Below, in pieces: positions 1 to 64,000 of a stretch of DNA of 64,000 bases. The notes under the pieces were generated by a model. That model was not told the origin of the DNA and did not search any database. It saw only the letters and a list, made by a program, of their open reading frames with translations. Where the stretch lies: assembly GCA_002600635.1 (NCBI GenBank), contig CP021371.1, positions 3,041,001 to 3,105,000 on the forward strand, given 5' to 3'. Position 1 is the first letter of the stretch; each line of letters opens with the position of its first letter. Origin of the DNA: Rhizobium sp. ACO-34A (GTDB lineage Bacteria > Pseudomonadota > Alphaproteobacteria > Rhizobiales > Rhizobiaceae). The translations under genes and the position numbers were made by a program.

Positions 1-2
1 AA

Positions 3-836
3 CTTCCACGGAAGGCGATGACGGGAATTATGGCAGCTGCCATGCTGACGGCGTGCAACACGTCGGAAGTCCTGACACCACCGATGGAAGTGGGCGACGG
101 CGGCCAGCCTGTCACTGACAACAACCTCTCGCTCGCAAGCCAGTCCGGCGGCTCCTACAATTCCTCGACGGCATCCTATCCCGTCGAAAGCAGTTCCCTT
201 TCCGCAGGCAGCTATACGCCAGGCCCGCAGAACACGCTGGAAGCCCAGGCGGCCGCCTTGCAGTACGGTCATAATCCCGTTGCCTCGGCTCCCCTGAATG
301 GCGATCCCCAAAGCTATCCCGAAGCTCCATCCGCTTCGTACCAGCAGCCCATGCCGCAGCAACAGCCGATGCAGCAGCAACAGCCAATGCAGCCGCAGCC
401 CGCGGCAGTCCAGCAGCCCATGCCGCCTGCCGCTCCGTCAAACGTCGCAGCCCTTCCACCGGCGGCAGCAGCCGGTACCATACGTTTCCTGCCGATCATC
501 GGCGCTCCGGTTCAGGCAGTGACACCGCTGTCGCGCCAGCTCGGCGCCGAAGCCCGCGCCCGTGGCCTCACCATCAAGCCCGCCTCCGACCCCGCCAGTG
601 AACATATCCTGAAGGGCTATTTCTCGGCCTTCGGCGATGGCGGCAACGTGACCATCGTCTACGTATGGGACGTTCTCGACGGGAATGGCGGCCGGCTTCA
701 CCGCATCCAGGGACAGGAAACCCTGAAGTCCGCCTCGAAGGATCCATGGGAAGCCGTACCCGCATCGCTCATGCAGCAGATCGCCACGAAAACCATCGGC
801 GAATACGTGAATTGGCGCGATAGCCAGCGCGGTTGA
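3..836 (+). CDS. Lipoprotein with Gln/Pro-rich segment, 5' end cut by window edge
   Basis: The reading frame is open to the left edge. An ATG at 18 exists, but the residues before it (a basic Arg-Lys followed by a hydrophobic run) look like the n-region of a signal peptide, so the true start is probably outside the window. A lipobox (LTAC) predicts lipidation and anchoring in an envelope membrane. After it comes a Ser/Gly-rich linker, then a low-complexity Gln/Met/Pro stretch encoded at about 343–447, then a compact C-terminal domain of about 110 residues that I do not recognise. The likely order is therefore anchor, flexible spacer, folded domain. It ends 117 bases before prs on the same strand. 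Function unknown. Confidence 0.75.
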   Translation, partial: LPRKAMTGIMAAAMLTACNTSEVLTPPMEVGDGGQPVTDNNLSLASQSGGSYNSSTASYPVESSSLSAGSYTPGPQNTLEAQAAALQYGHNPVASAPLNGDPQSYPEAPSASYQQPMPQQQPMQQQQPMQPQPAAVQQPMPPAAPSNVAALPPAAAAGTIRFLPIIGAPVQAVTPLSRQLGAEARARGLTIKPASDPASEHILKGYFSAFGDGGNVTIVYVWDVLDGNGGRLHRIQGQETLKSASKDPWEAVPASLMQQIATKTIGEYVNWRDSQRG

Positions 837-953
837 TGCAACGAGGTCACATAGTTTTCACGAAAATAGTTCTCATTGTCGTCTAGCCTATTGCATTCGA
901 AGTTGAGGGCGGTAAAAAGCGGCCATTCTCAGCAGGGCAATAGGCGGGCCAAA

Positions 954-1886
<933 letters not shown>

Positions 1887-1911
1887 TCGTTTCGATACTC
1901 GCATTCAACGG

Positions 1912-1950
1912 AAAGCCCGCGTCTCGAATGAGACCGCGGGCTTTCTGCTT
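1912..1950 (+). terminator. Rho-independent terminator of prs
   Basis: AAAGCCCGCG at 1912–1921 pairs with CGCGGGCTTT at 1935–1944; the inner TCTC/GAGA bases extend the stem. A T-rich stretch (CTGCTTTTC) follows. It lies 26 bases after the prs stop. Confidence 0.8.
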
Positions 1951-1972
1951 TTCGAGGATATTGCCAGCACCT

Positions 1973-2075
1973 AAAGCATTTCCAGCAAAAGTGGGTCACG
2001 GTTTTGCGTCCGGAAATGCGCAACAACAAAGAGATAGAGAATTTTCGCGGTTCGGAGAAAAGCGGAAATGCTCTA
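1973..2075. repeat. RIME-like palindromic intergenic repeat, copy 1
   Basis: About 100 bases bounded by GCATTTCC (1976–1983) and GGAAATGC (2064–2071), with an internal GTTTTGCGTCCGGAAATGCG block and a GAGATAGAG block. A second, clearly related copy lies at 28923–29026. The architecture and wording match the rhizobium-specific intergenic mosaic elements I know from Rhizobiaceae. This copy runs right up to the TAG stop codon (2073–2075) of the DUF779 gene on the minus strand. Confidence 0.75.
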
Positions 2076-2459
2076 GTTCCTGATCGTCGGCACCAGGCAG
2101 GCCTCGCCGCCGGAAAACAGCCGGGAGCGTGTCAGGAAACGCCGCTCACGGCCATTGTCGAGCGAGAACATGCCGCCCCGCCCATCAACGACATCGATGA
2201 TGAGTTGCGTGTGCTTCCACACCTCGAATTGGCTGCCGCTGATATAGAACGGTACACCACCGATCTCTCCGAGTTTCACGTCGGTTTCGCCGACACGGTA
2301 TTCGCTCGCCGGATAACACATCGGCGAGGAACCATCGCAACACCCTCCCGACTGGTGGAAGAGAATGTCGGGATGGTCCGCCTTGATTTCATCGAGGAAG
2401 GCCAGTGCTGCATCCGTTGCGAGGACGCGCGGCTGGGAAATGTCTGTCTGATCGATCAT
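2073..2459 (-). CDS. DUF779 domain protein, partner of aldehyde dehydrogenase
   Basis: A protein of 128 residues starting at ATG 2459, preceded by GGAGAAAACGG as a good ribosome binding site. It belongs to the DUF779 family, whose genes typically sit beside ExaC/AldB-type aldehyde dehydrogenases, as here (209 bases downstream of the ALDH, same strand). Visible hallmarks are a conserved Cys cluster (GGCCDGSSPMC, residues 38–48) and an ISGSQFEVWKHT segment. The cysteines suggest metal or redox function, but no activity is established that I know of. A role in aldehyde detoxification with the neighbouring enzyme is inferred from context. The stop codon abuts a RIME-like repeat. Confidence 0.9.
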   Translation of the reverse strand: MIDQTDISQPRVLATDAALAFLDEIKADHPDILFHQSGGCCDGSSPMCYPASEYRVGETDVKLGEIGGVPFYISGSQFEVWKHTQLIIDVVDGRGGMFSLDNGRERRFLTRSRLFSGGEACLVPTIRN

Positions 2460-2668
2460 CCGTTTTCTCCGCCATGGCACGTCGCGCAAGGTGGTGGAAC
2501 GGCTTGCAACGACACGCGGCAAAACACGATTTAGAGGCGCGGGATATAGGCTTTGACGACCGCGCCGCGCTTCAAACGAGGAACCCTCCCCCGATTCGGG
2601 CGGGGAGAGGGTGAAAGAAGAACGAAGGCGGGAAGAGGCCCGTTCTTCCTCGGGGCAGGACACGGATA

Positions 2669-4183
2669 TCAGAAGAAACCAAGAGCCTTCGGGCTGTAGC
2701 TGACGAGCATGTTCTTGGTCTGCTGATAGTGATCGAGCATCATCTTGTGGGTCTCGCGGCCGATACCGGACTGCTTGTAGCCGCCAAAGGCCGCATGGGC
2801 CGGATAGGCGTGGTAGCAATTGGTCCAGACACGGCCGGCCTGGATGTTGCGACCGAAGTGGTAGCAGGTGTTGGCATTGCGGCTCCACACGCCGGCACCG
2901 AGGCCGTACAGCGTGTCGTTGGCGATTTCGAGCGCTTCCGCCTCATCCTTGAAGGTGGTGACGGAAACAACCGGTCCGAAGATCTCCTCCTGGAAGATCC
3001 GCATCTTGTTGTTGCCTTCGAACACCGTCGGCTTGACGTAGTAGCCACCGGCCAGATCGCCGGAAAGCTCGTTGCGGTAACCACCGGTCAGCACCTTCGC
3101 GCCTTCCTGCTTGCCGATATCGATGTAGGACAGGATCTTCTGCAGCTGTTCGCTGGAAGCCTGTGCGCCGATCATCGTCGACATGTCCAGCGGGTCGCCC
3201 TGCCGAACGGCTTCGACGCGCTTGACGGCCTTTTCCATGAAGCGGTCGTAGATCTTCTCATGCACCAGCGCACGGCTCGGGCATGTGCACACCTCGCCCT
3301 GATTGAGGGCGAACATGGCGAAGCCTTCCAGCGCCTTGTCGAGGAAGTCATCGTCTTCCGCCATGACGTCGGCAAAGAAGATGTTCGGCGACTTGCCACC
3401 GAGTTCCAGCGTGACCGGGATCAGGTTCTGGCTGGCATACTGCATGATCAGGCGACCGGTCGAGGTCTCGCCGGTGAACGCGATCTTGGCGATGCGCGGG
3501 CTGGTCGCAAGCGGCTTGCCGGCTTCGAGACCGAAACCGTTGACGATGTTGAGAACGCCCGGCGGCAGAAGGTCGCCGATCAGGTCCGCCAGGACGAGGA
3601 TCGAGGCAGGCGTCTGTTCAGCCGGTTTCAGCACCACGCAATTGCCGGCGGCGAGCGCCGGAGCGACCTTCCAGGCAGCCATCAGGATCGGGAAGTTCCA
3701 CGGGATGATCTGGCCGACGACGCCGAGCGGCTCATGGAAGTGATAGGCGACGGTGTCATTGTCGATTTCGCCGATCGAACCTTCCTGAGAACGAACGCAT
3801 GCGGCGAAGTAGCGGAAATGGTCGATGGCGAGCGGAATATCGGCCGCCATGGTTTCGCGAAGCGGCTTGCCGTTGTCCCAGGTTTCGGCGCGCGCCAGAA
3901 GCTCGAGATTGGCTTCCATGCGGTCGGCGATCCGGTTGAGAATGTTGGACCGTTCGGCAACCGACGTGCGGCCCCACTTGTCCTTGGCGGCATGCGCGGC
4001 GTCGAGCGCGAGGTTGATGTCGTGTTCGTCGGAGCGGGCGACTTCGCAGAGCTTGCCGCCGGTCACCGGCGTCGTGTTGTCGAAGTAGCGGCCGTTTACC
4101 GGCTCGCGCCATTCACCACCGATGAAGTTGCCGTATTTCAGCTTGAACGGCGTTTCCGCAATGGTCTGAACCTGAATGTTCAT
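2669..4183 (-). CDS. Aldehyde dehydrogenase (NAD), ExaC/AldB type
   Basis: Oxidises short-chain aldehydes such as acetaldehyde to the acid with NAD(P)+ in the cytosol. From ATG 4183 (AGGGAGGAAGACAG upstream) the protein is 504 residues, typical for the family. Visible motifs are the Rossmann/glycine motif FTGETSTG (about 236), the general base Glu260 in LELGGKSP and the catalytic Cys299 in [10 protein letters not shown], whose double-Cys form is characteristic of ExaC/AldB enzymes. The longer ORF start at 4294 lies in the regulatory region and was rejected. It is downstream of a GAF-Fis regulator and upstream of the DUF779 gene; all three share a strand and probably form one regulatory unit for alcohol, acetoin or aldehyde metabolism. 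Confidence 0.95.
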
Positions 4184-4202
4184 CTGTCTTCCTCCCTGGT
4201 CA

Positions 4203-4219
4203 GGGTCCCTCCTGGACCC
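4203..4219 (-). other. Hairpin in the ALDH leader
   Basis: GGGTCC (4203–4208) and GGACCC (4214–4219) form a six-base-pair stem with a five-base loop, just upstream of the ALDH ribosome binding site. It is the only clear secondary structure between the operator-like palindrome and the start codon. A regulatory role is not shown. Confidence 0.35.
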
Positions 4220-4286
4220 GATGGGAGGATGATCGCGATGAAATCGGACTTGCGAAAGTGGCGTCAACCGATACCGCAGCGCACAG

Positions 4287-4304
4287 TGTTTCACTTATGA
4301 TACA
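4287..4304. promoter_or_regulatory. Candidate operator TGTTTCA-N4-TGATACA
   Basis: An 18-base inverted repeat with seven-base arms and one mismatch, located 104 bases upstream of the ALDH start and 37 bases past the stop of the GAF-Fis regulator gene. It is a plausible binding site for the adjacent regulator, whose Fis-type helix-turn-helix would bind a TGT-N-ACA-type palindrome. I looked for a -24/-12 sigma-54 promoter (TGGCAC-N5-TTGC) between this site and the gene and found none. Confidence 0.5.
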
Positions 4305-4340
4305 GCGCTCGCTAACATGCGTACCTCCGTATCCGCCGCC

Positions 4341-5300
4341 TCACTGCAGCGAAAAGCGCTTCATCTTCCGGTGAAGCGTCGCACGGCTGATACCCAACAC
4401 CTGCGCCGCCTGCGAAACATTGCCGTTGGTGCGTGAAAGCGCGCGTCTCAGCGCCGCCCGCTCGGCATCGTCGAGGTCAGAATTCGCCTCGCCCCTGTCC
4501 TCGCTCAGCGCATCCGCCGCCGGAATGCCCTGCGCGATCATCTGGTCGTCCAGCCTGAGAGCCACGCGCGCGGCCTTGGTCGCGCCGAGAATCAGATCGT
4601 CGTGATCGACGGCAAGCAGAGCCGACGCGGCAGCGCTAACTGTCGGCACCATGACGATACGGGCAGACGGGAATGCCATGCGAAAAAGGCTCATCTCCAC
4701 GCGCGCGGCAACGTCGCGAACTGCCTGCGAGAGGATTGCGAGCGTCATGTCCGTCACATCCTGACGGCAGGTGGAGATATCGAGAGCCGCCGTCACCCGA
4801 CCGAGATGATCGCGGATCGGCGCGGTAGCGCAGCTCAATGTGGTATTGGAACTCAGGAAATGCTGGTCACCTTGAATGACAACCGCCCGTTCATCGGCAA
4901 GAGCTGTGCCGATACCGTTGGTACCGACGCTCGCCTCACTCCAGACATTCTGTTGCCAGAGGCCGAGGCCGTGGAAATCGGCGTCATCACCAGCCGCACC
5001 GCGCCGGTCAAGCACGATGCCGTTACGATCGGACAAGACGAGGCAGCACCCGGAGCGACCTACGGTCTGGTAGAGACGGTCGAACTCGTCCGCGCAGACA
5101 TGAATGAGATGTTCCATCTTCTCGCGAGCCTCGCGAAAGACGATATCATCGACCTGCACCGGCTTGCGCCCCTCTTCGGGCTGCAACTGGTGAAGGTTCA
5201 GGCAGCGTCGCCACGACGCTGCTATCGGCGAACTCGCAGCCGCCGAATTCTGTGAGGCGGTCGCATAGACCAAGTCCGAATGACTCGTTTCCCGGCGCAT
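4341..5300 (-). CDS. GAF–Fis transcriptional regulator without AAA+ domain (AcoR-like)
   Basis: A protein of 319 residues from ATG 5300 (GGGAGGAGCAC upstream). Residues about 60–220 form a GAF-type sensor with the AcoR-like VWSEASVGTNGIGTALA and HFLSSNTTLSCATAPIRD motifs. The C-terminus (about 275–318) is a Fis-type helix-turn-helix (NVSQAAQVLGISRATLHRKM). AcoR-family activators of acetoin and alcohol genes normally carry a sigma-54-interacting AAA+ ATPase between these domains; it is absent here (no GAFTGA, no Walker motifs), so this protein probably acts on sigma-70 promoters or as a repressor. The likely target is the aldehyde dehydrogenase gene immediately downstream. Confidence 0.85.
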   Translation of the reverse strand: MRRETSHSDLVYATASQNSAAASSPIAASWRRCLNLHQLQPEEGRKPVQVDDIVFREAREKMEHLIHVCADEFDRLYQTVGRSGCCLVLSDRNGIVLDRRGAAGDDADFHGLGLWQQNVWSEASVGTNGIGTALADERAVVIQGDQHFLSSNTTLSCATAPIRDHLGRVTAALDISTCRQDVTDMTLAILSQAVRDVAARVEMSLFRMAFPSARIVMVPTVSAAASALLAVDHDDLILGATKAARVALRLDDQMIAQGIPAADALSEDRGEANSDLDDAERAALRRALSRTNGNVSQAAQVLGISRATLHRKMKRFSLQ

Positions 5301-5446
5301 GTGCTCCTCCCAAAGCGTTAGTCCATTGTGCCAGCGCTAGAGGAATCTTTCAATCAGCCAGTCATGAAACAAGGCATGACAAGATTTCGCACCCCTGACT
5401 GTCGCATCAATGCATCATAACAGGGGTGGATTGCGCCAAACTGTCA

Positions 5447-7474
5447 TCAGGCAGCGAGATTGACCAGAGCTTCGATAGCCGCTTTTGGTTCAGGCCTGCC
5501 ATAATAATACCCCTGAACCTGATTGCAGCCTTCCGCCTTCAGAAAGCTGAGGTGCTCCTCGCTCTCCACACCCTCTGCAAGGACAGGAATGTCGAGGCTC
5601 TCGGCAAGAATGAGGGTCGAGCGGACGATTGCCGCGGACTGGCGGTTGGTGGCCACGCGATCGATGAAGGCCTTGTCGATCTTGATCTTGTCGAAGGGAA
5701 AGAGCTGCAGGGTCGAGAGCGAAGAATATCCCGTGCCGTAGTCGTCCATGGCAATCTTCACGCCGAGCGCCTTGAGCTGACGGATGATGTTCAGCGCGTG
5801 CTTCTGGTCGGCAATGATGCCGGACTCGGTAATTTCGAGCTCGAGCCTGTCAGGCGACAGGCCGGTCTCGTCCAGCACCTTGAGAACCCGTGCCGGCAGG
5901 TTGCTGCTGGCAAGCTGCTGCGGCGCCACGTTGACGGCAATGGAGAACGGCTTGCGCCAGCGCACTGCCTCCCGGCATGCCTCGCGCATCGCCCATTCGC
6001 CAAGCTCGACGATGAAGCCGGTCTTCTCCGCGATCGGGATGAATTCGACCGGCGAGATCTGTCCGCGAACAGGATGGTTCCAGCGCATGAGCGCCTCGAA
6101 CCCGATGATATCGCCTGTGCGGGTGTCGTTCTGCTGCTGATAGAAGAGTTCGAACTCGCCCCGCTGCAGACCGACGCGCATGTCCATGGCCAGCGCGTTG
6201 CGCTCGCGGGCCGCCTGGTCCATCGAGGTATCGTAGAAGCAGACATTGTTGGAACCGGCCGCTTTTGCACGATACATCGCGACATCCGCCTGGGCCATGA
6301 CGTCGTCGACCGTCTCCCCGTTGTCGGGGAAGATCGAGATGCCGATGCTGGTCCCGATGCCGAAGATCTGTTCCTTCCACTCGATCGGCTGGTTGATCTC
6401 GCGAATGATCCGCTGCGCCAGCTGGGATGCGTCGTTGCGATTGAAATGACGGGCGGAAACCACGACGAACTCGTCGCCGCCCATACGGGCCAGGAATTCC
6501 TGATCCTTGAGCATGGACGACATCCGCGCGGAAATAACCCGCAGGACGTGATCGCCAGCCGCATGCCCATGCACGTCATTGATTTCCTTGAACCGGTCGA
6601 GATCGAACGACAGGACCGCGATGCGGGAGGAACGCTCGTCGGGGCGTTCGATCAGGCGGCCGATATGCTCCATGAAGGCGGCACGATTGGGCAGGCCGGT
6701 CAGGGCGTCATGCAGGGAAAGGTGCCGGTAGCGCTCGACGGTCGCAAGCGTTGCCTGCTGGTCGATGGCATAGGTGGCAGCTCCCAGCGACAGGATGACG
6801 AGTGTGATCGCGACCACGACGACCGACAGCATGCCTTCGTGAAGCACACCCGTCGGCGCACCTGCATCGGCATTGGGAACCACGGTCAGACCGGTCATGC
6901 CGGTGAAATGCGTGGCGAGGATCGTCAGGATCAGAAAAGCTCCGCCGCCATAGGTGCAGAAGCGGCTGAACGGCCTTGCCACACGATTGGTGGTCATCGC
7001 GCCAAAAACGGCGGCAAGCACGAGGGACGCGTAGACATAGCGCGAATCCCAGACCAGATCCGCTTGCAGCTGATAGGCCGACATGCCGAGATAATGCATC
7101 AGCGCAATACCGAGCCCGACAACCATACCACCCGCCTCGACCAGCAGGCTGCGCTGCGAAAGGGAGGCGATGGCAAAGCCGGCACCCGTGGTTGCGATGG
7201 CGCTTGTCAGCGAAAGGAGCGTGATAACCGGCTCATAACCGCTGACGACACCCGTCTGATATCCCATCATCGCGACGAAATGGGTCGTCCAGATCGATGA
7301 ACCGCCGATGATCGCACTCAACGCCAGCCAGCTCAGCCGAGCAACACCACGATTGTTGCGCGCCCTGGCAAAGAGCCTTACGGTCAGAAGCGAGCCAAGT
7401 ATGCAGACGAACAGCGCCGTCACGAGCGACACGAAATCGTGCCCGATGGCGATGCAGGTGATGACATTGAGCAT
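5447..7474 (-). CDS. MHYT–GGDEF–EAL membrane protein, cyclic-di-GMP turnover
   Basis: A protein of 675 residues. The first 235 form a seven-helix MHYT sensor with three repeats of the motif (HFVAMMGYQ at 65, MHYLGMSAYQ at 126, HFTGMTGL at 189), a domain proposed to bind copper and sense O2, CO or NO. A GGDEF domain (intact GGDEF at 332–336) follows, then an EAL domain (EAL at 460–462) with the ITES, DDYGTGYSS, KIDKAF and AEGVE motifs needed for phosphodiesterase activity. The RxxD inhibitory site before GGDEF is missing. Both activities look possible; EAL catalysis is the safer prediction. It stands alone on the minus strand, divergent from rplY. Confidence 0.92.
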   Translation of the reverse strand: MLNVITCIAIGHDFVSLVTALFVCILGSLLTVRLFARARNNRGVARLSWLALSAIIGGSSIWTTHFVAMMGYQTGVVSGYEPVITLLSLTSAIATTGAGFAIASLSQRSLLVEAGGMVVGLGIALMHYLGMSAYQLQADLVWDSRYVYASLVLAAVFGAMTTNRVARPFSRFCTYGGGAFLILTILATHFTGMTGLTVVPNADAGAPTGVLHEGMLSVVVVAITLVILSLGAATYAIDQQATLATVERYRHLSLHDALTGLPNRAAFMEHIGRLIERPDERSSRIAVLSFDLDRFKEINDVHGHAAGDHVLRVISARMSSMLKDQEFLARMGGDEFVVVSARHFNRNDASQLAQRIIREINQPIEWKEQIFGIGTSIGISIFPDNGETVDDVMAQADVAMYRAKAAGSNNVCFYDTSMDQAARERNALAMDMRVGLQRGEFELFYQQQNDTRTGDIIGFEALMRWNHPVRGQISPVEFIPIAEKTGFIVELGEWAMREACREAVRWRKPFSIAVNVAPQQLASSNLPARVLKVLDETGLSPDRLELEITESGIIADQKHALNIIRQLKALGVKIAMDDYGTGYSSLSTLQLFPFDKIKIDKAFIDRVATNRQSAAIVRSTLILAESLDIPVLAEGVESEEHLSFLKAEGCNQVQGYYYGRPEPKAAIEALVNLAA

Positions 7475-7633
7475 GAAGTTCGGTCCGGGGATCCGTTAAT
7501 AAGATCAGGTTCAATTATCATCCATCAATTTCCAAATGCTTGCCGGAAATGGTTAGCAAGCCGCTGATTGGTTGAACGCAAGGCGTACACGGGCCGGAAT
7601 GTCGCAGAAATAATGCAAAAAGCCCGGAAAGCC
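7475..7633. other. Intergenic region upstream of the MHYT gene
   Basis: The gap between the MHYT gene and rplY is 320 bases. This left part is AT-richer than its surroundings and must hold the MHYT promoter on the minus strand. I find no convincing -35/-10 pair there, no small ORF with a ribosome binding site and no repeat. The right part is described as the rplY promoter and leader. Confidence 0.4.
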
Positions 7634-7662
7634 TTGCCTTGGCGGACCGCCTGTATTATAGC
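7634..7662 (+). promoter_or_regulatory. Predicted sigma-70 promoter of rplY
   Basis: TTGCCT (7634–7639), 17 bases, TATAGC (7657–7662). It would give a leader of about 125 bases before the rplY ATG. Confidence 0.5.
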
Positions 7663-7668
7663 GCCCCC

Positions 7669-7794
7669 GTCCGCGTAGACACCCTTGGAGGCAACGCGGA
7701 TGAGGCGTTTTTAACTCCTCGGGTTCCCGGCAGGCGATTTTCTTAACACAAGCGCCCACGCGAACCTCTCCAAATAACCTCGAAAGGAATAGCC
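7669..7794 (+). promoter_or_regulatory. Structured leader of rplY
   Basis: Between the predicted transcription start and rplY lie about 125 bases with short complementary segments: CCGCG (around 7670) with CGCGG further on, and GAGG with CCTC around GTTTTTAACT. The start codon is preceded by AAAGGAATAGCC. Ribosomal protein leaders often bind their own product; whether this one does is unknown. Confidence 0.3.
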
Positions 7795-8394
7795 ATGAGC
7801 CACGCAACTTACGAGCTCAAGGCCGAGGCGCGCGAACGGGTTGGTAAGGGGTCCTCCCGTGAACTTCGCCGCAACGGTTTGATTCCCGCTGTCATCTATG
7901 GTGACAAGCAGGCCCCCATCTCCATCGCGATCAACACCAACGAGGTGACGAAGCGCATCCACGCCGGCGGTTTCATGACCACCGTTGCCGTGATCGACGT
8001 CAACGGCGAGAAGATCAAGGTCCTCCCGAAGGACTATCAGCTCGACCCGGTTCGTGACTTCACGGTGCACATCGACTTCCTGCGCGTTTCGGCAAACAGC
8101 CGCGTTACCGTTGAAGTTCCGGTTCACTTCGTCAACGAAGAACAGTCTGCCATCAAGATCGGTGGCGTTCTGAACATCGTTCGTCACGAAGTCGAACTGC
8201 TCTGCCCGGCTGACAACATCCCGGAATTCATCACGGTTGACCTCGCTGGCCACAAGATCGGCGACAGCCTTCACATTTCGCATGTGAAGCTCCCGGCTGG
8301 TGTTACGCCGGTCATCACCGACCGCGACTTCACCATCGCAACGATCGTTGCCCCGGCTGGCGGCGTCGACGAGGCTGCTGCTGCAGAAGCCTGA
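7795..8394 (+). CDS. rplY: 50S ribosomal protein L25/Ctc family
   Basis: A 5S-rRNA-binding protein of the large ribosomal subunit. At 199 residues it is the long CTC/TL5 form: an N-terminal L25 domain (1 to about 95, with the [22 protein letters not shown] signature), a C-terminal TL5-type beta domain (about 100–185) and an acidic Ala/Glu tail. It has its own promoter and terminator. In alphaproteobacteria rplY usually leads directly into pth and ychF; here two signalling-related genes intervene. Confidence 0.96.
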
Positions 8395-8420
8395 TATTCT
8401 CAGGCTTGGCTACCGATGCT

Positions 8421-8450
8421 ATCCCGCCTCGTCGAGGCGGGATTTTTTTT
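8421..8450 (+). terminator. Rho-independent terminator of rplY
   Basis: ATCCCGCCTC (8421–8430) pairs perfectly with GAGGCGGGAT (8434–8443) over a three-base loop, followed by eight T. Confidence 0.93.
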
Positions 8451-8613
8451 GCCCGCCTTCCGTCTCGGCTTCGCAGATGCACAATATTTAGATGCGCTGC
8501 TTTAACGCTATTTAACAAATTTATGAAAGCGTCACGATAACAGGGGCAAACAGGGGGCACACAATCGTGACGATCGGAACGTGCAGTCCAAGAACGGACG
8601 GGAATTGCGCGCG

Positions 8614-10989
8614 ATGAACCGCTCGGTCGAAAGCCGCTTCCTCGCGATTGTCGCGATCACGGTCTTTGTCCTCATCGTTCCGCTCTTTGCGCTGTTCCTG
8701 ACCCTCTCCTCCGAACAGGCGGGCAAGGAGCTGAAGGATCACGTTGAGGTTCTTCTGGCCGCCAACGCTCAGGCGCTCGCCAAGCCCATGTGGGACTTCG
8801 ACCGCGAAAGTGTCGAACAGATCACCGCCACCATCGTCTCCGCCAATTCCGTCAGCAAGGTGCAGGTCCGCGATGTCTCCGGCGGCATCAGCGTCTCCAT
8901 GCCCCCTTTTCCCGTCTGGCCGAAGAATGGCATCCGCTCGATGTCCCGCGACATCTTCTACCAGACGCTGGACGGACCCAAGCAGGTCGGCACGATCACA
9001 ATCTACTTCGACAAGCTCGATGCCCTTTCTTCTCTCAGGCGGGCGGAAGGCCTGCTGATAGGCATCTTCGTCGTCGCCGTCGTCGGCATCATTGGCGCAT
9101 CCATCCTCGGCAACCGCGTGATGATTATCCAGCCGTTGCTGAAACTCACCGCGGCAATAGAGGCGACCCGCCAGCTCGGTTCCCGCCACCACGTCGACTG
9201 GCAGTCGAACGACGAGATCGGCAGGTTGGCCAAGAGCTTCAACGTGATGCAGAGCCAGCTCGAACAGGAAGAACGCGAACTGAAGCTCGCGCATCACCGC
9301 ATTACCGACATCTATAACCTGACGCCCGCCATGCTTCTCTCGCTCGACGAGGATGATCGTATCACCGGCGTCAGCGATTACTGGCTTCTGGCGACCGGTT
9401 ATCAGCGCGCCGGCGTCATCGGTCGTCGCTTCGCCGATTTCGTGCCGGAGGATGTTCGCAGCCTTTATCTCGAACGCAAGAACAGCAAGGGCAAGGGCAA
9501 TTACGTCGTTGAAATCACGACCAAGTTCATCCGCGCCGACGGCAATGTTATGGACGTCCTGATCGCCGAGGCAAACAAGGAAGGCCATGCCGACGAACTG
9601 GCGCTGTCGCTCAGCGTCATGACCGACGTCACCGCCCTCAAGCAATCCGAGGCGCGAAACCTTCGTCAGGCCATCACTGATCATCTGACCGGGCTGATGA
9701 ACCGTCAGGGCTTCGAAAGCGCGCTCGACATGGAAATCATGAAGACCGACGAACTCGGCGGCGAACTCGCCTGCATCTTCGTCGATCTCGACCGCTTCAA
9801 ATGGATCAACGACAATCTCGGCCATCACGCCGGCGATACCGTTCTACGTCTCCTTGTCGAACTGATGCACCCATTGCTGCCGGCCGGCGCCATCGCCGCG
9901 CGCCTCGGCGGTGACGAATTCGCCATCCTGATCCGCTCGGCCTCCGCGGAACAGGATGCGCTGGAACTCAGCCGCCAACTCTGTGCCATCTTCGACGTAC
10001 CGCTGCTGGTACACGGCGCGACGGTCAGGCTCAGCGCCAGCGTCGGCATCGCGCTTTATCCCCGCCATGCCCACAACGCTGCCGAACTGCTGCAGAAATC
10101 CGACATGGCGATGTATAGCAAGAAGCGCGACGGCAAGAACGGCGCCCTGCTCTACGATCCCCTCCTCCAGGACAACACCCGCCAGCGGGCGGAGATCGAG
10201 CGCGACATCGAGGCAGGCCTCGAAAACGACTGGTTCGATGCATTCTTCCAGCCGATCGTCGAACTCTCCACGGGCATGGTGAAAGGCTATGAGGCGCTGC
10301 TGCGCCTCGATCATCCCGAAAAGGGCATCATGTCTCCGACGGAGATCATCCGGGTTGCGGAAGAGACGGGTGCTATCACCCGCGTCGGCAATCGCATGCT
10401 GGAAAAGACGCTCTCCAATCTCGTCCGCTTGTCGAATGCAACCGGCAACGACAAGACCTACATCGCCATCAATTTCTCGCCCCTGCAGTTCGAACAGACC
10501 CTGCCGATCCGGCTTGCGGCGCTGACGGCGCGCCACGGCATTGCAGCGAACCGTATCGTCATCGAGATCACCGAAGCGACGCTGCTGCACGACAACCCGC
10601 AGATCCGCACCATACTCGACGAATTCGCCCGCTATGGCTGCCGCATCGCGCTCGATGATTTCGGCACCGGCTATTCCTCGCTGAGCTATCTCAACAGCTT
10701 CCCCGTAGACATCGTGAAGATCGACCAGTCCTTCATCCGCTCGCTCGTCGCCGAGGCGCCGGAACTGCGCCACAAGAGCCGCATGCTTGTCGAAGGCATC
10801 ACCGCGATCTCCCACAAGATGGAATGCACCGTCGTCGCCGAAGGTATCGAGACGGAAGCCCAGCGCGATGTTCTCAAACAGTTCGGCGTCGATTCCGGTC
10901 AGGGCTATCTTTTCGCCCGGCCGCAACCCATTCAGCATCTGATCGATCTCGAAGACAATCTCGACACGGCACGGAGTTCCGTCGCCTGA
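8614..10989 (+). CDS. HAMP–PAS–GGDEF–EAL sensor, cyclic-di-GMP turnover
   Basis: Counted from ATG 8614 (GGGA ten bases upstream) the protein is 791 residues; a GTG at 8581 would add eleven. A transmembrane helix (about 9–31) leads to a periplasmic domain of about 110 residues, a second helix (about 146–168) and HAMP (about 170–222). Next come PAS (about 228–345), GGDEF (intact at 432–436, no RxxD site) and EAL (560–562), with ITEAT, DDFGTGYSS, KIDQSF and AEGIE all present. It is therefore a membrane receptor coupling a periplasmic cue to synthesis or breakdown of cyclic-di-GMP. The next gene, 30 bases on, encodes a periplasmic binding protein and may supply that cue. Confidence 0.93.
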   Translation: MNRSVESRFLAIVAITVFVLIVPLFALFLTLSSEQAGKELKDHVEVLLAANAQALAKPMWDFDRESVEQITATIVSANSVSKVQVRDVSGGISVSMPPFPVWPKNGIRSMSRDIFYQTLDGPKQVGTITIYFDKLDALSSLRRAEGLLIGIFVVAVVGIIGASILGNRVMIIQPLLKLTAAIEATRQLGSRHHVDWQSNDEIGRLAKSFNVMQSQLEQEERELKLAHHRITDIYNLTPAMLLSLDEDDRITGVSDYWLLATGYQRAGVIGRRFADFVPEDVRSLYLERKNSKGKGNYVVEITTKFIRADGNVMDVLIAEANKEGHADELALSLSVMTDVTALKQSEARNLRQAITDHLTGLMNRQGFESALDMEIMKTDELGGELACIFVDLDRFKWINDNLGHHAGDTVLRLLVELMHPLLPAGAIAARLGGDEFAILIRSASAEQDALELSRQLCAIFDVPLLVHGATVRLSASVGIALYPRHAHNAAELLQKSDMAMYSKKRDGKNGALLYDPLLQDNTRQRAEIERDIEAGLENDWFDAFFQPIVELSTGMVKGYEALLRLDHPEKGIMSPTEIIRVAEETGAITRVGNRMLEKTLSNLVRLSNATGNDKTYIAINFSPLQFEQTLPIRLAALTARHGIAANRIVIEITEATLLHDNPQIRTILDEFARYGCRIALDDFGTGYSSLSYLNSFPVDIVKIDQSFIRSLVAEAPELRHKSRMLVEGITAISHKMECTVVAEGIETEAQRDVLKQFGVDSGQGYLFARPQPIQHLIDLEDNLDTARSSVA

Positions 10990-11019
10990 ACCACGACCGT
11001 CAAGCAAGGGAATGCGCAT

Positions 11020-11763
11020 ATGAAAGTGATGGCATTTTTCCTGTCGATGGGCCTCGCAACGGCGGCCAGCGCCGAAACGATCCACTTCACCACGGAGGAT
11101 TATCCCCCTTACAACTACCGGCAGGGCAACGGATACACCGGTGCGGGCTACAAACAGGTCATCGAACTGATGAAGTATGTCGAGGCCGATTTCACGGTGG
11201 AACTGATGCCCTGGGCGCGAGCTTTCGCTCTCGCCGAATCGGAGGCCAACACCTGTGTCTTTACCACGGCCCACATTCCGGAGCGCAATGACCGTTTCAA
11301 ATGGGTGGAACCGCTCGCCATCGATCGCAATTTCATGATTGCGCGCAAGGGATCGGGCGTAAGAGTGACGAATGACGAGGAGGCCAGGCGTTATATCGTC
11401 GGCACCCAGCGTGACGACTACACCCAGGATCTTCTGGAACGGAACGGCTTTCCGAAAATCGACCTCGCGACCGATCTCGACCTCACCCTGAAAAAGCTCG
11501 TCGCCGGTCGCATCGATCTCATGCCGATCTCCGAAAAATTCTATATGAAGCTTAAGAAGGAGGGGAAACCGGTCGAAGCCCAGTACATCTTTTCCAAACA
11601 GACCTTCTCGATCGCCTGCAACATCAATTTCCCCGAACAGCTTCGCCTGAGCATGCAGGAGGGACTGGCCAGGATCATGGCGGATGGGACCCAGGCGCGC
11701 CTTCTTCAGGAAGAGGGGCTCGGCGGACTGGGAGAGACGACCGACGAGTTTTCAAAGCCGTAA
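11020..11763 (+). CDS. Periplasmic amino-acid-type solute-binding protein
   Basis: A protein of 247 residues with a short signal peptide (cleavage expected after ASA, residue 18) and a type-2 periplasmic binding fold, recognisable from TTEDYPPYNY at the mature N-terminus, the MPWARAF segment and the repeated DL-V-GRIDL pattern. There are no ABC permease or ATPase genes nearby. It sits 30 bases after the periplasmic-sensing GGDEF–EAL gene, so it may be a ligand-binding accessory of that receptor rather than a transport component; this is inference from context. Proteins of this type often bind polar amino acids, but the ligand cannot be read from the sequence. Confidence 0.85.
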   Translation: MKVMAFFLSMGLATAASAETIHFTTEDYPPYNYRQGNGYTGAGYKQVIELMKYVEADFTVELMPWARAFALAESEANTCVFTTAHIPERNDRFKWVEPLAIDRNFMIARKGSGVRVTNDEEARRYIVGTQRDDYTQDLLERNGFPKIDLATDLDLTLKKLVAGRIDLMPISEKFYMKLKKEGKPVEAQYIFSKQTFSIACNINFPEQLRLSMQEGLARIMADGTQARLLQEEGLGGLGETTDEFSKP

Positions 11764-11831
11764 ATCCGGGTTGACAAGTTTCGCATTTGGCGGTGGTGAA
11801 GGCGCCTGAGACAGAAGAGGAAGCGCCGCCT

Positions 11832-12560
11832 ATGATCATCATTGCGGGGCTCGGCAATCCCGGGTCCAAATATCAGGACAACCGCCACAACATCGGCTTC
11901 ATGGCCGTCGATGCGCTTTATCGCCGCTACAGCTTCTCGCCTTGGTCGAAAAAGTTCAAGGCGGAGATCTCCGAAGGCGAGATCGCCGGCGAGAAGGTCC
12001 TGCTGATGAAGCCGCAGACCTTCATGAACCTCTCGGGCGAAGCGGTCGGGGAAGCCATGCGCTTCTACAAGCTATCGCCCGCCAACATCGTCGCCATCCA
12101 CGACGAACTCGATCTGCCGCCCGGCAAGGTTCGGTTGAAGGCGGGCGGCGGCCATGGCGGCCACAACGGCCTCAAGTCGCTCGACGCGCATTGCGGCAAG
12201 GAATACCGCCGCCTTCGCCTCGGCATCGGCCATCCCGGCGACAAGGAGCGCGTGCATGGCCATGTGCTCGGTGATTTCGCCAAGGCGGATCAGGCATGGC
12301 TCGATCCCCTGCTCGACGCCATCGCCGACAACGCCGATCTTCTGGTCAAGGGTGAGGACGGCAAGCTGCTCAACAAGCTCGCGCTCGCAACCGGCGGCAA
12401 GGCCGAGGAGGAAAAGCCCAAGGCTGCTGCCAAGGCCGCACCGAAGCCGGCCGGCAAGTCGCATATCCATCAGGCCCGCAACACCGCTCAACCGAAGCTG
12501 CCGGAAACGGGACCGATGGCGGAAATGCTGAAGCGGATGTTCGCCAAGAAGGGCGACTGA
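11832..12560 (+). CDS. pth: Peptidyl-tRNA hydrolase
   Basis: Releases tRNA from peptidyl-tRNA dropped by the ribosome. From ATG 11832 the protein is 242 residues: the catalytic domain carries GLGNPG (Asn9), RHNIGF with catalytic His19, HDELDLPPG with the catalytic Asp, and [14 protein letters not shown]-terminal Ala/Lys/Pro-rich extension of about 50 residues is longer than in enterobacteria and is common in rhizobia. An upstream in-frame TTG at 11787 was rejected because homology begins at [11 protein letters not shown]. Confidence 0.96.
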
Positions 12561-12639
12561 AGCACGTCGCGCAGGAGCGGTCGCGCTCTATATCGACGAC
12601 GATCACTTACACGGAGGGTGCTTTCGCGATCATCCGGAT

Positions 12640-12672
12640 TGCTCCCGGCAGGCCAGTCACCCGCCGGGAGCA
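12640..12672 (-). terminator. Hairpin between convergent pth and aqpZ
   Basis: TGCTCCCGGC (12640–12649) pairs perfectly with GCCGGGAGCA (12663–12672). It lies six bases past the aqpZ stop on the minus strand. There is no clear U-tract, so it may be a transcript 3' end stabiliser rather than a classical terminator. Confidence 0.5.
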
Positions 12673-12677
12673 TGGTC

Positions 12678-13364
12678 TCACTTCTCTTCGCCAAGTGCCT
12701 GCCAAAGCAGGGCCCCGACCACGGCACCGACGATCGGCGCCAGCCAGAACAGCCAAAGCTGCTGCAATGCCCAGCCGCCTGCGAACAGCGCCTGCCCCGT
12801 CGAACGGGCCGGGTTGACGGACGTATTTGTCACCGGGATGGAAATCAGGTGGATGAGCGTCAGAGCGAGGCCGATCGCGATCGGCGCAAAACCTGCCGGC
12901 GCTTTGCCATGCGTGGAACCAAGGATGATGATAAGAAAGAAGGCCGTGAGCACGATCTCGATCAGCAGGGCCGATACGAGAGAATAGCCGCCCGGCGAAT
13001 GCTCTCCATATCCATTGGAGGCAAAGCCGCCGAGATCGACGCCGGCCTTGCCCGTTGCAATGACGTAGAGCACAGCCGCCGCCACGATGGCTCCAAGAAC
13101 CTGGGACACGATGTAGTGAGGCAGCTTGCCGGCTTCGAAACGACCGGCGACAGCAAGCCCGACCGATACCGCCGGGTTGAAATGTCCGCCGGAAATGCCG
13201 CCCACGGCATAGGCCATCGTCAATACGGTCAGGCCAAAGGCCAATGCCACCCCGAGAAAACCGATACCGAGTTCCGGAAAGGCCGCAGCCAGCACGGCAC
13301 TGCCGCACCCGCCAAACACCAACCAGAATGTTCCGAGAAATTCCGCTAAGAGTCTTGCTTTCAT
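12678..13364 (-). CDS. aqpZ: Aquaporin Z-type water channel
   Basis: An inner-membrane tetrameric water channel. At 228 residues with six transmembrane helices it matches AqpZ. Both half-helix NPA motifs are intact (HFNPAVS about 62, VNPARS about 183). The residues before the second NPA ([10 protein letters not shown]) and the small NPA-flanking residues fit an orthodox water-selective pore rather than a glycerol facilitator. It is convergent with pth and divergent from nothing close; a 170-base gap separates it from clpS. Confidence 0.94.
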
Positions 13365-13537
13365 GTTTATCCCCCGCCTTGTGGCGTTCCTGTCGATCCG
13401 GAAAATCCCGTCGCGCGACTCGCTGAACGCAGATCTCCCTACGTAAACCTTAGATTAGAAAAACAATGAAATACAAGGCTGAGGTGTCCCCTCGCGCCGG
13501 GACTGCACCACAGGTGATGACCTCCTGCAAACGACCG

Positions 13538-13843
13538 TCACTCCTCCGGCTCGGTCGTAAACATGAGCGGAAACCCCGCTTCCTTGGCAAGGTCGGTTGC
13601 CTCCTTCGCCTTCGTCTCTGCTATGTCGCGGGTACAGACGACCACGACTGCCGTCCCCAACTTGTGCGCCGTCAGCATCACCCGGTAGCCGGTCTCCTCG
13701 CTCATACGGAAGACGGCCTTCAGCACCATGGTCACGAATTCCCGCGGCGTGTAATCGTCATTGACGAGAATGACCTTGTAGAGCTTCGGCCTATCCAGCT
13801 TCGGCTTCGTCACCGTCTTCAGACCGGTATCGTTCTGCGGCAT
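13538..13843 (-). CDS. clpS: ATP-dependent Clp protease adaptor ClpS
   Basis: Delivers N-degron substrates to ClpAP. From ATG 13843 (ACAGGAG upstream) the protein is 101 residues. The ClpS core is clear: KVILVNDDYTPREFV (binding-pocket Asn-Asp-Asp) and the ClpA-contact helix around HKLGTAVVVVCTRDIAETK. The short, non-acidic N-terminal arm is typical of the second ClpS copy (ClpS2) of rhizobia. Upstream in-frame Met codons (to 13909) lack a ribosome binding site. No clpA is adjacent. Confidence 0.92.
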   Translation of the reverse strand: MPQNDTGLKTVTKPKLDRPKLYKVILVNDDYTPREFVTMVLKAVFRMSEETGYRVMLTAHKLGTAVVVVCTRDIAETKAKEATDLAKEAGFPLMFTTEPEE

Positions 13844-13952
13844 GGGGTTTCTCCTGTCGTGGATGGGCATCTCATGCGCGTGACGCCCGATCATATCACG
13901 GATAGGCAACGATGCTCAGCGTTCCGTATGCCGGAAAGGTATACGGACGCCT

Positions 13953-14222
13953 CTAGGGTCAAAACACAATCAGGATAGGCGTTCTGTTGGTCCGGATGGG
14001 ATTGCATGGAAGCGAACAAGCGCAAGGTAAGGCCGCGTGGCCTTGCCGAGCATTGTTCGCGATCAGGCAGTCCATCCGGACCAGCCCTTCGGGCACGCCG
14101 TCTCCTGGGCCTGCGGGCGTCGGAAAGGTTTGAAAATGATCCGCATTTCCTGCACCTTTCCTCCTACTCAGACCCAGGAGGCGGCGCGCAGAACACCTAT
14201 CCTGATTGTGTTTTGACCCTAG
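13953..14222. mobile_element. MITE-like element with 34-bp terminal inverted repeats and two nested hairpins
   Basis: The left end (13953–13986, CTAGGGTCAAAACAC...) and right end (14189–14222) are inverted copies matching at 33 of 34 bases. Inside are two long hairpins. Hairpin A (13988–14083) has TGGTCCGGATGG/CCATCCGGACCA, GCGAACAA/TTGTTCGC and GGTAAGGCC/GGCCTTGCC arms. Hairpin B (14102–14180) has CTCCTGGG/CCCAGGAG, GGAAAGGT/ACCTTTCC and AAATG/CATTT arms. There is no transposase ORF. Both outer ends carry CTAG, which could be a target-site duplication. It fills most of the 451-base gap between clpS and ychF. Confidence 0.8.
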
Positions 14223-14294
14223 ACCTTGACCGCATCCCTCCTTTATCCCATAGGCGTGGGCAACGAAATTTCCAAGCGAAACAGGTATCCGGCC

Positions 14295-15398
<1,104 letters not shown>

Positions 15399-15411
15399 GC
15401 TAGAAAGCTCC

Positions 15412-15466
15412 CCACTCCGGACAATATGGCTGCCGCCCTCCTACCGGAGTGGCGGCAGTTTCGTTT
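15412..15466 (+). terminator. Terminator of ychF with an overlapping alternative hairpin
   Basis: CTGCCGCC (15430–15437) pairs with GGCGGCAG (15451–15458), followed by TTTCGTTTTC. A competing stem, CCACTCCGG (15412–15420) with CCGGAGTGG (15444–15452), shares two bases with the terminator stem, so the two cannot fully coexist. Confidence 0.65.
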
Positions 15467-16568
15467 TCAGCGGCTCCGGCAGCAGGGTGAAGATGGCACG
15501 GCGGATATGGGCCCAGCCGACGCCGATCGTCAGCACCAGCACGCCCACCAGAATCAGCGTCACAAACACATAGCTGTCGAGCGCAAGCTCGGCGCTCCTG
15601 AAGATGTTGTAGATCGCATAGCCGAGCGACAGCAGGCCGGAGGTCACGAAGGCACGCCGGTCGATGATGACGCCGATCATCATGAAGAAGGCGACGATTG
15701 CGATCACCAGCGCGGCCTGACCGGCATCCGGTTGCTCCGGATAGAAACTTAGCCCATCGATGGCATTGAGGAAGACAAGCGCCAGCATCGTCCAGAGAAG
15801 CGAGGGGGCCGTGACAAGATGCAGCCAGAAGGCCACATCCGAACGGCGGGTGCGACGCTCGGGATCGCGCAGATCGAACGCCATTGCAATGGCGAAGAGC
15901 ACGATGGCCATGACCAGCAGGATGCTCACTGCAAGCGATCGGTGCGTGGCCATGAGATCGACGACGTCAAGAAATTCGCTGAGGCCGGCCAGGATCAGTG
16001 CGGCGACAAGACCGACCAGACTGAAGATGGCGAGCGCAAGCGACAACGGCACGCGGTAACGCCAGTGAAACAGCCCGAGCAGCAAGGGATAGGGCGACAG
16101 ATAAACGAGCACGAAGAATGCCTTGCTGGCGTCCGGCGGCACGATGTCTTGCGTGACCATCTGCATGATCGTCATGACCGAGACGACGAAGGCAATCGTC
16201 AGCGCCACCGCCGGCAGCGCCAGACGCTGGCGACGCACGAGGATTTCGGCAAGCACCAGCGTCAACGGCAGGGCAAGAAATGCCGACCCAAGCCCCGAAG
16301 CGCCAACAAGTGCAACGATGAGACCGATGGTGATGAGGATATCGTGAAACCCGCGAATGAAACGCGGGGCTTCCGTTTCGAAAGCCGCATCTTCCGCCAC
16401 CACAGACGCGTCACCTTCGAGACCACCGCCGATGGCACTCGGCTGAACGACAGCGCCCGAGACAGTCACGCCCTTGCCCGAAAGGAAGCTTTCCAGCGGA
16501 CCGGCCTGCTCTGCTCCTATATGGCCGGCGCTCACCGCCTCGCCGAGAATGGATTTCAGGCTCGCCAT
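15441..16568 (-). CDS. Polytopic membrane protein of unknown function
   Basis: A protein of 375 residues from ATG 16568 (AAAGGAG upstream). The first 70 residues are soluble, with an Ile/Gly-containing segment resembling a short N-terminal helical domain (SAGHIGAEQAGPLESFLSG). About ten hydrophobic helices then run to the C-terminus, which ends in a basic cytosolic tail. The layout is reminiscent of DUF2157-type membrane proteins, but I cannot confirm the family. It is convergent with ychF and its stop lies within the ychF terminator, so the transcripts overlap at their 3' ends. Confidence 0.85.
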   Translation of the reverse strand: MASLKSILGEAVSAGHIGAEQAGPLESFLSGKGVTVSGAVVQPSAIGGGLEGDASVVAEDAAFETEAPRFIRGFHDILITIGLIVALVGASGLGSAFLALPLTLVLAEILVRRQRLALPAVALTIAFVVSVMTIMQMVTQDIVPPDASKAFFVLVYLSPYPLLLGLFHWRYRVPLSLALAIFSLVGLVAALILAGLSEFLDVVDLMATHRSLAVSILLVMAIVLFAIAMAFDLRDPERRTRRSDVAFWLHLVTAPSLLWTMLALVFLNAIDGLSFYPEQPDAGQAALVIAIVAFFMMIGVIIDRRAFVTSGLLSLGYAIYNIFRSAELALDSYVFVTLILVGVLVLTIGVGWAHIRRAIFTLLPEPLKTKLPPLR

Positions 16569-16727
16569 GCAATACTCCTTTACGATTCGCCCGCGCCACC
16601 AGCGGGCAACGCGAGCGGCAAATTAGCGGGATATTGCCATCGGGCAAGCTCAACAGCCCTCCCCGGCCCCTTGAATTCTCTTGTGTGGGCAGACATTGTA
16701 CATCGATGAACAACAGGAAAATGCCGC

Positions 16728-17198
16728 ATGAACAGCCCGCAACTCTATTACGAGGACTTTGAGCCCGGCCGTTTCTTTGAACTCGGGCCAAAGACTGTCG
16801 AAGCTGCAGAGATCGTTGAATTCGCAACCGAATTCGATCCGCAGCCGATGCATCTGTCGGAAGAGGCCGGAAAGGCCAGCATTCTCGGCGGCCTCTCCGC
16901 ATCCGGCTGGCATACCAGCAGCATGTTCATGCGCATGATGATCGATTCCTATCTGCTGGCCTCTGCTTCCGAAGGCGCTCCGGGCATTGATTCCATGGAG
17001 TGGAAGAAGCCGGTGCTCGCCGGTGATACGCTGAAGGGACGCTCGACAGTCGAGGCGGCCCGCCCCATGCGTTCCCGGCCTCATATCGGCATCGTCGCCT
17101 TCCGGCACGAACTGCAGAACCAGCGCGGCGAAACGGTTCTTCTCTCACGCAACTCCATCATGTTCCGGCTGCGTGCAGCAAAGGAAGACATCGCATGA
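16728..17198 (+). CDS. MaoC-like hot-dog hydratase, first of pair
   Basis: A protein of 156 residues of the MaoC dehydratase family (R-specific enoyl-CoA hydratase type, single hot-dog fold). The hydratase motif is visible as FATEFDPQPMHLSEEAGK (residues about 29–46), with Asp and His at catalytic positions, followed by GGLSASGWHTSSM. AGGAAA precedes the ATG. It overlaps the second MaoC gene by four bases (ATGA), so they are translationally coupled and may form a heterodimer. The substrate is unknown; beta-oxidation or other acyl-CoA metabolism is likely. Confidence 0.92.
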   Translation: MNSPQLYYEDFEPGRFFELGPKTVEAAEIVEFATEFDPQPMHLSEEAGKASILGGLSASGWHTSSMFMRMMIDSYLLASASEGAPGIDSMEWKKPVLAGDTLKGRSTVEAARPMRSRPHIGIVAFRHELQNQRGETVLLSRNSIMFRLRAAKEDIA

Positions 17199-17662
17199 AG
17201 ATGATCGAGCTTTACCCGCCGGGCGAACGGATCACGACCGGCTCCAGGACCTTTACCGCCGCATCCATTATCCGCTTCGCCGAAAAATTCGACCCGCAAC
17301 CCTTTCACACGGATGCGGAAGCAGCCAAGGGCTATGTTTTCGGCGCGCTGTGCGCTTCCGGCTGGCACACCTGCGCGGAATGGATGCGCTGCTTCGTCGA
17401 TTTCTGGAAGGACGAGTTCGACCGGCTGCGCGCCGCAGGCGAGACGCCACCAAAGCTCGGCCCCTCCCCCGGCTTCGAGGCCCTGCAATGGCTGAAACCC
17501 GTCTACGCCGGCGACACGATCAGTTACAGCATGACAAGCGCCGAGAGCCGCCCGCTCGTCTCCCGCCCGGGCATCATTCTCAACATCGGACTTGGCGAAG
17601 GTTTCAACCAGAATGGCGAAGCTGTGCTTCGCTTCAGGTCCAAGATCCTCGAGTTCGAATAG
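17195..17662 (+). CDS. MaoC-like hot-dog hydratase, second of pair
   Basis: A protein of 155 residues, paralogous to the preceding gene: FAEKFDPQPFHTDAEAAK and GALCASGWHTCAEW align with its catalytic and dimer segments. Start and stop overlap the first gene by four bases and the glutathione peroxidase gene follows nine bases later, giving a three-gene operon. Paired MaoC genes are widespread in alphaproteobacteria. Which half is catalytic cannot be decided here, since both keep the Asp and His. Confidence 0.92.
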   Translation: MKMIELYPPGERITTGSRTFTAASIIRFAEKFDPQPFHTDAEAAKGYVFGALCASGWHTCAEWMRCFVDFWKDEFDRLRAAGETPPKLGPSPGFEALQWLKPVYAGDTISYSMTSAESRPLVSRPGIILNIGLGEGFNQNGEAVLRFRSKILEFE

Positions 17663-17671
17663 GAGGCAGAC

Positions 17672-18157
17672 ATGCCCACCAATTTCCACGATTTCCATGC
17701 GATCGACATCAAGGGCAAGGAACGCTTCATGGGCGAGTTCGCCGGCAAGGTCGTGCTGGTGGTCAACACCGCAAGCGCCTGCGGCCTCACGCCCCAATAT
17801 GCCGGTCTGCAGAAGCTGCAGGAGAAGTTCCCCGACGATCTCGTCGTCCTCGGCTTCCCCTGCAACCAGTTCGGCGCGCAGGAACCCAGCAGCGAGGAAC
17901 AGATCGCCACCTTCTGCGACCTGAACTTCCACGTCACCTTCCCGATGTTTTCCAAGATCGACGTCAACGGCGACGATACCCATCCGATCTTCCAGTATCT
18001 CAAGACGGCGGAACCCGGCATTCTCGGCTCCGAGCCGATCAAGTGGAACTTCACCAAGTTCCTGATCGGCCGCGACGGCCACCCGCTGAAGCGCTTTGCG
18101 CCGACAACCACGCCGGAAGAGATTGAGGGTGATATCCGTGAGGCGATCGCGGCGTGA
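17672..18157 (+). CDS. Glutathione peroxidase (Cys type)
   Basis: Reduces hydrogen and lipid peroxides with glutathione or thioredoxin. The 161-residue length matches the bacterial BtuE/Gpx family. The active-site tetrad is present: peroxidatic Cys37 in NTASACG (Cys in place of selenocysteine), the Gln in GFPCNQFGAQEP, and the Trp and Asn in KWNFTKFL. A second Cys in GFPCNQ is conserved in the family. It is the last gene of the MaoC–MaoC–Gpx run; the AraC gene starts one base after its stop. Confidence 0.94.
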   Translation: MPTNFHDFHAIDIKGKERFMGEFAGKVVLVVNTASACGLTPQYAGLQKLQEKFPDDLVVLGFPCNQFGAQEPSSEEQIATFCDLNFHVTFPMFSKIDVNGDDTHPIFQYLKTAEPGILGSEPIKWNFTKFLIGRDGHPLKRFAPTTTPEEIEGDIREAIAA

Positions 18158-18158
18158 C

Positions 18159-18995
18159 ATGACCGCCATGGCCAGCGGTTTCCGGATGTTTCCGACCGGT
18201 CGGCATGGCCTGCAGGCCGTGGCCGCCGCAAGCGACCACGTCTTCCCGCGCCATACCCATGATGAATACGGCATAGGGCTGTTCATCTCAGGCGGGCAGA
18301 TGTCCGCCTCCGGTCGGGGACAGATCACCGCCGGCGCCGGCGATATCATCACCGTCAATCCCGGCGAGGTTCACGACGGCGTGCCGATGCGCCACGAAAG
18401 CCGGTCATGGCTGATGCTCTACCTGGACCCCGCGCTGCTTGCCGATATCCGCTCCGACCTTGAAGACACGACCAGCGCCGATTTCGAGTTCGAAAGGCCG
18501 GCATTCAGTGATCCGAGAATCGCTCTCTCCTTCAGATCGGCATTCGCCGCAGCAACCGGAGAATGTGACCACAAGGGACTGGCCCTCGATCAGACCCTTG
18601 CCGCGCTTTTTGTACCTCTGTCTTCGATGAAGTCCTTGACGGAAAAGGGTCTGGCCGGACGCGGCCTGCTCCGGGCAAGGGCCATGATCGACGATGATCC
18701 CGCGCGCAATCTCTCGCTGCAGGATCTGGCGACGGAAGCAGGCCTGAGCCGCTTCCAGACGCTTCGCGCCTTTCAGGCCCTCACCGGCCTCACCCCGCAT
18801 GCCTATCTCATGCAGCGGCGGATGAGCCTTGCCAGACGCCGGATTTCTCAAGGGATGGACCTTGCCGATGTCGCCGCGGAAGCAGGCTATGCCGACCAGA
18901 GCCACATGACCCGCGAATTCAGGCGGCGCTACGGCCTGACACCGGCCGCCTACCGGCAGGCGGTTACGGCCTGCAATTCCATTCAAGACGCCTGA
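18159..18995 (+). CDS. AraC-family transcriptional regulator
   Basis: A protein of 278 residues from ATG 18159 (a second ATG at 18168 is possible). The N-terminal cupin effector domain (about 1–140) carries HVFPRHTHDEYGIGLF and the PGEVHDG signature. The C-terminal double helix-turn-helix (about 180–275) ends in the hallmark AAEAGYADQSHMTREFRRRYGLTPAAYR. Cupin-AraC proteins of this kind frequently control an adjacent LysE-type exporter, and such a gene follows 54 bases downstream on the same strand. The effector is probably an amino acid or related small molecule (inference). Confidence 0.93.
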   Translation: MTAMASGFRMFPTGRHGLQAVAAASDHVFPRHTHDEYGIGLFISGGQMSASGRGQITAGAGDIITVNPGEVHDGVPMRHESRSWLMLYLDPALLADIRSDLEDTTSADFEFERPAFSDPRIALSFRSAFAAATGECDHKGLALDQTLAALFVPLSSMKSLTEKGLAGRGLLRARAMIDDDPARNLSLQDLATEAGLSRFQTLRAFQALTGLTPHAYLMQRRMSLARRRISQGMDLADVAAEAGYADQSHMTREFRRRYGLTPAAYRQAVTACNSIQDA

Positions 18996-19049
18996 CGACG
19001 GCGACAGCTAGCCTCCGATCCGATTTCTCGTTCCCGGATCGGACACCAC

Positions 19050-19661
19050 ATGTATCTCGAATTCATCCTCACATCGCTGATCGTCATAGCAACGCCCGGC
19101 ACTGGCGCGCTCTATACCGTCGTCATGGGTCTCTCGCATGGGAAGGCCACGTCGCTGGTGGCAGCCGTGGGCTGCACGCTCGGCATCGTCCCCCACATGA
19201 TCGCCGCGATCCTCGGCCTTGCCGCCGTCCTCGCCACCAACGATACGGCGTTCCAGATCGTCAAGCTCGCCGGCGCAGGCTACCTGCTCTACATGGCGAT
19301 CAGCATCTGGCGCGATGCCTCGCTCTTTTCACCGGAGCGCGACCGGCAGCAACGCTCGGCGCTCGGCATCATCCGCCACGCCGTGCTGATCAATCTCTTC
19401 AATCCGAAGCTGTCGATCTTCTTCCTGGCATTGCTGCCGCAATTCGTCAGCGCTTCGGACGAACACGCCGTCCTGCGCATGACCGAATACAGCCTTGCCT
19501 TCATGGTGATGACGTTTGTTGTTTTCGCGCTTTACGGCCTGTTCGCCGCCGCTGCCCGCGACAGAGTTCTTTCCCGGCCCCGGCTGATGCTGTGGATCCG
19601 GAAGAGCTTTGCAGCCGCTTTCGTGGCTCTGGGCCTGAAGCTGGCTCTGGCGGAGCGCTGA
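19050..19661 (+). CDS. LysE/RhtB-family amino-acid exporter
   Basis: A protein of 203 residues with about six transmembrane helices. The family signature is at the N-terminus (IVIATPGTGALYTVVMGLSHG, where ATPGP is usual), with the NLFNPKLSIFFLALLPQFV block near residues 110–130. The family exports amino acids or homoserine lactones across the inner membrane. The upstream AraC regulator is the probable controller. Confidence 0.93.
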   Translation: MYLEFILTSLIVIATPGTGALYTVVMGLSHGKATSLVAAVGCTLGIVPHMIAAILGLAAVLATNDTAFQIVKLAGAGYLLYMAISIWRDASLFSPERDRQQRSALGIIRHAVLINLFNPKLSIFFLALLPQFVSASDEHAVLRMTEYSLAFMVMTFVVFALYGLFAAAARDRVLSRPRLMLWIRKSFAAAFVALGLKLALAER

Positions 19662-19688
19662 TACAGGCTCCACCAGAAAGCTACCGTC

Positions 19689-20231
19689 TCAGTGGCCGGA
19701 AAATTCCACCAGCGTGCGAACCTCGACGCCGAGATCTTCGAGCTTCTTGCGACCGCCGAGATCGGGTAGATCGATAACGAAGCAGGCGGAAATCACATCC
19801 GCGCCGATCTTTCGCAGAAGCTGTACTGCACCGACGGCCGTACCGCCGGTGGCGATCAGGTCGTCGACCAGAATGACCTTCTGGCCCGGCTCGACCGCGT
19901 CGATATGCATTTCCATTTCATCGACGCCGTATTCGAGGCTGTAGGCAACGCTGACGGTCTCGTGCGGCAGCTTGCCTTTCTTGCGGATCGGCACGAAGCC
20001 GGCCGAAAGCTGGTGTGCGACGGCACCGCCCAGAATGAAGCCGCGGGCTTCCATGCCGGCGATCTTGTCGATCTTGAGCCCGGCATAGGGCTGCACCAGT
20101 TCATCGACCGCACGGCGGAAGGCGCGTGGATTGCCGAGAAGCGTGGTGATGTCACGGAAGATGATGCCGGGCTTGGGATAGTCCGGAATGGAGCGGATCG
20201 AAGACGCCAGCTCCAACGCAAAATTGCTCAT
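19689..20231 (-). CDS. apt: Adenine phosphoribosyltransferase
   Basis: Purine salvage enzyme making AMP from adenine and PRPP. From ATG 20231 the length is 180 residues, standard for Apt. It shows the PRPP-binding motif [16 protein letters not shown] (about 122–137), the [16 protein letters not shown]-terminus and the adenine-site [14 protein letters not shown] segment. The upstream in-frame ATG at 20276 lacks family support. Confidence 0.96.
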
Positions 20232-20297
20232 TGTCAGTCTCTGGAGGGTTGGGAGGATTACGCCGGAGATTAACAAGTCCGGCAGCGGTAACCAACA

Positions 20298-20323
20298 AAA
20301 AAGGCGGCCGGGGCCGCCTTTTT
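20298..20323 (-). terminator. Terminator of the petABC operon
   Basis: GGCGGCC (20303–20309) pairs with GGCCGCC (20312–20318) over a two-base loop, flanked by six A on one side and five T on the other. The symmetry lets it work in both directions, but both flanking genes read leftward, so it ends the pet transcript. Confidence 0.88.
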
Positions 20324-20345
20324 CCGTTTGTCGTTCAGGAAAGGC

Positions 20346-21224
20346 TCAATGCGCTTCCTTGTTCGCGTAAACCGACTTCTTCGTCAGATAAATCAGAGCC
20401 GAGAAGATCGCCAGGAACACCAGAACCATGAAGCCGGTACGCTTGCGCTCTTCGAGGTGAGGCTCGGCGGCCCACATCAGGAAGGCGGAAACGTCATGGG
20501 CATACTGGTCGAGCGTCTCGGGAGACCCGTCGTCATAGGTCACCTGACCGTCGGAGATCGGCGGCGCCATGGCAAGCGCGGCGGAAGCATTGAAGTACGG
20601 GTTGAAGTGCGTGCCTTCAGCCACTTCCACACCCTCCGGCGGCTCCTGATAGCCCGTCAGCAGCGAGTAGATATAGTCCGGTCCACCTTCCTGATACTGG
20701 GTGAAGATATCGAAGATGAACCGCGGGAAGCCGCGTTCGACGCCGCGCGCCTTGGCAAGCAGCGACATATCCGGCGGAGCCGCACCGTTGTTGGCGGCAG
20801 CGGCAGCCTCGTCGTTCGGGAACGGCGGCGGGAAATGGTCGGAAGGCACAGCCTTGCGGGTGAACATTTCGCCATCGGCGTTCGGGCCGTCCTGCACTTC
20901 GTATTCCGAAGCAAAGGCCTTTACCTGCTCTTCCGAATAGCCGAGGTCTTCCAGCGTGCGGAAGGACACCAGCTTCATCGAGTGACAGGCCGAGCAGACT
21001 TCCTTGTAGACCTTGAGGCCGCGCTGCAGCTGGCCCTTGTCATACGTGCCGAACGGGCCGGCGAAAGACCACTCCTGATTCCTCGGCTTCAGGATCGGGT
21101 AGTGACCGCCTGCAGCCGCATGGTGAACAGCCTCGGCAAGACCGCCCTCTTCGGCAGCGGCAGCGGAACCGGCGCTGAAGCCGAGAGCGGCGATCAGCGC
21201 GATGCTTGTAACAAGCTTCTTCAT
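20346..21224 (-). CDS. petC: Cytochrome c1 of the bc1 complex
   Basis: The haem-c subunit of ubiquinol:cytochrome c oxidoreductase. From ATG 21224 (GAGAGGATC upstream) it is 292 residues: a signal peptide (about 1–24), the haem-binding CSACH (about 72–76), the axial Met in ALAMAPPISDG, and a C-terminal membrane anchor (about 265–283). In many rhizobia the cytochrome b and c1 parts are fused (fbcB/fbcC boundaries vary); here they are separate genes 23 bases apart. The ORF extends upstream into the cytb frame, which was rejected as the start. Confidence 0.95.
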   Translation of the reverse strand: MKKLVTSIALIAALGFSAGSAAAAEEGGLAEAVHHAAAGGHYPILKPRNQEWSFAGPFGTYDKGQLQRGLKVYKEVCSACHSMKLVSFRTLEDLGYSEEQVKAFASEYEVQDGPNADGEMFTRKAVPSDHFPPPFPNDEAAAAANNGAAPPDMSLLAKARGVERGFPRFIFDIFTQYQEGGPDYIYSLLTGYQEPPEGVEVAEGTHFNPYFNASAALAMAPPISDGQVTYDDGSPETLDQYAHDVSAFLMWAAEPHLEERKRTGFMVLVFLAIFSALIYLTKKSVYANKEAH

Positions 21225-21247
21225 TTCGTTGATCCTCTCTCGCGCGC

Positions 21248-22558
21248 TCAGGCCTGGGTCGCGGCAGACTTGCCGCTCTTCTCGAGAACCGCCTCGGTAA
21301 TCGAGTTCGGAATACGCCGTGGCGTTTCGAACAGGCCGAGCAACGGCATGATCACGAGGAAGAAGCCGAAGTAGTAAAGCGTGCCGAGCTGCGAATAGCC
21401 GACGTAGTTGCCGACGAGATCGCCCTGGAAGATCAAGCCGATCAACCCAGTGCCTTCCGCCGGACGGGAGCCAAGCCAGCCCAGCATGATCGCGTCTACC
21501 ACGAACACCCAGAAGAACATCTTGAACCACGGACGGTAAACGGCCGAGCGGACCTTCGAGGTATCGAGCCAGGGCAGGAAGAACAGCACGATGATCGCGC
21601 CGAACATGACGAGAACGCCGCCCAGCTTGGAGTCGATGAACCAGACGTTGAAGGTGATGGCGCGCAGCATCGCGTAGAACGGCAGGAAGTACCATTCCGG
21701 AACGATATGGGCAGGCGTCTTCAGCGGGTTGGCCATGATGTAGTTGTCAGGGTGACCCAGGAAGTTCGGCATGTAGAAGATGAACCAGGCATAGGCGATC
21801 AGGAAGATCGATACGCCGAAGGCGTCCTTGAGCGTCGCATAAGGCGTGAACGGAACGGTGTCCGTCTTCGACTTCACTTCGACGCCGGTCGGGTTGGTCT
21901 GGCCGGTAACATGCAGCGCCCATACGTGCAGGACGACGACGCCTGCGATCATGAAGGGCAGCAGGTAGTGCAGCGAGAAGAAGCGGTTCAGTGTGGGCTG
22001 GTCGACGGCAAATCCGCCGAGCAGGAACTGCTGGATCCATTCGCCGACCCACGGGAAAGCCGTGAAGAAGCCGGTGATAACGGTCGCGCCCCAGAAGGAC
22101 ATCTGGCCCCAGGGCAGAACGTAGCCCATGAAGCCGGTCGCCATCATCAAGAGGAAGATGACAACGCCGAGGATCCAGAGGATTTCACGCGGAGCCTTGT
22201 AGGAGCCGTAATAGAGACCGCGGGCAATATGCAGATAAACGGCAAGGAAGAAGAACGACGCACCGTTGGCATGCATGTAGCGCAGCAGCCAGCCATGGTT
22301 CACGTCGCGCATGATCTTTTCGACGGAAACGAAGGCGACGGTCGTATCGGCGGCATAGTGCATGGCAAGCACGACGCCACTCAGGATCTGTACGATCAGC
22401 ATCACCGCCAGCATGGCGCCGAAGGTGTAGGCATAGTTCAGGTTGCGGGGAACGGGATAGGCGATGAAGCTGTCGTAGACCATGCGCGGCAGCGGCAGCC
22501 GCGCGTCAACCCACTTCTCGAGGCCGGTCGACGGCTGGTAGCTAGAATGACCACTCAT
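21248..22558 (-). CDS. petB: Cytochrome b of the bc1 complex
   Basis: A polytopic subunit of 436 residues carrying both b haems and the Qo and Qi sites. The PEWY motif ([10 protein letters not shown]), the haem-ligand histidines ([29 protein letters not shown]) and the [15 protein letters not shown] cd1/cd2 region are all intact. It begins 15 bases after the Rieske stop and is followed by petC, the standard petABC order. Confidence 0.97.
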
Positions 22559-22573
22559 ATTTCATTATCCCCC

Positions 22574-23152
22574 TCAGCCGATCTTGATCACAGTATCGGA
22601 AACGAATGCGAAATTCGGAATATGCAGGTTTTCCGGCGCCGGACCTTTACGGATTCGGCCAGCCGTATCGTAGACCGAACCATGGCAGGGACAGAACCAA
22701 CCGTTGTATTCGCCGGCCTGGCCGAGCGGCACACAACCGAGATGGGTGCAGGAACCGATCATGACGATCCAGTTTTCCTTGCCTTCGCCAGCGGAACGGG
22801 CTAGGTCCGTCGCCTGCTCTGCAGCGTCGACATTGGCGTTGCGCGCGACCGGGTCCTTGAGCTCGGCAACCGGAACGGCCTTGGCGTCTTCGACTTCCTT
22901 GTCCGTGCGGTTGCGGATGAACACGGGCTTGCCGCGCCATTTGACCGTGAGCGACATGCCCGGCTCAAGAGCCGAAACGTCGACTTCGATCGATGCGAGA
23001 GCGAGCGTCGATGCATCAGGCCGCATCTGGTCGATGAACGGCCATACTGCGGCAACGGCACCAACGGCACCCGCCATGCCTGTGGTCAGATAAAGGAAGT
23101 CACGGCGAGTGGGCTCGCCCAAGGTCTCGCTATTAATTTCGTTTTCGCTCAC
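22574..23152 (-). CDS. petA: Rieske iron-sulfur protein of the bc1 complex
   Basis: Accepts electrons from ubiquinol at Qo and passes them to cytochrome c1. I place the start at GTG 23152, which is preceded by GAGAGGAT and gives 192 residues, the normal length; an ATG at 23227 would add 25 unsupported residues. A Tat-type N-terminus (RRDFLYL, then a hydrophobic anchor) is followed by the 2Fe-2S ligands CTHLGC and CPCHGS with their disulfide cysteines. It is the first gene of petABC. Confidence 0.95.
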
Positions 23153-23244
23153 GGTTAAACCATCCTCTCGCAAAATCCTGCGACAAACCGCATTTCCCCC
23201 AAGGCGCAGATTCTGTCTTCCTGACACGAATATGCCATAGATTC

Positions 23245-23261
23245 CCCGCCAATTTGGCGGG
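23245..23261. promoter_or_regulatory. Perfect palindrome upstream of petABC
   Basis: CCCGCCAA-T-TTGGCGGG, eight-base arms around one base, 93 bases upstream of the petA start and within the divergent region shared with the next gene. It is the most regular dyad in this region and a plausible operator. The protein is unknown. Confidence 0.5.
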
Positions 23262-23442
23262 TTCTAAGCTTCATACCGAATTATGTCCATACTTCACAGG
23301 GGAGGAGGGCACAATGTCGCGGTTAAAATCGCAGCGTGTTTCCGGGATGTGACGAAGCGGCCCGTTCATGTTGCAATGCACCCTGTTTTGGGGCATGTTC
23401 CGCGCAATCGGGCATCGGGCCCATCACGGGAAAAAGGGCCTG

Positions 23443-24390
23443 ATGCGAGACAGACTTTCCTGCATTGCGTGCGTTCTTCTGTTCATCGCTCTGATGCTCG
23501 TCAGCCTCCGTTATATAACGGATTTCTGGCTGCTCGCCTTCTTCTACAGCCTTCAGCCACACATCGGCGCAGCGGCCATTATCGGCTCCCTGATATGCCT
23601 TGCAATCAGGCGCAACACCGTCGCCTGGGCGCTGCTCGCATGGTCGCTATTCATCACCGGCCATGCCTTCTGGATGAAGCTCGAATTCCTGCCCCCCTCG
23701 GGAACGGTCATCTCCGAGAAGGCGACGCGGTTCCGCCTGCTGTCCTTCAATGTGCTCGGCGATAACTACGTGAACGCCGATCGCGTCGTCGAGACGATCA
23801 GGATGTCGGGCGCGGATGTTGCCTTTGCCATGGAAGCCGGCCCGCTGGAAGACAGGCTCGACCAGCTCAAGGACATCTATCCCTATCACATCGGCTGCGG
23901 CGTGATGGTCGAATTCTGCGACCTGCTGATCCTGTCGAAATATCCGATAGAGCAGCCCCGCTTCATCAGCCTGAGCGAACTGCGCGCCAACAGGTTTGCA
24001 ATGGCCGGCATCAGGATCGGCGGACAGCTGGTCAACTTCTCGGCCATTCATGTGACCAAGCCCTATTTCGACGACTATCATACGTTGGAGCTTATCCGCG
24101 CCGGCGCTTACATGCGCCAGCGCCCCGGCCCGAAGATCCTCGCCGGCGATTTCAATTCCGATACCATCGCGCCGGACATGCAGCGCTTCCTGCGGCAATA
24201 CAGGATGCAGGCGGCAGGCTTCGAACCTGCCACGTGGCCGATCGAGGCCGGCCCGTTCGGCGTGCCGATCGACCACATCTTCATGACCGGGGATATCAAG
24301 GCTGTCGGCCTGCACAGGCTTCCCGATAGCGAGGGTTCGAACCATTTCGGCCTGATCGCGGACCTCGCCATAGAACCGGCGTCCAACTAG
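23443..24390 (+). CDS. Membrane-anchored endonuclease/exonuclease/phosphatase-fold protein
   Basis: A protein of 315 residues from ATG 23443 (AAAAAGGG upstream). Three hydrophobic helices (about 5–25, 33–52, 58–78) precede an EEP catalytic domain (about 95–310). The fold's motifs are present: LLSFNVLG, AGDFNSD (metal and catalytic Asp/Asn), PIDHIFMTG and the terminal SNHFGL histidine; the early Glu is seen as FAMEAG. Proteins with this layout are annotated as EEP family and may act on phosphodiesters at or outside the inner membrane. The substrate is unknown. Confidence 0.88.
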   Translation: MRDRLSCIACVLLFIALMLVSLRYITDFWLLAFFYSLQPHIGAAAIIGSLICLAIRRNTVAWALLAWSLFITGHAFWMKLEFLPPSGTVISEKATRFRLLSFNVLGDNYVNADRVVETIRMSGADVAFAMEAGPLEDRLDQLKDIYPYHIGCGVMVEFCDLLILSKYPIEQPRFISLSELRANRFAMAGIRIGGQLVNFSAIHVTKPYFDDYHTLELIRAGAYMRQRPGPKILAGDFNSDTIAPDMQRFLRQYRMQAAGFEPATWPIEAGPFGVPIDHIFMTGDIKAVGLHRLPDSEGSNHFGLIADLAIEPASN

Positions 24391-24402
24391 TCCGTCTCCA
24401 CG

Positions 24403-24427
24403 AAAGGCGGCCTACTCGGCCGCCTTG
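24403..24427. terminator. Hairpin shared by convergent genes
   Basis: AAAGGCGGCC and GGCCGCCTTG flank TACTC. The stem overlaps the last codons and the stop (24412) of the ABC exporter gene on the minus strand and lies 12 bases after the EEP gene on the plus strand. No long U-tract is present. Confidence 0.4.
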
Positions 24428-26295
24428 TCCTCTTCATGCTCGTGGACCGCAAGGAAGCCACCGGACTGGCGGGCCCAGAGCTCGGCATAGAGCCCGCCCC
24501 TCTCGACGAGTTCCGCATGGGTTCCCTCTTCGATGATGCGCCCCTTGTCGAGCACGATCAGCCGGTCGAGGGCTGCGATGGTCGAGAGCCGGTGAGCAAT
24601 CGCCAGCACCGTCTTGCCCTGCATCAACCGATCGAGATTGGATTGGATCGCTGCCTCCACCTCGGAATCGAGCGCTGAGGTCGCTTCATCCAAAACAAGG
24701 ATCGGCGCGTCCTTCAGCATGGCGCGGGCAATGGCGATGCGCTGGCGCTGGCCTCCGGAAAGCTTGACGCCGCGCTCGCCCACATGGGCGTCGAAGCCCC
24801 GGCGGCCTCGCTGATCCTCAAGCCGCTCGATGAAATCCAGCGCTTCCGCCCGCTCGGCAGCGTGGAGCAGTTGCTCCTCGCTCGCATCTTCCCGGCCGAA
24901 CAGGATGTTGTCGCGGATCGACCGGTGCAGCAGCGCCGTATCCTGCGTCACCATGCCGATATGGCCGCGCAGGCTTTCCTGCGTCACCGCCCGCACATCC
25001 TGCCCGTCGATCAGGATACGCCCGCCCTCCACGTCGTAGAAACGCAGCAGCAGGTTGACGAGCGTCGACTTCCCCGCCCCCGAACGCCCGACGATGCCGA
25101 CCTTCTCGCCCGGCTTGATGGTGATCGTCAGATGGTCGATTGCCCCCTTCTGCCGGCCATAGTGGAACGAAACGTCCTCGAAGCGGATCTCCGGCCCCGT
25201 TACCTGCAGCTCACTCGCACCGGGCTGGTCGACAAGGCCGATGGGCCTGGAGATAAGTTCGGCCGAGTTCTGGATCGTGCCGATGTTGCGCATGATGCTG
25301 TTGAGCTGCGTCATCATCCGCCCGAGCAGCATGTTGAGACGCAACACGAGGCCGAGCGTGAAAGCGACACCGCCTGCGGTGATCGCACCGGCAAACCAGA
25401 GATCGACGGAAACGGCGGCCACCATGGCGATCATGATGCCCGACAGGATCGCCTGCGATGCCCGCACGCCGGTAATCAGCCGGGCGAAGGGCCGCAGCGT
25501 ATCCTGAAAGCGGTCGAAGCCCTCGCGGATGAAGTGATCGTTCTGATCCTCCCGACCGAACAGCTTCAGCGTCTGGATATTGCTGAAACTGTCGACCAGC
25601 CGACCGCTTACCATGGATGCGGCCTCGGCGGATTCCCTGGCGTGATAGCGGATGCGCGGCACGAAGTAGCGCGCCAGCAGGCCGAAGATCACCACCCAGG
25701 CACCGATGATGCCGGCCAGTCGCCAGTCGAGCTGGCCGACCAGCGCCATGGTCGAGCCGGTGTAGATCACCATGAACCAGACGACCTGCAGCAGCGAAGT
25801 CAGGAGATCGCCTGTCGCCTGCCCTGCCGACCAGACCTTGGTGACGATGCGCCCGGAGAAATCGTTCTGGAAGAAGGAAAGCGACTGCCGCGCGACATGC
25901 ACATAGGACTGCCAGCGCACCAGATTGAAGAAATTGAGAACGATCGCCTGCTCTTCCACCAGTGCACCGATGGTGATGACGAGAAAGCGCCCTACGAGTA
26001 TGACCAGCGCCATGCCGAGCAGCTCGAGCCCATGCGCATGAAGGAGGCCGTTCCATCCCGCTTCCCGCGGCACCGTGTCGAGCAGATCGACGAGACGGCC
26101 GACAAACCAGAAGAGCCCCGCCTCAAGGATGGCGACAGCGCCGCCGAAAGCCGCCATGACCGCAAACGCGCCTTTCGCCTGAGACACGTAGAACCACACG
26201 AAGGCCCATGTGCCTTCCGGCGGCTGCAGATCATCCCGTCGTCCGAAGGGATCGATCCAATGTTCGAAAAGGCGGGTAACAGCGCGGATCATCAT
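24412..26295 (-). CDS. ABC exporter half-transporter, copy 1
   Basis: A fused permease–ATPase protein: six transmembrane helices (about 30–330), then a nucleotide-binding domain with Walker A GRSGAGKST, signature LSGGQRQR, Walker B ILVLDEATSALD and the switch His in IAHRLS. I use the ATG at 26295 (MMIRAVTRLF), giving 627 residues; an ATG at 26346 would add 17. Neither has a strong ribosome binding site. The family (MsbA/LmrA-like) exports lipids or drugs as dimers. A clear paralogue lies at 29140–30996 on the same strand. Confidence 0.93.
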   Translation of the reverse strand: MMIRAVTRLFEHWIDPFGRRDDLQPPEGTWAFVWFYVSQAKGAFAVMAAFGGAVAILEAGLFWFVGRLVDLLDTVPREAGWNGLLHAHGLELLGMALVILVGRFLVITIGALVEEQAIVLNFFNLVRWQSYVHVARQSLSFFQNDFSGRIVTKVWSAGQATGDLLTSLLQVVWFMVIYTGSTMALVGQLDWRLAGIIGAWVVIFGLLARYFVPRIRYHARESAEAASMVSGRLVDSFSNIQTLKLFGREDQNDHFIREGFDRFQDTLRPFARLITGVRASQAILSGIMIAMVAAVSVDLWFAGAITAGGVAFTLGLVLRLNMLLGRMMTQLNSIMRNIGTIQNSAELISRPIGLVDQPGASELQVTGPEIRFEDVSFHYGRQKGAIDHLTITIKPGEKVGIVGRSGAGKSTLVNLLLRFYDVEGGRILIDGQDVRAVTQESLRGHIGMVTQDTALLHRSIRDNILFGREDASEEQLLHAAERAEALDFIERLEDQRGRRGFDAHVGERGVKLSGGQRQRIAIARAMLKDAPILVLDEATSALDSEVEAAIQSNLDRLMQGKTVLAIAHRLSTIAALDRLIVLDKGRIIEEGTHAELVERGGLYAELWARQSGGFLAVHEHEEDKAAE

Positions 26296-26428
26296 GGCGA
26301 TCCATATAGGCGCTTTCCGCAGGGCGGCAAAGGAGTGCGATGACAAATGCCCGTGAGAACCGGGCCTGCGACGGGAAAGCCGGCATATACAGCAATCGTC
26401 TGACCACAGGACAACAGCTCAAAGCGCT

Positions 26429-26453
26429 TGCATTATTATATGATTATATTGCA
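26429..26453. promoter_or_regulatory. AT-rich imperfect palindrome upstream of the MFS gene
   Basis: A 25-base dyad beginning and ending in TGCA, with eight of ten paired positions matching outside the centre. It stands out in a GC-rich region and sits 150 bases upstream of the permease start. A sugar-responsive LacI- or GntR-type operator is one possibility, but no such regulator gene is nearby. Confidence 0.3.
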
Positions 26454-26604
26454 TAGCAACGAGGCATCGCGAGCGACCGCCAGCGCCCCTCCCGACAAAG
26501 CCTCGGCCGATCCTTGCGAAAACAATCATTGCAGCCGACGACCGCCGGTTCGAACAGGGCCGTATCCGACCGTCGCGCTTCCTCCACGACCCGAAGGTAA
26601 TCAC

Positions 26605-27885
26605 TTGGCCGGTATATCCCAATCCTCCACGCGCGTGGCATCCGCATCCGCGGAAACCCAGAGCGGCAGCTACCGCTTTGCGCTCACCGCGCTCACCTCG
26701 CTCTTCTTCATGTGGGGCTTCATCACCTGCCTGAACGACATCCTCGTTCCGCATCTGAAGAACGTCTTCTCACTCAATTACACCCAGTCGATGCTGATCC
26801 AGTTCTGCTTCTTCGGCGCCTACTTTCTGGTGTCGTTGCCGGCAGGCGCGATCGTGCGGCGCATCAGCTACAAGGGCGGCATCGTCCTCGGACTGGTCAT
26901 CGCTGCGGCCGGCTGTGCGCTTTTCGTGCCGGCAGCCTCCTACCGTGTCTATGCGCTGTTCCTCGCGGCACTCTTCGTCCTGGCCAGCGGCATCACCCTT
27001 CTGCAGGTGGCGGCCAATCCCTATGTAACCGTGCTGGGCGCGCCCGACACCGCGGCGAGCCGCCTGACCATGACGCAGGCCTTCAATTCGCTCGGCACGA
27101 CGCTCGCACCGATGTTCGGCGCCTTCCTGATCCTTTCGGCCGCAGCCGGCGCAACGGCGGGCATGACGCCGGAACAGGCGGATGCGCTGCGTGTGGCTGA
27201 AGCCTCTGCCGTCAAGATGCCCTATATGGCTCTTGCCGCAGCCTTCCTGCTGCTGGCCGCCCTTTTCGCCGCGTTGAAACTGCCGGCCTTCGAGGCCGAT
27301 GAGGATTTCGATCCGATCACCGAGGGCCGCTCCGCCTGGAGCTACCGCCATCTCGTGCTCGGCGCGGTCGGCATCTTCCTCTATGTCGGCGCGGAAGTGA
27401 GCATCGGCAGCTTCCTCGTCAATTTCCTCGGACAGGCCCATATCGCCGGCATGCCGGAGGCGGAAGCAGCCCATTACGTCGTCTATTTCTGGGGTGGCGC
27501 GATGATCGGCCGTTTCATTGGCTCGATCGCCATGCGCAGCATCGAAGGCGGCAAGGCGCTGACATTCAACGCCGTGATCGCGGCGATCCTGCTGCTGGTC
27601 ACCGTCTTCACCTCGGGTTCGGTCGCGATGTGGGCGGTGCTCGCCATCGGCCTCTTCAACTCGATCATGTTCCCGACGATCTTCTCGCTCGCCCTTTATG
27701 GGCTCGGCAAATACACGAGCCAGGGTTCCGGCATCCTCTGCCTCGCCATCGTCGGCGGCGCGCTGCTCCCGGTCGGCCAGGGCGCGCTTGCCGATACGAT
27801 CGGCATCCAGCACGCCTTCCTCATGCCGGTGCTTTGCTATGCCTACATCGCCTATTACGGCCTGAAGGGTCACCGCGCGAGCTGA
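26605..27885 (+). CDS. Sugar MFS transporter, FucP-like
   Basis: A twelve-helix major facilitator of the fucose/glucose/galactose:H+ symporter group. I take TTG 26605 as the start because GAAGGT precedes it and the protein (426 residues) then matches family length; ATG 26428 would add 59 unlikely residues. Family marks include [19 protein letters not shown] in helix 1, the ANPYVTVLG segment after helix 4, and [20 protein letters not shown] in the second half. FucP relatives import L-fucose, glucose, galactose or mannose; the sugar is not determinable here. A bidirectional terminator follows. Confidence 0.92.
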
Positions 27886-27906
27886 GGCCTGCAGCACTGA
27901 AGACAT

Positions 27907-27945
27907 GAAAAGGGCGCGTATCGCAGGATACGCGCCCTTTTCGTT
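27907..27945. terminator. Bidirectional terminator between the MFS gene and the DMT pair
   Basis: GAAAAGGGCGCGTATC (27907–27922) pairs perfectly with GATACGCGCCCTTTTC (27927–27942) over a four-base loop. A-tract and T-tract flank the stem, so it can serve both converging transcripts. Confidence 0.93.
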
Positions 27946-27972
27946 TGATGTCGGGAACCGCCGAAGCGGAAG

Positions 27973-28397
27973 TCAACGCGAATAGCGCGTCAGATAGATG
28001 CCCAACAGGATCAAGGCCACGCCGGCCGGCTGCCCGATGCTGAGTTCGGCTGTTCCTCGCAGAACGTCGATCATCAGCCCCGTAATCATCTGCCCCCGAT
28101 GATCAGCAGCGACGAGCGGGCGGCACCGATCCTCGGAAAGACATAGGAACTCAGCGCAACGAACATCGCCCCGACGATGCCACCGGTAAACGCCCAGACC
28201 GGCACGCCACTCAGCAAGCCGAAAGCCTGCCGGTGAAAGGCCACCACGAACAGGCTGAGCAGCACGAAGCCGATGAAGTGGTTCCAGAACGAGGCACGGA
28301 AGGCCCCACGATCCATGGCGAGCCTTCCGTTGATCGAGCGGCTCATGCCGACGGCGGCACCACCCGCCAGCGCAACGAGAACGGAAACCAGCATCAT
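27973..28397 (-). pseudogene. YdcZ-type DMT transporter, second of pair, frameshifted
   Basis: The ATG at 28397 overlaps the stop of the upstream paralogue by four bases. The frame reads MMLVSVLVALAGG through to RSSLLIIGG and then hits a stop at 28086. The next frame continues without a gap as MITGLMIDVLRGTAELS to a stop at 27973. Adding one G to the five-G tract at about 28093–28097 (plus-strand CCCCC) restores a 141-residue protein of normal YdcZ/DUF606 length with four to five transmembrane helices. The gene is therefore one base short: a sequencing error, a recent inactivation, or slippage. Confidence 0.85.
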
Positions 28398-28873
28398 GCA
28401 CCCCGCGAATAGATGATGAGCGCGCTGCCACCGATAACGCAGAGCCCAGCCAGGAAATCGAACCGGTTGAGGACACGCAGCGGCGTGCCGAACAGACCCC
28501 AGCGATCGGAGACAAGGCCGAACAGGATCTGCCCGACCAGCAGCAGCGACAGACCGCCAGCAAGCGCCAGCTCGGAATTGACGGCGATAGAACTGAGAGC
28601 GACGGCAAAAGCTCCCGGTGCGCCACCGAGATAGGACCAGAGCGGCGGCTTCGCTGCCCCCTGCCCGGCCCCCTGTCCTGTATCGCCTCGTCCGCCGGCA
28701 AGAAGCAGGTTGGCCCGCAGCAGGATGAAGGCTGCGACCGCTCCGATGCCGTGCACCACCCATGATGCCGTGATCGGCGTGGTAAAGGCCGCCAGTCCGC
28801 TGTTGAGGGTCAGCATCACTGCCAGCATGGCCCCGGCAAGCGCCGCCCACAGCCAATCGAGATAGTGCCGCAT
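28394..28873 (-). CDS. YdcZ-type DMT transporter, first of pair
   Basis: A protein of 159 residues with five hydrophobic helices, of the DUF606/YdcZ branch of the drug/metabolite transporter superfamily. The recognisable parts are LNSGLAAFTTPITASWVVHGIG near the N-terminus and WSYLGGAPGAFAVALSSIAVN in the middle. These half-size proteins usually occur as adjacent pairs that form one heterodimeric carrier, and the frameshifted partner follows with a four-base overlap. The substrate is unknown. Confidence 0.88.
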   Translation of the reverse strand: MRHYLDWLWAALAGAMLAVMLTLNSGLAAFTTPITASWVVHGIGAVAAFILLRANLLLAGGRGDTGQGAGQGAAKPPLWSYLGGAPGAFAVALSSIAVNSELALAGGLSLLLVGQILFGLVSDRWGLFGTPLRVLNRFDFLAGLCVIGGSALIIYSRGA

Positions 28874-28922
28874 ATCGAGATTTCCCCGCCGCTTGAAGAT
28901 TCGAGCCCGTCCTGTCCCGCTC

Positions 28923-29026
28923 AGAGCAATTCCAGCAAAAGTGGGAACCGATTTTGCGTCCGGAATTGCGCGAAACCGGAGAGATAGAGCATTGGAGGCG
29001 ATTCTGTTTTCGCCGAAAATGCTCTA
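28923..29026. repeat. RIME-like palindromic intergenic repeat, copy 2
   Basis: AGAGCAATTCC at the left and AATGCTCT at the right bound about 104 bases, with the same internal order as the copy at 1973: CCAGCAAAAGTGGG, ATTTTGCGTCCGGAA, GAGATAGAGC, then a second palindrome. It lies between the DMT pair and the second ABC exporter. Confidence 0.75.
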
Positions 29027-29100
29027 AACGCGAGAAGAGCCACGACACAATCGATTTCTTGATCGGACGACTTTAGAAAATCTGCAGGCGCAGCAGCAGC

Positions 29101-29134
29101 AAAAAGCCCTCCCCGCGTTTCTGCGGGAAGGGCC
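29101..29134 (-). terminator. Terminator of the second ABC exporter
   Basis: GCCCTCCCCGC (29106–29116) pairs with GCGGGAAGGGC (29123–29133), with one mismatch. On the minus strand the stem is followed by TTTTTGCTGC. It sits six bases past the gene's stop. Confidence 0.85.
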
Positions 29135-29139
29135 TGATC

Positions 29140-30996
29140 TTACTCTGCCGCTTCGCTTTCGCGGTCCGACTGATCGGCAAGGAAGCCGCCCGACTGGCGG
29201 TTCCAAAGGTCGGCGTAGATACCACCCTCAGCGACCAGTCCGGCATGGGAGCCGGTCTCGACGATGTGCCCCTTGTCAAGCACCACCAGCCGGTCCATCT
29301 CCGTGAGCGTCGAGAGACGGTGGGCGATCGCGATCACGGTCTTGCCGTCCATCAGTGAGAACAGGCTCTCCTGAATGGCGGCCTCGACCTCCGAGTCGAG
29401 CGCCGAGGTCGCCTCGTCGAGGATCAGGATCGGCGCGTTCTTGAGGAACACCCGGGCAATCGCGACACGCTGGCGCTGTCCGCCCGAGAGTTTCACGCCG
29501 CGCTCACCGACCTGAGCATCGAGGCCCTTGCGCCCCTGCATGTCGACGAGGCCTTCGATGAAGTCCCAGGCATTCGCCCGCTTCGCCGCCTCGATCACTT
29601 CCGCATCGGTCGCCTCGGGCCGGCCATAGGCGATGTTGTCTCGGATCGAGCGATGCAGCAGCGAAGTATCCTGCGTGACGACCCCGATCAGCGAACGCAG
29701 GCTTTCCTGCGACACGGCGGAGATGTCCTGCCCGTCAATGGTGATCTTGCCCTTCTCCAGATCGTAGAAGCGCAGAAGCAGGTTCATCAGCGTCGTCTTG
29801 CCCGCACCCGAGCGGCCGACCAGCCCCACCTTCTCTCCTGCCTTGATGGTCAGCGAGAAGTCGTTGATCACGCCCTTGTCCTTGCCGTAGTGGAAACGGA
29901 CATGGTCGTAGACGATCTCGCCCTTCGGCACGGCCAGCGCCTTGGCGGCCGGAGCATCGACGATATCGTGCGCCTTGGTCATCATGCCCATGCCGTCATA
30001 GACGGTGCCAATGTTTTCGAAGAGTGCGGCCACTTCCCACATGATCCACTGAGACATGCCGTTGATGCGCATCGCAAGGCCGATCGCAACCGCGATCGCG
30101 CCGATCGACACGCTGCCGCCGAGCCAGAACCAGATGCTGAGCGCCGAAATCGAAAACAGCACGATGGCATTGTTGATGTCGACGAGGATGTTCAGCAGCG
30201 TGATCTGCCGCATCTGACGATGCACGGTACCGAGGAAGGCATCCATGCCCTCCTTCGCATAGGTCTCCTCACGCCCGGCATGGGAGAACAGCTTCACCGT
30301 CGCGATATTGGTGTAGCTGTCGACAATTCGGCCCGTCATCATCGAACGCGCATCCGCCTGTTCGCTGGAAAGCTTGCGCAGTCGCGGAATGAAGTATCCG
30401 AGGATCAGCGAATAGACCACGATCCAGAAGACCAGCGGCCCGACAAGCCGCCAGTCAGCGGCAAAGACCAGCGCCAGCATCGAGACGAAAAAGCTGATCG
30501 CATAGACGAACACGTCGATGATCTTCATCACCGATTCACGAACGGCAAGTGAGGTCTGCATGACCTTGGTCGAAACCCGGCCCGCGAACTCGTTGGCGAA
30601 GAAGGTCATCGAGTGGCGCAGCAGGAAACGATGCATCTGCCAGCGGGCAATCATCGGGAAATTGCCGGCCAGCACCTGATGCATGGTCAGCGAGTGGATC
30701 GCTCCGACCACGGGAAGGCCGACGAGCAGCAACCCGCCCATCCAGACCAGTCTGCTCCATTCCGTCTGGAGGAAAGTGGCGCGGTCGGCGACCGTCAGCC
30801 AATCGACGATATTGCCGAGGAACTGGTAAAGGACCACTTCCGCGACCGCGATCAGCATCGAGCACAGCCCGAGCACCAGCAGCCAGGGGGCAGCGGGTTT
30901 CGTATAGGACCAGCAGAAAGCGACAAGTCCCTTGGGCGGCAGCGCGGGCGCTTCCGACGGATAGGGATTGAGGCGGCTTTCGAACCACGCAAACAT
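29140..30996 (-). CDS. ABC exporter half-transporter, copy 2
   Basis: From ATG 30996 (CTGGAG upstream) the protein is 618 residues: six transmembrane helices, then an ATPase domain with GRSGAGKTT, LSGGQRQR, ILILDEATSALD and IAHRLS. The upstream ATG at 31098 has no support. It is strongly similar along its ATPase half to the exporter at 24412–26295 (shared HVGERGVKLSGGQRQR, TQESLR/SQESLR, LLHRSIRDNI blocks), so the two are paralogues and could pair. The substrate is not determinable; lipids or drugs are typical. Confidence 0.94.
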   Translation of the reverse strand: MFAWFESRLNPYPSEAPALPPKGLVAFCWSYTKPAAPWLLVLGLCSMLIAVAEVVLYQFLGNIVDWLTVADRATFLQTEWSRLVWMGGLLLVGLPVVGAIHSLTMHQVLAGNFPMIARWQMHRFLLRHSMTFFANEFAGRVSTKVMQTSLAVRESVMKIIDVFVYAISFFVSMLALVFAADWRLVGPLVFWIVVYSLILGYFIPRLRKLSSEQADARSMMTGRIVDSYTNIATVKLFSHAGREETYAKEGMDAFLGTVHRQMRQITLLNILVDINNAIVLFSISALSIWFWLGGSVSIGAIAVAIGLAMRINGMSQWIMWEVAALFENIGTVYDGMGMMTKAHDIVDAPAAKALAVPKGEIVYDHVRFHYGKDKGVINDFSLTIKAGEKVGLVGRSGAGKTTLMNLLLRFYDLEKGKITIDGQDISAVSQESLRSLIGVVTQDTSLLHRSIRDNIAYGRPEATDAEVIEAAKRANAWDFIEGLVDMQGRKGLDAQVGERGVKLSGGQRQRVAIARVFLKNAPILILDEATSALDSEVEAAIQESLFSLMDGKTVIAIAHRLSTLTEMDRLVVLDKGHIVETGSHAGLVAEGGIYADLWNRQSGGFLADQSDRESEAAE

Positions 30997-31140
30997 GAAT
31001 ATGCTCCAGCAATCTGGCGCCCTGCGCCTGACGACCGCAATCGATCGCGCACGGGCGGAAATCGGGATAAAGAGGCCGCAGTTACGGCCGCATGGCAATT
31101 TAAATGGGTAGTTTAGAGAGAAAGGGCGAGCGTTTCGCCG

Positions 31141-31197
31141 TCACGCAGCCTGCAAAAAATGCGGCACCGGGAAACGCGTCGTGTCAGTTGTCATCAT
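31141..31197 (-). CDS. Candidate small ORF upstream of the ABC exporter
   Basis: ATG 31197, preceded by GGGAGG at five bases, opens an 18-codon ORF (MMTTDTTRFPVPHFLQAA) ending at 31141, 144 bases upstream of the exporter start. The remaining part of this 377-base gap shows short hairpins (GGCG/CGCC and GGCCG/CGGCC) but no other gene. It could be a leader peptide or a small protein; nothing but the ribosome binding site and position supports it. Confidence 0.35.
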   Translation of the reverse strand: MMTTDTTRFPVPHFLQAA

Positions 31198-31373
31198 CGA
31201 GGCCTCCCTTGTTGCGTGTTGAAGATGCAGTCTGTCTAGCCATGAAGGTGCGGATTGAAAAGGGGGAAATGTTGCGATGTCGCGTTTTGACGCTTGGATG
31301 TTGCCCGAAGACAACAAGTCATGGATCGCTCGCCGGACTTGAGGCCGATACCCGCCTTGGCCTATGAGAGGGC

Positions 31374-31829
31374 ATGACCGCGCTTCGCATTGCCCTCTAC
31401 CAGCCAGACATTCCCGGAAACACCGGCACCATTCTCAGGCTTGCCGCCTGCCTGGGGCTCGGCGTCGATATCATCGAACCGGCGGGCTTCGACATCTCCG
31501 ACCGCAACCTGAAACGCGCCGGCATGGACTATCTGGCAAGCGTCACGCTCACCCGTCACGTCAACTGGAACCAGTTCGAGACATGGCGGCAGTCGGCCGG
31601 TCGCCGGCTGGTGCTCGCTTCCACCAAGGCGGCGGAGCGTTATACCGATTTCACCTATCTTCCGGATGACATCCTGCTCTTCGGCCGCGAGAGCGCCGGC
31701 GTTCCGGACAACGTGCACGAGGCGGCGGATGCCCGGGTCATCATTCCGATGGTCGCCGGTCAGCGCTCCATCAATGTCGCCATGTCGGCCGCCATGATCG
31801 CAGGCGAAGCGCTGCGTCAGGTCTCCTAA
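31374..31829 (+). CDS. trmL: tRNA (cytidine(34)-2'-O)-methyltransferase
   Basis: A SPOUT-class (trefoil-knot) enzyme that methylates the wobble 2'-OH in tRNA-Leu isoacceptors using SAM. The length, 151 residues, fits TrmL. Knot motifs are visible: the N-terminal RIALYQPDIPGNTGTILRLA, the ILLFGRESAGVP SAM-site loop, and VIIPMVAGQRSINVAMSAAM. The promoter must lie in the AT-rich stretch before it; no strong ribosome binding site is seen beyond AGAGGG directly before the ATG. Confidence 0.96.
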   Translation: MTALRIALYQPDIPGNTGTILRLAACLGLGVDIIEPAGFDISDRNLKRAGMDYLASVTLTRHVNWNQFETWRQSAGRRLVLASTKAAERYTDFTYLPDDILLFGRESAGVPDNVHEAADARVIIPMVAGQRSINVAMSAAMIAGEALRQVS

Positions 31830-31948
31830 AGACCCTGCGGCTCAGGGCCAAAACTCAATCACCGGAAAACGCCCAAAACCGACATCCGTCAAGGACATGT
31901 CTTCAAAATCCGTTAGGCTCCGCACGATGGGATGGAAAACCGGAGACG

Positions 31949-31962
31949 GTTGCACTTGCAAC
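31949..31962. promoter_or_regulatory. Second dyad upstream of the lipase-like gene
   Basis: GTTGCA-CT-TGCAAC, a 14-base palindrome 70 bases upstream of the CTGC-N3-GCAG site. TGCA-rich dyads occur at PhaR-regulated genes, so it may be an auxiliary site. Confidence 0.35.
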
Positions 31963-31993
31963 TTTCAGGAGACACGACAGCGTATTCACGCAT

Positions 31994-32022
31994 TTGCTAA
32001 TTCTACCGAAAGACTCTATGCT
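31994..32022 (+). promoter_or_regulatory. Predicted promoter of the lipase-like gene
   Basis: TTGCTA (31994–31999), 17 bases, TATGCT (32017–32022). The expected start is about 32029, some 20 bases before the ATG. The -10 overlaps the CTGC-N3-GCAG palindrome. Confidence 0.5.
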
Positions 32023-32033
32023 GCAATGCAGCA
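32019..32033. promoter_or_regulatory. CTGC-N3-GCAG palindrome, candidate PhaR operator
   Basis: TGCTGCAATGCAGCA is a perfect six-base-arm dyad around AAT and contains CTGC-N3-GCAG, the site reported for the polyhydroxyalkanoate regulator PhaR in Paracoccus. It overlaps the predicted -10 and start point, the position expected for a repressor. Confidence 0.55.
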
Positions 32034-32051
32034 AAAACCGGGAGACGATCG

Positions 32052-33494
32052 ATGTTCGAGACCGCATTCGCCCTGAGTTTGACCCATTTTGCGAGGTCCC
32101 TGAGCTTTCCGGAGCGCCTTCAGCATCGGCCGGGCCGCAATGCCGCTCTTGAACCCTGGCGTCTGCGCAATGCCAATCTCGATGCCTTTTTCTACGACGT
32201 AAAAGCGCTGACGGCGGAAGAAACCTTCTATATCAGCGATGTGATCGCGGCCGAGGGTCTGATCATGATCGTGCCGCCGACAGGCGCCGGCATGCTGACG
32301 CTTTGCGACACCGTCGATGAATACCTGCTGCGCGGCGGCCGGAACGTACACGCGCTCGCTGTTGCCGGCGTCGGCGGCTCGGCCATCGGTGCGGCGGCCT
32401 TTGCCCGCAACGTGGCCGACGCCATCGGCGAACCCGTCGCCGCCGTCGTTTCCGGCTACGGCCTTGGCGACATCATCAACGAAGCCGTCGGCGGTGCATT
32501 CTTCTTCGGCTGGCTCGGCCACATGCGCAACGACCTCGAAGTTCTGGATGACATGGTCGGCCGCCCTCAGCTTGGAGCCTATCAGGACCGCCACCTCCTC
32601 GAACTCAAGCCGAACGGCAGTTGCCTCGATGCGGATACGGTCAAGAGCCTGCTCGCCAATCCCGAGCTGTCCTTCCACCTGCTCGCCGGTCATTCCCGCG
32701 GAAACCGCGTCCTGTCCGAAGCTCTTTATGCCCTGAAGCTTTCTGAGCCGAAGCACCTGAGAAAGCTGGCGGGCGGGCTGCGCGTGGTCACCTTCGGCGG
32801 CCGCATCACCATGCCGCCGGAATGCAGGAATGTCATCGACGTGATCGGCGAGTACGACTGGTTCGGGGAAATCAATTCGCGCCCTCTCATCGAGAGCGAT
32901 GTCCGCGTGCCCTATGCCGGCCACTCCACCAACACAGGTTTCCCCGGTGCCCTTTCCGTCACGAAAATCCTCAAGGAGATCATCGCCCGTAGCCTGCCCG
33001 CAGTGATCGAAAAGGAAAGCGCGGCGCCGGAGAAGGTGGAACCTCCCATCGAGATCGCAAAGGCGACAGCCGCCAAGGCAGTCAAAGCGAAACCGGTAAA
33101 GGCTATGGAGATCGGGATTCCGGCACCGGCAGCGGCGCCCGCCGTGCCTCAACCGCCAGAGCCACTGGCTGCCGAGCCGGCGCCAACAGAACCTTCGCCG
33201 CCAGCAACCGCCATCGCTGACGCACCGCTTCCCGAAATCACGGAGGAAGTGCCGGATCTTCCAGCCGCACAGAAAGACCCCGCCCCGATTGAAGTCATCC
33301 CAGAGATTGCAGCAACAGAGCCCAATCCAACCGAAGAAGCCGTGATCGAGCCTGTGATCGCGGAACCGCCCGTGGCTGCAAAACCGGCAGTGCAAGCAGA
33401 GCCGGAAGTGAAAGCGGAAGCCGCTCCCGCTCCGAAGCCGAAAGCCTCGCGCCCGGCAGGCAAGCGCGGCGGCCCCAAGGGTGGCCGCCGTTAG
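32052..33494 (+). CDS. Lipase-like alpha/beta-hydrolase with long Pro/Ala-rich basic tail
   Basis: A protein of 480 residues. Residues about 40–310 look like an alpha/beta-hydrolase: nucleophile elbow GHSRG with Ser215, a following strand LRVVTFGG, a candidate acid (Asp269 in EYDWFG) and a candidate His291 in YAGHSTNTG, in the order seen in class-3-type lipases. Residues about 325–480 are low complexity, rich in Pro, Ala, Glu and Lys, and end in KRGGPKGGRR. No signal peptide is visible. The CTGC-N3-GCAG site over its promoter suggests control by PhaR and therefore a link to PHA granules; tails of this type occur on granule-associated proteins. I do not recognise a named family. Confidence 0.8.
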   Translation: MFETAFALSLTHFARSLSFPERLQHRPGRNAALEPWRLRNANLDAFFYDVKALTAEETFYISDVIAAEGLIMIVPPTGAGMLTLCDTVDEYLLRGGRNVHALAVAGVGGSAIGAAAFARNVADAIGEPVAAVVSGYGLGDIINEAVGGAFFFGWLGHMRNDLEVLDDMVGRPQLGAYQDRHLLELKPNGSCLDADTVKSLLANPELSFHLLAGHSRGNRVLSEALYALKLSEPKHLRKLAGGLRVVTFGGRITMPPECRNVIDVIGEYDWFGEINSRPLIESDVRVPYAGHSTNTGFPGALSVTKILKEIIARSLPAVIEKESAAPEKVEPPIEIAKATAAKAVKAKPVKAMEIGIPAPAAAPAVPQPPEPLAAEPAPTEPSPPATAIADAPLPEITEEVPDLPAAQKDPAPIEVIPEIAATEPNPTEEAVIEPVIAEPPVAAKPAVQAEPEVKAEAAPAPKPKASRPAGKRGGPKGGRR

Positions 33495-33602
33495 GGCGGC
33501 ACGATCACTATCCCCCGCTTGATTGGTTGGCAAAGGAGCGCTCCGTAGCGCTCTTTCGAAGCGTAGCGCTCCACGCCAAAGCAATATGTTGGGAAGATCG
33601 CG

Positions 33603-33860
33603 TCAATCCGCTGAAGGCAGACGCCGCATGGTGAATTCGATGCGGTCGCCTTCAAGCTGGCGCCAGCTCTCGACCTCGGTCCAGTAGGCGGCCTTCGGAA
33701 AGGCGTCGAACCACTCTCGCGCCTTCTCCCGCGCATCGTCACGCGGCAGGCAGAATGTCTCGCGCACGAAATCCGACCTGCGCCGTGCCTTGGCCTTGCG
33801 GTGGTCGGCAATGCGCTTTTTCAGGCCATCAAGTGGCGGCGGACCGGGTATTCTCGTCAT
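33603..33860 (-). CDS. Small conserved-type hypothetical protein
   Basis: A protein of 85 residues from ATG 33860 (GCGAGG upstream). A basic N-terminal helix (KKRIADHRKAKARRR) is followed by an acidic/aromatic segment with AREWFDAFPKAAYWTEVESW. There is no signal peptide or membrane segment. The good ribosome binding site and a codon pattern like its neighbours support it as real. It is divergent from hemF. Function unknown. Confidence 0.75.
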   Translation of the reverse strand: MTRIPGPPPLDGLKKRIADHRKAKARRRSDFVRETFCLPRDDAREKAREWFDAFPKAAYWTEVESWRQLEGDRIEFTMRRLPSAD

Positions 33861-34027
33861 GAAAAACCTCGCTGCTACAGAAGATAATGGCCTGATCGGT
33901 CTTTTGCGAGTCGATTTTCAGAGGTTGGAGCGCCTGCCTTTCTGGTCGCGCCGGAATTGACCTGCTAATCGAAATCCGGATTTTGTGACGAGTCGCCGCG
34001 CGAATGATTGCCGCGACGGGGGAACTG

Positions 34028-34942
34028 ATGGAAAGACCTGACCTGCCGAAAGGCCTGCCGAGTGATATCGGCGAGAAGATGCAGACGGCCCGCGCCTGGT
34101 TCGAGAACCTGCGCGACACGATCTGCGCGTCCTTCGAACTTCTGGAACAGGAACTGACCGGACCGCTTTCCGACCGAGAGCCCGGCCGCTTCGTCGGCAA
34201 GGACTGGCTTCGCGACGCTGGAGCCGGCGGCGGTGGTCGAATGTCGATGATGGAAGGCCGGGTCTTCGAAAAAGTCGGCGTGCACACCTCGACCGTCTAC
34301 GGCGAATTTTCTCCCGAGTTCCGCAAGACCATGCCGGGCGCCGAGGAAGATCCTCGCTTCTGGGCTTCGGGCATTTCGCTGATCGCGCATCCGGTCAATC
34401 CGAACGTGCCGGCCGTGCATATGAACACCCGCATGGTGGTCACCACCAGCCAGTGGTTCGGCGGTGGAGCGGACCTGACACCCGTTCTCGACAAGCGCCG
34501 CACCCAGGAAGATCCCGACAGCCGCCTCTTCCACCGCGCCATGGAAATCACCTGCGGACGCCACGGCGCCGTCGCCGACTATGCGGCTTACAAGAACTGG
34601 TGCGACGAATATTTCTTCCTGAAGCATCGCAACGAGCCGCGCGGCATCGGCGGCATCTTCTTCGACTGGCTGCATTCGCCGGAAGAGCGTGGCGGCTGGG
34701 CGGCCGACTTCGCCTTCGTTCAGGACGTCGGCAAGGCCTTCAACCTCGTCTATCCGAAGATCGTGCGTAGCAACTTCAACCAGCCCTGGACCGAGGAAGA
34801 ACGCGACGAGCAACTGGTGCGTCGCGGGCGCTATGTGGAGTTCAACCTGCTCTACGACCGCGGCACCATCTTTGGCCTGAAGACGGGCGGCAACGTCGAT
34901 TCGATCCTCTCTTCCATGCCCCCGGTCGTGCGCTGGCCGTAA
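34028..34942 (+). CDS. hemF: Oxygen-dependent coproporphyrinogen III oxidase
   Basis: Converts coproporphyrinogen III to protoporphyrinogen IX in aerobic haem synthesis. I take ATG 34028 (GACGGGGGAACTG upstream), giving 304 residues, the family norm; ATG 34004 would add eight. Characteristic stretches are [35 protein letters not shown] and [11 protein letters not shown], and [20 protein letters not shown] near the C-terminus. All are intact. Confidence 0.97.
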
Positions 34943-35032
34943 AGGCCGGCCATTCTTGCCTGAAAAACGCGCAATTGGTGTCGTTTTGAGCCATCGGCAA
35001 AACCTCGGTTTGCCAATGATCAAGACGATCGC

Positions 35033-35075
35033 GGAATTGTGACCTGCGACATCAAATTACATTTGGAATTGTAAC
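35033..35075 (+). promoter_or_regulatory. Direct repeat GGAATTGTRAC upstream of a small gene
   Basis: GGAATTGTGAC at 35033–35043 and GGAATTGTAAC at 35065–35075 are 32 bases apart, about three helical turns, upstream of the small gene at 35121. The second copy is followed 18 bases on by CGTT, which loosely resembles an ECF-type GGAA-N-CGTT promoter, though the spacing is one to two bases long. Confidence 0.4.
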
Positions 35076-35120
35076 ATCCGGTGTTATCGTTCTCCTGGTT
35101 CTTACAGGAGGAGAATTGCT

Positions 35121-35393
35121 ATGCCTGATACAAGCAGCGTTTCAGTCCCCCCGCATGCCGCAAACGAACGCGCTCTCGAAGCGCCGGAATTCATCGATCG
35201 GCTGGCCGAGGAGCTTCGTGCCTCGACCGATGTCGACCTTCCCCACGCCTACTTCGTCGAACAGGTCAAGCTCGGCCTGTCGGGCCGCGAACTGACAGAT
35301 GTCGAAGCGGCCAACGATATCGAAGGCTACACCCGTCCGCCCCACACCCGGGTCGCCGCTTCCGTCTTCAATTGCTGGGCAATGCCCGAATAG
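35121..35393 (+). CDS. Small hypothetical protein
   Basis: A protein of 90 residues with an excellent ribosome binding site (ACAGGAGGAG, seven bases before ATG). It has no signal peptide or membrane helix and is mildly acidic. The middle (DLPHAYFVEQVKLGLSGRELTDVEAANDIEGY) could be two short helices. The strong translation signal and the direct repeats upstream indicate an expressed, regulated small protein. I do not recognise the family. Confidence 0.75.
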   Translation: MPDTSSVSVPPHAANERALEAPEFIDRLAEELRASTDVDLPHAYFVEQVKLGLSGRELTDVEAANDIEGYTRPPHTRVAASVFNCWAMPE

Positions 35394-35436
35394 TATCCCG
35401 GATCACTTCCTGAAAAGTGACGAATGATCCTCTTGT

Positions 35437-35460
35437 CCTGCACCGCAACAGCGGTGCAGG
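35437..35460 (+). terminator. Perfect hairpin after the small gene
   Basis: CCTGCACCGC (35437–35446) and GCGGTGCAGG (35451–35460) pair perfectly over AACA, 44 bases past the stop. There is no U-tract, so it is a weak terminator or an RNA stabiliser. Confidence 0.45.
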
Positions 35461-35471
35461 CTCGGGAGCAA

Positions 35472-35500
35472 TTGGGAATTTTCGAATAATGTGATATGCT
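35472..35500 (+). promoter_or_regulatory. Predicted promoter of the DUF1059 gene
   Basis: TTGGGA (35472–35477), 17 bases, TATGCT (35495–35500). It gives a leader of about 30 bases with GAAGAGGAG before the ATG. Confidence 0.45.
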
Positions 35501-35536
35501 TTTCGATGTTGAACCCAGTCGAAGAGGAGATGCGCT

Positions 35537-35722
35537 ATGAAGCAGTTTGAATGCGGTTCACTGGTTCCAGGCTGCGCCTGGCACACCCGCGCCAAGGAAG
35601 AAGCGGAGGTAGTTCATCGTGCCGTCGAGCACCTGCGCACCGCCCATGGCGAAACCATCATCCGCGAAAACATGGTCGAGAACATCAAGGCTCGCATTAC
35701 CGAAGAAGCCGACGCGGCCTGA
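35537..35722 (+). CDS. DUF1059 domain protein
   Basis: A protein of 61 residues, the complete length of the DUF1059 family. The Cys pair in the family's signature (FECGSLVPGCAWHTRA) and the C-terminal helix (ETIIRENMVENIKARI) are present. The two Cys and one His may bind a metal (inference). The ribosome binding site is GAAGAGGAG. The family has no established function that I know of; it is common as a stand-alone small protein in soil bacteria. Confidence 0.92.
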   Translation: MKQFECGSLVPGCAWHTRAKEEAEVVHRAVEHLRTAHGETIIRENMVENIKARITEEADAA

Positions 35723-35840
35723 CGAAACACAGCACGAAACCCGCTGAGCGGACCCCTGAAAAGAAAGTGCTTTCAGCAACTTGGCATCCAGACCTGGATC
35801 AGGACGCCAAGAGGTTGAATCGGTTTCTCAGCGACTTGAA

Positions 35841-37097
35841 TCAGGACTTCAGTATCTCTGGCAGCCGGGCGAGGAGCTTCGCCCGGTCCATGGAGAAGCT
35901 GGACGAAATCCATTCGTCTTCGAGCTTGCGCAACGTCTCGCCAACCTTTGGCCCCGCCTCCACGCCCGCTGAAATGACATCGCTGCCGGTGAGCGGAAAG
36001 CGCGGCCGCTCGTATTTCTGCGCCTTGCCGAGCAGGACAGAAAGCCGCCCTGCCCGCGCCATGGCCTGAGGATTGCCTTCCGCGCCCGCCCTCGCGCTGG
36101 CAAGTTCCAGCTTGATCACGGCGATGATCCCTTCCGTTCCGAAACGATAGAGATCGCGGGTGAACACCGCGTCCGTCACGGCGTCGGCGGACTTCGGCGC
36201 AAGCGCGAAACGCTCCAGATAGACCGCCTCCGCCCGGGACAGACGCAGCCGCTCGGAAAGCCCCGCGAGGCGCTGGACGTCCTTGGGCACAATCGAGGCA
36301 AGCCGCAGCAGCGGCTCCGGCGTCCAACCGAACGCCTGCTCCGCCGCAATCAGGCCGGGAATCGCATCGATCCCCCACTTCTCGGTCTCCGGCAGGATTT
36401 CCGTCAGCACACCGGACTGGCGCATCCAGAGAAGCGCCCGGCCGGGATCGGTGGCGGCCAGCAGCTTCTTCATCTCGGACCACACCCGCTCGGCGGACAG
36501 GCTCTTGAGCTGGTCCTTCGCCCGCGCGCAGGCCTTCAGCCCCGTTGCATCCGGCCGTCCGCCGCCATAATGGGCGAAGAACCGGAAGAAACGCAGAACC
36601 CTGAGGTAATCCTCGGCAATCCGCGTATCCGCATCCCCGATGAAGCGCACGGTCTTCGTCTCGATATCGGCAAGACCGCCGATCAGATCGATCACCTCGC
36701 CGCGTTCATCGACATAGAGCGCGTTGATCGTCAGGTCGCGGCGTTCGGCATCCACCTGCCAGTCTGTCCCGAAAGCCACCTGCGCCCGCCGCCCGTCGGT
36801 CTCCACATCGCGCCGGAGCGTCGTCACCTCGAAGCCTGTGCCGTCGATCACCAGCGTCACCGTGCCGTGCTCGATGCCGGTCGGGACCGCCTTGATACCG
36901 GCCACCGTCGCACGCTCGACGACGACCTCGGGCAGCAGCGTCGTGGCAAGGTCGATATCGCCGACCGGCAAGCCCATCAGGCTGTTGCGCACCGCGCCAC
37001 CGACCACCCGGACCTCGCCGCCATCGGCATTGAGCAGCGCGAAAAGCCTTGTCAGCGCGGGATCGCGGAACCAGGCTTCCGACGAGAGATTGGTCAT
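35841..37097 (-). CDS. cca: CCA-adding tRNA nucleotidyltransferase family protein
   Basis: A class-II nucleotidyltransferase that adds or repairs the CCA end of tRNA. It is 418 residues long, with the head-domain motifs VVGGAVRNSLMG, the catalytic DIDLATT and RRDLTINAL, followed by the EDYLRVLRFFRFFAHYG neck region. There is no HD domain, as usual for the alphaproteobacterial form. It overlaps the NUDIX gene by four bases, so it is the third cistron of DUF1285–NUDIX–cca. Confidence 0.94.
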   Translation of the reverse strand: MTNLSSEAWFRDPALTRLFALLNADGGEVRVVGGAVRNSLMGLPVGDIDLATTLLPEVVVERATVAGIKAVPTGIEHGTVTLVIDGTGFEVTTLRRDVETDGRRAQVAFGTDWQVDAERRDLTINALYVDERGEVIDLIGGLADIETKTVRFIGDADTRIAEDYLRVLRFFRFFAHYGGGRPDATGLKACARAKDQLKSLSAERVWSEMKKLLAATDPGRALLWMRQSGVLTEILPETEKWGIDAIPGLIAAEQAFGWTPEPLLRLASIVPKDVQRLAGLSERLRLSRAEAVYLERFALAPKSADAVTDAVFTRDLYRFGTEGIIAVIKLELASARAGAEGNPQAMARAGRLSVLLGKAQKYERPRFPLTGSDVISAGVEAGPKVGETLRKLEDEWISSSFSMDRAKLLARLPEILKS

Positions 37098-37744
37098 GCA
37101 TAAAGCCTTTCATAAAGCGTCCGGATGATGCCGGCGGTAATGCCCCAGATGTAGCGCTCGCCATAGGGCATCACATAGAAATGCCTGACGATCCCCTGCC
37201 AGGCCTTGCTGTCGCGCTGGTGGTTGGCGGGATCCATAAGGAAGGAAAGCGGCACCTCGAAGACCTCTTCCACCTCGGCCGGATTGGGCGTGATGGTGAA
37301 GCCGCGCTGGACCACGGAAAGAACCGGGATGATGCGAAAACCGGTTCCAGAGAGATATTGCGGCAGTCGCCCGACCGTTTCGACGAAGGAAGGCGCAAGC
37401 CCGATCTCTTCCTCCGCCTCGCGAAGCGCCGCGATCTCGGGCGATTTGTCGTCCTCGTCGATGCCGCCGCCCGGAAAGGCGATCTGTCCGGCATGCTTGC
37501 GCAGTTTCGTCGTCCGCTGGGTCAGGATGATCTTGGCACCATCCGGATCGTCCACCACGGGCACGAGCACGGCGGCATCCTTGAGCTTCAGCCCCTCGTT
37601 TTCCAGAACGGTCTGCGGATTGAGGAGATGGTCGCCATGGTCGCGCCATGCATGTTCGATCGGCGCGCCGATCTGGTTCAGCGCCCGTTGCCTGAAATCC
37701 TGAGCGCTAAAGAGCGTGGACGTTCTTGAAGTACCCACGATCAT
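37094..37744 (-). CDS. NUDIX CoA-pyrophosphatase-type hydrolase
   Basis: A protein of 216 residues. The LTQRTTKLRKHAGQIAFPGGG segment is the UPF0035 signature of CoA/acyl-CoA pyrophosphatases (NUDT7/YeaB type), and the NUDIX box core ALREAEEEIGL follows directly. It therefore probably cleaves CoA to phosphopantetheine and 3',5'-ADP. It overlaps both neighbours by four bases (37741–37744 and 37094–37097), so translation is coupled across all three genes. Confidence 0.93.
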   Translation of the reverse strand: MIVGTSRTSTLFSAQDFRQRALNQIGAPIEHAWRDHGDHLLNPQTVLENEGLKLKDAAVLVPVVDDPDGAKIILTQRTTKLRKHAGQIAFPGGGIDEDDKSPEIAALREAEEEIGLAPSFVETVGRLPQYLSGTGFRIIPVLSVVQRGFTITPNPAEVEEVFEVPLSFLMDPANHQRDSKAWQGIVRHFYVMPYGERYIWGITAGIIRTLYERLYA

Positions 37745-38364
37745 TGCGACAGCCGATCCAACTCATCGGCCGGCATGACCGGAAACACAGCACCACCCGA
37801 GCGAAGGCAGAACATGTCCCGGCCCTCGACCGACAAGACCTCTCCAAGCTCGACGAGATCGTACATCACGGCCCGGGAAACCAGCGCCTCAAGCCGCCCG
37901 CGCACATGCAGATACGGCTTCAGTTCCTGATTTTCGCCTGAGATGACGAAACGCAGCGGATGCACAGCACCCGCCTCGACCACATCACCAACATTGGTGC
38001 GGAAAACCAGCACCCGTTCGTCGTCACGGATATCCACGCTCATCTCGACGGCGACGAAGGGCGCATCCTCGACCCGGATCCCGACCTTTTCCACAGGCGT
38101 GACGAGATAGGTTTTCCCATCCTCATCCTTGCGAAGAACAGTCGAAAAAAGCCTGACCAGCGGCGCGCGACCGATCGGCGTTCCCATGTAGAACCATGTG
38201 CCGTCGGCCCGGATTTCCATGTCGATATCGCCGCAAAACGGCGGTTCCCAGCGCTCGACGGGCGGGAGCCCGTTCTTGCCCCCGGCGGTCTGCTCGCCGG
38301 CACGGGCGATCAGCGCGGCGAGCCCTGCCGCATCCGTCGTCGCTTTCAGCGTGTCGCCTGCCAT
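37741..38364 (-). CDS. DUF1285 domain protein
   Basis: A protein of 207 residues. The family signature PPVERWEPPFCGDIDMEI and ADGTWFYMGTPIGR (about 34–65) is intact. DUF1285 proteins are widespread in proteobacteria, and structures show a beta-rich fold; function is not established that I know of. It leads the DUF1285–NUDIX–cca operon and is divergent from the MoxR operon, 157 bases away. This pairing of a MoxR–DUF58 operon with DUF1285–NUDIX–cca recurs in rhizobia as far as I recall. Confidence 0.92.
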   Translation of the reverse strand: MAGDTLKATTDAAGLAALIARAGEQTAGGKNGLPPVERWEPPFCGDIDMEIRADGTWFYMGTPIGRAPLVRLFSTVLRKDEDGKTYLVTPVEKVGIRVEDAPFVAVEMSVDIRDDERVLVFRTNVGDVVEAGAVHPLRFVISGENQELKPYLHVRGRLEALVSRAVMYDLVELGEVLSVEGRDMFCLRSGGAVFPVMPADELDRLSQ

Positions 38365-38521
38365 CTTTGCGTCCCGGTTTGTCTCTAATGCATTGCAGTC
38401 ACGAGATAGTCATTTGAATCGCGCTTGTCAGCCGCCCGTTCGGGAATAAGTTAGTTCTAAAAGTGACGGTTGCGTATGAGGCGCGATTCGTCCCCAATGG
38501 CCGCATGAGATGGAGAAGACC

Positions 38522-39535
38522 ATGGGAATGATGCCTGTGCCGGAAGCCCCCCTCGATGAAAAGGCCATCATTGCAGCTGCCGAAAAGGCGCTGGCCGATA
38601 TTGCCACCATTCGCGGCGAAGTCTCCAAGGTGATCTTCGGCCAGGAAAAAGTGGTTGAGAACACGCTTTTGGCCATCCTGTCGGGTGGCCATGCCCTGCT
38701 GGTCGGGGTTCCGGGCCTCGCCAAGACCAAGCTCGTCACCACACTCGGCACCGTTCTCGGGCTCGACGCCAACCGCATCCAGTTCACGCCGGACCTGATG
38801 CCATCCGATATCCTCGGCACCGAGGTGATGGACCAGGACGAAAACGGCCGGCGCTCCTTCCGCTTCGTCAAGGGACCGGTCTTCGCCCAGCTTCTGATGG
38901 CCGACGAAATCAACCGCGCCAGCCCGCGCACCCAGTCGGCGCTTCTGCAGTCCATGCAGGAATACCACGTCACCATCGCCGGACAGGCCTATGACCTTCC
39001 CTCGCCGTTCCACGTTCTCGCCACGCAAAACCCACTGGAACAGGAAGGCACCTATCCACTGCCCGAAGCCCAGCTCGACCGCTTCCTGCTGCAGGTCGAT
39101 GTCGGTTATCCGGAGCTTGCCGCCGAACGCCAGATCCTCCTCGAAACAACCGGCCTTTCCGAAGCGCGCGCAACCAGCGTCGTAACAGCCGAACGGCTGA
39201 TCGAGATCCAGAAACTCATCCGCCAGATGCCCGTTTCCGAAAGCGTTGTGGATGCGATCCTGTCGCTCGTGCGCTCCGCCCGCCCGGGTCAGGGCAATGC
39301 GGAAACCGACAAGAACGTCGCCTGGGGTCCCGGCCCGCGCGCCGGTCAGGCACTCATGCTCTGCGCCCGCGCCCGCGCGCTTTATGAAGGACGCCTCGCA
39401 CCGTCGCTCGATGACGTTTATGCGCTTGCCGAACCGGTGCTTGAACACCGCATGGCGCTTGCCTTCTCGGCTCGTGCGGAAGGCATGTCGGTACGCGATG
39501 TGATCGCTGGCCTCGTCAGCCGTGCTCGCGGCTGA
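38522..39535 (+). CDS. MoxR-type AAA+ ATPase
   Basis: A chaperone-like ATPase that helps assemble or activate partner protein complexes. I choose ATG 38522 because GGAG precedes it at seven bases (337 residues); ATG 38510 would add four. Walker A (GVPGLAKTK), Walker B (LLMADEINRASPRTQSALLQSMQE region) and sensor 1 (VLATQNPLEQEGTYPLPEAQ) are canonical for the MoxR family. It heads a four-gene operon with DUF58, DUF4159 and a large membrane protein, the usual MoxR–VWA arrangement. Confidence 0.94.
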   Translation: MGMMPVPEAPLDEKAIIAAAEKALADIATIRGEVSKVIFGQEKVVENTLLAILSGGHALLVGVPGLAKTKLVTTLGTVLGLDANRIQFTPDLMPSDILGTEVMDQDENGRRSFRFVKGPVFAQLLMADEINRASPRTQSALLQSMQEYHVTIAGQAYDLPSPFHVLATQNPLEQEGTYPLPEAQLDRFLLQVDVGYPELAAERQILLETTGLSEARATSVVTAERLIEIQKLIRQMPVSESVVDAILSLVRSARPGQGNAETDKNVAWGPGPRAGQALMLCARARALYEGRLAPSLDDVYALAEPVLEHRMALAFSARAEGMSVRDVIAGLVSRARG

Positions 39536-39551
39536 GAAAGGCTAGGGGCTC

Positions 39552-40472
39552 GTGGCAAGCATTGGCCAGATCGTCGAGCAGACCCCGAGCAGCGATGCGC
39601 TGAGCCGCGCCCGTCAGCGCGCAGCCCTGGTGCCCGACTGCATGGTCGAGGCCCGCCGCATCGCCAATACCGTGATCGCCGGCTGGCATGGTCGCCGGAA
39701 GCGCGGCATCGGCGAGAATTTCTGGCAGTTTCGCCCCTATTCGGAAGGCGAGAGCTTCGCCCGCATCGACTGGCGGCGCTCCGCTCGCGACGACCACACC
39801 TATATCCGCGACCACGAATGGCAGGCAGCGCATACGATCTGGCTGTGGGCCGACATGTCGCCCTCGATGATGTACAAGTCGACGCTTGCTTCCGTTTCCA
39901 AGGAGAGCCGCGCGCTGGTGCTGATGCTGGCGCTAGCCGAAATCCTTGCGCGGTCGGGCGAGCGCATCGGCTGCCCCGGCGTCATGGAGCCGGTTTCCGC
40001 CCGCAACGCCGCCGAACGGCTCGCCGCAGCGCTTATTCATGCACCGGCCACCAGCGGCCTGCCGGATACCGGCATGATCCGCGGCATGAGCGATATCGTG
40101 CTGATCGGCGACTTCCTAGATGACGCCGACCGCATCATGGATCGTATCGGTCCGCTTGCCCGTCGCGGCCTGCGCGGCCATGTGGTCGAGATCGCAGACC
40201 CGGCGGAGGAGAGCTTCCCCTATACCGGCCGCACCGAGTTCACCGATCCGGAAACCGGAGAAAAGCTGACATCCGGACGCGCAGAGAGCCTGCGCGAAGA
40301 CTACCGCCGCGCCTATCTCGCCCGCCGTGACAATCTCGGCGAAGCGCTGCGTCGATTGGGTTGGAGCTTTGTGCCCCACAGCACGGACCGGCTGGCCTCC
40401 GAGGCACTGGTCGCCGTGCACATGTATCTCTCCGGCACGCCGCCACGCGTCAGCAGGAGCAATGCCTCATGA
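39552..40472 (+). CDS. DUF58 domain protein of the MoxR operon
   Basis: A protein of 306 residues from GTG 39552 (AGGGGCTC upstream). The DUF58 signature FRPYSEGESFARIDWRRSAR is clear (about 60–79), followed by a VWA-like fold with WLWADMSPSMMY in place of a full MIDAS. DUF58 proteins are partners of MoxR ATPases. It follows moxR by 16 bases and overlaps the next gene by four (ATGA at 40469). Confidence 0.93.
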   Translation: MASIGQIVEQTPSSDALSRARQRAALVPDCMVEARRIANTVIAGWHGRRKRGIGENFWQFRPYSEGESFARIDWRRSARDDHTYIRDHEWQAAHTIWLWADMSPSMMYKSTLASVSKESRALVLMLALAEILARSGERIGCPGVMEPVSARNAAERLAAALIHAPATSGLPDTGMIRGMSDIVLIGDFLDDADRIMDRIGPLARRGLRGHVVEIADPAEESFPYTGRTEFTDPETGEKLTSGRAESLREDYRRAYLARRDNLGEALRRLGWSFVPHSTDRLASEALVAVHMYLSGTPPRVSRSNAS

Positions 40473-43288
40473 GCGCATTGCCCTTTGCCTTCGCCGCCCC
40501 TGCCGTTCTGATTGCCCTTGCCGCCCTGCCGCTGATCTGGTGGTTGCTCAAGCTCACCCCACCCCGCCCCAAGGCAGAGGTATTTCCACCGCTCAGAATT
40601 CTGGCTTCGGTCCTCAAGCGGGAGGAAACGCCGTCGAGAAGCCCGTGGTGGCTGACCCTGTTGCGCATGGCGATTGCCGCACTTGCCATCTTCGCGCTCG
40701 CCGATCCGGTGATGAACCCGCGCAACGCCTCCGTATCGGGCGATGGCCCGCTGGTCCTCGTCATCGACAACGGCTGGTCGACATCGACCGACTGGGACCG
40801 CCGGATCGCGACCGCCGAGGCGCTGATCGGTGACGCCTCCGACGCCAGCCTGCCGGTATCGCTCGTCTTCACCGCCGATCCAAGCCACGATCCCGTGCCT
40901 GTTGCTGCCAGCACCGCGCTGGAAAGACTGCATGCAGCCGCGCCGAAGCCTTTGCGGCCCGACCGTGAGCGCGCCATCGGCGCGCTCCGAGAAGCACTCC
41001 AGTCCACCCGTCCCGGCACGCTCGTCTTCCTCTCCGACGGTCTTTCGTCGCGCGAAAACGACACGACCGTGGCCGACCTCGCGGCCCTTTTACCCTATCA
41101 GTTCAGGCTGGCCGAGGGTGACGGCAAGGCTGCCGTCGCCATCACCGGCGCGACCAACGGTTCCAACGCCCTGGAAGTCGACCTTTCGCGACTTTCCACC
41201 AACGGCGCGGCCAGCGTGAACATCGAGGCGCAGGATAGGCAGGGCCGCGTGATCGCCACCGGCATGGCTAATTTCCGCAGCGGAGAAAACGTGGCGAAGG
41301 CCGCGGTCAATGCGCCGTTCGAATTGCGCAACGATTTCGCCCGTCTCTCCGTCGTCGGCCTCGGCACCGCCGGCGCCACCCATCTTCTGGACGATGGTTT
41401 CCGCCGCCGCCGCGTCGCGCTGATTTCCGGCGAGGCGGGCGACGAGTTCCAGCCGCTGCTTTCGCCGCTCTATTATATCGAACGCGCGCTCGCGCCCTAT
41501 GCAGACCTGATGAAGCCCGACGTCACGGATCTTGCCGTGTCGATCCCGGAATTCCTGTCGCGCAATCCCTCCGTCATCGTACTCGCCGATGTCGGGCGTC
41601 TGCCCGCTGAAGTCTACGATCCGCTGCAGCGCTGGATTTCGCGCGGCGGAACGCTGATCCGCTTTGCCGGCCCGCGCCTTGCGGCCGCTCCTTCCGGCGA
41701 CCCGCTGCTTCCCGTCGTCCTGCGTCAGGGTGAGCGGGCGCTCGGCGGCGCCCTGTCATGGGCTGAACCCCAGCCGCTGGCAGACTTCCCGCGCTTCGGT
41801 CCCTTCGCCGGCATGGCCCGTCCGCAGGACATCCTCGTCAAGCGGCAGGTGCTTGCCGAACCGACGCCCGACCTTACCGAACGCACCTGGGCAAGCCTTG
41901 CCGACGGAACGCCGCTCGTCACCGTCCGGGAAAACGGCGCAGGCCGTATCGTGCTTTTCCATGTCAGCGCGGAAGCCACATGGTCGGATCTGCCGATCTC
42001 GGGCCACTTCGTCGAAATGCTCCGCCGCCTCATTCAGCTTTCGCGCGTCGGCACCACCACCGAAGGCAGCGACGCGACGGCTCCGGCCCTCCCGCCCTAT
42101 CGCCTGCTGACAGCTTCAGGCACCATGACCAGCGAAGCCGGAACCGCCCGCCCCTTGAGCCTTGGGAACGAACGTCCCCAAGCATCGACCTTCGACAATC
42201 CACCGGGCCTCTATGGCACAGAGGACGGTTTCGTCGCCCTGAACCTTCTGCCCACGGGCAGCGAACTGACGCCGCTTCCGCAGGATGCCAATGTACAGGT
42301 CTCGCGCGAGCCGCTTGCCGGCTCCGCTGCCAAGCCCCTGAAACCGGCGCTCCTGTCGATCGCCTTTGCGCTGCTCGTGCTGGATAGTCTGGTTGTACTT
42401 TTCATGAACGGCGTCTTTGCCCGCCTTCCCGGCAGCACGACAAGGGCCGGCCGCGCCACCACCACCGGCATCGCCATGATGCTGGCCGCACTGCTGGCGC
42501 TTCCCGACGACCTGCGCTCCGCCGACACCAAGCCCGGCGACGAACTGATCCTCGAGCGGCTGGACAACACCCACCTCGCCTATGTCATCACCGGCGAACC
42601 GGAAGTGGACCGTATCTCGGAACGCGGGCTTATCGGCCTCACCGATTTCCTCACCTACCGGACGACGCTCGAACCCGCCCCTCCGGTGGGCCTCGACATT
42701 TCCAAGGACGAACTGTCCTTCTACCCGATCATCTTCTGGCCGGTATCGGCGACCGCGCCCATGCCCTCGGCCGCCGCCATCAGCCGTATCGACGCCTATA
42801 TGCGCGCCGGCGGCACCGTGCTCTTCGATACCCGCGACCAGATCTCCGCCCTCGGGGGCGATGCCGGCCCGAGCGCCAATGGCGAGCGTCTCCAGGCGAT
42901 CCTCGCCACCATCGACATTCCGCCGCTGGAACCCGTTCCGTCCGACCATGTACTGGCGCGGTCGTTTTATCTGCTGTCGAATTTCCCCGGTCGCTACACC
43001 GGCAGCCCCCTTTGGGTCGAGGCCAGGCAGGAAGCGAAAACGGCGAATAGCGCCGTGGCCTCTGCAGGCGATGGCGTCTCTCCCATTCTGATTACCGGTA
43101 ACGACATGCTTGCCGCCTGGGCAATCGAGGACAGCGGCGCCCCGATGATGCCGACCGTGCCCCCGGACGAGATGCAGCGGGAAATGTCCTACCGCGCTGG
43201 TGTGAACATCATGATGTACATGCTGACCGGCAACTACAAGGCCGATCAGGTGCACATTCCCGACCTGCTGGAACGGTTGGGCCAGTGA
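40469..43288 (+). CDS. BatA/DUF4159 domain membrane protein of the MoxR operon
   Basis: A protein of 939 residues from ATG 40469, overlapping the DUF58 stop. The N-terminal BatA-like region has two transmembrane helices (about 5–25, 58–78) around PPRPKAEVFPPLRIL, followed by a degenerate VWA (LVLVIDNGWSTSTDWDRR). The middle holds a glutamine-amidotransferase-like fold (ISGEAGDEFQPL to about 560), another helix pair (about 645–690), and a C-terminal DUF4159 domain (about 705–935) with the YPIIFWPV and GGTVLFDTRDQ motifs. It is probably an inner-membrane scaffold for the MoxR system. A base separates it from the next gene. Confidence 0.9.
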   Translation: MSALPFAFAAPAVLIALAALPLIWWLLKLTPPRPKAEVFPPLRILASVLKREETPSRSPWWLTLLRMAIAALAIFALADPVMNPRNASVSGDGPLVLVIDNGWSTSTDWDRRIATAEALIGDASDASLPVSLVFTADPSHDPVPVAASTALERLHAAAPKPLRPDRERAIGALREALQSTRPGTLVFLSDGLSSRENDTTVADLAALLPYQFRLAEGDGKAAVAITGATNGSNALEVDLSRLSTNGAASVNIEAQDRQGRVIATGMANFRSGENVAKAAVNAPFELRNDFARLSVVGLGTAGATHLLDDGFRRRRVALISGEAGDEFQPLLSPLYYIERALAPYADLMKPDVTDLAVSIPEFLSRNPSVIVLADVGRLPAEVYDPLQRWISRGGTLIRFAGPRLAAAPSGDPLLPVVLRQGERALGGALSWAEPQPLADFPRFGPFAGMARPQDILVKRQVLAEPTPDLTERTWASLADGTPLVTVRENGAGRIVLFHVSAEATWSDLPISGHFVEMLRRLIQLSRVGTTTEGSDATAPALPPYRLLTASGTMTSEAGTARPLSLGNERPQASTFDNPPGLYGTEDGFVALNLLPTGSELTPLPQDANVQVSREPLAGSAAKPLKPALLSIAFALLVLDSLVVLFMNGVFARLPGSTTRAGRATTTGIAMMLAALLALPDDLRSADTKPGDELILERLDNTHLAYVITGEPEVDRISERGLIGLTDFLTYRTTLEPAPPVGLDISKDELSFYPIIFWPVSATAPMPSAAAISRIDAYMRAGGTVLFDTRDQISALGGDAGPSANGERLQAILATIDIPPLEPVPSDHVLARSFYLLSNFPGRYTGSPLWVEARQEAKTANSAVASAGDGVSPILITGNDMLAAWAIEDSGAPMMPTVPPDEMQREMSYRAGVNIMMYMLTGNYKADQVHIPDLLERLGQ

Positions 43289-43289
43289 C

Positions 43290-45362
43290 ATGACGATCGA
43301 ATTCGCCCCCTTCATTCCATGGTTCGTTCTGGCAATCCTCGCGGTGCTGATCGTGCTGTTGCTCGGGGTCGGCCTCCTGAAACGGGTGCGTGGCACGGTC
43401 CTGCGCTTCGTCGCCTCCGCCGCCGTGCTTGCCGCTCTCGCCAATCCGCTGCTGCTGCAGGAAGAGCGCGAACCGCTCAGCACCATCGTCCCCGTCATCG
43501 TCGACCGCAGCCAGAGCCAGGAGGCACCCGGCCGCACGGCCATGACCGACGAGGCCTTGAAGGCGCTGACCGATCGCCTGTCACGCTTTGCCCGCATCGA
43601 GCCGCGCATCGTCGAGGTGAAGAACCCGCCGACCAACGATTCTCCCTCAACAAGACTTTTCGAGGCGCTGGCGTCGTCCATCACGGACGTTCCGCCGACC
43701 CGCGTCGGCGGTGCGATCATGCTGACCGACGGTCAGGTGCACGACATTCCGGCAATCGGCCAGTCTCTCGGCTTCGAGGCCCCCCTGCATGCGTTGGTAA
43801 CCGGCAAGGCGGATGAATTCGACCGCCGCATCGAGGTCCGTCAGGCCCCGCGCTTCGGCATCGTCAACGACCCGCAGGAGCTGACCTTCCGCGTTTTCGA
43901 CGATGGAAGGAAGACGGATGCGCCGGCGGAAGTCACCGTGCTGATGAACGGCGAGGAGATCGCAAGGCTCAACGCCGTTCCGGGCGTCGATACGCCGCTT
44001 TCCTTCAAGGTGCCGCGCGGCGGCACCAATGTGCTCGAGTTCAATGTCGCCGGCGCGCCGGGCGAAGTCACAGACATCAACAACAAGGCCATCCATCTGA
44101 TCGAAGGCATTCGCGAAAACCTGCGGGTGCTTCTGGTTTCCGGCTCGCCCCATGCCGGCGAACGCGCGTGGCGCAACCTGTTGAAGTCTGATGCCTCCGT
44201 CGATCTGGTGCACTTCACCATTCTTCGCCCACCGGAAAAGCAGGACGGCACGCCGATCAATGAATTGTCGCTGATCGCCTTCCCGACCCGCGAGCTGTTC
44301 GTCGAGAAGATCAACGATTTCGACCTGATCATTTTCGACCGCTATCAGGACCGCAAGAACGTCCTGCCGATCCTCTACTACGACTATATCGCCGAATACG
44401 TGAAGCGCGGTGGCGCGCTGCTGATCGCGGCCGGCCCGGAACTGGCGAGCGAGGACTCGATTGCACTGACGCCGCTCTCCTCCGTCATTCCCGCCGCCCC
44501 CACCGGCGAAATGCACGAGGCGGCCTTCTATCCGCGCCTTTCCAAGGAAGGCGAACGCCACCCTGTCACGCGAGGCCTCGATGGCTCCGCAAGCGAACCG
44601 CCGGCCTGGGGCCGCTGGTTCCGCAGCGTCGATGTGGCCAATCCCGATGGGGAAACCGTCATGACGGCGGACGGTGGTCGTCCGCTGCTGGTGCTCAACC
44701 GCTCCGGCGAAGGCCGCGTCGCCATGCTGCTGTCGGATCAGGGTTGGCTCTGGGCGCGCGGCTTCGAAGGCGGCGGCCCGCATGTTTCGCTCTACCGGCG
44801 CATCGCCCACTGGCTGATGAAGGAACCGGAACTGGAGGAAGAGTCTCTGAAGGCGCGCGCCATCGGCCGCACGCTGGAAGTGACGCGTCAGACCATCGGC
44901 GACAAACCGGGGCCGGCAACCATCCGCACGCCCTCCGGCAAGACCGAGACGCTCGACCTGACGGAAACCATTCCAGGCCTCTATCGCGGGGAGCGGCGGA
45001 TGGACGAAATCGGCCTGTTCACTGTCAGCAACGGCGATTTCTCGACGCTGGTGCATGTCGGCGCGGTCGATGCGCAGGAATTCAAGGCCATGGTCTCGAC
45101 CACCGAGGCGCTGGCTCCCGTCGCTGCCGCCACCAAGGGCATGCTCGCGCGCCTCGATAATGGCAATGGCGGCATCCGCGTGCCGGATATCGTACCGGTC
45201 AGCAGCGAGGTCCGCGTGACCGACAACCGGCGCATGCTGATCCGCCTCACGGATGAAACCGTGCTCAAGGGCGTAAACACCCTGCCCCTGTTTGCCGGCT
45301 TTGCAGGCCTTGCCGTCCTGCTCTTCGCCGTCTCCGCCATGTGGTGGCGCGAAGGACGCTGA
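43290..45362 (+). CDS. Large membrane protein with glutamine-amidotransferase-like domain, MoxR operon
   Basis: A protein of 690 residues. Two N-terminal helices (about 8–28, 35–55) and one C-terminal helix (about 662–684) flank a large periplasmic or cytoplasmic region. That region begins with a VWA-like segment (VPVIVDRSQSQ, GGAIMLTDGQVHD) and contains a class-I amidotransferase-like fold around LRVLLVSGSPHAGER, FDLIIFDRYQ and GGALLIAAGPE. No catalytic Cys is apparent, so the fold is probably structural. It is the last gene of moxR–DUF58–DUF4159–this gene. The substrate or complex served is unknown. Confidence 0.88.
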   Translation: MTIEFAPFIPWFVLAILAVLIVLLLGVGLLKRVRGTVLRFVASAAVLAALANPLLLQEEREPLSTIVPVIVDRSQSQEAPGRTAMTDEALKALTDRLSRFARIEPRIVEVKNPPTNDSPSTRLFEALASSITDVPPTRVGGAIMLTDGQVHDIPAIGQSLGFEAPLHALVTGKADEFDRRIEVRQAPRFGIVNDPQELTFRVFDDGRKTDAPAEVTVLMNGEEIARLNAVPGVDTPLSFKVPRGGTNVLEFNVAGAPGEVTDINNKAIHLIEGIRENLRVLLVSGSPHAGERAWRNLLKSDASVDLVHFTILRPPEKQDGTPINELSLIAFPTRELFVEKINDFDLIIFDRYQDRKNVLPILYYDYIAEYVKRGGALLIAAGPELASEDSIALTPLSSVIPAAPTGEMHEAAFYPRLSKEGERHPVTRGLDGSASEPPAWGRWFRSVDVANPDGETVMTADGGRPLLVLNRSGEGRVAMLLSDQGWLWARGFEGGGPHVSLYRRIAHWLMKEPELEEESLKARAIGRTLEVTRQTIGDKPGPATIRTPSGKTETLDLTETIPGLYRGERRMDEIGLFTVSNGDFSTLVHVGAVDAQEFKAMVSTTEALAPVAAATKGMLARLDNGNGGIRVPDIVPVSSEVRVTDNRRMLIRLTDETVLKGVNTLPLFAGFAGLAVLLFAVSAMWWREGR

Positions 45363-45464
45363 TCCCCGGCCTCCGCTGAAATTCGACACGATGCTCTTGT
45401 CATCCTGCATGCCGCCGTCGCAAAACGGTGAGCAAGACTGCACGACATGCCCCCGGGATTAGCC

Positions 45465-45884
45465 ATGCCTTTGGAACTGGAAGTATTCGACAGCGCCGCC
45501 GACGAGGATCGCGCGGCCATCCGCAAGGGAATTCTCGACTACAATGAGGGAATGCTCGGCCCGACGGACCGGAAAAACATATTCATCCCGTTGAAGGATG
45601 ACGAGGGAAAGACCGAAGGCGGCCTGATCGGCTATACGGGGCGCGGCTGGCTTTATACCGAAATGCTGTTCGTACCCGAGCACCTGCGCGGTCAGGGCCT
45701 TGCCGGAAAGCTGCTGGAGCGGGCAGAGCGGGAGGCACGGGAACGCAACTGCGTCGGCGCCTATATCGACACCATCAACCCGGAAGCCTGCCGCGTCTAT
45801 CAGCGGCAGGGGTACGAGATCTGCGGCAGGATCGAGAATTTCAGCGGCGAATACGCCATCACCTGGCTCAGGAAGCGATTTTGA
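45465..45884 (+). CDS. GNAT-family N-acetyltransferase
   Basis: A protein of 139 residues from ATG 45465 (GGGA upstream); ATG 45447 would add six. The acetyl-CoA-binding motif A is visible as EMLFVPEHLRGQGLAGKLL, followed by EACRVYQRQGYEICG typical of motif B. The acceptor is unknown. Its 3' end overlaps the convergent acetyltransferase gene by 17 bases. Confidence 0.9.
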   Translation: MPLELEVFDSAADEDRAAIRKGILDYNEGMLGPTDRKNIFIPLKDDEGKTEGGLIGYTGRGWLYTEMLFVPEHLRGQGLAGKLLERAEREARERNCVGAYIDTINPEACRVYQRQGYEICGRIENFSGEYAITWLRKRF

Positions 45885-46431
45885 GCGCTTCCGCCTCGGT
45901 TTCGGCTTCGGAAGCCGGCTCTTTCCACTGGCATTCCCGCCAGCCGATCACGCCCTTCAGGCGCTCATGCACGCCTTCCGCCATCGGCACCACCAGAACC
46001 CGCGCAGGATCGACCGGACCCGGAAAATCAAGCGCCTTCCACGCCACCTTCTCGAAGCCGAGCGGCATGTAGTACGGCGGATCCCCGACGAGAATGACCG
46101 CCTCGGAACCCTTCCGCCGGGCAGCCTCGATGGCGATACGGACCAGTTCGCGACCGATCCCCCTGCTCTTGTGCGAGGGCCGTACGGCCAGAGGGCCGAG
46201 CAGATGGCCATGAACGCCACCGGCGATGACCGGCGTCATCCGAACCGATGCGATGGTCTCGCCGTCGTCGGCGCAGATGAAGGAAAGCGACCGGTCATGC
46301 GGTCCCTGCTCCCGGATGCGGGCGGCAGCGCGGGTGAACCGGCCGGGACCGAATGCTTCTTCGTTGATGAGTTCGATAACGGCGTCGTGCGACGCATCCT
46401 CAGTGAGGTAGACGAGGTCGTGATTTTTCAT
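45868..46431 (-). CDS. GNAT-family N-acetyltransferase (YhbS-like)
   Basis: A protein of 187 residues. Motif A is LGPLAVRPSHKSRGIGRELV, and the GDPPYYMPLGFEKV segment is typical of YhbS-type predicted acetyltransferases. A C-terminal tail is rich in Glu and Ala. It converges on the other GNAT gene with a 17-base overlap. The substrate is unknown. Confidence 0.92.
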   Translation of the reverse strand: MKNHDLVYLTEDASHDAVIELINEEAFGPGRFTRAAARIREQGPHDRSLSFICADDGETIASVRMTPVIAGGVHGHLLGPLAVRPSHKSRGIGRELVRIAIEAARRKGSEAVILVGDPPYYMPLGFEKVAWKALDFPGPVDPARVLVVPMAEGVHERLKGVIGWRECQWKEPASEAETEAEALKIAS

Positions 46432-46690
46432 GAAATGACCGAAACCAGCAGAGCAGACGTAGATATGGGTTCTCGTTAACGCCTAGGGGCGTTCGGGAAG
46501 CATCAGCGTCGTCGCAGGGTCCGTGGTGCGGTCATGGGGCCTTCATCCTTGAGGTGGAAACTCGGATAGCAGCATTTTTTCCGTCCGTCCAACGGAAAAA
46601 CACACCGTTCATCCTTTCGCGTCTCGCAATCGCGCAGCCAAACCGTATTTTCAGGCCACGCAACGGGAAGAAGCAAGAAGGAGTTGCCCG

Positions 46691-47671
46691 ATGGGCATGC
46701 TGATCGAAGGTACCTGGCATGACGTCTGGTACGACACCAAGGCGACCGCCGGACATTTCCGTCGCGGCGATTCGACCTTTCGCAACTGGGTAACGGCGGA
46801 TGGAAGTGCCGGCCCGAGCGGACGCGCAGGCTTCAAGGCGGAGGCCGGCCGCTACCATCTCTATGTCTCCTACGCCTGTCCCTGGGCGCACCGCACGCTA
46901 ATCTTCCGCAAGCTCAAGGGCCTCGAAGACCTGATTTCCGTCTCGGTGGTGGACCCGTTGATGCTGGAAAACGGTTGGGAGTTCCACGATCGTGACGGCG
47001 CAACCATCGATCACCTCTTCGGCTCGCGCGCGCTCTGGGAAATCTACGTGAAGGCCGATCCTGCCTATAGCGGTCGCGTCACCGTCCCCGTCCTCTGGGA
47101 CAAGCGGACGGGCACCATAGTCTCCAATGAATCCTCCGAGATCATCCGCATGTTCAACAGCGCCTTTGACGGCCTCACTGGTAACAGGCTGGATTTCTAC
47201 CCGGAAAAACTGCGCGAAGAAATCGATGAGTTGAACAAGCGCGTCTACGACACCCTCAACAACGGCGTCTACAAGTCGGGCTTCGCCACAACGCAGGCCG
47301 CCTATGAGAGTGCCGTCTACCCGCTGTTCGAAACCCTCGACTGGCTGGAAGAGCGGCTTGCCACGCAGCGCTACCTGTTCGGCAACAGTCAGACGGAAGC
47401 CGACTGGCGGTTGTTCACCACCCTTGTCCGCTTCGACGCGGTCTATGTCGGCCACTTCAAATGCAATATCCGCAGGATCGAGGATTATCCGAACCTGTCC
47501 GCTTACTTGCGCGATCTCTATCAGACGCCCGGCGTAGTTGAGACGGTCAATATGCACCACATCAAGGACCACTATTACCGCAGCCACAAGACCATCAACC
47601 CGACGGGTGTCGTTCCGGCCGGCCCCGCGCTCGATTTCAATCGCCCGCACGGCCGGGAAAAGCTCGCCTGA
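46691..47671 (+). CDS. Glutathione S-transferase, glutathionyl-hydroquinone reductase type
   Basis: A protein of 326 residues, the length of the Xi-class (YqjG/ECM4/PcpF) enzymes that reduce glutathionyl-hydroquinones. The active site YACPWAHRT with its catalytic Cys is at residues about 58–66. The extended N-terminus (IEGTWHDVWYDTKATAGHF) and the SNESSEIIRMFN glutathione-binding motif are family hallmarks. The ribosome binding site is AAGGAG. The 259-base gap upstream holds no other gene that I can see. Confidence 0.95.
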   Translation: MGMLIEGTWHDVWYDTKATAGHFRRGDSTFRNWVTADGSAGPSGRAGFKAEAGRYHLYVSYACPWAHRTLIFRKLKGLEDLISVSVVDPLMLENGWEFHDRDGATIDHLFGSRALWEIYVKADPAYSGRVTVPVLWDKRTGTIVSNESSEIIRMFNSAFDGLTGNRLDFYPEKLREEIDELNKRVYDTLNNGVYKSGFATTQAAYESAVYPLFETLDWLEERLATQRYLFGNSQTEADWRLFTTLVRFDAVYVGHFKCNIRRIEDYPNLSAYLRDLYQTPGVVETVNMHHIKDHYYRSHKTINPTGVVPAGPALDFNRPHGREKLA

Positions 47672-47680
47672 GTTTTCCGG

Positions 47681-48172
47681 TCACCAGATATCGGCGGGGC
47701 TTGCCTCGCCGTTGATCTCCGCCAGACGCCGAAGGGTCGCGGTGGTGGTATCGGTAGGAAGATCATGGAGATCGAAGAAACCGGATTCGGCGATTTCCCG
47801 ATCCGGCGGCCTCGGCGCGGTCTGCCTCACCTTCACCCGGTAGAGCATGACATGATCCCGCACGCTGGCCTTGCTGTTGTAGTAGACATGGAAGAGCCGC
47901 GGCGGCTCGGTCATCACCAGATTGCCCTCCTCGCGCAACTCCTTTTCAAGCGCCTGTGGCACCGTTTCCCCGCGCTCCACACCACCGCCCGGCATGTACC
48001 AGCCGGGCACATAGGTGTGGCGCACGAGGAAGATCCGGCCCTGTTCGTCGAAACAGGCCGCCCGGACACCGAGCGTCATGCCGCGCGAGATTGCGAAGTA
48101 ACTGTGCAGAATACGCAACACGAACCGGGTAGTTGTCCCGGAAACTTCTTCTGTACCTTGCTGTTGCGTCAT
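47681..48172 (-). CDS. NUDIX hydrolase
   Basis: A protein of 163 residues. The NUDIX box is GGGVERGETVPQALEKELREEGNL, with the REEG core keeping the metal-binding glutamates. An N-terminal segment (about 1–35) precedes the fold. The substrate class cannot be read from the sequence. It is divergent from the phosphoesterase gene; the two start codons are 41 bases apart, so they share a short promoter region. Confidence 0.92.
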   Translation of the reverse strand: MTQQQGTEEVSGTTTRFVLRILHSYFAISRGMTLGVRAACFDEQGRIFLVRHTYVPGWYMPGGGVERGETVPQALEKELREEGNLVMTEPPRLFHVYYNSKASVRDHVMLYRVKVRQTAPRPPDREIAESGFFDLHDLPTDTTTATLRRLAEINGEASPADIW

Positions 48173-48213
48173 TGTCCTTGCCCGCAGGAAGTGCGCTCTT
48201 TAAGAGAAGCACC

Positions 48214-49122
48214 ATGTTCAAGCTCGCGCATATATCCGACGTTCACCTTGGGCCATTGCCGAACCTGACGATCCGTGAACTCGCTTCCAAGCGCATCACC
48301 GGATATGTGAACTGGCACCGCAACCGGCGCAAGCACCTTTTCTCCAATGCGCTCGATCTTGTGATCGAGGACCTGCGCCGGCATGAACCCGATCACCTTG
48401 CAATCACCGGTGACCTCGTCAATCTGGCCTCAGGCATCGAGATCCGCCGCGTCGCGGAATGGCTTCACGAGGCCGGAGCGCCGCTCGATACCTCTGTGGT
48501 TCCCGGCAATCACGATGCCTATGTGCCCGGCGCTCACGACAAGGCGGTGCAGGCCTGGTACGACTACATGCGTGGTGACGACGATCCGATGATCTGGCGC
48601 GAAGGCCACAAGCTCTTTCCCTATATCCGCCGACGCGGGCCTGTCGCGCTTATCGGCTGTTCCACCTCCATCGCGACGCCACCCTTTTCCGCCAGCGGCT
48701 TCTTCAGCGCCCGGCAGGCGCGGGAAACCTCCGACCTGTTGAAGGCGGCCGGCGAGGAAGGCCTGTTCCGGGTGGTGATGATCCACCATCCGCCCATTCG
48801 CGGCGCTACCGCCTCCTACAAGCGGATGATCGGCATCCGGCGTTTCGCGGCCGCCATTTCGACGGGCGGCGCGGAACTCGTGCTCCACGGGCATACCCAC
48901 CTCAACACGCTCTACTGGCTAGACAGCCGCCACCAGCGCGTGCCGGTGGTCGGCATCGCCTCGGCGTCGCAAGGCCCCGGCGGGCATAAGCCAGCAGCGG
49001 GCTACAATCTCTTCTCCATCAACGGGGAACCCGGAAACTGGCGCCTGCAATGGGACCGCTATGGCCTTTCCGATGCCGGAACGGAACTGCGCCACGACCA
49101 TCACCAGATCCTGGCGGAGTAG
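48214..49122 (+). CDS. Calcineurin-like metallophosphoesterase
   Basis: A protein of 302 residues from ATG 48214; an upstream in-frame start at 48133 would lie inside the divergent NUDIX gene. The five metal-binding motifs are in order: DVHLG, GDLVN, GNHD, a central HHPP and GHTH. Such enzymes hydrolyse phosphodiesters or phosphomonoesters, for example cyclic nucleotides or UDP-sugars. The specificity is unknown. Confidence 0.93.
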   Translation: MFKLAHISDVHLGPLPNLTIRELASKRITGYVNWHRNRRKHLFSNALDLVIEDLRRHEPDHLAITGDLVNLASGIEIRRVAEWLHEAGAPLDTSVVPGNHDAYVPGAHDKAVQAWYDYMRGDDDPMIWREGHKLFPYIRRRGPVALIGCSTSIATPPFSASGFFSARQARETSDLLKAAGEEGLFRVVMIHHPPIRGATASYKRMIGIRRFAAAISTGGAELVLHGHTHLNTLYWLDSRHQRVPVVGIASASQGPGGHKPAAGYNLFSINGEPGNWRLQWDRYGLSDAGTELRHDHHQILAE

Positions 49123-49221
49123 TTTCCCCGCCTGCCTAATCCTGAATGACAGTGCGCTTGAGAAGTTGCCAGAGCGCATCACTGAAACACGGAAAGCGAT
49201 GCTGAAAGCGCGTTCAGGGCT

Positions 49222-49890
49222 TCAGGTCTCAAACCCGTTCAGCTTGCGGTGATAACTAACGATCGCCTTGAGGTTTTGCGAAGCGATCACGCTCGCGGCC
49301 TTCGCCTGTTCCAGCCCGAAACCCGGCCAGTCCATGTGCTTGACGATGACCGGCTTGCACAGCCGGAAGAACATCGACTGGCCGAACAGTGAAAACACCG
49401 TCAGGGAAAGATCCTTGCCCTCGCCCGGCCGTCCGATGGCGATGGCAAGCAATTGCGAGAAACGTTCGTGCAGGGGTTCGGCCAACTTGTCGTAAAGCAG
49501 CGCATCGAACGCCCCCGGCATCACCAGTTCCCGGGTCATGAAATTCGAGATCTGGTCCGCATCCGGCCGCGTCGAACCGATCAGAAGCATGGTCGAGAAC
49601 ATCCGGTCCATCGTCGCGAGCGCATCGTCCGGCCCGAGATTGGCCGGTAGCGGCTGCCATGCCGATGGGCCGAGCGTCTCCTTCACCACTGCGATCACAT
49701 ATTCGATGCAGGCGATCCGAAGTCCCGGCTTGCTTCCGAAATGATAGGCGATGCTGCCGATGTTAGCGGCCGCATGGTCGGCGATCTGGCGTGTGGACAC
49801 GGCATCGTAGCCGTAGTCGCCGAAGAGTTCGAGCGCTGCGGATACCAGGGATTCGCGCGTGGCAGCCGCGCCGGAAGCCTGCCTTGCCAT
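49222..49890 (-). CDS. TetR-family regulator with CerR-type C-terminal domain
   Basis: A protein of 222 residues. The N-terminal helix-turn-helix (about 10–55) reads ALELFGDYGYDAVSTRQIADHAAANIGSIAYHFGSK in outline. The C-terminal region (about 80–200) has the RELVMPGAFDALLYDKLAEPL pattern of the DUF1956/CerR group (E. coli CecR type). CecR-type regulators often control efflux genes; none is adjacent here. It is convergent with the phosphoesterase gene and shares a divergent or isolated position before the hydrolase gene. Confidence 0.92.
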   Translation of the reverse strand: MARQASGAAATRESLVSAALELFGDYGYDAVSTRQIADHAAANIGSIAYHFGSKPGLRIACIEYVIAVVKETLGPSAWQPLPANLGPDDALATMDRMFSTMLLIGSTRPDADQISNFMTRELVMPGAFDALLYDKLAEPLHERFSQLLAIAIGRPGEGKDLSLTVFSLFGQSMFFRLCKPVIVKHMDWPGFGLEQAKAASVIASQNLKAIVSYHRKLNGFET

Positions 49891-50041
49891 ATACGTCCTG
49901 CCTTAAAGCTATCAAATCATCAGCCGGCCTTTGCTCGGACACGCGATGATCCATGAAATCAATACGTTACTTCCCGCAATCGCTCAAGGCGCTCAATCGA
50001 GTTAGAGCCGGCCGATCAAGAGAATATGCGCATAGAGAACG

Positions 50042-50836
50042 TCAGGAAACCGTTGCTTCCACACGGCGAACGGTCCGCAGGATTTCTTCGGCCACGATAT
50101 CAGGGCATTCATCGACCAGCATATGACCGGCCCCCGGAAGACGATGAACCGCGAGACTACTGCCGGACACCGCGCTCTGGTGCGGCGGCAGGATGCAATC
50201 CTCGAGGCCCCACAGCAATGCCTTCGGCATCGGCAGGGCGAGGATATCGGCAAGCGGCAACTGACCTTGAGCCGGTCCAGTCTCACTATTAGCTGAGACG
50301 ATTGCCGAAAAGACGGTGCTCAAGGCCTCTCGAGCGCCTTCCCCACGGCGCGCCTCAAGCGTGGCTTCGATCATCGTCTCGGGGATATCGAAATTATAGC
50401 CGACCATGATCTCCAGGGCGGAGCGGAGCTCTTCAGCCGTTTCGGCAAGACCGAAGCGCTCAAGGACCCGGTGATTGATTTCCGGTCCGAAACCGCCGGG
50501 CGCGACCATGGTCAGGCTCGGCACCGCCTGCGGCTGGCGAAGAGCGATCAGCGCCGCCGTCGCTCCACCGAGCGAATGGCCGGCAAGATGAAAGGCGGGG
50601 ATACCCCGCCTGTCGAGATCGGAAAGGATGGCCTTGGCCATGCGGCCCGCGCCACCAAGACCCTCGGCATGCAACGAACCCGCATGCCCCGGCAGATCGT
50701 AAGCGATCACCGGCAGGTCTGCCGGCAACCGGTCGATCACGTCACGCCAGACGAAGGCACCGCCGCCGAAACCATGCAGCAGCACCAGAGGCACTGCTGC
50801 ATGCGGATCACCGGTGATGACGGCGTGAAGCGTCAC
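50042..50836 (-). CDS. Alpha/beta-hydrolase
   Basis: A protein of 264 residues from GTG 50836. The oxyanion segment LLHGFGGGAFVW, the nucleophile elbow GHSLGG and the late GAGHMLVDE with the catalytic His are present. The overall pattern resembles the C-terminal acyltransferase/hydrolase domain of acetoin dehydrogenase E2-like proteins, but no such partner is here. The start is three bases after the leuA stop, so it is probably co-transcribed and coupled with leuA. Confidence 0.92.
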   Translation of the reverse strand: MTLHAVITGDPHAAVPLVLLHGFGGGAFVWRDVIDRLPADLPVIAYDLPGHAGSLHAEGLGGAGRMAKAILSDLDRRGIPAFHLAGHSLGGATAALIALRQPQAVPSLTMVAPGGFGPEINHRVLERFGLAETAEELRSALEIMVGYNFDIPETMIEATLEARRGEGAREALSTVFSAIVSANSETGPAQGQLPLADILALPMPKALLWGLEDCILPPHQSAVSGSSLAVHRLPGAGHMLVDECPDIVAEEILRTVRRVEATVS

Positions 50837-50839
50837 GCG

Positions 50840-52564
50840 TCAGGCCTTCGCGGCCCGCTCTTCGAGCACGCGGTTGGCGGCAGAGACGATAGCCTCCAGC
50901 GACGCCGTCACGATGTTGGTGTTGATGCCGGCGCCGAACAGCTTGCCACCCGGATGCACCATCTCGACATAGGCGATGGCCGATGCGTTCGAACCATGCT
51001 GCAGCGAGTGCTCGGAATAGTCGGCCACCGAGAGATCGATACCCAGATAGGTCGACAGCGCATTGATGAAGCCGTCGATCGGGCCGGTCCCCTGCCCTTC
51101 GATCCGCTTGAGTTCACCATTGTCGGTGATCTCCGCGGCAACGACGCGGCGGCCCTTCTGGACGGTATCCGGGTAGGTGTGGTGATCGATGAACTTGATG
51201 CGTGCACCCGGCTGTTCGACATAACGCTGGATGAAGCGCTCGTGGATACGCTTCGACGGCAGCTCCACGCCTTCCTCATCGGTGATCCGCTGGATGTCCT
51301 CACGGAACTCGACCTGCAGGTTGCGTGGCAAGTTGATGCCGTAATCCTGCTGCAGGATGTAGGCGATACCGCCCTTGCCCGACTGCGAGTTGATGCGGAT
51401 GATCGCTTCGTAGGTGCGGCCGACGTCCTGTGGGTCGATCGGCAGGTAAGGCACTTCCCACACGCCGGTGTTCGACTGCTTGATCGCCTTCATGCCCTTG
51501 TTGATCGCATCCTGATGCGAACCCGAGAACGCGGTGTAGACCAGCTCGCCGACGTAAGGGTGACGCTCCGGAATGGTCATCTCGTTGGAATATTCGTAGA
51601 CGGCCTTGATCCGCTCGATATCCGAGCAGTCCAGTTCCGGATCGACGCCCTGGGTGAACATGTTCAGGGCCAGCGTCACGACGTCGACATTGCCGGTGCG
51701 CTCGCCATTGCCGAACAGGGTGCCTTCCACGCGATCCGCGCCAGCCATCAGGCCGAGTTCGGTCGCGGCGATGCCGGTGCCGCGGTCGTTATGCGGATGC
51801 AGCGAGATCAGCACGTTCTCGCGATTGTCGATATTGCGGCTCATCCATTCGATCATGTCGGCATAGATGTTCGGCGTCGACATCTCGACGGTCGAGGGCA
51901 GGTTCAGGATCAGCTTGTTGTCAGGCGTTGGCTTGATGACCTCGATGACAGCGTTGGAGATTTCCAGCGCTACCTCCAGCTCGGTGCCGGTGAAGCTTTC
52001 AGGAGAATACTGGAAGCGATAGCCACCACCGGCCTTGGCGGCCATGTCGGTAATCATCTTGGCGGCATCGACGGCGATCTGCTTGATGCCGCCCACATCC
52101 TTGCCGAACACCACGCGGCGCTGCAACTCGCTGGTGGAATTGTAGAAATGGATGATCGGACGCGTGGCGCCTTCCAGCGCCTCGAAGGTGCGGGTAATCA
52201 GCTCGGGCCGGCACTGCACCAGCACCTGCAGCGATACGTCTTCCGGCACATTGCCCTGCTCGACGCACCAGCGGGCGAAGTCGAAATCGGTCTGCGAAGC
52301 AGACGGGAAACCGATCTCGATTTCCTTGAAACCCATGTCCAGCAACAGCTGGAACATGCGGGCCTTGCGGTCGTGACCCATGGGATTGACCAGCGACTGG
52401 TTACCGTCGCGCAGGTCTACCGAACACCAGACCGGCGCCTTGGTGATCGTCTTCGAAGGCCAGGTGCGATCCGGAATGTTTACCTGCGGATAGGGCCGGT
52501 ACTTGGCCACTGCATCAGGCATGCCATGCTTCACGATGGTGTGGGCTGCGCTCGCGTCGTTCAT
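50840..52564 (-). CDS. leuA: 2-isopropylmalate synthase (type 2)
   Basis: The first committed step of leucine synthesis: acetyl-CoA plus 2-oxoisovalerate. From ATG 52564 (GAGGAAGAAG upstream) the protein is 574 residues, the length of the long, yeast/actinobacterial-like form. Visible marks are WCSVDLRDGNQSL (metal Asp and Arg), SLHPHNDRGTGIA, NGERTGNVD, and a C-terminal LeuA allosteric domain (about 440–560). ATG 52582 was rejected for its poorer ribosome binding site. A leucine-rich leader peptide lies upstream. Confidence 0.96.
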   Translation of the reverse strand: MNDASAAHTIVKHGMPDAVAKYRPYPQVNIPDRTWPSKTITKAPVWCSVDLRDGNQSLVNPMGHDRKARMFQLLLDMGFKEIEIGFPSASQTDFDFARWCVEQGNVPEDVSLQVLVQCRPELITRTFEALEGATRPIIHFYNSTSELQRRVVFGKDVGGIKQIAVDAAKMITDMAAKAGGGYRFQYSPESFTGTELEVALEISNAVIEVIKPTPDNKLILNLPSTVEMSTPNIYADMIEWMSRNIDNRENVLISLHPHNDRGTGIAATELGLMAGADRVEGTLFGNGERTGNVDVVTLALNMFTQGVDPELDCSDIERIKAVYEYSNEMTIPERHPYVGELVYTAFSGSHQDAINKGMKAIKQSNTGVWEVPYLPIDPQDVGRTYEAIIRINSQSGKGGIAYILQQDYGINLPRNLQVEFREDIQRITDEEGVELPSKRIHERFIQRYVEQPGARIKFIDHHTYPDTVQKGRRVVAAEITDNGELKRIEGQGTGPIDGFINALSTYLGIDLSVADYSEHSLQHGSNASAIAYVEMVHPGGKLFGAGINTNIVTASLEAIVSAANRVLEERAAKA

Positions 52565-52665
52565 CTTCTTCCTCTTCCGCATCTGCCCGCCATCTTCATT
52601 TGTGGGGCTGGTACAGACGCCTGGCCATCAAAGGCCGTTCATGGTGCAAAACTGGGATTTTATCC

Positions 52666-52708
52666 GAGGAGCTGTGCCACGCGGCTAACCGGCCGCCGGG
52701 CGCTCCTC
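52666..52708 (-). promoter_or_regulatory. Hairpin overlapping the leader-peptide stop, candidate leuA attenuator
   Basis: On the minus strand GAGGAGC (complement of 52702–52708) pairs perfectly with GCTCCTC (complement of 52666–52672), enclosing a GCGGC/GCCGC inner stem. It begins at the stop codon of the leucine-rich ORF. An alternative pairing, TTATCC in the leader ORF with GGATAA just after the hairpin, would exclude it. I see no U-tract. Confidence 0.45.
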
Positions 52709-52829
52709 AAAGGACCCGGCAACCGCGGATAAGGCTAAGAAGAAGCGAGTTTAGGGCGAGAGTCGACGTGCCGGCCGGAATGCGGCCTGCGTCGAATGAA
52801 GCGGTGATGTGTTCGCCCGAGAACTTCAT
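52707..52829 (-). CDS. Leader peptide of leuA
   Basis: A 40-codon ORF, ATG 52829 to TGA 52707. Its last 17 codons contain seven leucines, including three consecutive CTT codons and a fourth after one Ser codon (LNSLLLSLIRG). It ends 142 bases upstream of leuA and overlaps a stable hairpin, the arrangement of a ribosome-mediated attenuator for leucine. The predicted promoter places the transcription start at or one base before the ATG, so the peptide would be translated from a leaderless end, as is known for the trpL leader in Sinorhizobium. Confidence 0.6.
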   Translation of the reverse strand: MKFSGEHITASFDAGRIPAGTSTLALNSLLLSLIRGCRVL

Positions 52830-52836
52830 GCGAGCC

Positions 52837-52865
52837 TTATAGCCACCCTTCGACGCAGTTGGCAA
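52837..52865 (-). promoter_or_regulatory. Predicted promoter of the leuA transcript
   Basis: On the minus strand TTGCCA (complement of 52860–52865), 17 bases, CTATAA (complement of 52837–52842), a good alphaproteobacterial -35/-10. Transcription would begin near 52830, directly at the leader peptide ATG. Confidence 0.6.
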
Positions 52866-52926
52866 GTACGTCATTCGTATGTTTGCCCGCTCATTACCCA
52901 CATGCGACACGCCCGATATCCCCACC

Positions 52927-54078
52927 TCAACCCCGCCAGGCCTTGGCGAGATTGAGCAGGCCAAGCATCAATCCACCCGCGACAAGCCCCCAGAAAGCCC
53001 CGGAAATCCCGCCGAAAGACACGCCGGACGCGGTGATCAGGAAGGTGACGGCCGCCGCCTCGCGCGTTTCCGCGTCCTTGAAAGCGGCAAGTGCGGAACC
53101 CGAAAACGCGCCGATCAGCGCAAGCCCTGCCACCGCCTGAATGAGAACCGGCGGTGCCAGAGAAACGAAAGCCGTCACGGCACCCGCCAGCAGGCCGAGA
53201 ATCACATAGCCGACGCCGCCGATGATCGCCGCCCAGTAGCGCTTCTTCGGATCCGGATGAGCATCCTCGCCAGCGCACATGGCCGCCGTGATGGCCGCCA
53301 GATTGACGGCATGCCCGCCGAACGGAGCCGACAGCAGCGAGAAAAACCCCGTCGTCGCAAACAGAGGGCCGGGATTGGGATCGTAGTGATTGACCTTCAG
53401 CACCGCGATCCCCGGAATGTTCTGCGACGCCATCGTGACGATGAAGAGCGGCAGCGCAATCGAGATCAGCGACGGCAGGGTGAAGGCAGGCGTCACCAGT
53501 TCCATCGGCGGCGTAAGCGATGCGGCCCAGTTCGCCATGGCTCCCTCTGGCAGCTCCACCCCGAACATCATCACCAGAACGAAGGCGAGAAGTGCGGCAG
53601 GAACGGCATAGAGCCGCTTGAAGGCCGCAACCACCGCCCAGGCGGCAAGGATCGGCAGTCCAAGCATCGGATCGAAGGCGATGGCCTTGAAGGGCGCGAA
53701 ACAGAGACCGAGAATGACGCCCGACAGCATGGCATTGGCAAGCGGTGCCGGAATGGCGGCAACGGCCTTGCCAAGCGGCTTGAACAGGCCGGCGATGATG
53801 ATCAGCACGGCACAGACCAGAAACGCGCCGACAGCAACAGGAAATCCCCCCTCTGGAACGCCCGCAGTCGCCAGCAGCGCCGCACCGGGCGTCGACCACG
53901 CGATGGAAACCGGAAGCTTCGTCCATGCACTGAGCACGATGGCGCAAAGCCCCATGGATACGGAAAGCGCCATCAGACCCGAGGCGGCCTCGAAATCGGT
54001 CGCCCCGACACCTTTCAGCCCCTGCAGCACGACGGCGAAAGAACTGGCGAAGCCGACGAAAGCGGTCAGGCAGCCCAT
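52927..54078 (-). CDS. benE: BenE-family benzoate:H+ symporter, N-terminus probably frameshifted
   Basis: A protein of 383 residues as read from ATG 54078, with about twelve hydrophobic helices. The BenE signatures FVGFASSFAVVLQGL, NIPGIAVLK and FGGHAVNLAAITAA are clear. It imports benzoate with protons. No ribosome binding site precedes 54078. In the adjacent frame an ATG at 54110 starts MLKDLSP, the usual BenE N-terminus; one extra G in the five-G tract at 54090–54094 would join it to the main frame as MLKDLSPQSFFMGCL. The reading frame is thus likely one base short. Confidence 0.88.
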   Translation of the reverse strand: MGCLTAFVGFASSFAVVLQGLKGVGATDFEAASGLMALSVSMGLCAIVLSAWTKLPVSIAWSTPGAALLATAGVPEGGFPVAVGAFLVCAVLIIIAGLFKPLGKAVAAIPAPLANAMLSGVILGLCFAPFKAIAFDPMLGLPILAAWAVVAAFKRLYAVPAALLAFVLVMMFGVELPEGAMANWAASLTPPMELVTPAFTLPSLISIALPLFIVTMASQNIPGIAVLKVNHYDPNPGPLFATTGFFSLLSAPFGGHAVNLAAITAAMCAGEDAHPDPKKRYWAAIIGGVGYVILGLLAGAVTAFVSLAPPVLIQAVAGLALIGAFSGSALAAFKDAETREAAAVTFLITASGVSFGGISGAFWGLVAGGLMLGLLNLAKAWRG

Positions 54079-54290
54079 GAAGAAACTCTGGGGGAAAGGT
54101 CTTTCAGCATGACGGACTCGGGGGTGCGGGATTTGGAAAGCTATCGAACAGCAAAATTCGCTCAGGCATGCAAGGCTGGATCAGCGAAAAGAGTACGGCC
54201 GGAAGGGGAAAACGGGCATCGGAACGCCGTACTGTGCTCCGAAACACCGATCTACGTCCGAACCCGACGTACACGCCCTCGAATGACGTG

Positions 54291-54319
54291 TTGTATTCGC
54301 CGGAAGCGTCATGTATAGG
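54291..54319 (+). promoter_or_regulatory. Predicted promoter of the polyamine operon
   Basis: TTGTAT (54291–54296), 17 bases, TATAGG (54314–54319). It gives a leader of about 400 bases before the decarboxylase. The remaining part of the gap to benE (54111–54290) shows nothing I can name. Confidence 0.5.
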
Positions 54320-54365
54320 CCGGCCAACAAGTTGCAGGTTTCATCTGCTGGTTGGAGAGGACGCC

Positions 54366-54452
54366 ATGTCTAGCGACGCCCTCTTCCAATCGGGGATGGG
54401 CCCAGTCGGACTGGATGCCCCCGAACGGAAGAATTCTTTACGACGCCCGTAA
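54366..54452 (+). CDS. Leader small ORF 1 of the polyamine operon
   Basis: ATG 54366, preceded by GGAGAGG at five bases, opens a 28-codon ORF (MSSDALFQSGMGPVGLDAPE, then RKNSLRRP) ending at TAA 54452. Within it the RNA can fold: CCAGT/ACTGG with outer GGGG/CCCC arms. The second leader ORF starts 14 bases after the stop, with AAAGGAG overlapping the TAA. Confidence 0.5.
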   Translation: MSSDALFQSGMGPVGLDAPERKNSLRRP

Positions 54453-54466
54453 AAGGAGCGTTCCCG

Positions 54467-54598
54467 GTGGTATTTCGTCTCGTTTTCACGAGAACGAAGC
54501 GCATCGCGATAGCGCTTGTGCGCACGGCCCTGCGCCAGCGCGGCGGCCTGCAGAAGCGGCTCGTGCCGCGCCGGATGGCCTTTACCATCCCCTCCTGA
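54467..54598 (+). CDS. Leader small ORF 2 of the polyamine operon, arginine-rich
   Basis: GTG 54467, with AAAAGGAG eight bases upstream, opens a 43-codon ORF ending at TGA 54598. It has nine Arg and two Lys (for example FTRTKRIAIALVRTALRQRG and KRLVPRR). It lies 128 bases upstream of the decarboxylase ATG. Arginine-rich leader ORFs that sense ornithine control polyamine genes elsewhere (speFL in enterobacteria), so nascent-peptide control of this operon is plausible. The frame overlaps no other gene. Confidence 0.55.
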   Translation: MVFRLVFTRTKRIAIALVRTALRQRGGLQKRLVPRRMAFTIPS

Positions 54599-54726
54599 AC
54601 CACCCGCACCAGGTTCCAATCGACATCGGTTCATGCGCGCCGCGCCATGCCCCGATGCCTGTTTCACGTCGCCGTCACATGCCGATGGCAAATCAGCACC
54701 ACCTTGAAAACGAGCAGGTTCCCAAG

Positions 54727-55827
54727 ATGCAGCTACAGACCCCCTATTACCTGATCGACAAGTCGAAGCTCCTGCAGAACATGGAGAAGATCGCGAAACT
54801 GCGCGAACTCTCCGGCGCCAAGGCACTGCTGGCGCTGAAATGCTTCGCCACATGGTCGGTCTTCGACCTGATGCGCGAATACATGGATGGCACGACGTCT
54901 TCCTCGCTGAACGAAGTCCGCCTCGGCCACGAGCGCTTCGGCAAGGAAACGCACGCCTATTCGGTCGCCTATGCCGATTACGAAATCGACGAGGTCGTGT
55001 CCCACGCCGACAAGATCATCTTCAACACCATCGGCCAGTTGCAGCGTTTCGAGAAGCAGTCGGCGGGGATCATCCGCGGGCTGCGCCTCAATCCCGGCGT
55101 CTCGTCGTCGAGCTTCGATCTCGCGGACCCTGCCCGCCCCTTCTCCCGCCTCGGCGAATGGGACATGGCCAAGGTCGAGCCTGTCATGGGCATGATCTCC
55201 GGCTTCATGATCCACAACAACTGCGAGAACGGCGATTTCGACCTGTTCGACCGGATGCTGACCGCGATCGAGGAAAAGTTCGGCCCGTTGCTGAAGAAGG
55301 CCGGCTGGGTCAGCCTCGGTGGCGGCATCCATTTCACCGGCGAAAACTATCCTCTGGAAAAATTCGCCGAGCGCCTCAAGCGCTTCTCCGGCGAATTCGG
55401 CGTGCAAGTCTATCTTGAACCCGGCGAGGCCTCGATCACAAGGTCAACGACGCTGGAAGTGACCGTTCTCGACAAGCTTTACAACGGCAAGGACCTTGTC
55501 GTGGTGGATAGTTCCATCGAAGCGCACATGCTGGATCTGCTGATCTATCGTGAAAACGCGAAGGTTCATCCCAACCAGGGCCCACATCGTTACATGGTCT
55601 GCGGCAAGTCCTGCCTGGCCGGCGACATCTTCGGCGAGTTCGATTTCCCGAACGAACTGAACGTCGGCGACAGGATCTCGATCCAGGACACCGCCGGATA
55701 CACGATGGTCAAGAAAAACTGGTTTAACGGCGTGAAAATGCCGGCAATCGCCATCCGCGAACTGGATGGCAGCATCAGAACGGTCCGCGAGTTTTCCTAC
55801 GCGGACTACGAACAAAGCCTCTCGTAA
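54727..55827 (+). CDS. nspC: Carboxy(nor)spermidine decarboxylase
   Basis: A PLP enzyme of the alanine racemase-like fold III that decarboxylates carboxyspermidine or carboxynorspermidine to (nor)spermidine. From ATG 54727 the protein is 366 residues. The PLP Lys is in KALLALKCF (about residue 40), followed by TTSSSLNEVRLG; the Cys-containing CGKSCLAGDIFG and the terminal VKKNWFNGVKMPAIAI are family marks. The ORF is open upstream to 54352 but homology begins at MQLQTPYYLIDK. It is followed 38 bases later by its partner dehydrogenase. Confidence 0.95.
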   Translation: MQLQTPYYLIDKSKLLQNMEKIAKLRELSGAKALLALKCFATWSVFDLMREYMDGTTSSSLNEVRLGHERFGKETHAYSVAYADYEIDEVVSHADKIIFNTIGQLQRFEKQSAGIIRGLRLNPGVSSSSFDLADPARPFSRLGEWDMAKVEPVMGMISGFMIHNNCENGDFDLFDRMLTAIEEKFGPLLKKAGWVSLGGGIHFTGENYPLEKFAERLKRFSGEFGVQVYLEPGEASITRSTTLEVTVLDKLYNGKDLVVVDSSIEAHMLDLLIYRENAKVHPNQGPHRYMVCGKSCLAGDIFGEFDFPNELNVGDRISIQDTAGYTMVKKNWFNGVKMPAIAIRELDGSIRTVREFSYADYEQSLS

Positions 55828-55865
55828 GGCTTCTGACGATTGGACTTAAGGAGTTGGTCCCCATC

Positions 55866-57107
55866 ATGAAAAAGAACGTGCTTATCATCGGCGCCGGTGG
55901 CGTCGCCCAGGTCGTGGCGCATAAATGCGCCCAGAACAACGATGTGCTCGGTGATATCAACATCGCCTCGCGCACCAAGGCCAAGTGCGACAGCATCATC
56001 GCATCGGTCCATGAAAAGAAGGCAATGAAACAGCCCGGCGTGCTCGAAGGCCACGCGCTGGACGCCCTCGACATCGAGGCGACCAAGGCCCTCATCAAGT
56101 CGACCAATTCCCAGATCGTCATCAACGTCGGCACCGCATTCCTCAACATGTCGGTGCTGCGCGCCTGCATGGATACCGGCGTCGCCTATATCGACACCGC
56201 GATCCACGAAGAGCCGAACAAGATCTGCGAGACCCCGCCGTGGTACGGCAACTACGAGTGGAAGCGTGGCCCCGAATGCGAGGAAAAGGGCATCACCGCC
56301 ATCCTCGGCGCCGGCTTCGATCCGGGCGTCGTCAACGCCTATGCAAAGCTCGCCAAGGACGAGTATCTCGACAAGGTCACCGACGTCGACATCGTCGACA
56401 TCAACGCCGGCAGCCATGGCAAGTACTTCGCCACCAATTTCGACCCGGAAATCAACTTCCGCGAATTCACCGGCGTCGTCTATTCCTGGCAGAACGGCGA
56501 GTGGCAGACCAACAAGATGTTCGAAATCGGCAAGGACTACGACCTGCCGGTCGTCGGCACCCGCCGCGCCTATCTCTGCGGCCATGACGAAGTGCATTCG
56601 CTGGCGAAGAACATGGATGGCGCCGACGTGCGCTTCTGGATGGGTTTCGGCGATCACTACATCAACGTCTTCACCGTGCTGAAGTCGATCGGCCTTCTCT
56701 CCGAACAGCCGGTCAAGCTGGCAAACGGTGACGAAGTCGTGCCGCTCAAGGTGGTCAAGGCCTGCCTGCCCGATCCGGCATCGCTCGCTCCCGATTACGA
56801 AGGCAAGACCTGCATCGGCGACTACGTGAAGGGCCTGAAGGACGGCAAGGAAAAAACCGTCTTCATCTACAACGTGGCCGATCACAAGGAAGCCTTCAAC
56901 GAAGTCGGCTCCCAGGGCATTTCCTACACCGCCGGCGTTCCGCCGGTTGCAGCGGCCATGCTGGTGGCCACCGGTGAGTGGGACGCGAAGAAGATGGTCA
57001 ACGTCGAGGAACTACCGCCGAAGCCGTTCATCAACCTCCTGAACCGCATCGGCCTGCCGACCCGCATCCAGGACGAAAACGGCGACCGTCCGGTCGAATT
57101 CGCCTGA
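55866..57107 (+). CDS. Carboxy(nor)spermidine dehydrogenase/synthase (saccharopine dehydrogenase family)
   Basis: Condenses aspartate beta-semialdehyde with putrescine or diaminopropane using NADPH. From ATG 55866 (AAGGAG upstream) it is 413 residues. The dinucleotide motif VLIIGAGGVAQVVAHK starts the protein. GAGFDPGVVNAYA and FDPEINFREFTGVVYSW are characteristic of the CASDH branch of saccharopine dehydrogenase-like enzymes. With nspC it forms the alternative spermidine route used in place of SpeE in many alphaproteobacteria. Confidence 0.94.
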   Translation: MKKNVLIIGAGGVAQVVAHKCAQNNDVLGDINIASRTKAKCDSIIASVHEKKAMKQPGVLEGHALDALDIEATKALIKSTNSQIVINVGTAFLNMSVLRACMDTGVAYIDTAIHEEPNKICETPPWYGNYEWKRGPECEEKGITAILGAGFDPGVVNAYAKLAKDEYLDKVTDVDIVDINAGSHGKYFATNFDPEINFREFTGVVYSWQNGEWQTNKMFEIGKDYDLPVVGTRRAYLCGHDEVHSLAKNMDGADVRFWMGFGDHYINVFTVLKSIGLLSEQPVKLANGDEVVPLKVVKACLPDPASLAPDYEGKTCIGDYVKGLKDGKEKTVFIYNVADHKEAFNEVGSQGISYTAGVPPVAAAMLVATGEWDAKKMVNVEELPPKPFINLLNRIGLPTRIQDENGDRPVEFA

Positions 57108-57409
57108 TCCCCGACCGGGAAACCTCCCGGAAGGCATTACAAGACAAAGGAAATCCCCGCCGGCAATGACGGCGGGGATTTTTCGTGATAACGACCTGTT
57201 CAGGCGAATCCGGCGCGGACCCATTTTCGACGCACCGTCGGTCGCCACCTGCGATAAGACGCCGCCGATCCGCAACATTGCGACGGCCCTGTCGATGCGC
57301 AAACAATACTGAAGTTCTTTTTCAAACGACGCCTTCCGGCGATATTCTTCATTTCCGGACGTCGAATGCCCTATTGCAGATACGGAGACCCCGGGCTCCG
57401 TCCTATTGA
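57108..57409. other. Intergenic region between the polyamine operon and the winged-helix gene
   Basis: About 300 bases. The first part holds the terminator described separately. From 57185 to 57409 I see no small ORF with a ribosome binding site and no repeat; it presumably carries the promoter of the next gene, but no -35/-10 pair is convincing. Confidence 0.4.
57151..57184 (+). terminator. Terminator of the polyamine operon
   Basis: AAATCCCCGCC (57151–57161) pairs perfectly with GGCGGGGATTT (57171–57181); T residues follow. Confidence 0.9.
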
Positions 57410-58327
57410 ATGCCCTTGACCATGCAGGTTTCCGCCGACCCCGTACGACCGCTGCCCCGTTCCTTCACTGTCGAAGAGGTGATGTCGTCGCCGCATTTCG
57501 CCGCCACGCTCGAAGCGTCAAGAGACGATCTTCTCGGTGTCCACCAACGCCTGCCGCGCGAAGTTCGCTATCTCGCGGATCTCCAGCGCTGGCTGCTCAG
57601 TCAGGCAACGCTCGCCGTCCATTTCGAATACAGGACCGGCCTTAGCGACCAGCCGATTTCTCCGACGAACCTGCTGGGGTTTCTCAAGGGAACGCATGTT
57701 TCGAGCCGCAACACGACGCTCTCCTTCCTGAATGAGATGATCTACTACAAGCTCGTCGATCCCCTGCCGAGCAGCGACAAGCGGGTTCGAAACTACATCG
57801 CCCGGCCCTATGCCGAGGAACTCATCCGTGAATGGTTCCATATCCACCTGCGCGCACTCGACCTGATGGATGACGGAAACCGCTTCGCCCTTTCGCAATC
57901 GAGACCGGACCTGCTCTTCCACGCTCAACCGCGGATGACACGCTACGTTCTCGCCGAGCGGGAATGGTTCGATCCTCCCGCAGCGGTGGCAGCATTCGTG
58001 AAGGCGGATTCCGGCAGCAACCTGCTCCACCACCTCGCGGCATTGGCTGCTGACAAACCTGTCATCGATGGGAAGATCTGGATCGGGCCGATATCCTCCG
58101 CCCGCATGGCGCAGGGCTATCTGATCTCCCAGAGCCACACCGGCCGGCTTTTCGCCAAGGCCCGCAAGCTCGGCGCCATGGGATGGGAGAAGACCGGGCA
58201 TGGCCGCGACTGCTGGCTCGCCCCCGAACTCGTGGAAGCCTATCATAAATGGCAGGCGGTGAAGCTGTCCTGCGTGGCAAGAGCCGTGGCGGAAGCCGCC
58301 GCTGCTCTGCAATTGGATGAAGCTTAG
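57410..58327 (+). CDS. Tandem winged-helix-type protein of unknown function
   Basis: A protein of 305 residues; the start may instead be ATG 57422. Two segments resemble MarR-type winged helices: about 85–150 (SPTNLLGFLKGTHVSSRNTT, then SDKRVRNYIARPYAEELIREW) and about 225–285 (ISSARMAQGYLISQSHTGRL, then KTGHGRDCWLAPELVEAYHKW). In each, a recognition-type helix is followed by a basic beta-wing and a long helix, which suggests an internal duplication. It stands alone and is probably a transcription regulator. I do not recognise a named family. Confidence 0.75.
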   Translation: MPLTMQVSADPVRPLPRSFTVEEVMSSPHFAATLEASRDDLLGVHQRLPREVRYLADLQRWLLSQATLAVHFEYRTGLSDQPISPTNLLGFLKGTHVSSRNTTLSFLNEMIYYKLVDPLPSSDKRVRNYIARPYAEELIREWFHIHLRALDLMDDGNRFALSQSRPDLLFHAQPRMTRYVLAEREWFDPPAAVAAFVKADSGSNLLHHLAALAADKPVIDGKIWIGPISSARMAQGYLISQSHTGRLFAKARKLGAMGWEKTGHGRDCWLAPELVEAYHKWQAVKLSCVARAVAEAAAALQLDEA

Positions 58328-58332
58328 AAAAC

Positions 58333-58364
58333 GACAGCCGGACCGAGGCGGCGATCCGGCTGTC
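58333..58364. terminator. Hairpin between convergent genes
   Basis: GACAGCCGGA (58333–58342) and TCCGGCTGTC (58355–58364) pair perfectly over twelve bases, five bases past the winged-helix gene. There is no U-tract on either strand. Confidence 0.5.
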
Positions 58365-58418
58365 ATCCACCGGGTGTCTGGACCGGCAGCAATCCCGATA
58401 GCTGCTGCCGTCCGGGCA

Positions 58419-58754
58419 TTATTCGTGGATGGTGTAGGAACCCATTTCGCAGAGATCCTGGGTGTCCGTCGTGGTGTCGAGGTTCGAATCCGGATTGAAC
58501 TCGAAGCGCATGTCGTACTTGCAAACATCACGACCGTCGGCGATCGTGATCTGCATGCTTTCGCCGGGGTTCAGCACCTGGCTGCCGAAAACATCGTCTT
58601 CCCATTCGTTCACACCAACCGGCGAGGTGTAGAAATTGGTCAGCACGGCGCTGGTGCCGTTCTTCAGCGTGAACATCAGATCCTCGGCATGAGAGACCGA
58701 TACCGACGCCAGAAGCATGGTTGCAGATGCAACAATCAAGGAAAAATTCTTCAT
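58419..58754 (-). CDS. Small secreted protein of unknown function
   Basis: From ATG 58754 (AGGA eight bases upstream) the protein is 111 residues; ATG 58763 would add three. A signal peptide (about 1–23, cleavage after SHA) leads to a mature domain of about 88 residues. It contains FTLKNGTSAVLTNFYTSP, a WEDDVFG turn, LNPGESMQITIADGR and two Cys (in DVCKYD and DLCEMG) positioned for a disulfide. Similar small exported proteins occur in rhizobia, sometimes mislabelled as argininosuccinate lyase. Function unknown. Confidence 0.85.
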   Translation of the reverse strand: MKNFSLIVASATMLLASVSVSHAEDLMFTLKNGTSAVLTNFYTSPVGVNEWEDDVFGSQVLNPGESMQITIADGRDVCKYDMRFEFNPDSNLDTTTDTQDLCEMGSYTIHE

Positions 58755-58892
58755 TCTTTTCATCCTGTTACATGGAAATCGCCGGCGCGGATTTCTTAGC
58801 TTTTCGGCAGGATCGCGAAAAGAGGGGTTTTCGACCCATTTCTGGTGAGACCATTGCGCATGCCCCACCGGGCAGAATGATTCCCGCAAAAC

Positions 58893-58925
58893 AAAACCCC
58901 CGCCGGATCGCTCCGGCAGGGGTTT
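58893..58925 (-). terminator. Terminator of the ClpP-like gene
   Basis: AAAACCCC-C-GCCGGA and TCCGGC-A-GGGGTTT form a stem of about 14 pairs with a TCGC loop. On the minus strand it is followed by TTTTGTTTTG, 25 bases past the stop. Confidence 0.88.
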
Positions 58926-58949
58926 CAATAAACGTCGGATCGAAAGCGA

Positions 58950-59534
58950 TCAGCCGATGTCGGACTGGCTTTCGATGATCTTGCCGACGAGACCGTAGGC
59001 AACGGCTTCTTCAGCCGACAGCCAGTAGTCGCGATCGATATCCTTGGCGATCTTCTCTTCCGTCTGGCCGGTGGCCTTGGAATAGATCTTGATCAGGCGC
59101 TGGTTCATCTTGATGATTTCGCGAGCCTGGATCTCGATATCGGATGCCATGCCGCGGGTACCGCCCGAGGGCTGATGCATCAGGAAGCGCGTGTTCGGCA
59201 GGCAAAGGCGCTGTTCCTTCGGAACCGACACGAAGATCAGCGAACCGGCGGACGCAGCCCAGCCCGTCGCAATGATCCACACCTTCGGCTTGATGAACTT
59301 GATCATGTCGTGGATCGCGTCACCCGATTCCACATGACCGCCCGGCGAGCTGACATAAACGCGGATGTCTTCGTCGCTGGCAGCAGCCAGAGCCACGAGC
59401 TGGGTGCAGACCTTCTGCGCCAGTTCCTGTGTGATCCCGCCAAAAATGAAGATCGAACGCGACTTGAAAAGATTCGCTTCCGTTTCCTTGCCGAGCGGCA
59501 GTTCCTTGCTCTTGTCGTCTTCGTCTTCGTTCAT
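58950..59534 (-). CDS. ATP-dependent Clp protease proteolytic subunit, short paralogue
   Basis: I use ATG 59534, which has GGAG at nine bases and gives 194 residues; starts at 59543 and 59612 are in frame. The Ser–His–Asp triad is kept: GWAASAGS (Ser), FLMHQPSGG (His) and [11 protein letters not shown] (Asp). The Ala-Gly after the catalytic Ser, where canonical ClpP has Met-Gly, and the acidic N-terminus ([13 protein letters not shown]) mark it as one of the extra ClpP-like proteins of rhizobia. There is no clpX or clpA beside it. Confidence 0.92.
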
Positions 59535-59599
59535 CCGGATCATCTCCACTTGGGCTTCGTTCTCCCGCACATAGTGCGACTCATGTCCTAAAACAATGC

Positions 59600-59649
59600 G
59601 GGAAAAAGACAAGGCACGGAACCGGTGAACAGCCCGTTAGCGCCGTGCC
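59600..59649 (-). terminator. Terminator of the AsnC gene
   Basis: GGCACGG (59613–59619) pairs with CCGTGCC (59643–59649). On the minus strand the stem is followed by TTGTCTTTTTCC. Confidence 0.55.
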
Positions 59650-59705
59650 CCACAGGCTTCGGGACAAAACGCATTCATAACGCCTGTGTCCGGTGAGTTC
59701 GGATC

Positions 59706-60137
59706 CTACCGCGAGATACGCGTCGACAGGATGATGGAGGATAGCGTCCGCTCCACCCCCGCGAGTTCGCCGATACGGTCGATCAGCCGGTCGAGTTCGG
59801 CGATGGACGGAGACGCGATGATGGCGATCAGGTCATAAGGACCATTGACCGAATGCAGCGCCGTCACCTCGCGGATCGCCGCAAGCTCGTTGGTAACGGC
59901 CGAAAGCGACTTCGGCGCAATGGTAATCAGCACATGCGCCCGGATCAGGTCCCGGACATAGCTGTCCGACAGCCTGACGCCGTAGCCGGTGATCACCTGC
60001 CCTTCCTCCAACCGCTCCAATCGCGCCTGCACCGTTGTGCGCGAAAGCCCCAGTCGCCGCGCAAGCGTGGCGACCGGCATGCGGGCATTCTCCCCGAGCA
60101 GGGAAATCAGTTCGCGGTCCTTGTCGGTCAGTTGCAT
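59706..60137 (-). CDS. Lrp/AsnC-family transcriptional regulator
   Basis: From ATG 60137 it is 143 residues: an N-terminal helix-turn-helix (MPVATLARRLGLSRTTVQARLERL, about 20–43 in outline) and a RAM/AsnC ligand domain (about 65–140) with VTALHSVNGPYDLIAII. Such regulators respond to amino acids. It is divergent from the saccharopine dehydrogenase-like gene, 123 bases away, which is the likely target and suggests lysine or a related amino acid as effector. Confidence 0.93.
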   Translation of the reverse strand: MQLTDKDRELISLLGENARMPVATLARRLGLSRTTVQARLERLEEGQVITGYGVRLSDSYVRDLIRAHVLITIAPKSLSAVTNELAAIREVTALHSVNGPYDLIAIIASPSIAELDRLIDRIGELAGVERTLSSIILSTRISR

Positions 60138-60260
60138 TATGACAAATCCGTTCGGCAATTAGACCAGTTTCATACCACGAATAGCGCTTTCCGCCACTAT
60201 GAATCGACCAGACACCACGGCATCCTGTTCACATCTGACGAATTTCAAGAGGGTCATATT

Positions 60261-61364
60261 ATGAAAGATATCGTGGTCATGGGTGCGGGCAAGATCGGTG
60301 GAGCGATCGCCCTGATGCTGGCGGCAAGCGGCGATTACCGCGTCACCGTCGCAGACAGGAGCGAGGCACAGCTGGCCGCCATCGAAGCCCATCCGGCGAT
60401 CACGACCGCCGTCGTCGACATTTCCGACGCCGCCGCGCTCGACGCGCTGCTCAAGGGCCGTTTCGCCGTTCTGTCTGCCGCCCCCTTCCATCTGACGGGC
60501 GCCATTGCCGAAGCCGCCGCCCGCACCGGCACGCATTATCTCGACCTCACCGAAGACGTCGCCACCACCCGCAAGGTGGAGACCCTGTCTGCCGATGCAA
60601 ACAGCGCCTTCATTCCCCAGTGCGGCCTCGCTCCGGGCTTCATCTCCATCGTCGCCCATGATCTGGCCAAGAACTTCGACAGCCTCGACAGCGTTCGCAT
60701 GCGCGTCGGCGCGCTGCCGCAGTACCCGTCCAACGCTCTCAACTACAATCTGACCTGGAGCACAGACGGCCTGATCAACGAATACATCGAGCCCTGCGAA
60801 GCCATCGTCGAAGGCCGTCTGGTCACCGTTCCGGCCATGGAAGAACGCGAGGAATTCTCGCTCGACGGCGTGACCTACGAAGCCTTCAACACGTCGGGCG
60901 GCCTCGGCACGCTCTGCAAGACGCTGGAAGGCCGGGTGCGCACGATGAACTACCGCACCATCCGCTATCCGGGCCATCAGGCCATCGTGAAGGCTCTGCT
61001 GAACGACCTGAACCTCAAGAATCGTCGCGATGTGCTGAAGGACCTGTTCGAAAACGCCCTGCCCGCAACCATGCAGGACGTCGTCGTGGTCTTCGTCACC
61101 GTCTGCGGCACGAAGAACGGCCGCTTCATGCAGGAAACCTACGCTAACAAGGTCTATGCCGGCGTTATCGGCGGTCGCCTGATGAGCGCCATCCAGATCA
61201 CCACCGCCGCCGGCATCTGCACGGTCCTCGACCTGCTCGCCGATGGCAAGCTGCCGGCCAAGGGCTTCGTTCGTCAGGAAGAAATCGGCTTTTCCGATTT
61301 CCTCGCGAACCGCTTCGGCCGCGTCTACGACCCGCAGGCAACGAAGCTCGCCCGGGTCGGCTGA
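60261..61364 (+). CDS. Saccharopine dehydrogenase-like oxidoreductase
   Basis: A protein of 367 residues from ATG 60261 (AAGAGGG upstream). The Rossmann motif VVMGAGKIGGAIALML is N-terminal. The HYLDLTEDV and PQCGLAPGFISIVAHDL segments and the C-terminal domain match the saccharopine dehydrogenase (Lys9-like) family, which splits saccharopine to glutamate and aminoadipate semialdehyde in lysine catabolism. It is distinct from the carboxyspermidine dehydrogenase at 55866. The divergent AsnC regulator fits amino-acid catabolism. The lysine assignment is inference. Confidence 0.9.
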   Translation: MKDIVVMGAGKIGGAIALMLAASGDYRVTVADRSEAQLAAIEAHPAITTAVVDISDAAALDALLKGRFAVLSAAPFHLTGAIAEAAARTGTHYLDLTEDVATTRKVETLSADANSAFIPQCGLAPGFISIVAHDLAKNFDSLDSVRMRVGALPQYPSNALNYNLTWSTDGLINEYIEPCEAIVEGRLVTVPAMEEREEFSLDGVTYEAFNTSGGLGTLCKTLEGRVRTMNYRTIRYPGHQAIVKALLNDLNLKNRRDVLKDLFENALPATMQDVVVVFVTVCGTKNGRFMQETYANKVYAGVIGGRLMSAIQITTAAGICTVLDLLADGKLPAKGFVRQEEIGFSDFLANRFGRVYDPQATKLARVG

Positions 61365-61460
61365 TCGATCAAGCCGAGGTTCTCCGTGCCGCGGCGCGGA
61401 GGATTGAAAACGCATTGACCTTCTCTGCGGGGAGAAGGGTGGGCTGAAAAAGCCCGTGAT

Positions 61461-61508
61461 GGGGCGGAGTGACCGGCATGAAGACCGGCCTCCGCCCCAG
61501 CTTTTTCT
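61461..61508 (+). terminator. Terminator after the saccharopine dehydrogenase-like gene
   Basis: GGGGCGGAG (61461–61469) pairs with CTCCGCCCC (61490–61498), with CCGG/CCGG inside, followed by AGCTTTTTC. It lies between convergent genes. Confidence 0.75.
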
Positions 61509-61516
61509 ACGACACC

Positions 61517-62686
61517 TCAGAAAATCCGGTCGACCGGCTGACCAAGCGCCATAGCGCCTGCGTAGCGAGCCTGCGGCCCGGACTGCAGCGGATGGAACCG
61601 CGCGGCCTGCACGTCGCGGAAACGCCGTTCCAGCCCGTTCACCCGGTAGAAGGACGCTCCGCTGGCAAGCTCCATCGCAAGTTCCGTCGCCTTGATCGCG
61701 TATTGCGCCACCAGCGAGCGGCCGATCATGATCTCGTTCACGGTATCCGCCGATGGCGCGTTACGCTCCACGACATCCAGCATGAAGCGATGCGCAATCT
61801 GCGCGGCCCTCAGCGTCGTATCGACCTGACCGGCGAGTTCGGTGACGCTGTCGCTCCGCGGCCGCTTCCGCGCCATTTCCACCGCGATATTCCGCGCGCT
61901 TTCGGCAACGCCGAGGTAAACGGCATAGATCAGCGGAAAGGCGATGGTCGAGATGATCTGGAAAACCGGATGCCACTCGCCCGCCTTGCGGGAGAAGGCA
62001 ACGTTAGCGTCGGGAATAAACAGGTTCTCGATGGAAACGTCGTTCGATCCCGTGCCGCGCATGCCAAGGCTTCGCCATGTGTTCTCGATCTTGATTTCCG
62101 GCGCCTTCATCGGTGCGCCGAAATGGATGACGGAACGCGACCCGTCCTCCGCCTCGTGGATCGCCCCTGTCATCAATACCGCACCCGCCTCGGCGCCGGA
62201 GGTGAACACCTTGCGCGCCGTGACGCGGTATCCGCCCTCGACCCGTTCGGCCCGGCCCGAACCACCGATCCAGTCGGACCCGCCGCTGGAGAGCAGGATC
62301 AGGCGTTCCGCCGCCACCCGCCGCAAAAGCGGCTCGACCACGGAAACCTTCTGGTGACGCCAGCGCCATGCCGGGATCGCGACCTGATGGGTGTGCATCG
62401 AAAAGGCGAGCGCCGTCGAACCGCAGGAATGCGCGAGGATGCGCAGCATTTCCGCGAGCTCCCGGACCTCGGCCCCACGCCCTCCGAGTTCGACCGGCAC
62501 GCCGGCCTCGACCAATCCGGCCTCCTTGAGGAGCGCATAGTTCTCGCCGACGAAGCGGTCGTTTTCATCATGTGAGGCCGCGCGCTCCGCCAGAACCGGC
62601 GCAAGCCGCCGTGCGATCCCGGTAATGCTCATTTCGGTGTCGGTGCCGGCCTCTCTCGCCGGTACCGTTTCAGCTATGCCGTGCAT
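61517..62686 (-). CDS. Acyl-CoA dehydrogenase family protein
   Basis: A protein of 389 residues with an alpha–beta–alpha acyl-CoA dehydrogenase layout. It shows the GAGVPVELGG-type N-terminal region as VEAGVPVELGGRGAE, the FAD-stacking SMHTHQVAIPAW and SSGGSDWIGGSGRAE segments, and the long helical C-terminal domain. The usual Glu base before helix K is not obvious, so it may be an FAD-dependent monooxygenase or sulfur-compound relative (DszC/SfnB type) rather than a true dehydrogenase. It is divergent from an HxlR regulator that may control it. Confidence 0.85.
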   Translation of the reverse strand: MHGIAETVPAREAGTDTEMSITGIARRLAPVLAERAASHDENDRFVGENYALLKEAGLVEAGVPVELGGRGAEVRELAEMLRILAHSCGSTALAFSMHTHQVAIPAWRWRHQKVSVVEPLLRRVAAERLILLSSGGSDWIGGSGRAERVEGGYRVTARKVFTSGAEAGAVLMTGAIHEAEDGSRSVIHFGAPMKAPEIKIENTWRSLGMRGTGSNDVSIENLFIPDANVAFSRKAGEWHPVFQIISTIAFPLIYAVYLGVAESARNIAVEMARKRPRSDSVTELAGQVDTTLRAAQIAHRFMLDVVERNAPSADTVNEIMIGRSLVAQYAIKATELAMELASGASFYRVNGLERRFRDVQAARFHPLQSGPQARYAGAMALGQPVDRIF

Positions 62687-62837
62687 GTCTCGTTCCTCCC
62701 ATTGACTTGCAACGATGAGGAGCCTGCGCGCCTTGCCGGGTTATATCCAGTTCAGGAAATGTACCTCGTCGTTTTTCCGGAGAGGTCCGACGAAGGCCCG
62801 GATGATTGGCAGCAGGGCCATTTTTGACTATTGTTAT

Positions 62838-62854
62838 CCATGGCACGGCCATGG
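62838..62854. promoter_or_regulatory. Palindrome CCATGGC-N3-GCCATGG before the HxlR gene
   Basis: A perfect seven-base-arm dyad ending 12 bases before the regulator's ATG, in the region shared with the divergent acyl-CoA dehydrogenase gene. It could be an autoregulatory HxlR operator or an RNA hairpin next to the ribosome binding site. Confidence 0.4.
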
Positions 62855-62866
62855 GGAGGATCCCAC

Positions 62867-63559
62867 ATGCAGGAACATGGTGGGTATGGGCAGTTCTGCC
62901 CGGTGTCGATGGCTTCGGAAATTCTCTGCTCCCGCTGGATGACACTCGTCGTCCGAGAGCTTCTATGCGGCTCCACGCGCTTCAACGAGTTGCGCAAGGG
63001 CGTGCCGAAGATGTCCCCGACCCTGCTCTCCAAGCGCCTGAAGGAGCTGGAACAGGCAGGCGTCATCGTCATCGACCGCCTGCCCAACGGCACCACGGAA
63101 TATCACCTCTCGGCATCGGGCGAGGAACTACGCCCCCTCATCATGGGCCTCGGCATCTGGGCACAGCGATGGATCGAATCCCGGCTCTCGCTGAAGAACC
63201 TCGACCCGTCGCTGCTGATGTGGGACATGCGCCGCAATCTGGACCTCAGCCACCTGCCCCGCCGGCGCTGCACGATACAGTTTCTGTACCCCGAACTTTC
63301 GGCCACCCAGAAAAGCTGGTGGCTGCTCATCGACAACGGCGCGACGGACGTCTGCAATTTCGACCCGGGCTACGAACTCGACCTGCTCGTCAAAAGCTCG
63401 CTGCGCTCGATGACAGCCATATGGATGGGCCTGACCACCGTTCGCCGGGAAACCGAAAACGGCGATCTCAGCATCGAGGGCGACCCTTTCCTCGCCCGCA
63501 ACATGCAGGACTGGCTCGGCCTCAGCAAATTCGCCCCGGTCGCGCGCATGGTGCAGTAG
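62867..63559 (+). CDS. HxlR-family transcriptional regulator
   Basis: A protein of 230 residues from ATG 62867, with GGGGAGGA at the right distance. The HxlR winged helix (about 10–100) has the family pattern CPVSMASEILCSRWMTLVVRELL in outline and MSPTLLSKRLKELEQAGVI. The C-terminal 110 residues form a second domain resembling a sterol-carrier-type fold seen on some longer HxlR proteins. It is divergent from the acyl-CoA dehydrogenase-like gene, its likely target. Confidence 0.92.
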   Translation: MQEHGGYGQFCPVSMASEILCSRWMTLVVRELLCGSTRFNELRKGVPKMSPTLLSKRLKELEQAGVIVIDRLPNGTTEYHLSASGEELRPLIMGLGIWAQRWIESRLSLKNLDPSLLMWDMRRNLDLSHLPRRRCTIQFLYPELSATQKSWWLLIDNGATDVCNFDPGYELDLLVKSSLRSMTAIWMGLTTVRRETENGDLSIEGDPFLARNMQDWLGLSKFAPVARMVQ

Positions 63560-63590
63560 GTTCGCACACTCACCTTCTCATGAGACGAGA

Positions 63591-63620
63591 AAACCCGCCG
63601 GCCTTTCAGCCGACGGGTCT
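63591..63620. terminator. Hairpin between convergent HxlR and GcvT-family genes
   Basis: ACCCGCCGGC (63591–63600) and GCCGACGGGT (63607–63616) pair with one or two mismatches, flanked by AAAA and TCTTC. It could serve both transcripts. Confidence 0.65.
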
Positions 63621-63657
63621 TCAATTCGTTCCGGGGATGCACCCTTGCCCTTAAGCC

Positions 63658-64000
63658 TTAGCTGCGCGGCTTGAGGTTTTCGGGGTCGTAGAGCGGCTTG
63701 TAGCCGACGGCGACGACTTCAACCGGGTAGGTCTCGCAGAAGTATTCGACATTCAGCTTGCGGCCGACCTGGCAGTATTCCTGCGGCAGGTAGGCGAGCG
63801 CGATGTTCTTGCCGATGGTCGGGCCATAGGCGACCGAGGTCGTGTAGGAGATGCGGCCGAGGCTGTCGACCAGCGTCTTGCCCGTTGCCGGATCTAGCAC
63901 CGGCATTGCGCCGACCGGATAACGCTTCACGCCGTTGGCATCGGTGTTTTCGGTCATCACCAGCGTGCAGAGCATGGCCGGCTGCTGCTCGCGGGCCTTG
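63658..64000 (-). CDS. Aminomethyltransferase (GcvT) family protein, 5' end outside window
   Basis: Only the last 113 or so residues are present; the frame is open to the right edge. What remains is the C-terminal beta-barrel of a GcvT-type folate enzyme: ATGKTLVDSLGRISYTTSV, a KNIALAYLPQEYCQVGRKL strand pair and VEVVAVGYKPLYDPENLKPR, the usual ending. Members include glycine-cleavage T-protein, DMSP demethylase and methoxy-aromatic demethylases. The specificity lies in the missing part. The ATG at 63975 is internal, since the frame continues upstream with no break. Confidence 0.85.
   Translation of the reverse strand, partial: KAREQQPAMLCTLVMTENTDANGVKRYPVGAMPVLDPATGKTLVDSLGRISYTTSVAYGPTIGKNIALAYLPQEYCQVGRKLNVEYFCETYPVEVVAVGYKPLYDPENLKPRS

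Follow-up and report, generated by a model that had tools for sequence, protein, structure and literature searches.

The window, i.e., the whole stretch of 64,000 nucleotides that was analyzed (C1:3041001-3105000), carries an operon in which an nspC-type carboxy(nor)spermidine decarboxylase gene (CASDC) is followed by a carboxy(nor)spermidine dehydrogenase/synthase gene (CASDH), with a leader in front of them at positions 54320-54726 (Table 1). The nspC gene shares 99% identity with its counterparts in Rhizobium daejeonense L61 and Ciceribacter sichuanensis S101, on which ground we take the genome to be of a Ciceribacter type (Rhizobiaceae). The nspC frame is open for 125 codons 5' of the ATG (54352-54726, giving a TTG-started ORF of 491 aa), and long open frames upstream of nspC are listed for many relatives in the genus as well. 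The leader contains the elements that the initial annotation had described in it, namely a promoter-like TTGTAT-17-TATAGG pair, a first ORF (ORF1) of 28 codons preceded by GGAGAGG, a second ORF (ORF2) of 43 codons with a GTG start, nine Arg and two Lys, and the letters of the CCAGT/ACTGG and CTCGT/ACGAG stems.

A loose form of the promoter-like pair, TTG-N(16-19)-YANR, recurs at a near-constant distance 5' of the conserved element described below in 32 of the 32 nspC leaders examined; a stricter sigma-70 scan returned no promoter in the window leader, and no intrinsic terminator was found there. A tRNA in the leader was considered and rejected. Small ORFs per se are unremarkable in this region, as 16 ORFs of at least 20 aa overlap positions 54000-54800, and the folding energy of the leader is ordinary (z -1.04, reached by 32 of 200 shuffles). 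The feature that stands above chance is that about 54342-54432 has been conserved among relatives, which is invisible from a single sequence. Of the initial reading of this leader, a conserved and probably regulatory leader with a translated ORF in front of the nspC-CASDH operon was retained, but not its tandem peptides, its Arg-rich sensor or its kinship with speF.

Table 1. Features of the nspC leader and the downstream genes in the window
Feature	Positions	Strand	Basis
Promoter-like pair TTGTAT (54291-54296), 17 nt, TATAGG (54314-54319)	54291-54319	+	Sequence; loose pattern recurs in relatives
Conserved leader element, homologous to the 5' UTR and first ~22 codons of alphaproteobacterial speD	54342-54432	+	Sequence/RNA model matches
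Likely hairpin S1, 5' strand, containing the Shine-Dalgarno sequence GGAGAGG (54354-54360)	54342-54360	+	Pair counts; start codon 54366 in loop
Leader cistron, in the window split into ORF1 (54366-54452) and ORF2 (54467-54598)	54366-54598	+	One open frame in 30/32 related leaders examined
Likely hairpin S1, 3' strand, codons for ALFQSGM	54380-54398	+	Alignment and pair counts
Competing hairpin S2 (predicted), 5' strand: UCUUCC 54382-54387 and CGGG 54391-54394	54382-54394	+	Pair counts
Run of five C, one below most relatives; point of the frame break, likewise in L253	54418-54422	+	Comparison with relatives
Hairpin S2 (predicted), 3' strand: CCCG 54420-54423 and GGAAGA 54427-54432	54420-54432	+	Pair counts
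Weakly constrained Arg-rich tail of the leader cistron; RGNSAKAL-like motif in 19/32 leaders, absent from the window	54433-54598	+	Comparison of leaders
nspC-type carboxy(nor)spermidine decarboxylase (CASDC)	54727-55827	+	TIGR01047, 395.4 bits, just below cut-off 409.05
Carboxy(nor)spermidine dehydrogenase/synthase (CASDH)	55866-57107	+	NF043000, 444.2 bits, below cut-off 800; Pfam saccharopine dehydrogenase domains above cut-off

By comparison with relatives, ORF1 and ORF2 read as two halves of one reading frame, since the frame 3' of the C run at 54418-54422 is that of ORF2. The open frames, of 50-95 codons, include one of 77 codons in L001, which runs from the ATG corresponding to the start of ORF1 to the stop corresponding to that of ORF2. 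In this count 30 leaders were used, seven loci with a peptide identical to that of a used locus were omitted, and the two broken cases are the window and L253 (G908), which belongs to another genus; in both the run has five C, against six in the other listed sequences of that type. In L253 the frame downstream of the run is intact through RGNSAKAL. The alignment with the leaders of relatives that the initial annotation had proposed thus upheld an open reading frame, but as a single one of which the two ORFs are halves.

A second short C run lies 330 nt upstream, at 54089 (54085-54090), just before the start of a minus-strand ORF (52927-54078) that we take to be a BenE-type permease. At this run L001 and L002 read in frame into the ORF and the window does not; one base shorter than in L001, the run leaves the permease-like ORF out of frame with its likely N-terminus. 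Because of this second shortfall, an undercalled homopolymer in the assembly is a serious possibility for the split leader; as L253 shows the same shortfall, the frameshift may also be a real mutation. Among flank-matched runs of six G or C compared between the window and G007, four of five agree, the fifth being the leader run. The shortened run leaves the RNA element of the window intact, and the case advises caution, as small ORFs read from one genome can be the halves of a single frame.

The conserved leader element is homologous to the 5' region of alphaproteobacterial speD, the gene for S-adenosylmethionine decarboxylase, with a sequence match that spans the Shine-Dalgarno region and the N-terminal codons. 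R1, a model built from the nspC leader (its 5' UTR and N-terminal codons), was searched in genomes of the order and the class, and matched once per genome in 60 of 397 order genomes and in 16 of 385 class genomes, the window being included in both counts (59 and 15 outside it, respectively). All 74 non-window R1 matches coincide with the beginning of speD or a speD-like gene; 63 of them were read directly (eight of these lacking the motif ESHIS), and in the remaining 11 SpeD and SpeE follow downstream. Typical N-termini of the speD proteins carrying the element are MSSDALFQLGMDLDHGSSTAQTEE. In the family, a second model (R2) matched in 37 of 394 genomes, and at the 29 loci read among the 36 non-window matches the gene after the element was nspC in 17, speD(-speE) in 11 and neither on the fetched piece in one. 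A phylum-wide draw of 299 genomes gave matches in the window, in eight further alphaproteobacterial genomes and, weakly, in one outside the class (E 6.6e-4).

Among the nspC loci, the element is present in 19 of 79 taken from the best 80 of 588 relatives (L054, a locus starting inside the gene, was left out of the leader counts), with scores of 109-139 bits versus at most 13.7 for the rest; within the window's own genus it is present in four and absent in 26 of the 30 loci among the relatives listed. In two sets of speD genes found instead by their protein, 20 of 30 and 7 of 20 loci had a recognisable element, the 50 loci being a non-random set of the 30 best and 20 hand-picked ones (five for an aligned N-terminus), at least ten of them in genomes already positive with R1. 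The AdoMet_dc domain starts at residue 54 of the SpeD of L138, and solved SpeD structures align from residue 49-51, so the element lies outside the enzyme domain. The leader ORF of the window has no Pfam match in a family scan of the leader alignment A1 (19 sequences), and no speD enzyme domain follows it. Two other affiliations of the leader peptide were rejected: matches to known small-protein families were at chance level (E 0.045-0.075, in one of 19 members each), and a pattern search for a phage origin had no match in viral contigs.

SpeD was not detected (E <= 0.01) in any of the 21 genomes with the nspC version, including that of the window (completeness is not given for 17 of them), and the same search found it in all ten control genomes, which carry the speD version (weakly in two). 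One locus, L208 (G274; 3212-6588), is intermediate, as it combines the element, a decayed SpeD, a CASDH-type gene and an nspC-type gene; its SpeD of 170 aa has lost the ESHIS motif and scores 51.3 bits against the SAM_DCase_Bsu cut-off of 75.65. A further seven speD-like genes without ESHIS, behind an almost unchanged leader, form part of family f2 (L167, L169, L175, L176, L177, L181 and L192). As the downstream sequence retrieved for nine f2 loci contained neither speE, nspC nor CASDH, these speD-like loci are not intermediates towards nspC. Since other alphaproteobacteria have this element at the start of the unrelated speD, the exchange of the enzyme appears to have spared the control element in front of it. 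A casdc-casdh pair is recorded for S. meliloti (PMC13293326).

Two hairpins can be drawn in the element. They are mutually exclusive, sharing a common middle strand, and S1 would mask the Shine-Dalgarno sequence. Pairing was counted on an alignment of 58 sequences (A4), derived from 90 loci by dropping six without a recognised 3' end, merging identical ones to 75, and omitting sequences with long inserts, some near-duplicates and the window. On A4, 97.8% of the cells of S1 and 99.3% of those of S2 are paired, versus 44-64% and 33-65% for the respective slid controls. With so little sequence variation, A4 offers scant covariation: the count of doubly changed pairs in S1 is reached in 28 of 500 shuffles and its count of pair types in 151 of 500, and for S2 both counts are reached in 465 of 500.

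A more divergent alignment, A6, comprises 68 matches collected at a stricter E-value than A5 (three antisense matches). On A6, S2, to which this alignment was fitted, is 96.1% paired (slid controls <= 70.9%), with five pairs and 19 cells changed on both sides (slid controls <= 5 cells). The corresponding figures for S1 are 93.6% paired (slid controls <= 65.6%) and six pairs and 16 cells changed on both sides, of which slid controls reach five pairs and 14 cells; some pairs of S1 are broken in up to 13 sequences. None of 500 shuffles of A6 reaches the doubly changed cell counts of S1 or S2. Of the two exclusive structures that a riboswitch would be expected to have, S2 is clearly above the controls on A6, and S1 is above most of them, though only narrowly above the slid controls for doubly changed cells. 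The S2 pair 84-120 of A4 occurs as U-A in 46 sequences, C-G in ten and U-G in two, and its C-G form is nonsynonymous on both sides (TTG>TCG, Leu9 to Ser; CAA>CGA, Gln of AQTEE to Arg); the two amino acid changes are explained by the C-G pair. The nspC lineage also has a compensatory change of its own. Taken together, the pair counts support S2 well as a predicted hairpin and make S1 likely. Predicted energies favor S1 over S2 in 12 of 12 nspC-type and 50 of 57 speD-type sequences, and thus S2 would need help to form.

The codons of the element are also unusually uniform. In 41 SpeD genes with less than 85% identity, the commonest codon has a frequency of 0.954 over seven element codons versus 0.608 over 47 codons of the catalytic domain, a contrast that is partly due to ascertainment because these loci were found by the RNA model, which favors conserved sequence, and that leaves out two codons of the element (columns 40 and 42 of the alignment; Q 0.90, E 0.97) falling between the two compared groups. 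Gly GGG and Gln CAA of the element are each used in 41 of 41 genes. Among the SpeD loci found by protein, nearly all divergent sequences printed have the GGGGA core, with adjacent residues changing. The synonymous sites of the element are nearly frozen. Past codon ~24, constraint on the leader cistron is weak; this tail contains the Arg residues emphasized in the initial annotation and shows 104/85/168 differences at codon positions 1/2/3 over 15 pairs. A tail hairpin, CAGCGC-N4-GCGCTG, codes for the RGNSAKAL-like motif (e.g., L015:2822-2845) and is found, with at most one departure, in 20 of 32 leaders, including L230, in which the peptide motif has been lost.

Several known systems resemble this arrangement in part. 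In enterobacteria, speFL is an Arg-rich leader peptide encoded before a polyamine gene; the present leader likewise places an ORF before a polyamine gene, but its conservation is in the start of the ORF and at the RNA level, not in an Arg-rich peptide. Translational riboswitches mask the Shine-Dalgarno sequence by alternative hairpins, and our putative switch is similar in its two exclusive predicted hairpins, one of them covering the Shine-Dalgarno sequence; it differs in that it is partly coding, is found with two non-homologous enzymes and in one of these contexts heads a separate leader cistron. The speF RNA (RF00518) is an alphaproteobacterial element before a polyamine decarboxylase gene, as is ours, but here nspC-type and CASDH genes, not speF or an ornithine decarboxylase gene, are located downstream. 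The kinship with speF suggested in the initial annotation was not borne out, as the RF00518 model had no match at E <= 1 in 53800-55200; the model does work on this genome, where it matches at G000:C1:3563485-3563637, ~0.47 Mb from the nspC operon of the window. Homology with speF loci was likewise rejected, short pieces giving only chance-like matches with three mismatches. Beyond speF, no Rfam family was matched in the window leader (53800-55200, E <= 1), in eight nspC loci or in 11 speD loci. The scan of nspC and speD loci gave weak, scattered hits, the best being SorX in L202 (E 0.0085), below the gathering score and outside the element.

A validated class of spermidine riboswitches derives from SAM-I and senses the end product, turning the gene off (PMC10853860). 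It resembles the present element as a cis RNA before spermidine-pathway genes including speD and speE, and in contrast our element has no SAM family match, is far smaller and extends into the coding sequence; that report makes no mention of alphaproteobacteria, nspC, carboxynorspermidine or Rhizobi. Closest in style among known elements is the odc1 (uORF-25-1) motif, likewise an alphaproteobacterial RNA before a polyamine gene, with a stem sequestering the ribosome-binding site, a short upstream ORF and candidate status as a translational switch (PMC8632094). That motif is described there with UUG starts, a fixed 11-residue uORF, a pseudoknot and an ornithine decarboxylase gene downstream, whereas the present leader has an ATG start, 50-95 codons of variable length, and speD or nspC downstream. 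No description of the element was found in the open-licence PMC literature, which leaves out most subscription papers.

From the computed features of the element, namely the homology of its two contexts, the lack of a detected SpeD in genomes with the nspC version, the one intermediate locus, the frozen synonymous sites and the compensatory changes, we infer that it acts as a switch. The reading we consider probable is a cis RNA that controls translation for spermidine synthesis and was retained across the exchange of non-homologous enzymes. The element would consist of the RNA across the speD start, i.e., the Shine-Dalgarno region and the first ~22 codons, with two exclusive folds. In S1, the Shine-Dalgarno sequence would be paired with the ALFQLGM codons and the AUG held in the loop, turning initiation off; in S2, the ALFQLGM codons would pair with codons ~20-23 and free the Shine-Dalgarno sequence, turning initiation on. 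In speD mRNAs, the switch would thus set the translation of S-adenosylmethionine decarboxylase itself. Some of the Rhizobiaceae, and a few others, would have lost speD and would make spermidine via carboxyspermidine (CASDC/CASDH); there the element would survive at the head of a leader cistron of its own, 50-95 codons long and located before nspC, with the start of this cistron being the one controlled.

How leader translation might be relayed to nspC, whose start lies 98-247 nt downstream of the leader stop, can only be proposed: alternative folding around the tail hairpin, or Rho-dependent termination on untranslated RNA, may be involved. The C-over-G excess 3' of the leader stop is 0.37 versus 0.26, which is not exceptional beside nspC itself. 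The SpeD and carboxyspermidine pathways both take putrescine and give spermidine, and spermidine or putrescine would therefore be the likeliest signal, likelier than SAM, arginine or ornithine; the sensing of arginine or ornithine, as first proposed for this leader, found no support. More tentatively, and with rather less confidence than in the switch as such, the element may represent a new alphaproteobacterial class of polyamine-sensing translational riboswitches, with an aptamer or switching strands that lie in part within the initial codons of speD; once the carboxyspermidine pathway had displaced speD, it would have outlived the gene as a leader cistron that controls the non-homologous replacement enzyme.

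Other explanations have to be weighed against such a switch. An RNA site of another kind that affects initiation via S1, be it a thermometer, the target of a small RNA or a binding site for a protein, is somewhat unlikely. As a long hairpin that covers the Shine-Dalgarno sequence and has the AUG in its loop, S1 would suit such a site, and metabolite binding is something that we only infer; still, the element is tied to spermidine-synthesis genes at 74 of 74 R1 loci and 28 of 29 R2 loci, and S2 with its conserved internal loops exceeds the needs of a melting hairpin. It is unlikely that the nascent peptide exerts the control, with MSxDALFQLGMG...AQTEE (or the tail RGNSAKAL/TIP-stop) stalling the ribosome in answer to a polyamine, the classical mode of attenuation by leader peptides. 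Conservation does extend to the peptide (M1, L6, Q8, G10, G12 and E22 are invariant in the 19 sequences of A1), the frame is open in 30 of 30 unbroken leaders, the differences in the tail lean to codon position 3, and the RGNSAKAL-like motif recurs among leaders. Against this, the synonymous sites of the N-terminal codons are nearly fixed, a pair in the RNA is maintained through the changes Leu9>Ser and Gln>Arg, and L188/L190 read LFPLG with an RNA pair changed from U-A to C-G. In addition, the window and L253 break the frame right after the conserved segment, RGNSAKAL overlaps a hairpin that L230 keeps without the motif, and the speD peptide belongs to the precursor of the enzyme.

That the nspC leader is a functionless remnant after the displacement of speD appears quite improbable. 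Decayed speD genes with a well-preserved leader do exist (L208 and the seven f2 genes), and conservation is poor in the tail of the leader cistron, but the element is nearly unchanged over many genera while the tail diverges, the promoter-like pair at a fixed distance and the open frame have been kept, and the nspC lineage has made its own compensatory change. As for the two tandem leader peptides of the initial annotation, the second Arg-rich and sensing arginine, ornithine or a polyamine, this proposal can hardly be maintained: both window ORFs have Shine-Dalgarno-like sequences and the second could be reached by re-initiation, yet 30 of 32 related leaders have one cistron in a single frame, the Arg residues fall in the unconserved tail while the conserved part is the speD start, and the leader has no speF RNA.

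If the translational switch that we favor is real, regulation would have been more durable than the enzyme it regulates, as a control element of an mRNA would have been passed on to a non-homologous pathway of spermidine synthesis. The sharing of the element would also narrow the candidate signal, because the two pathways share few compounds, with putrescine going in and spermidine coming out. Finally, it would explain the N-terminal extension of alphaproteobacterial SpeD before the enzyme domain, in which the RNA, not the peptide, would have been selected.
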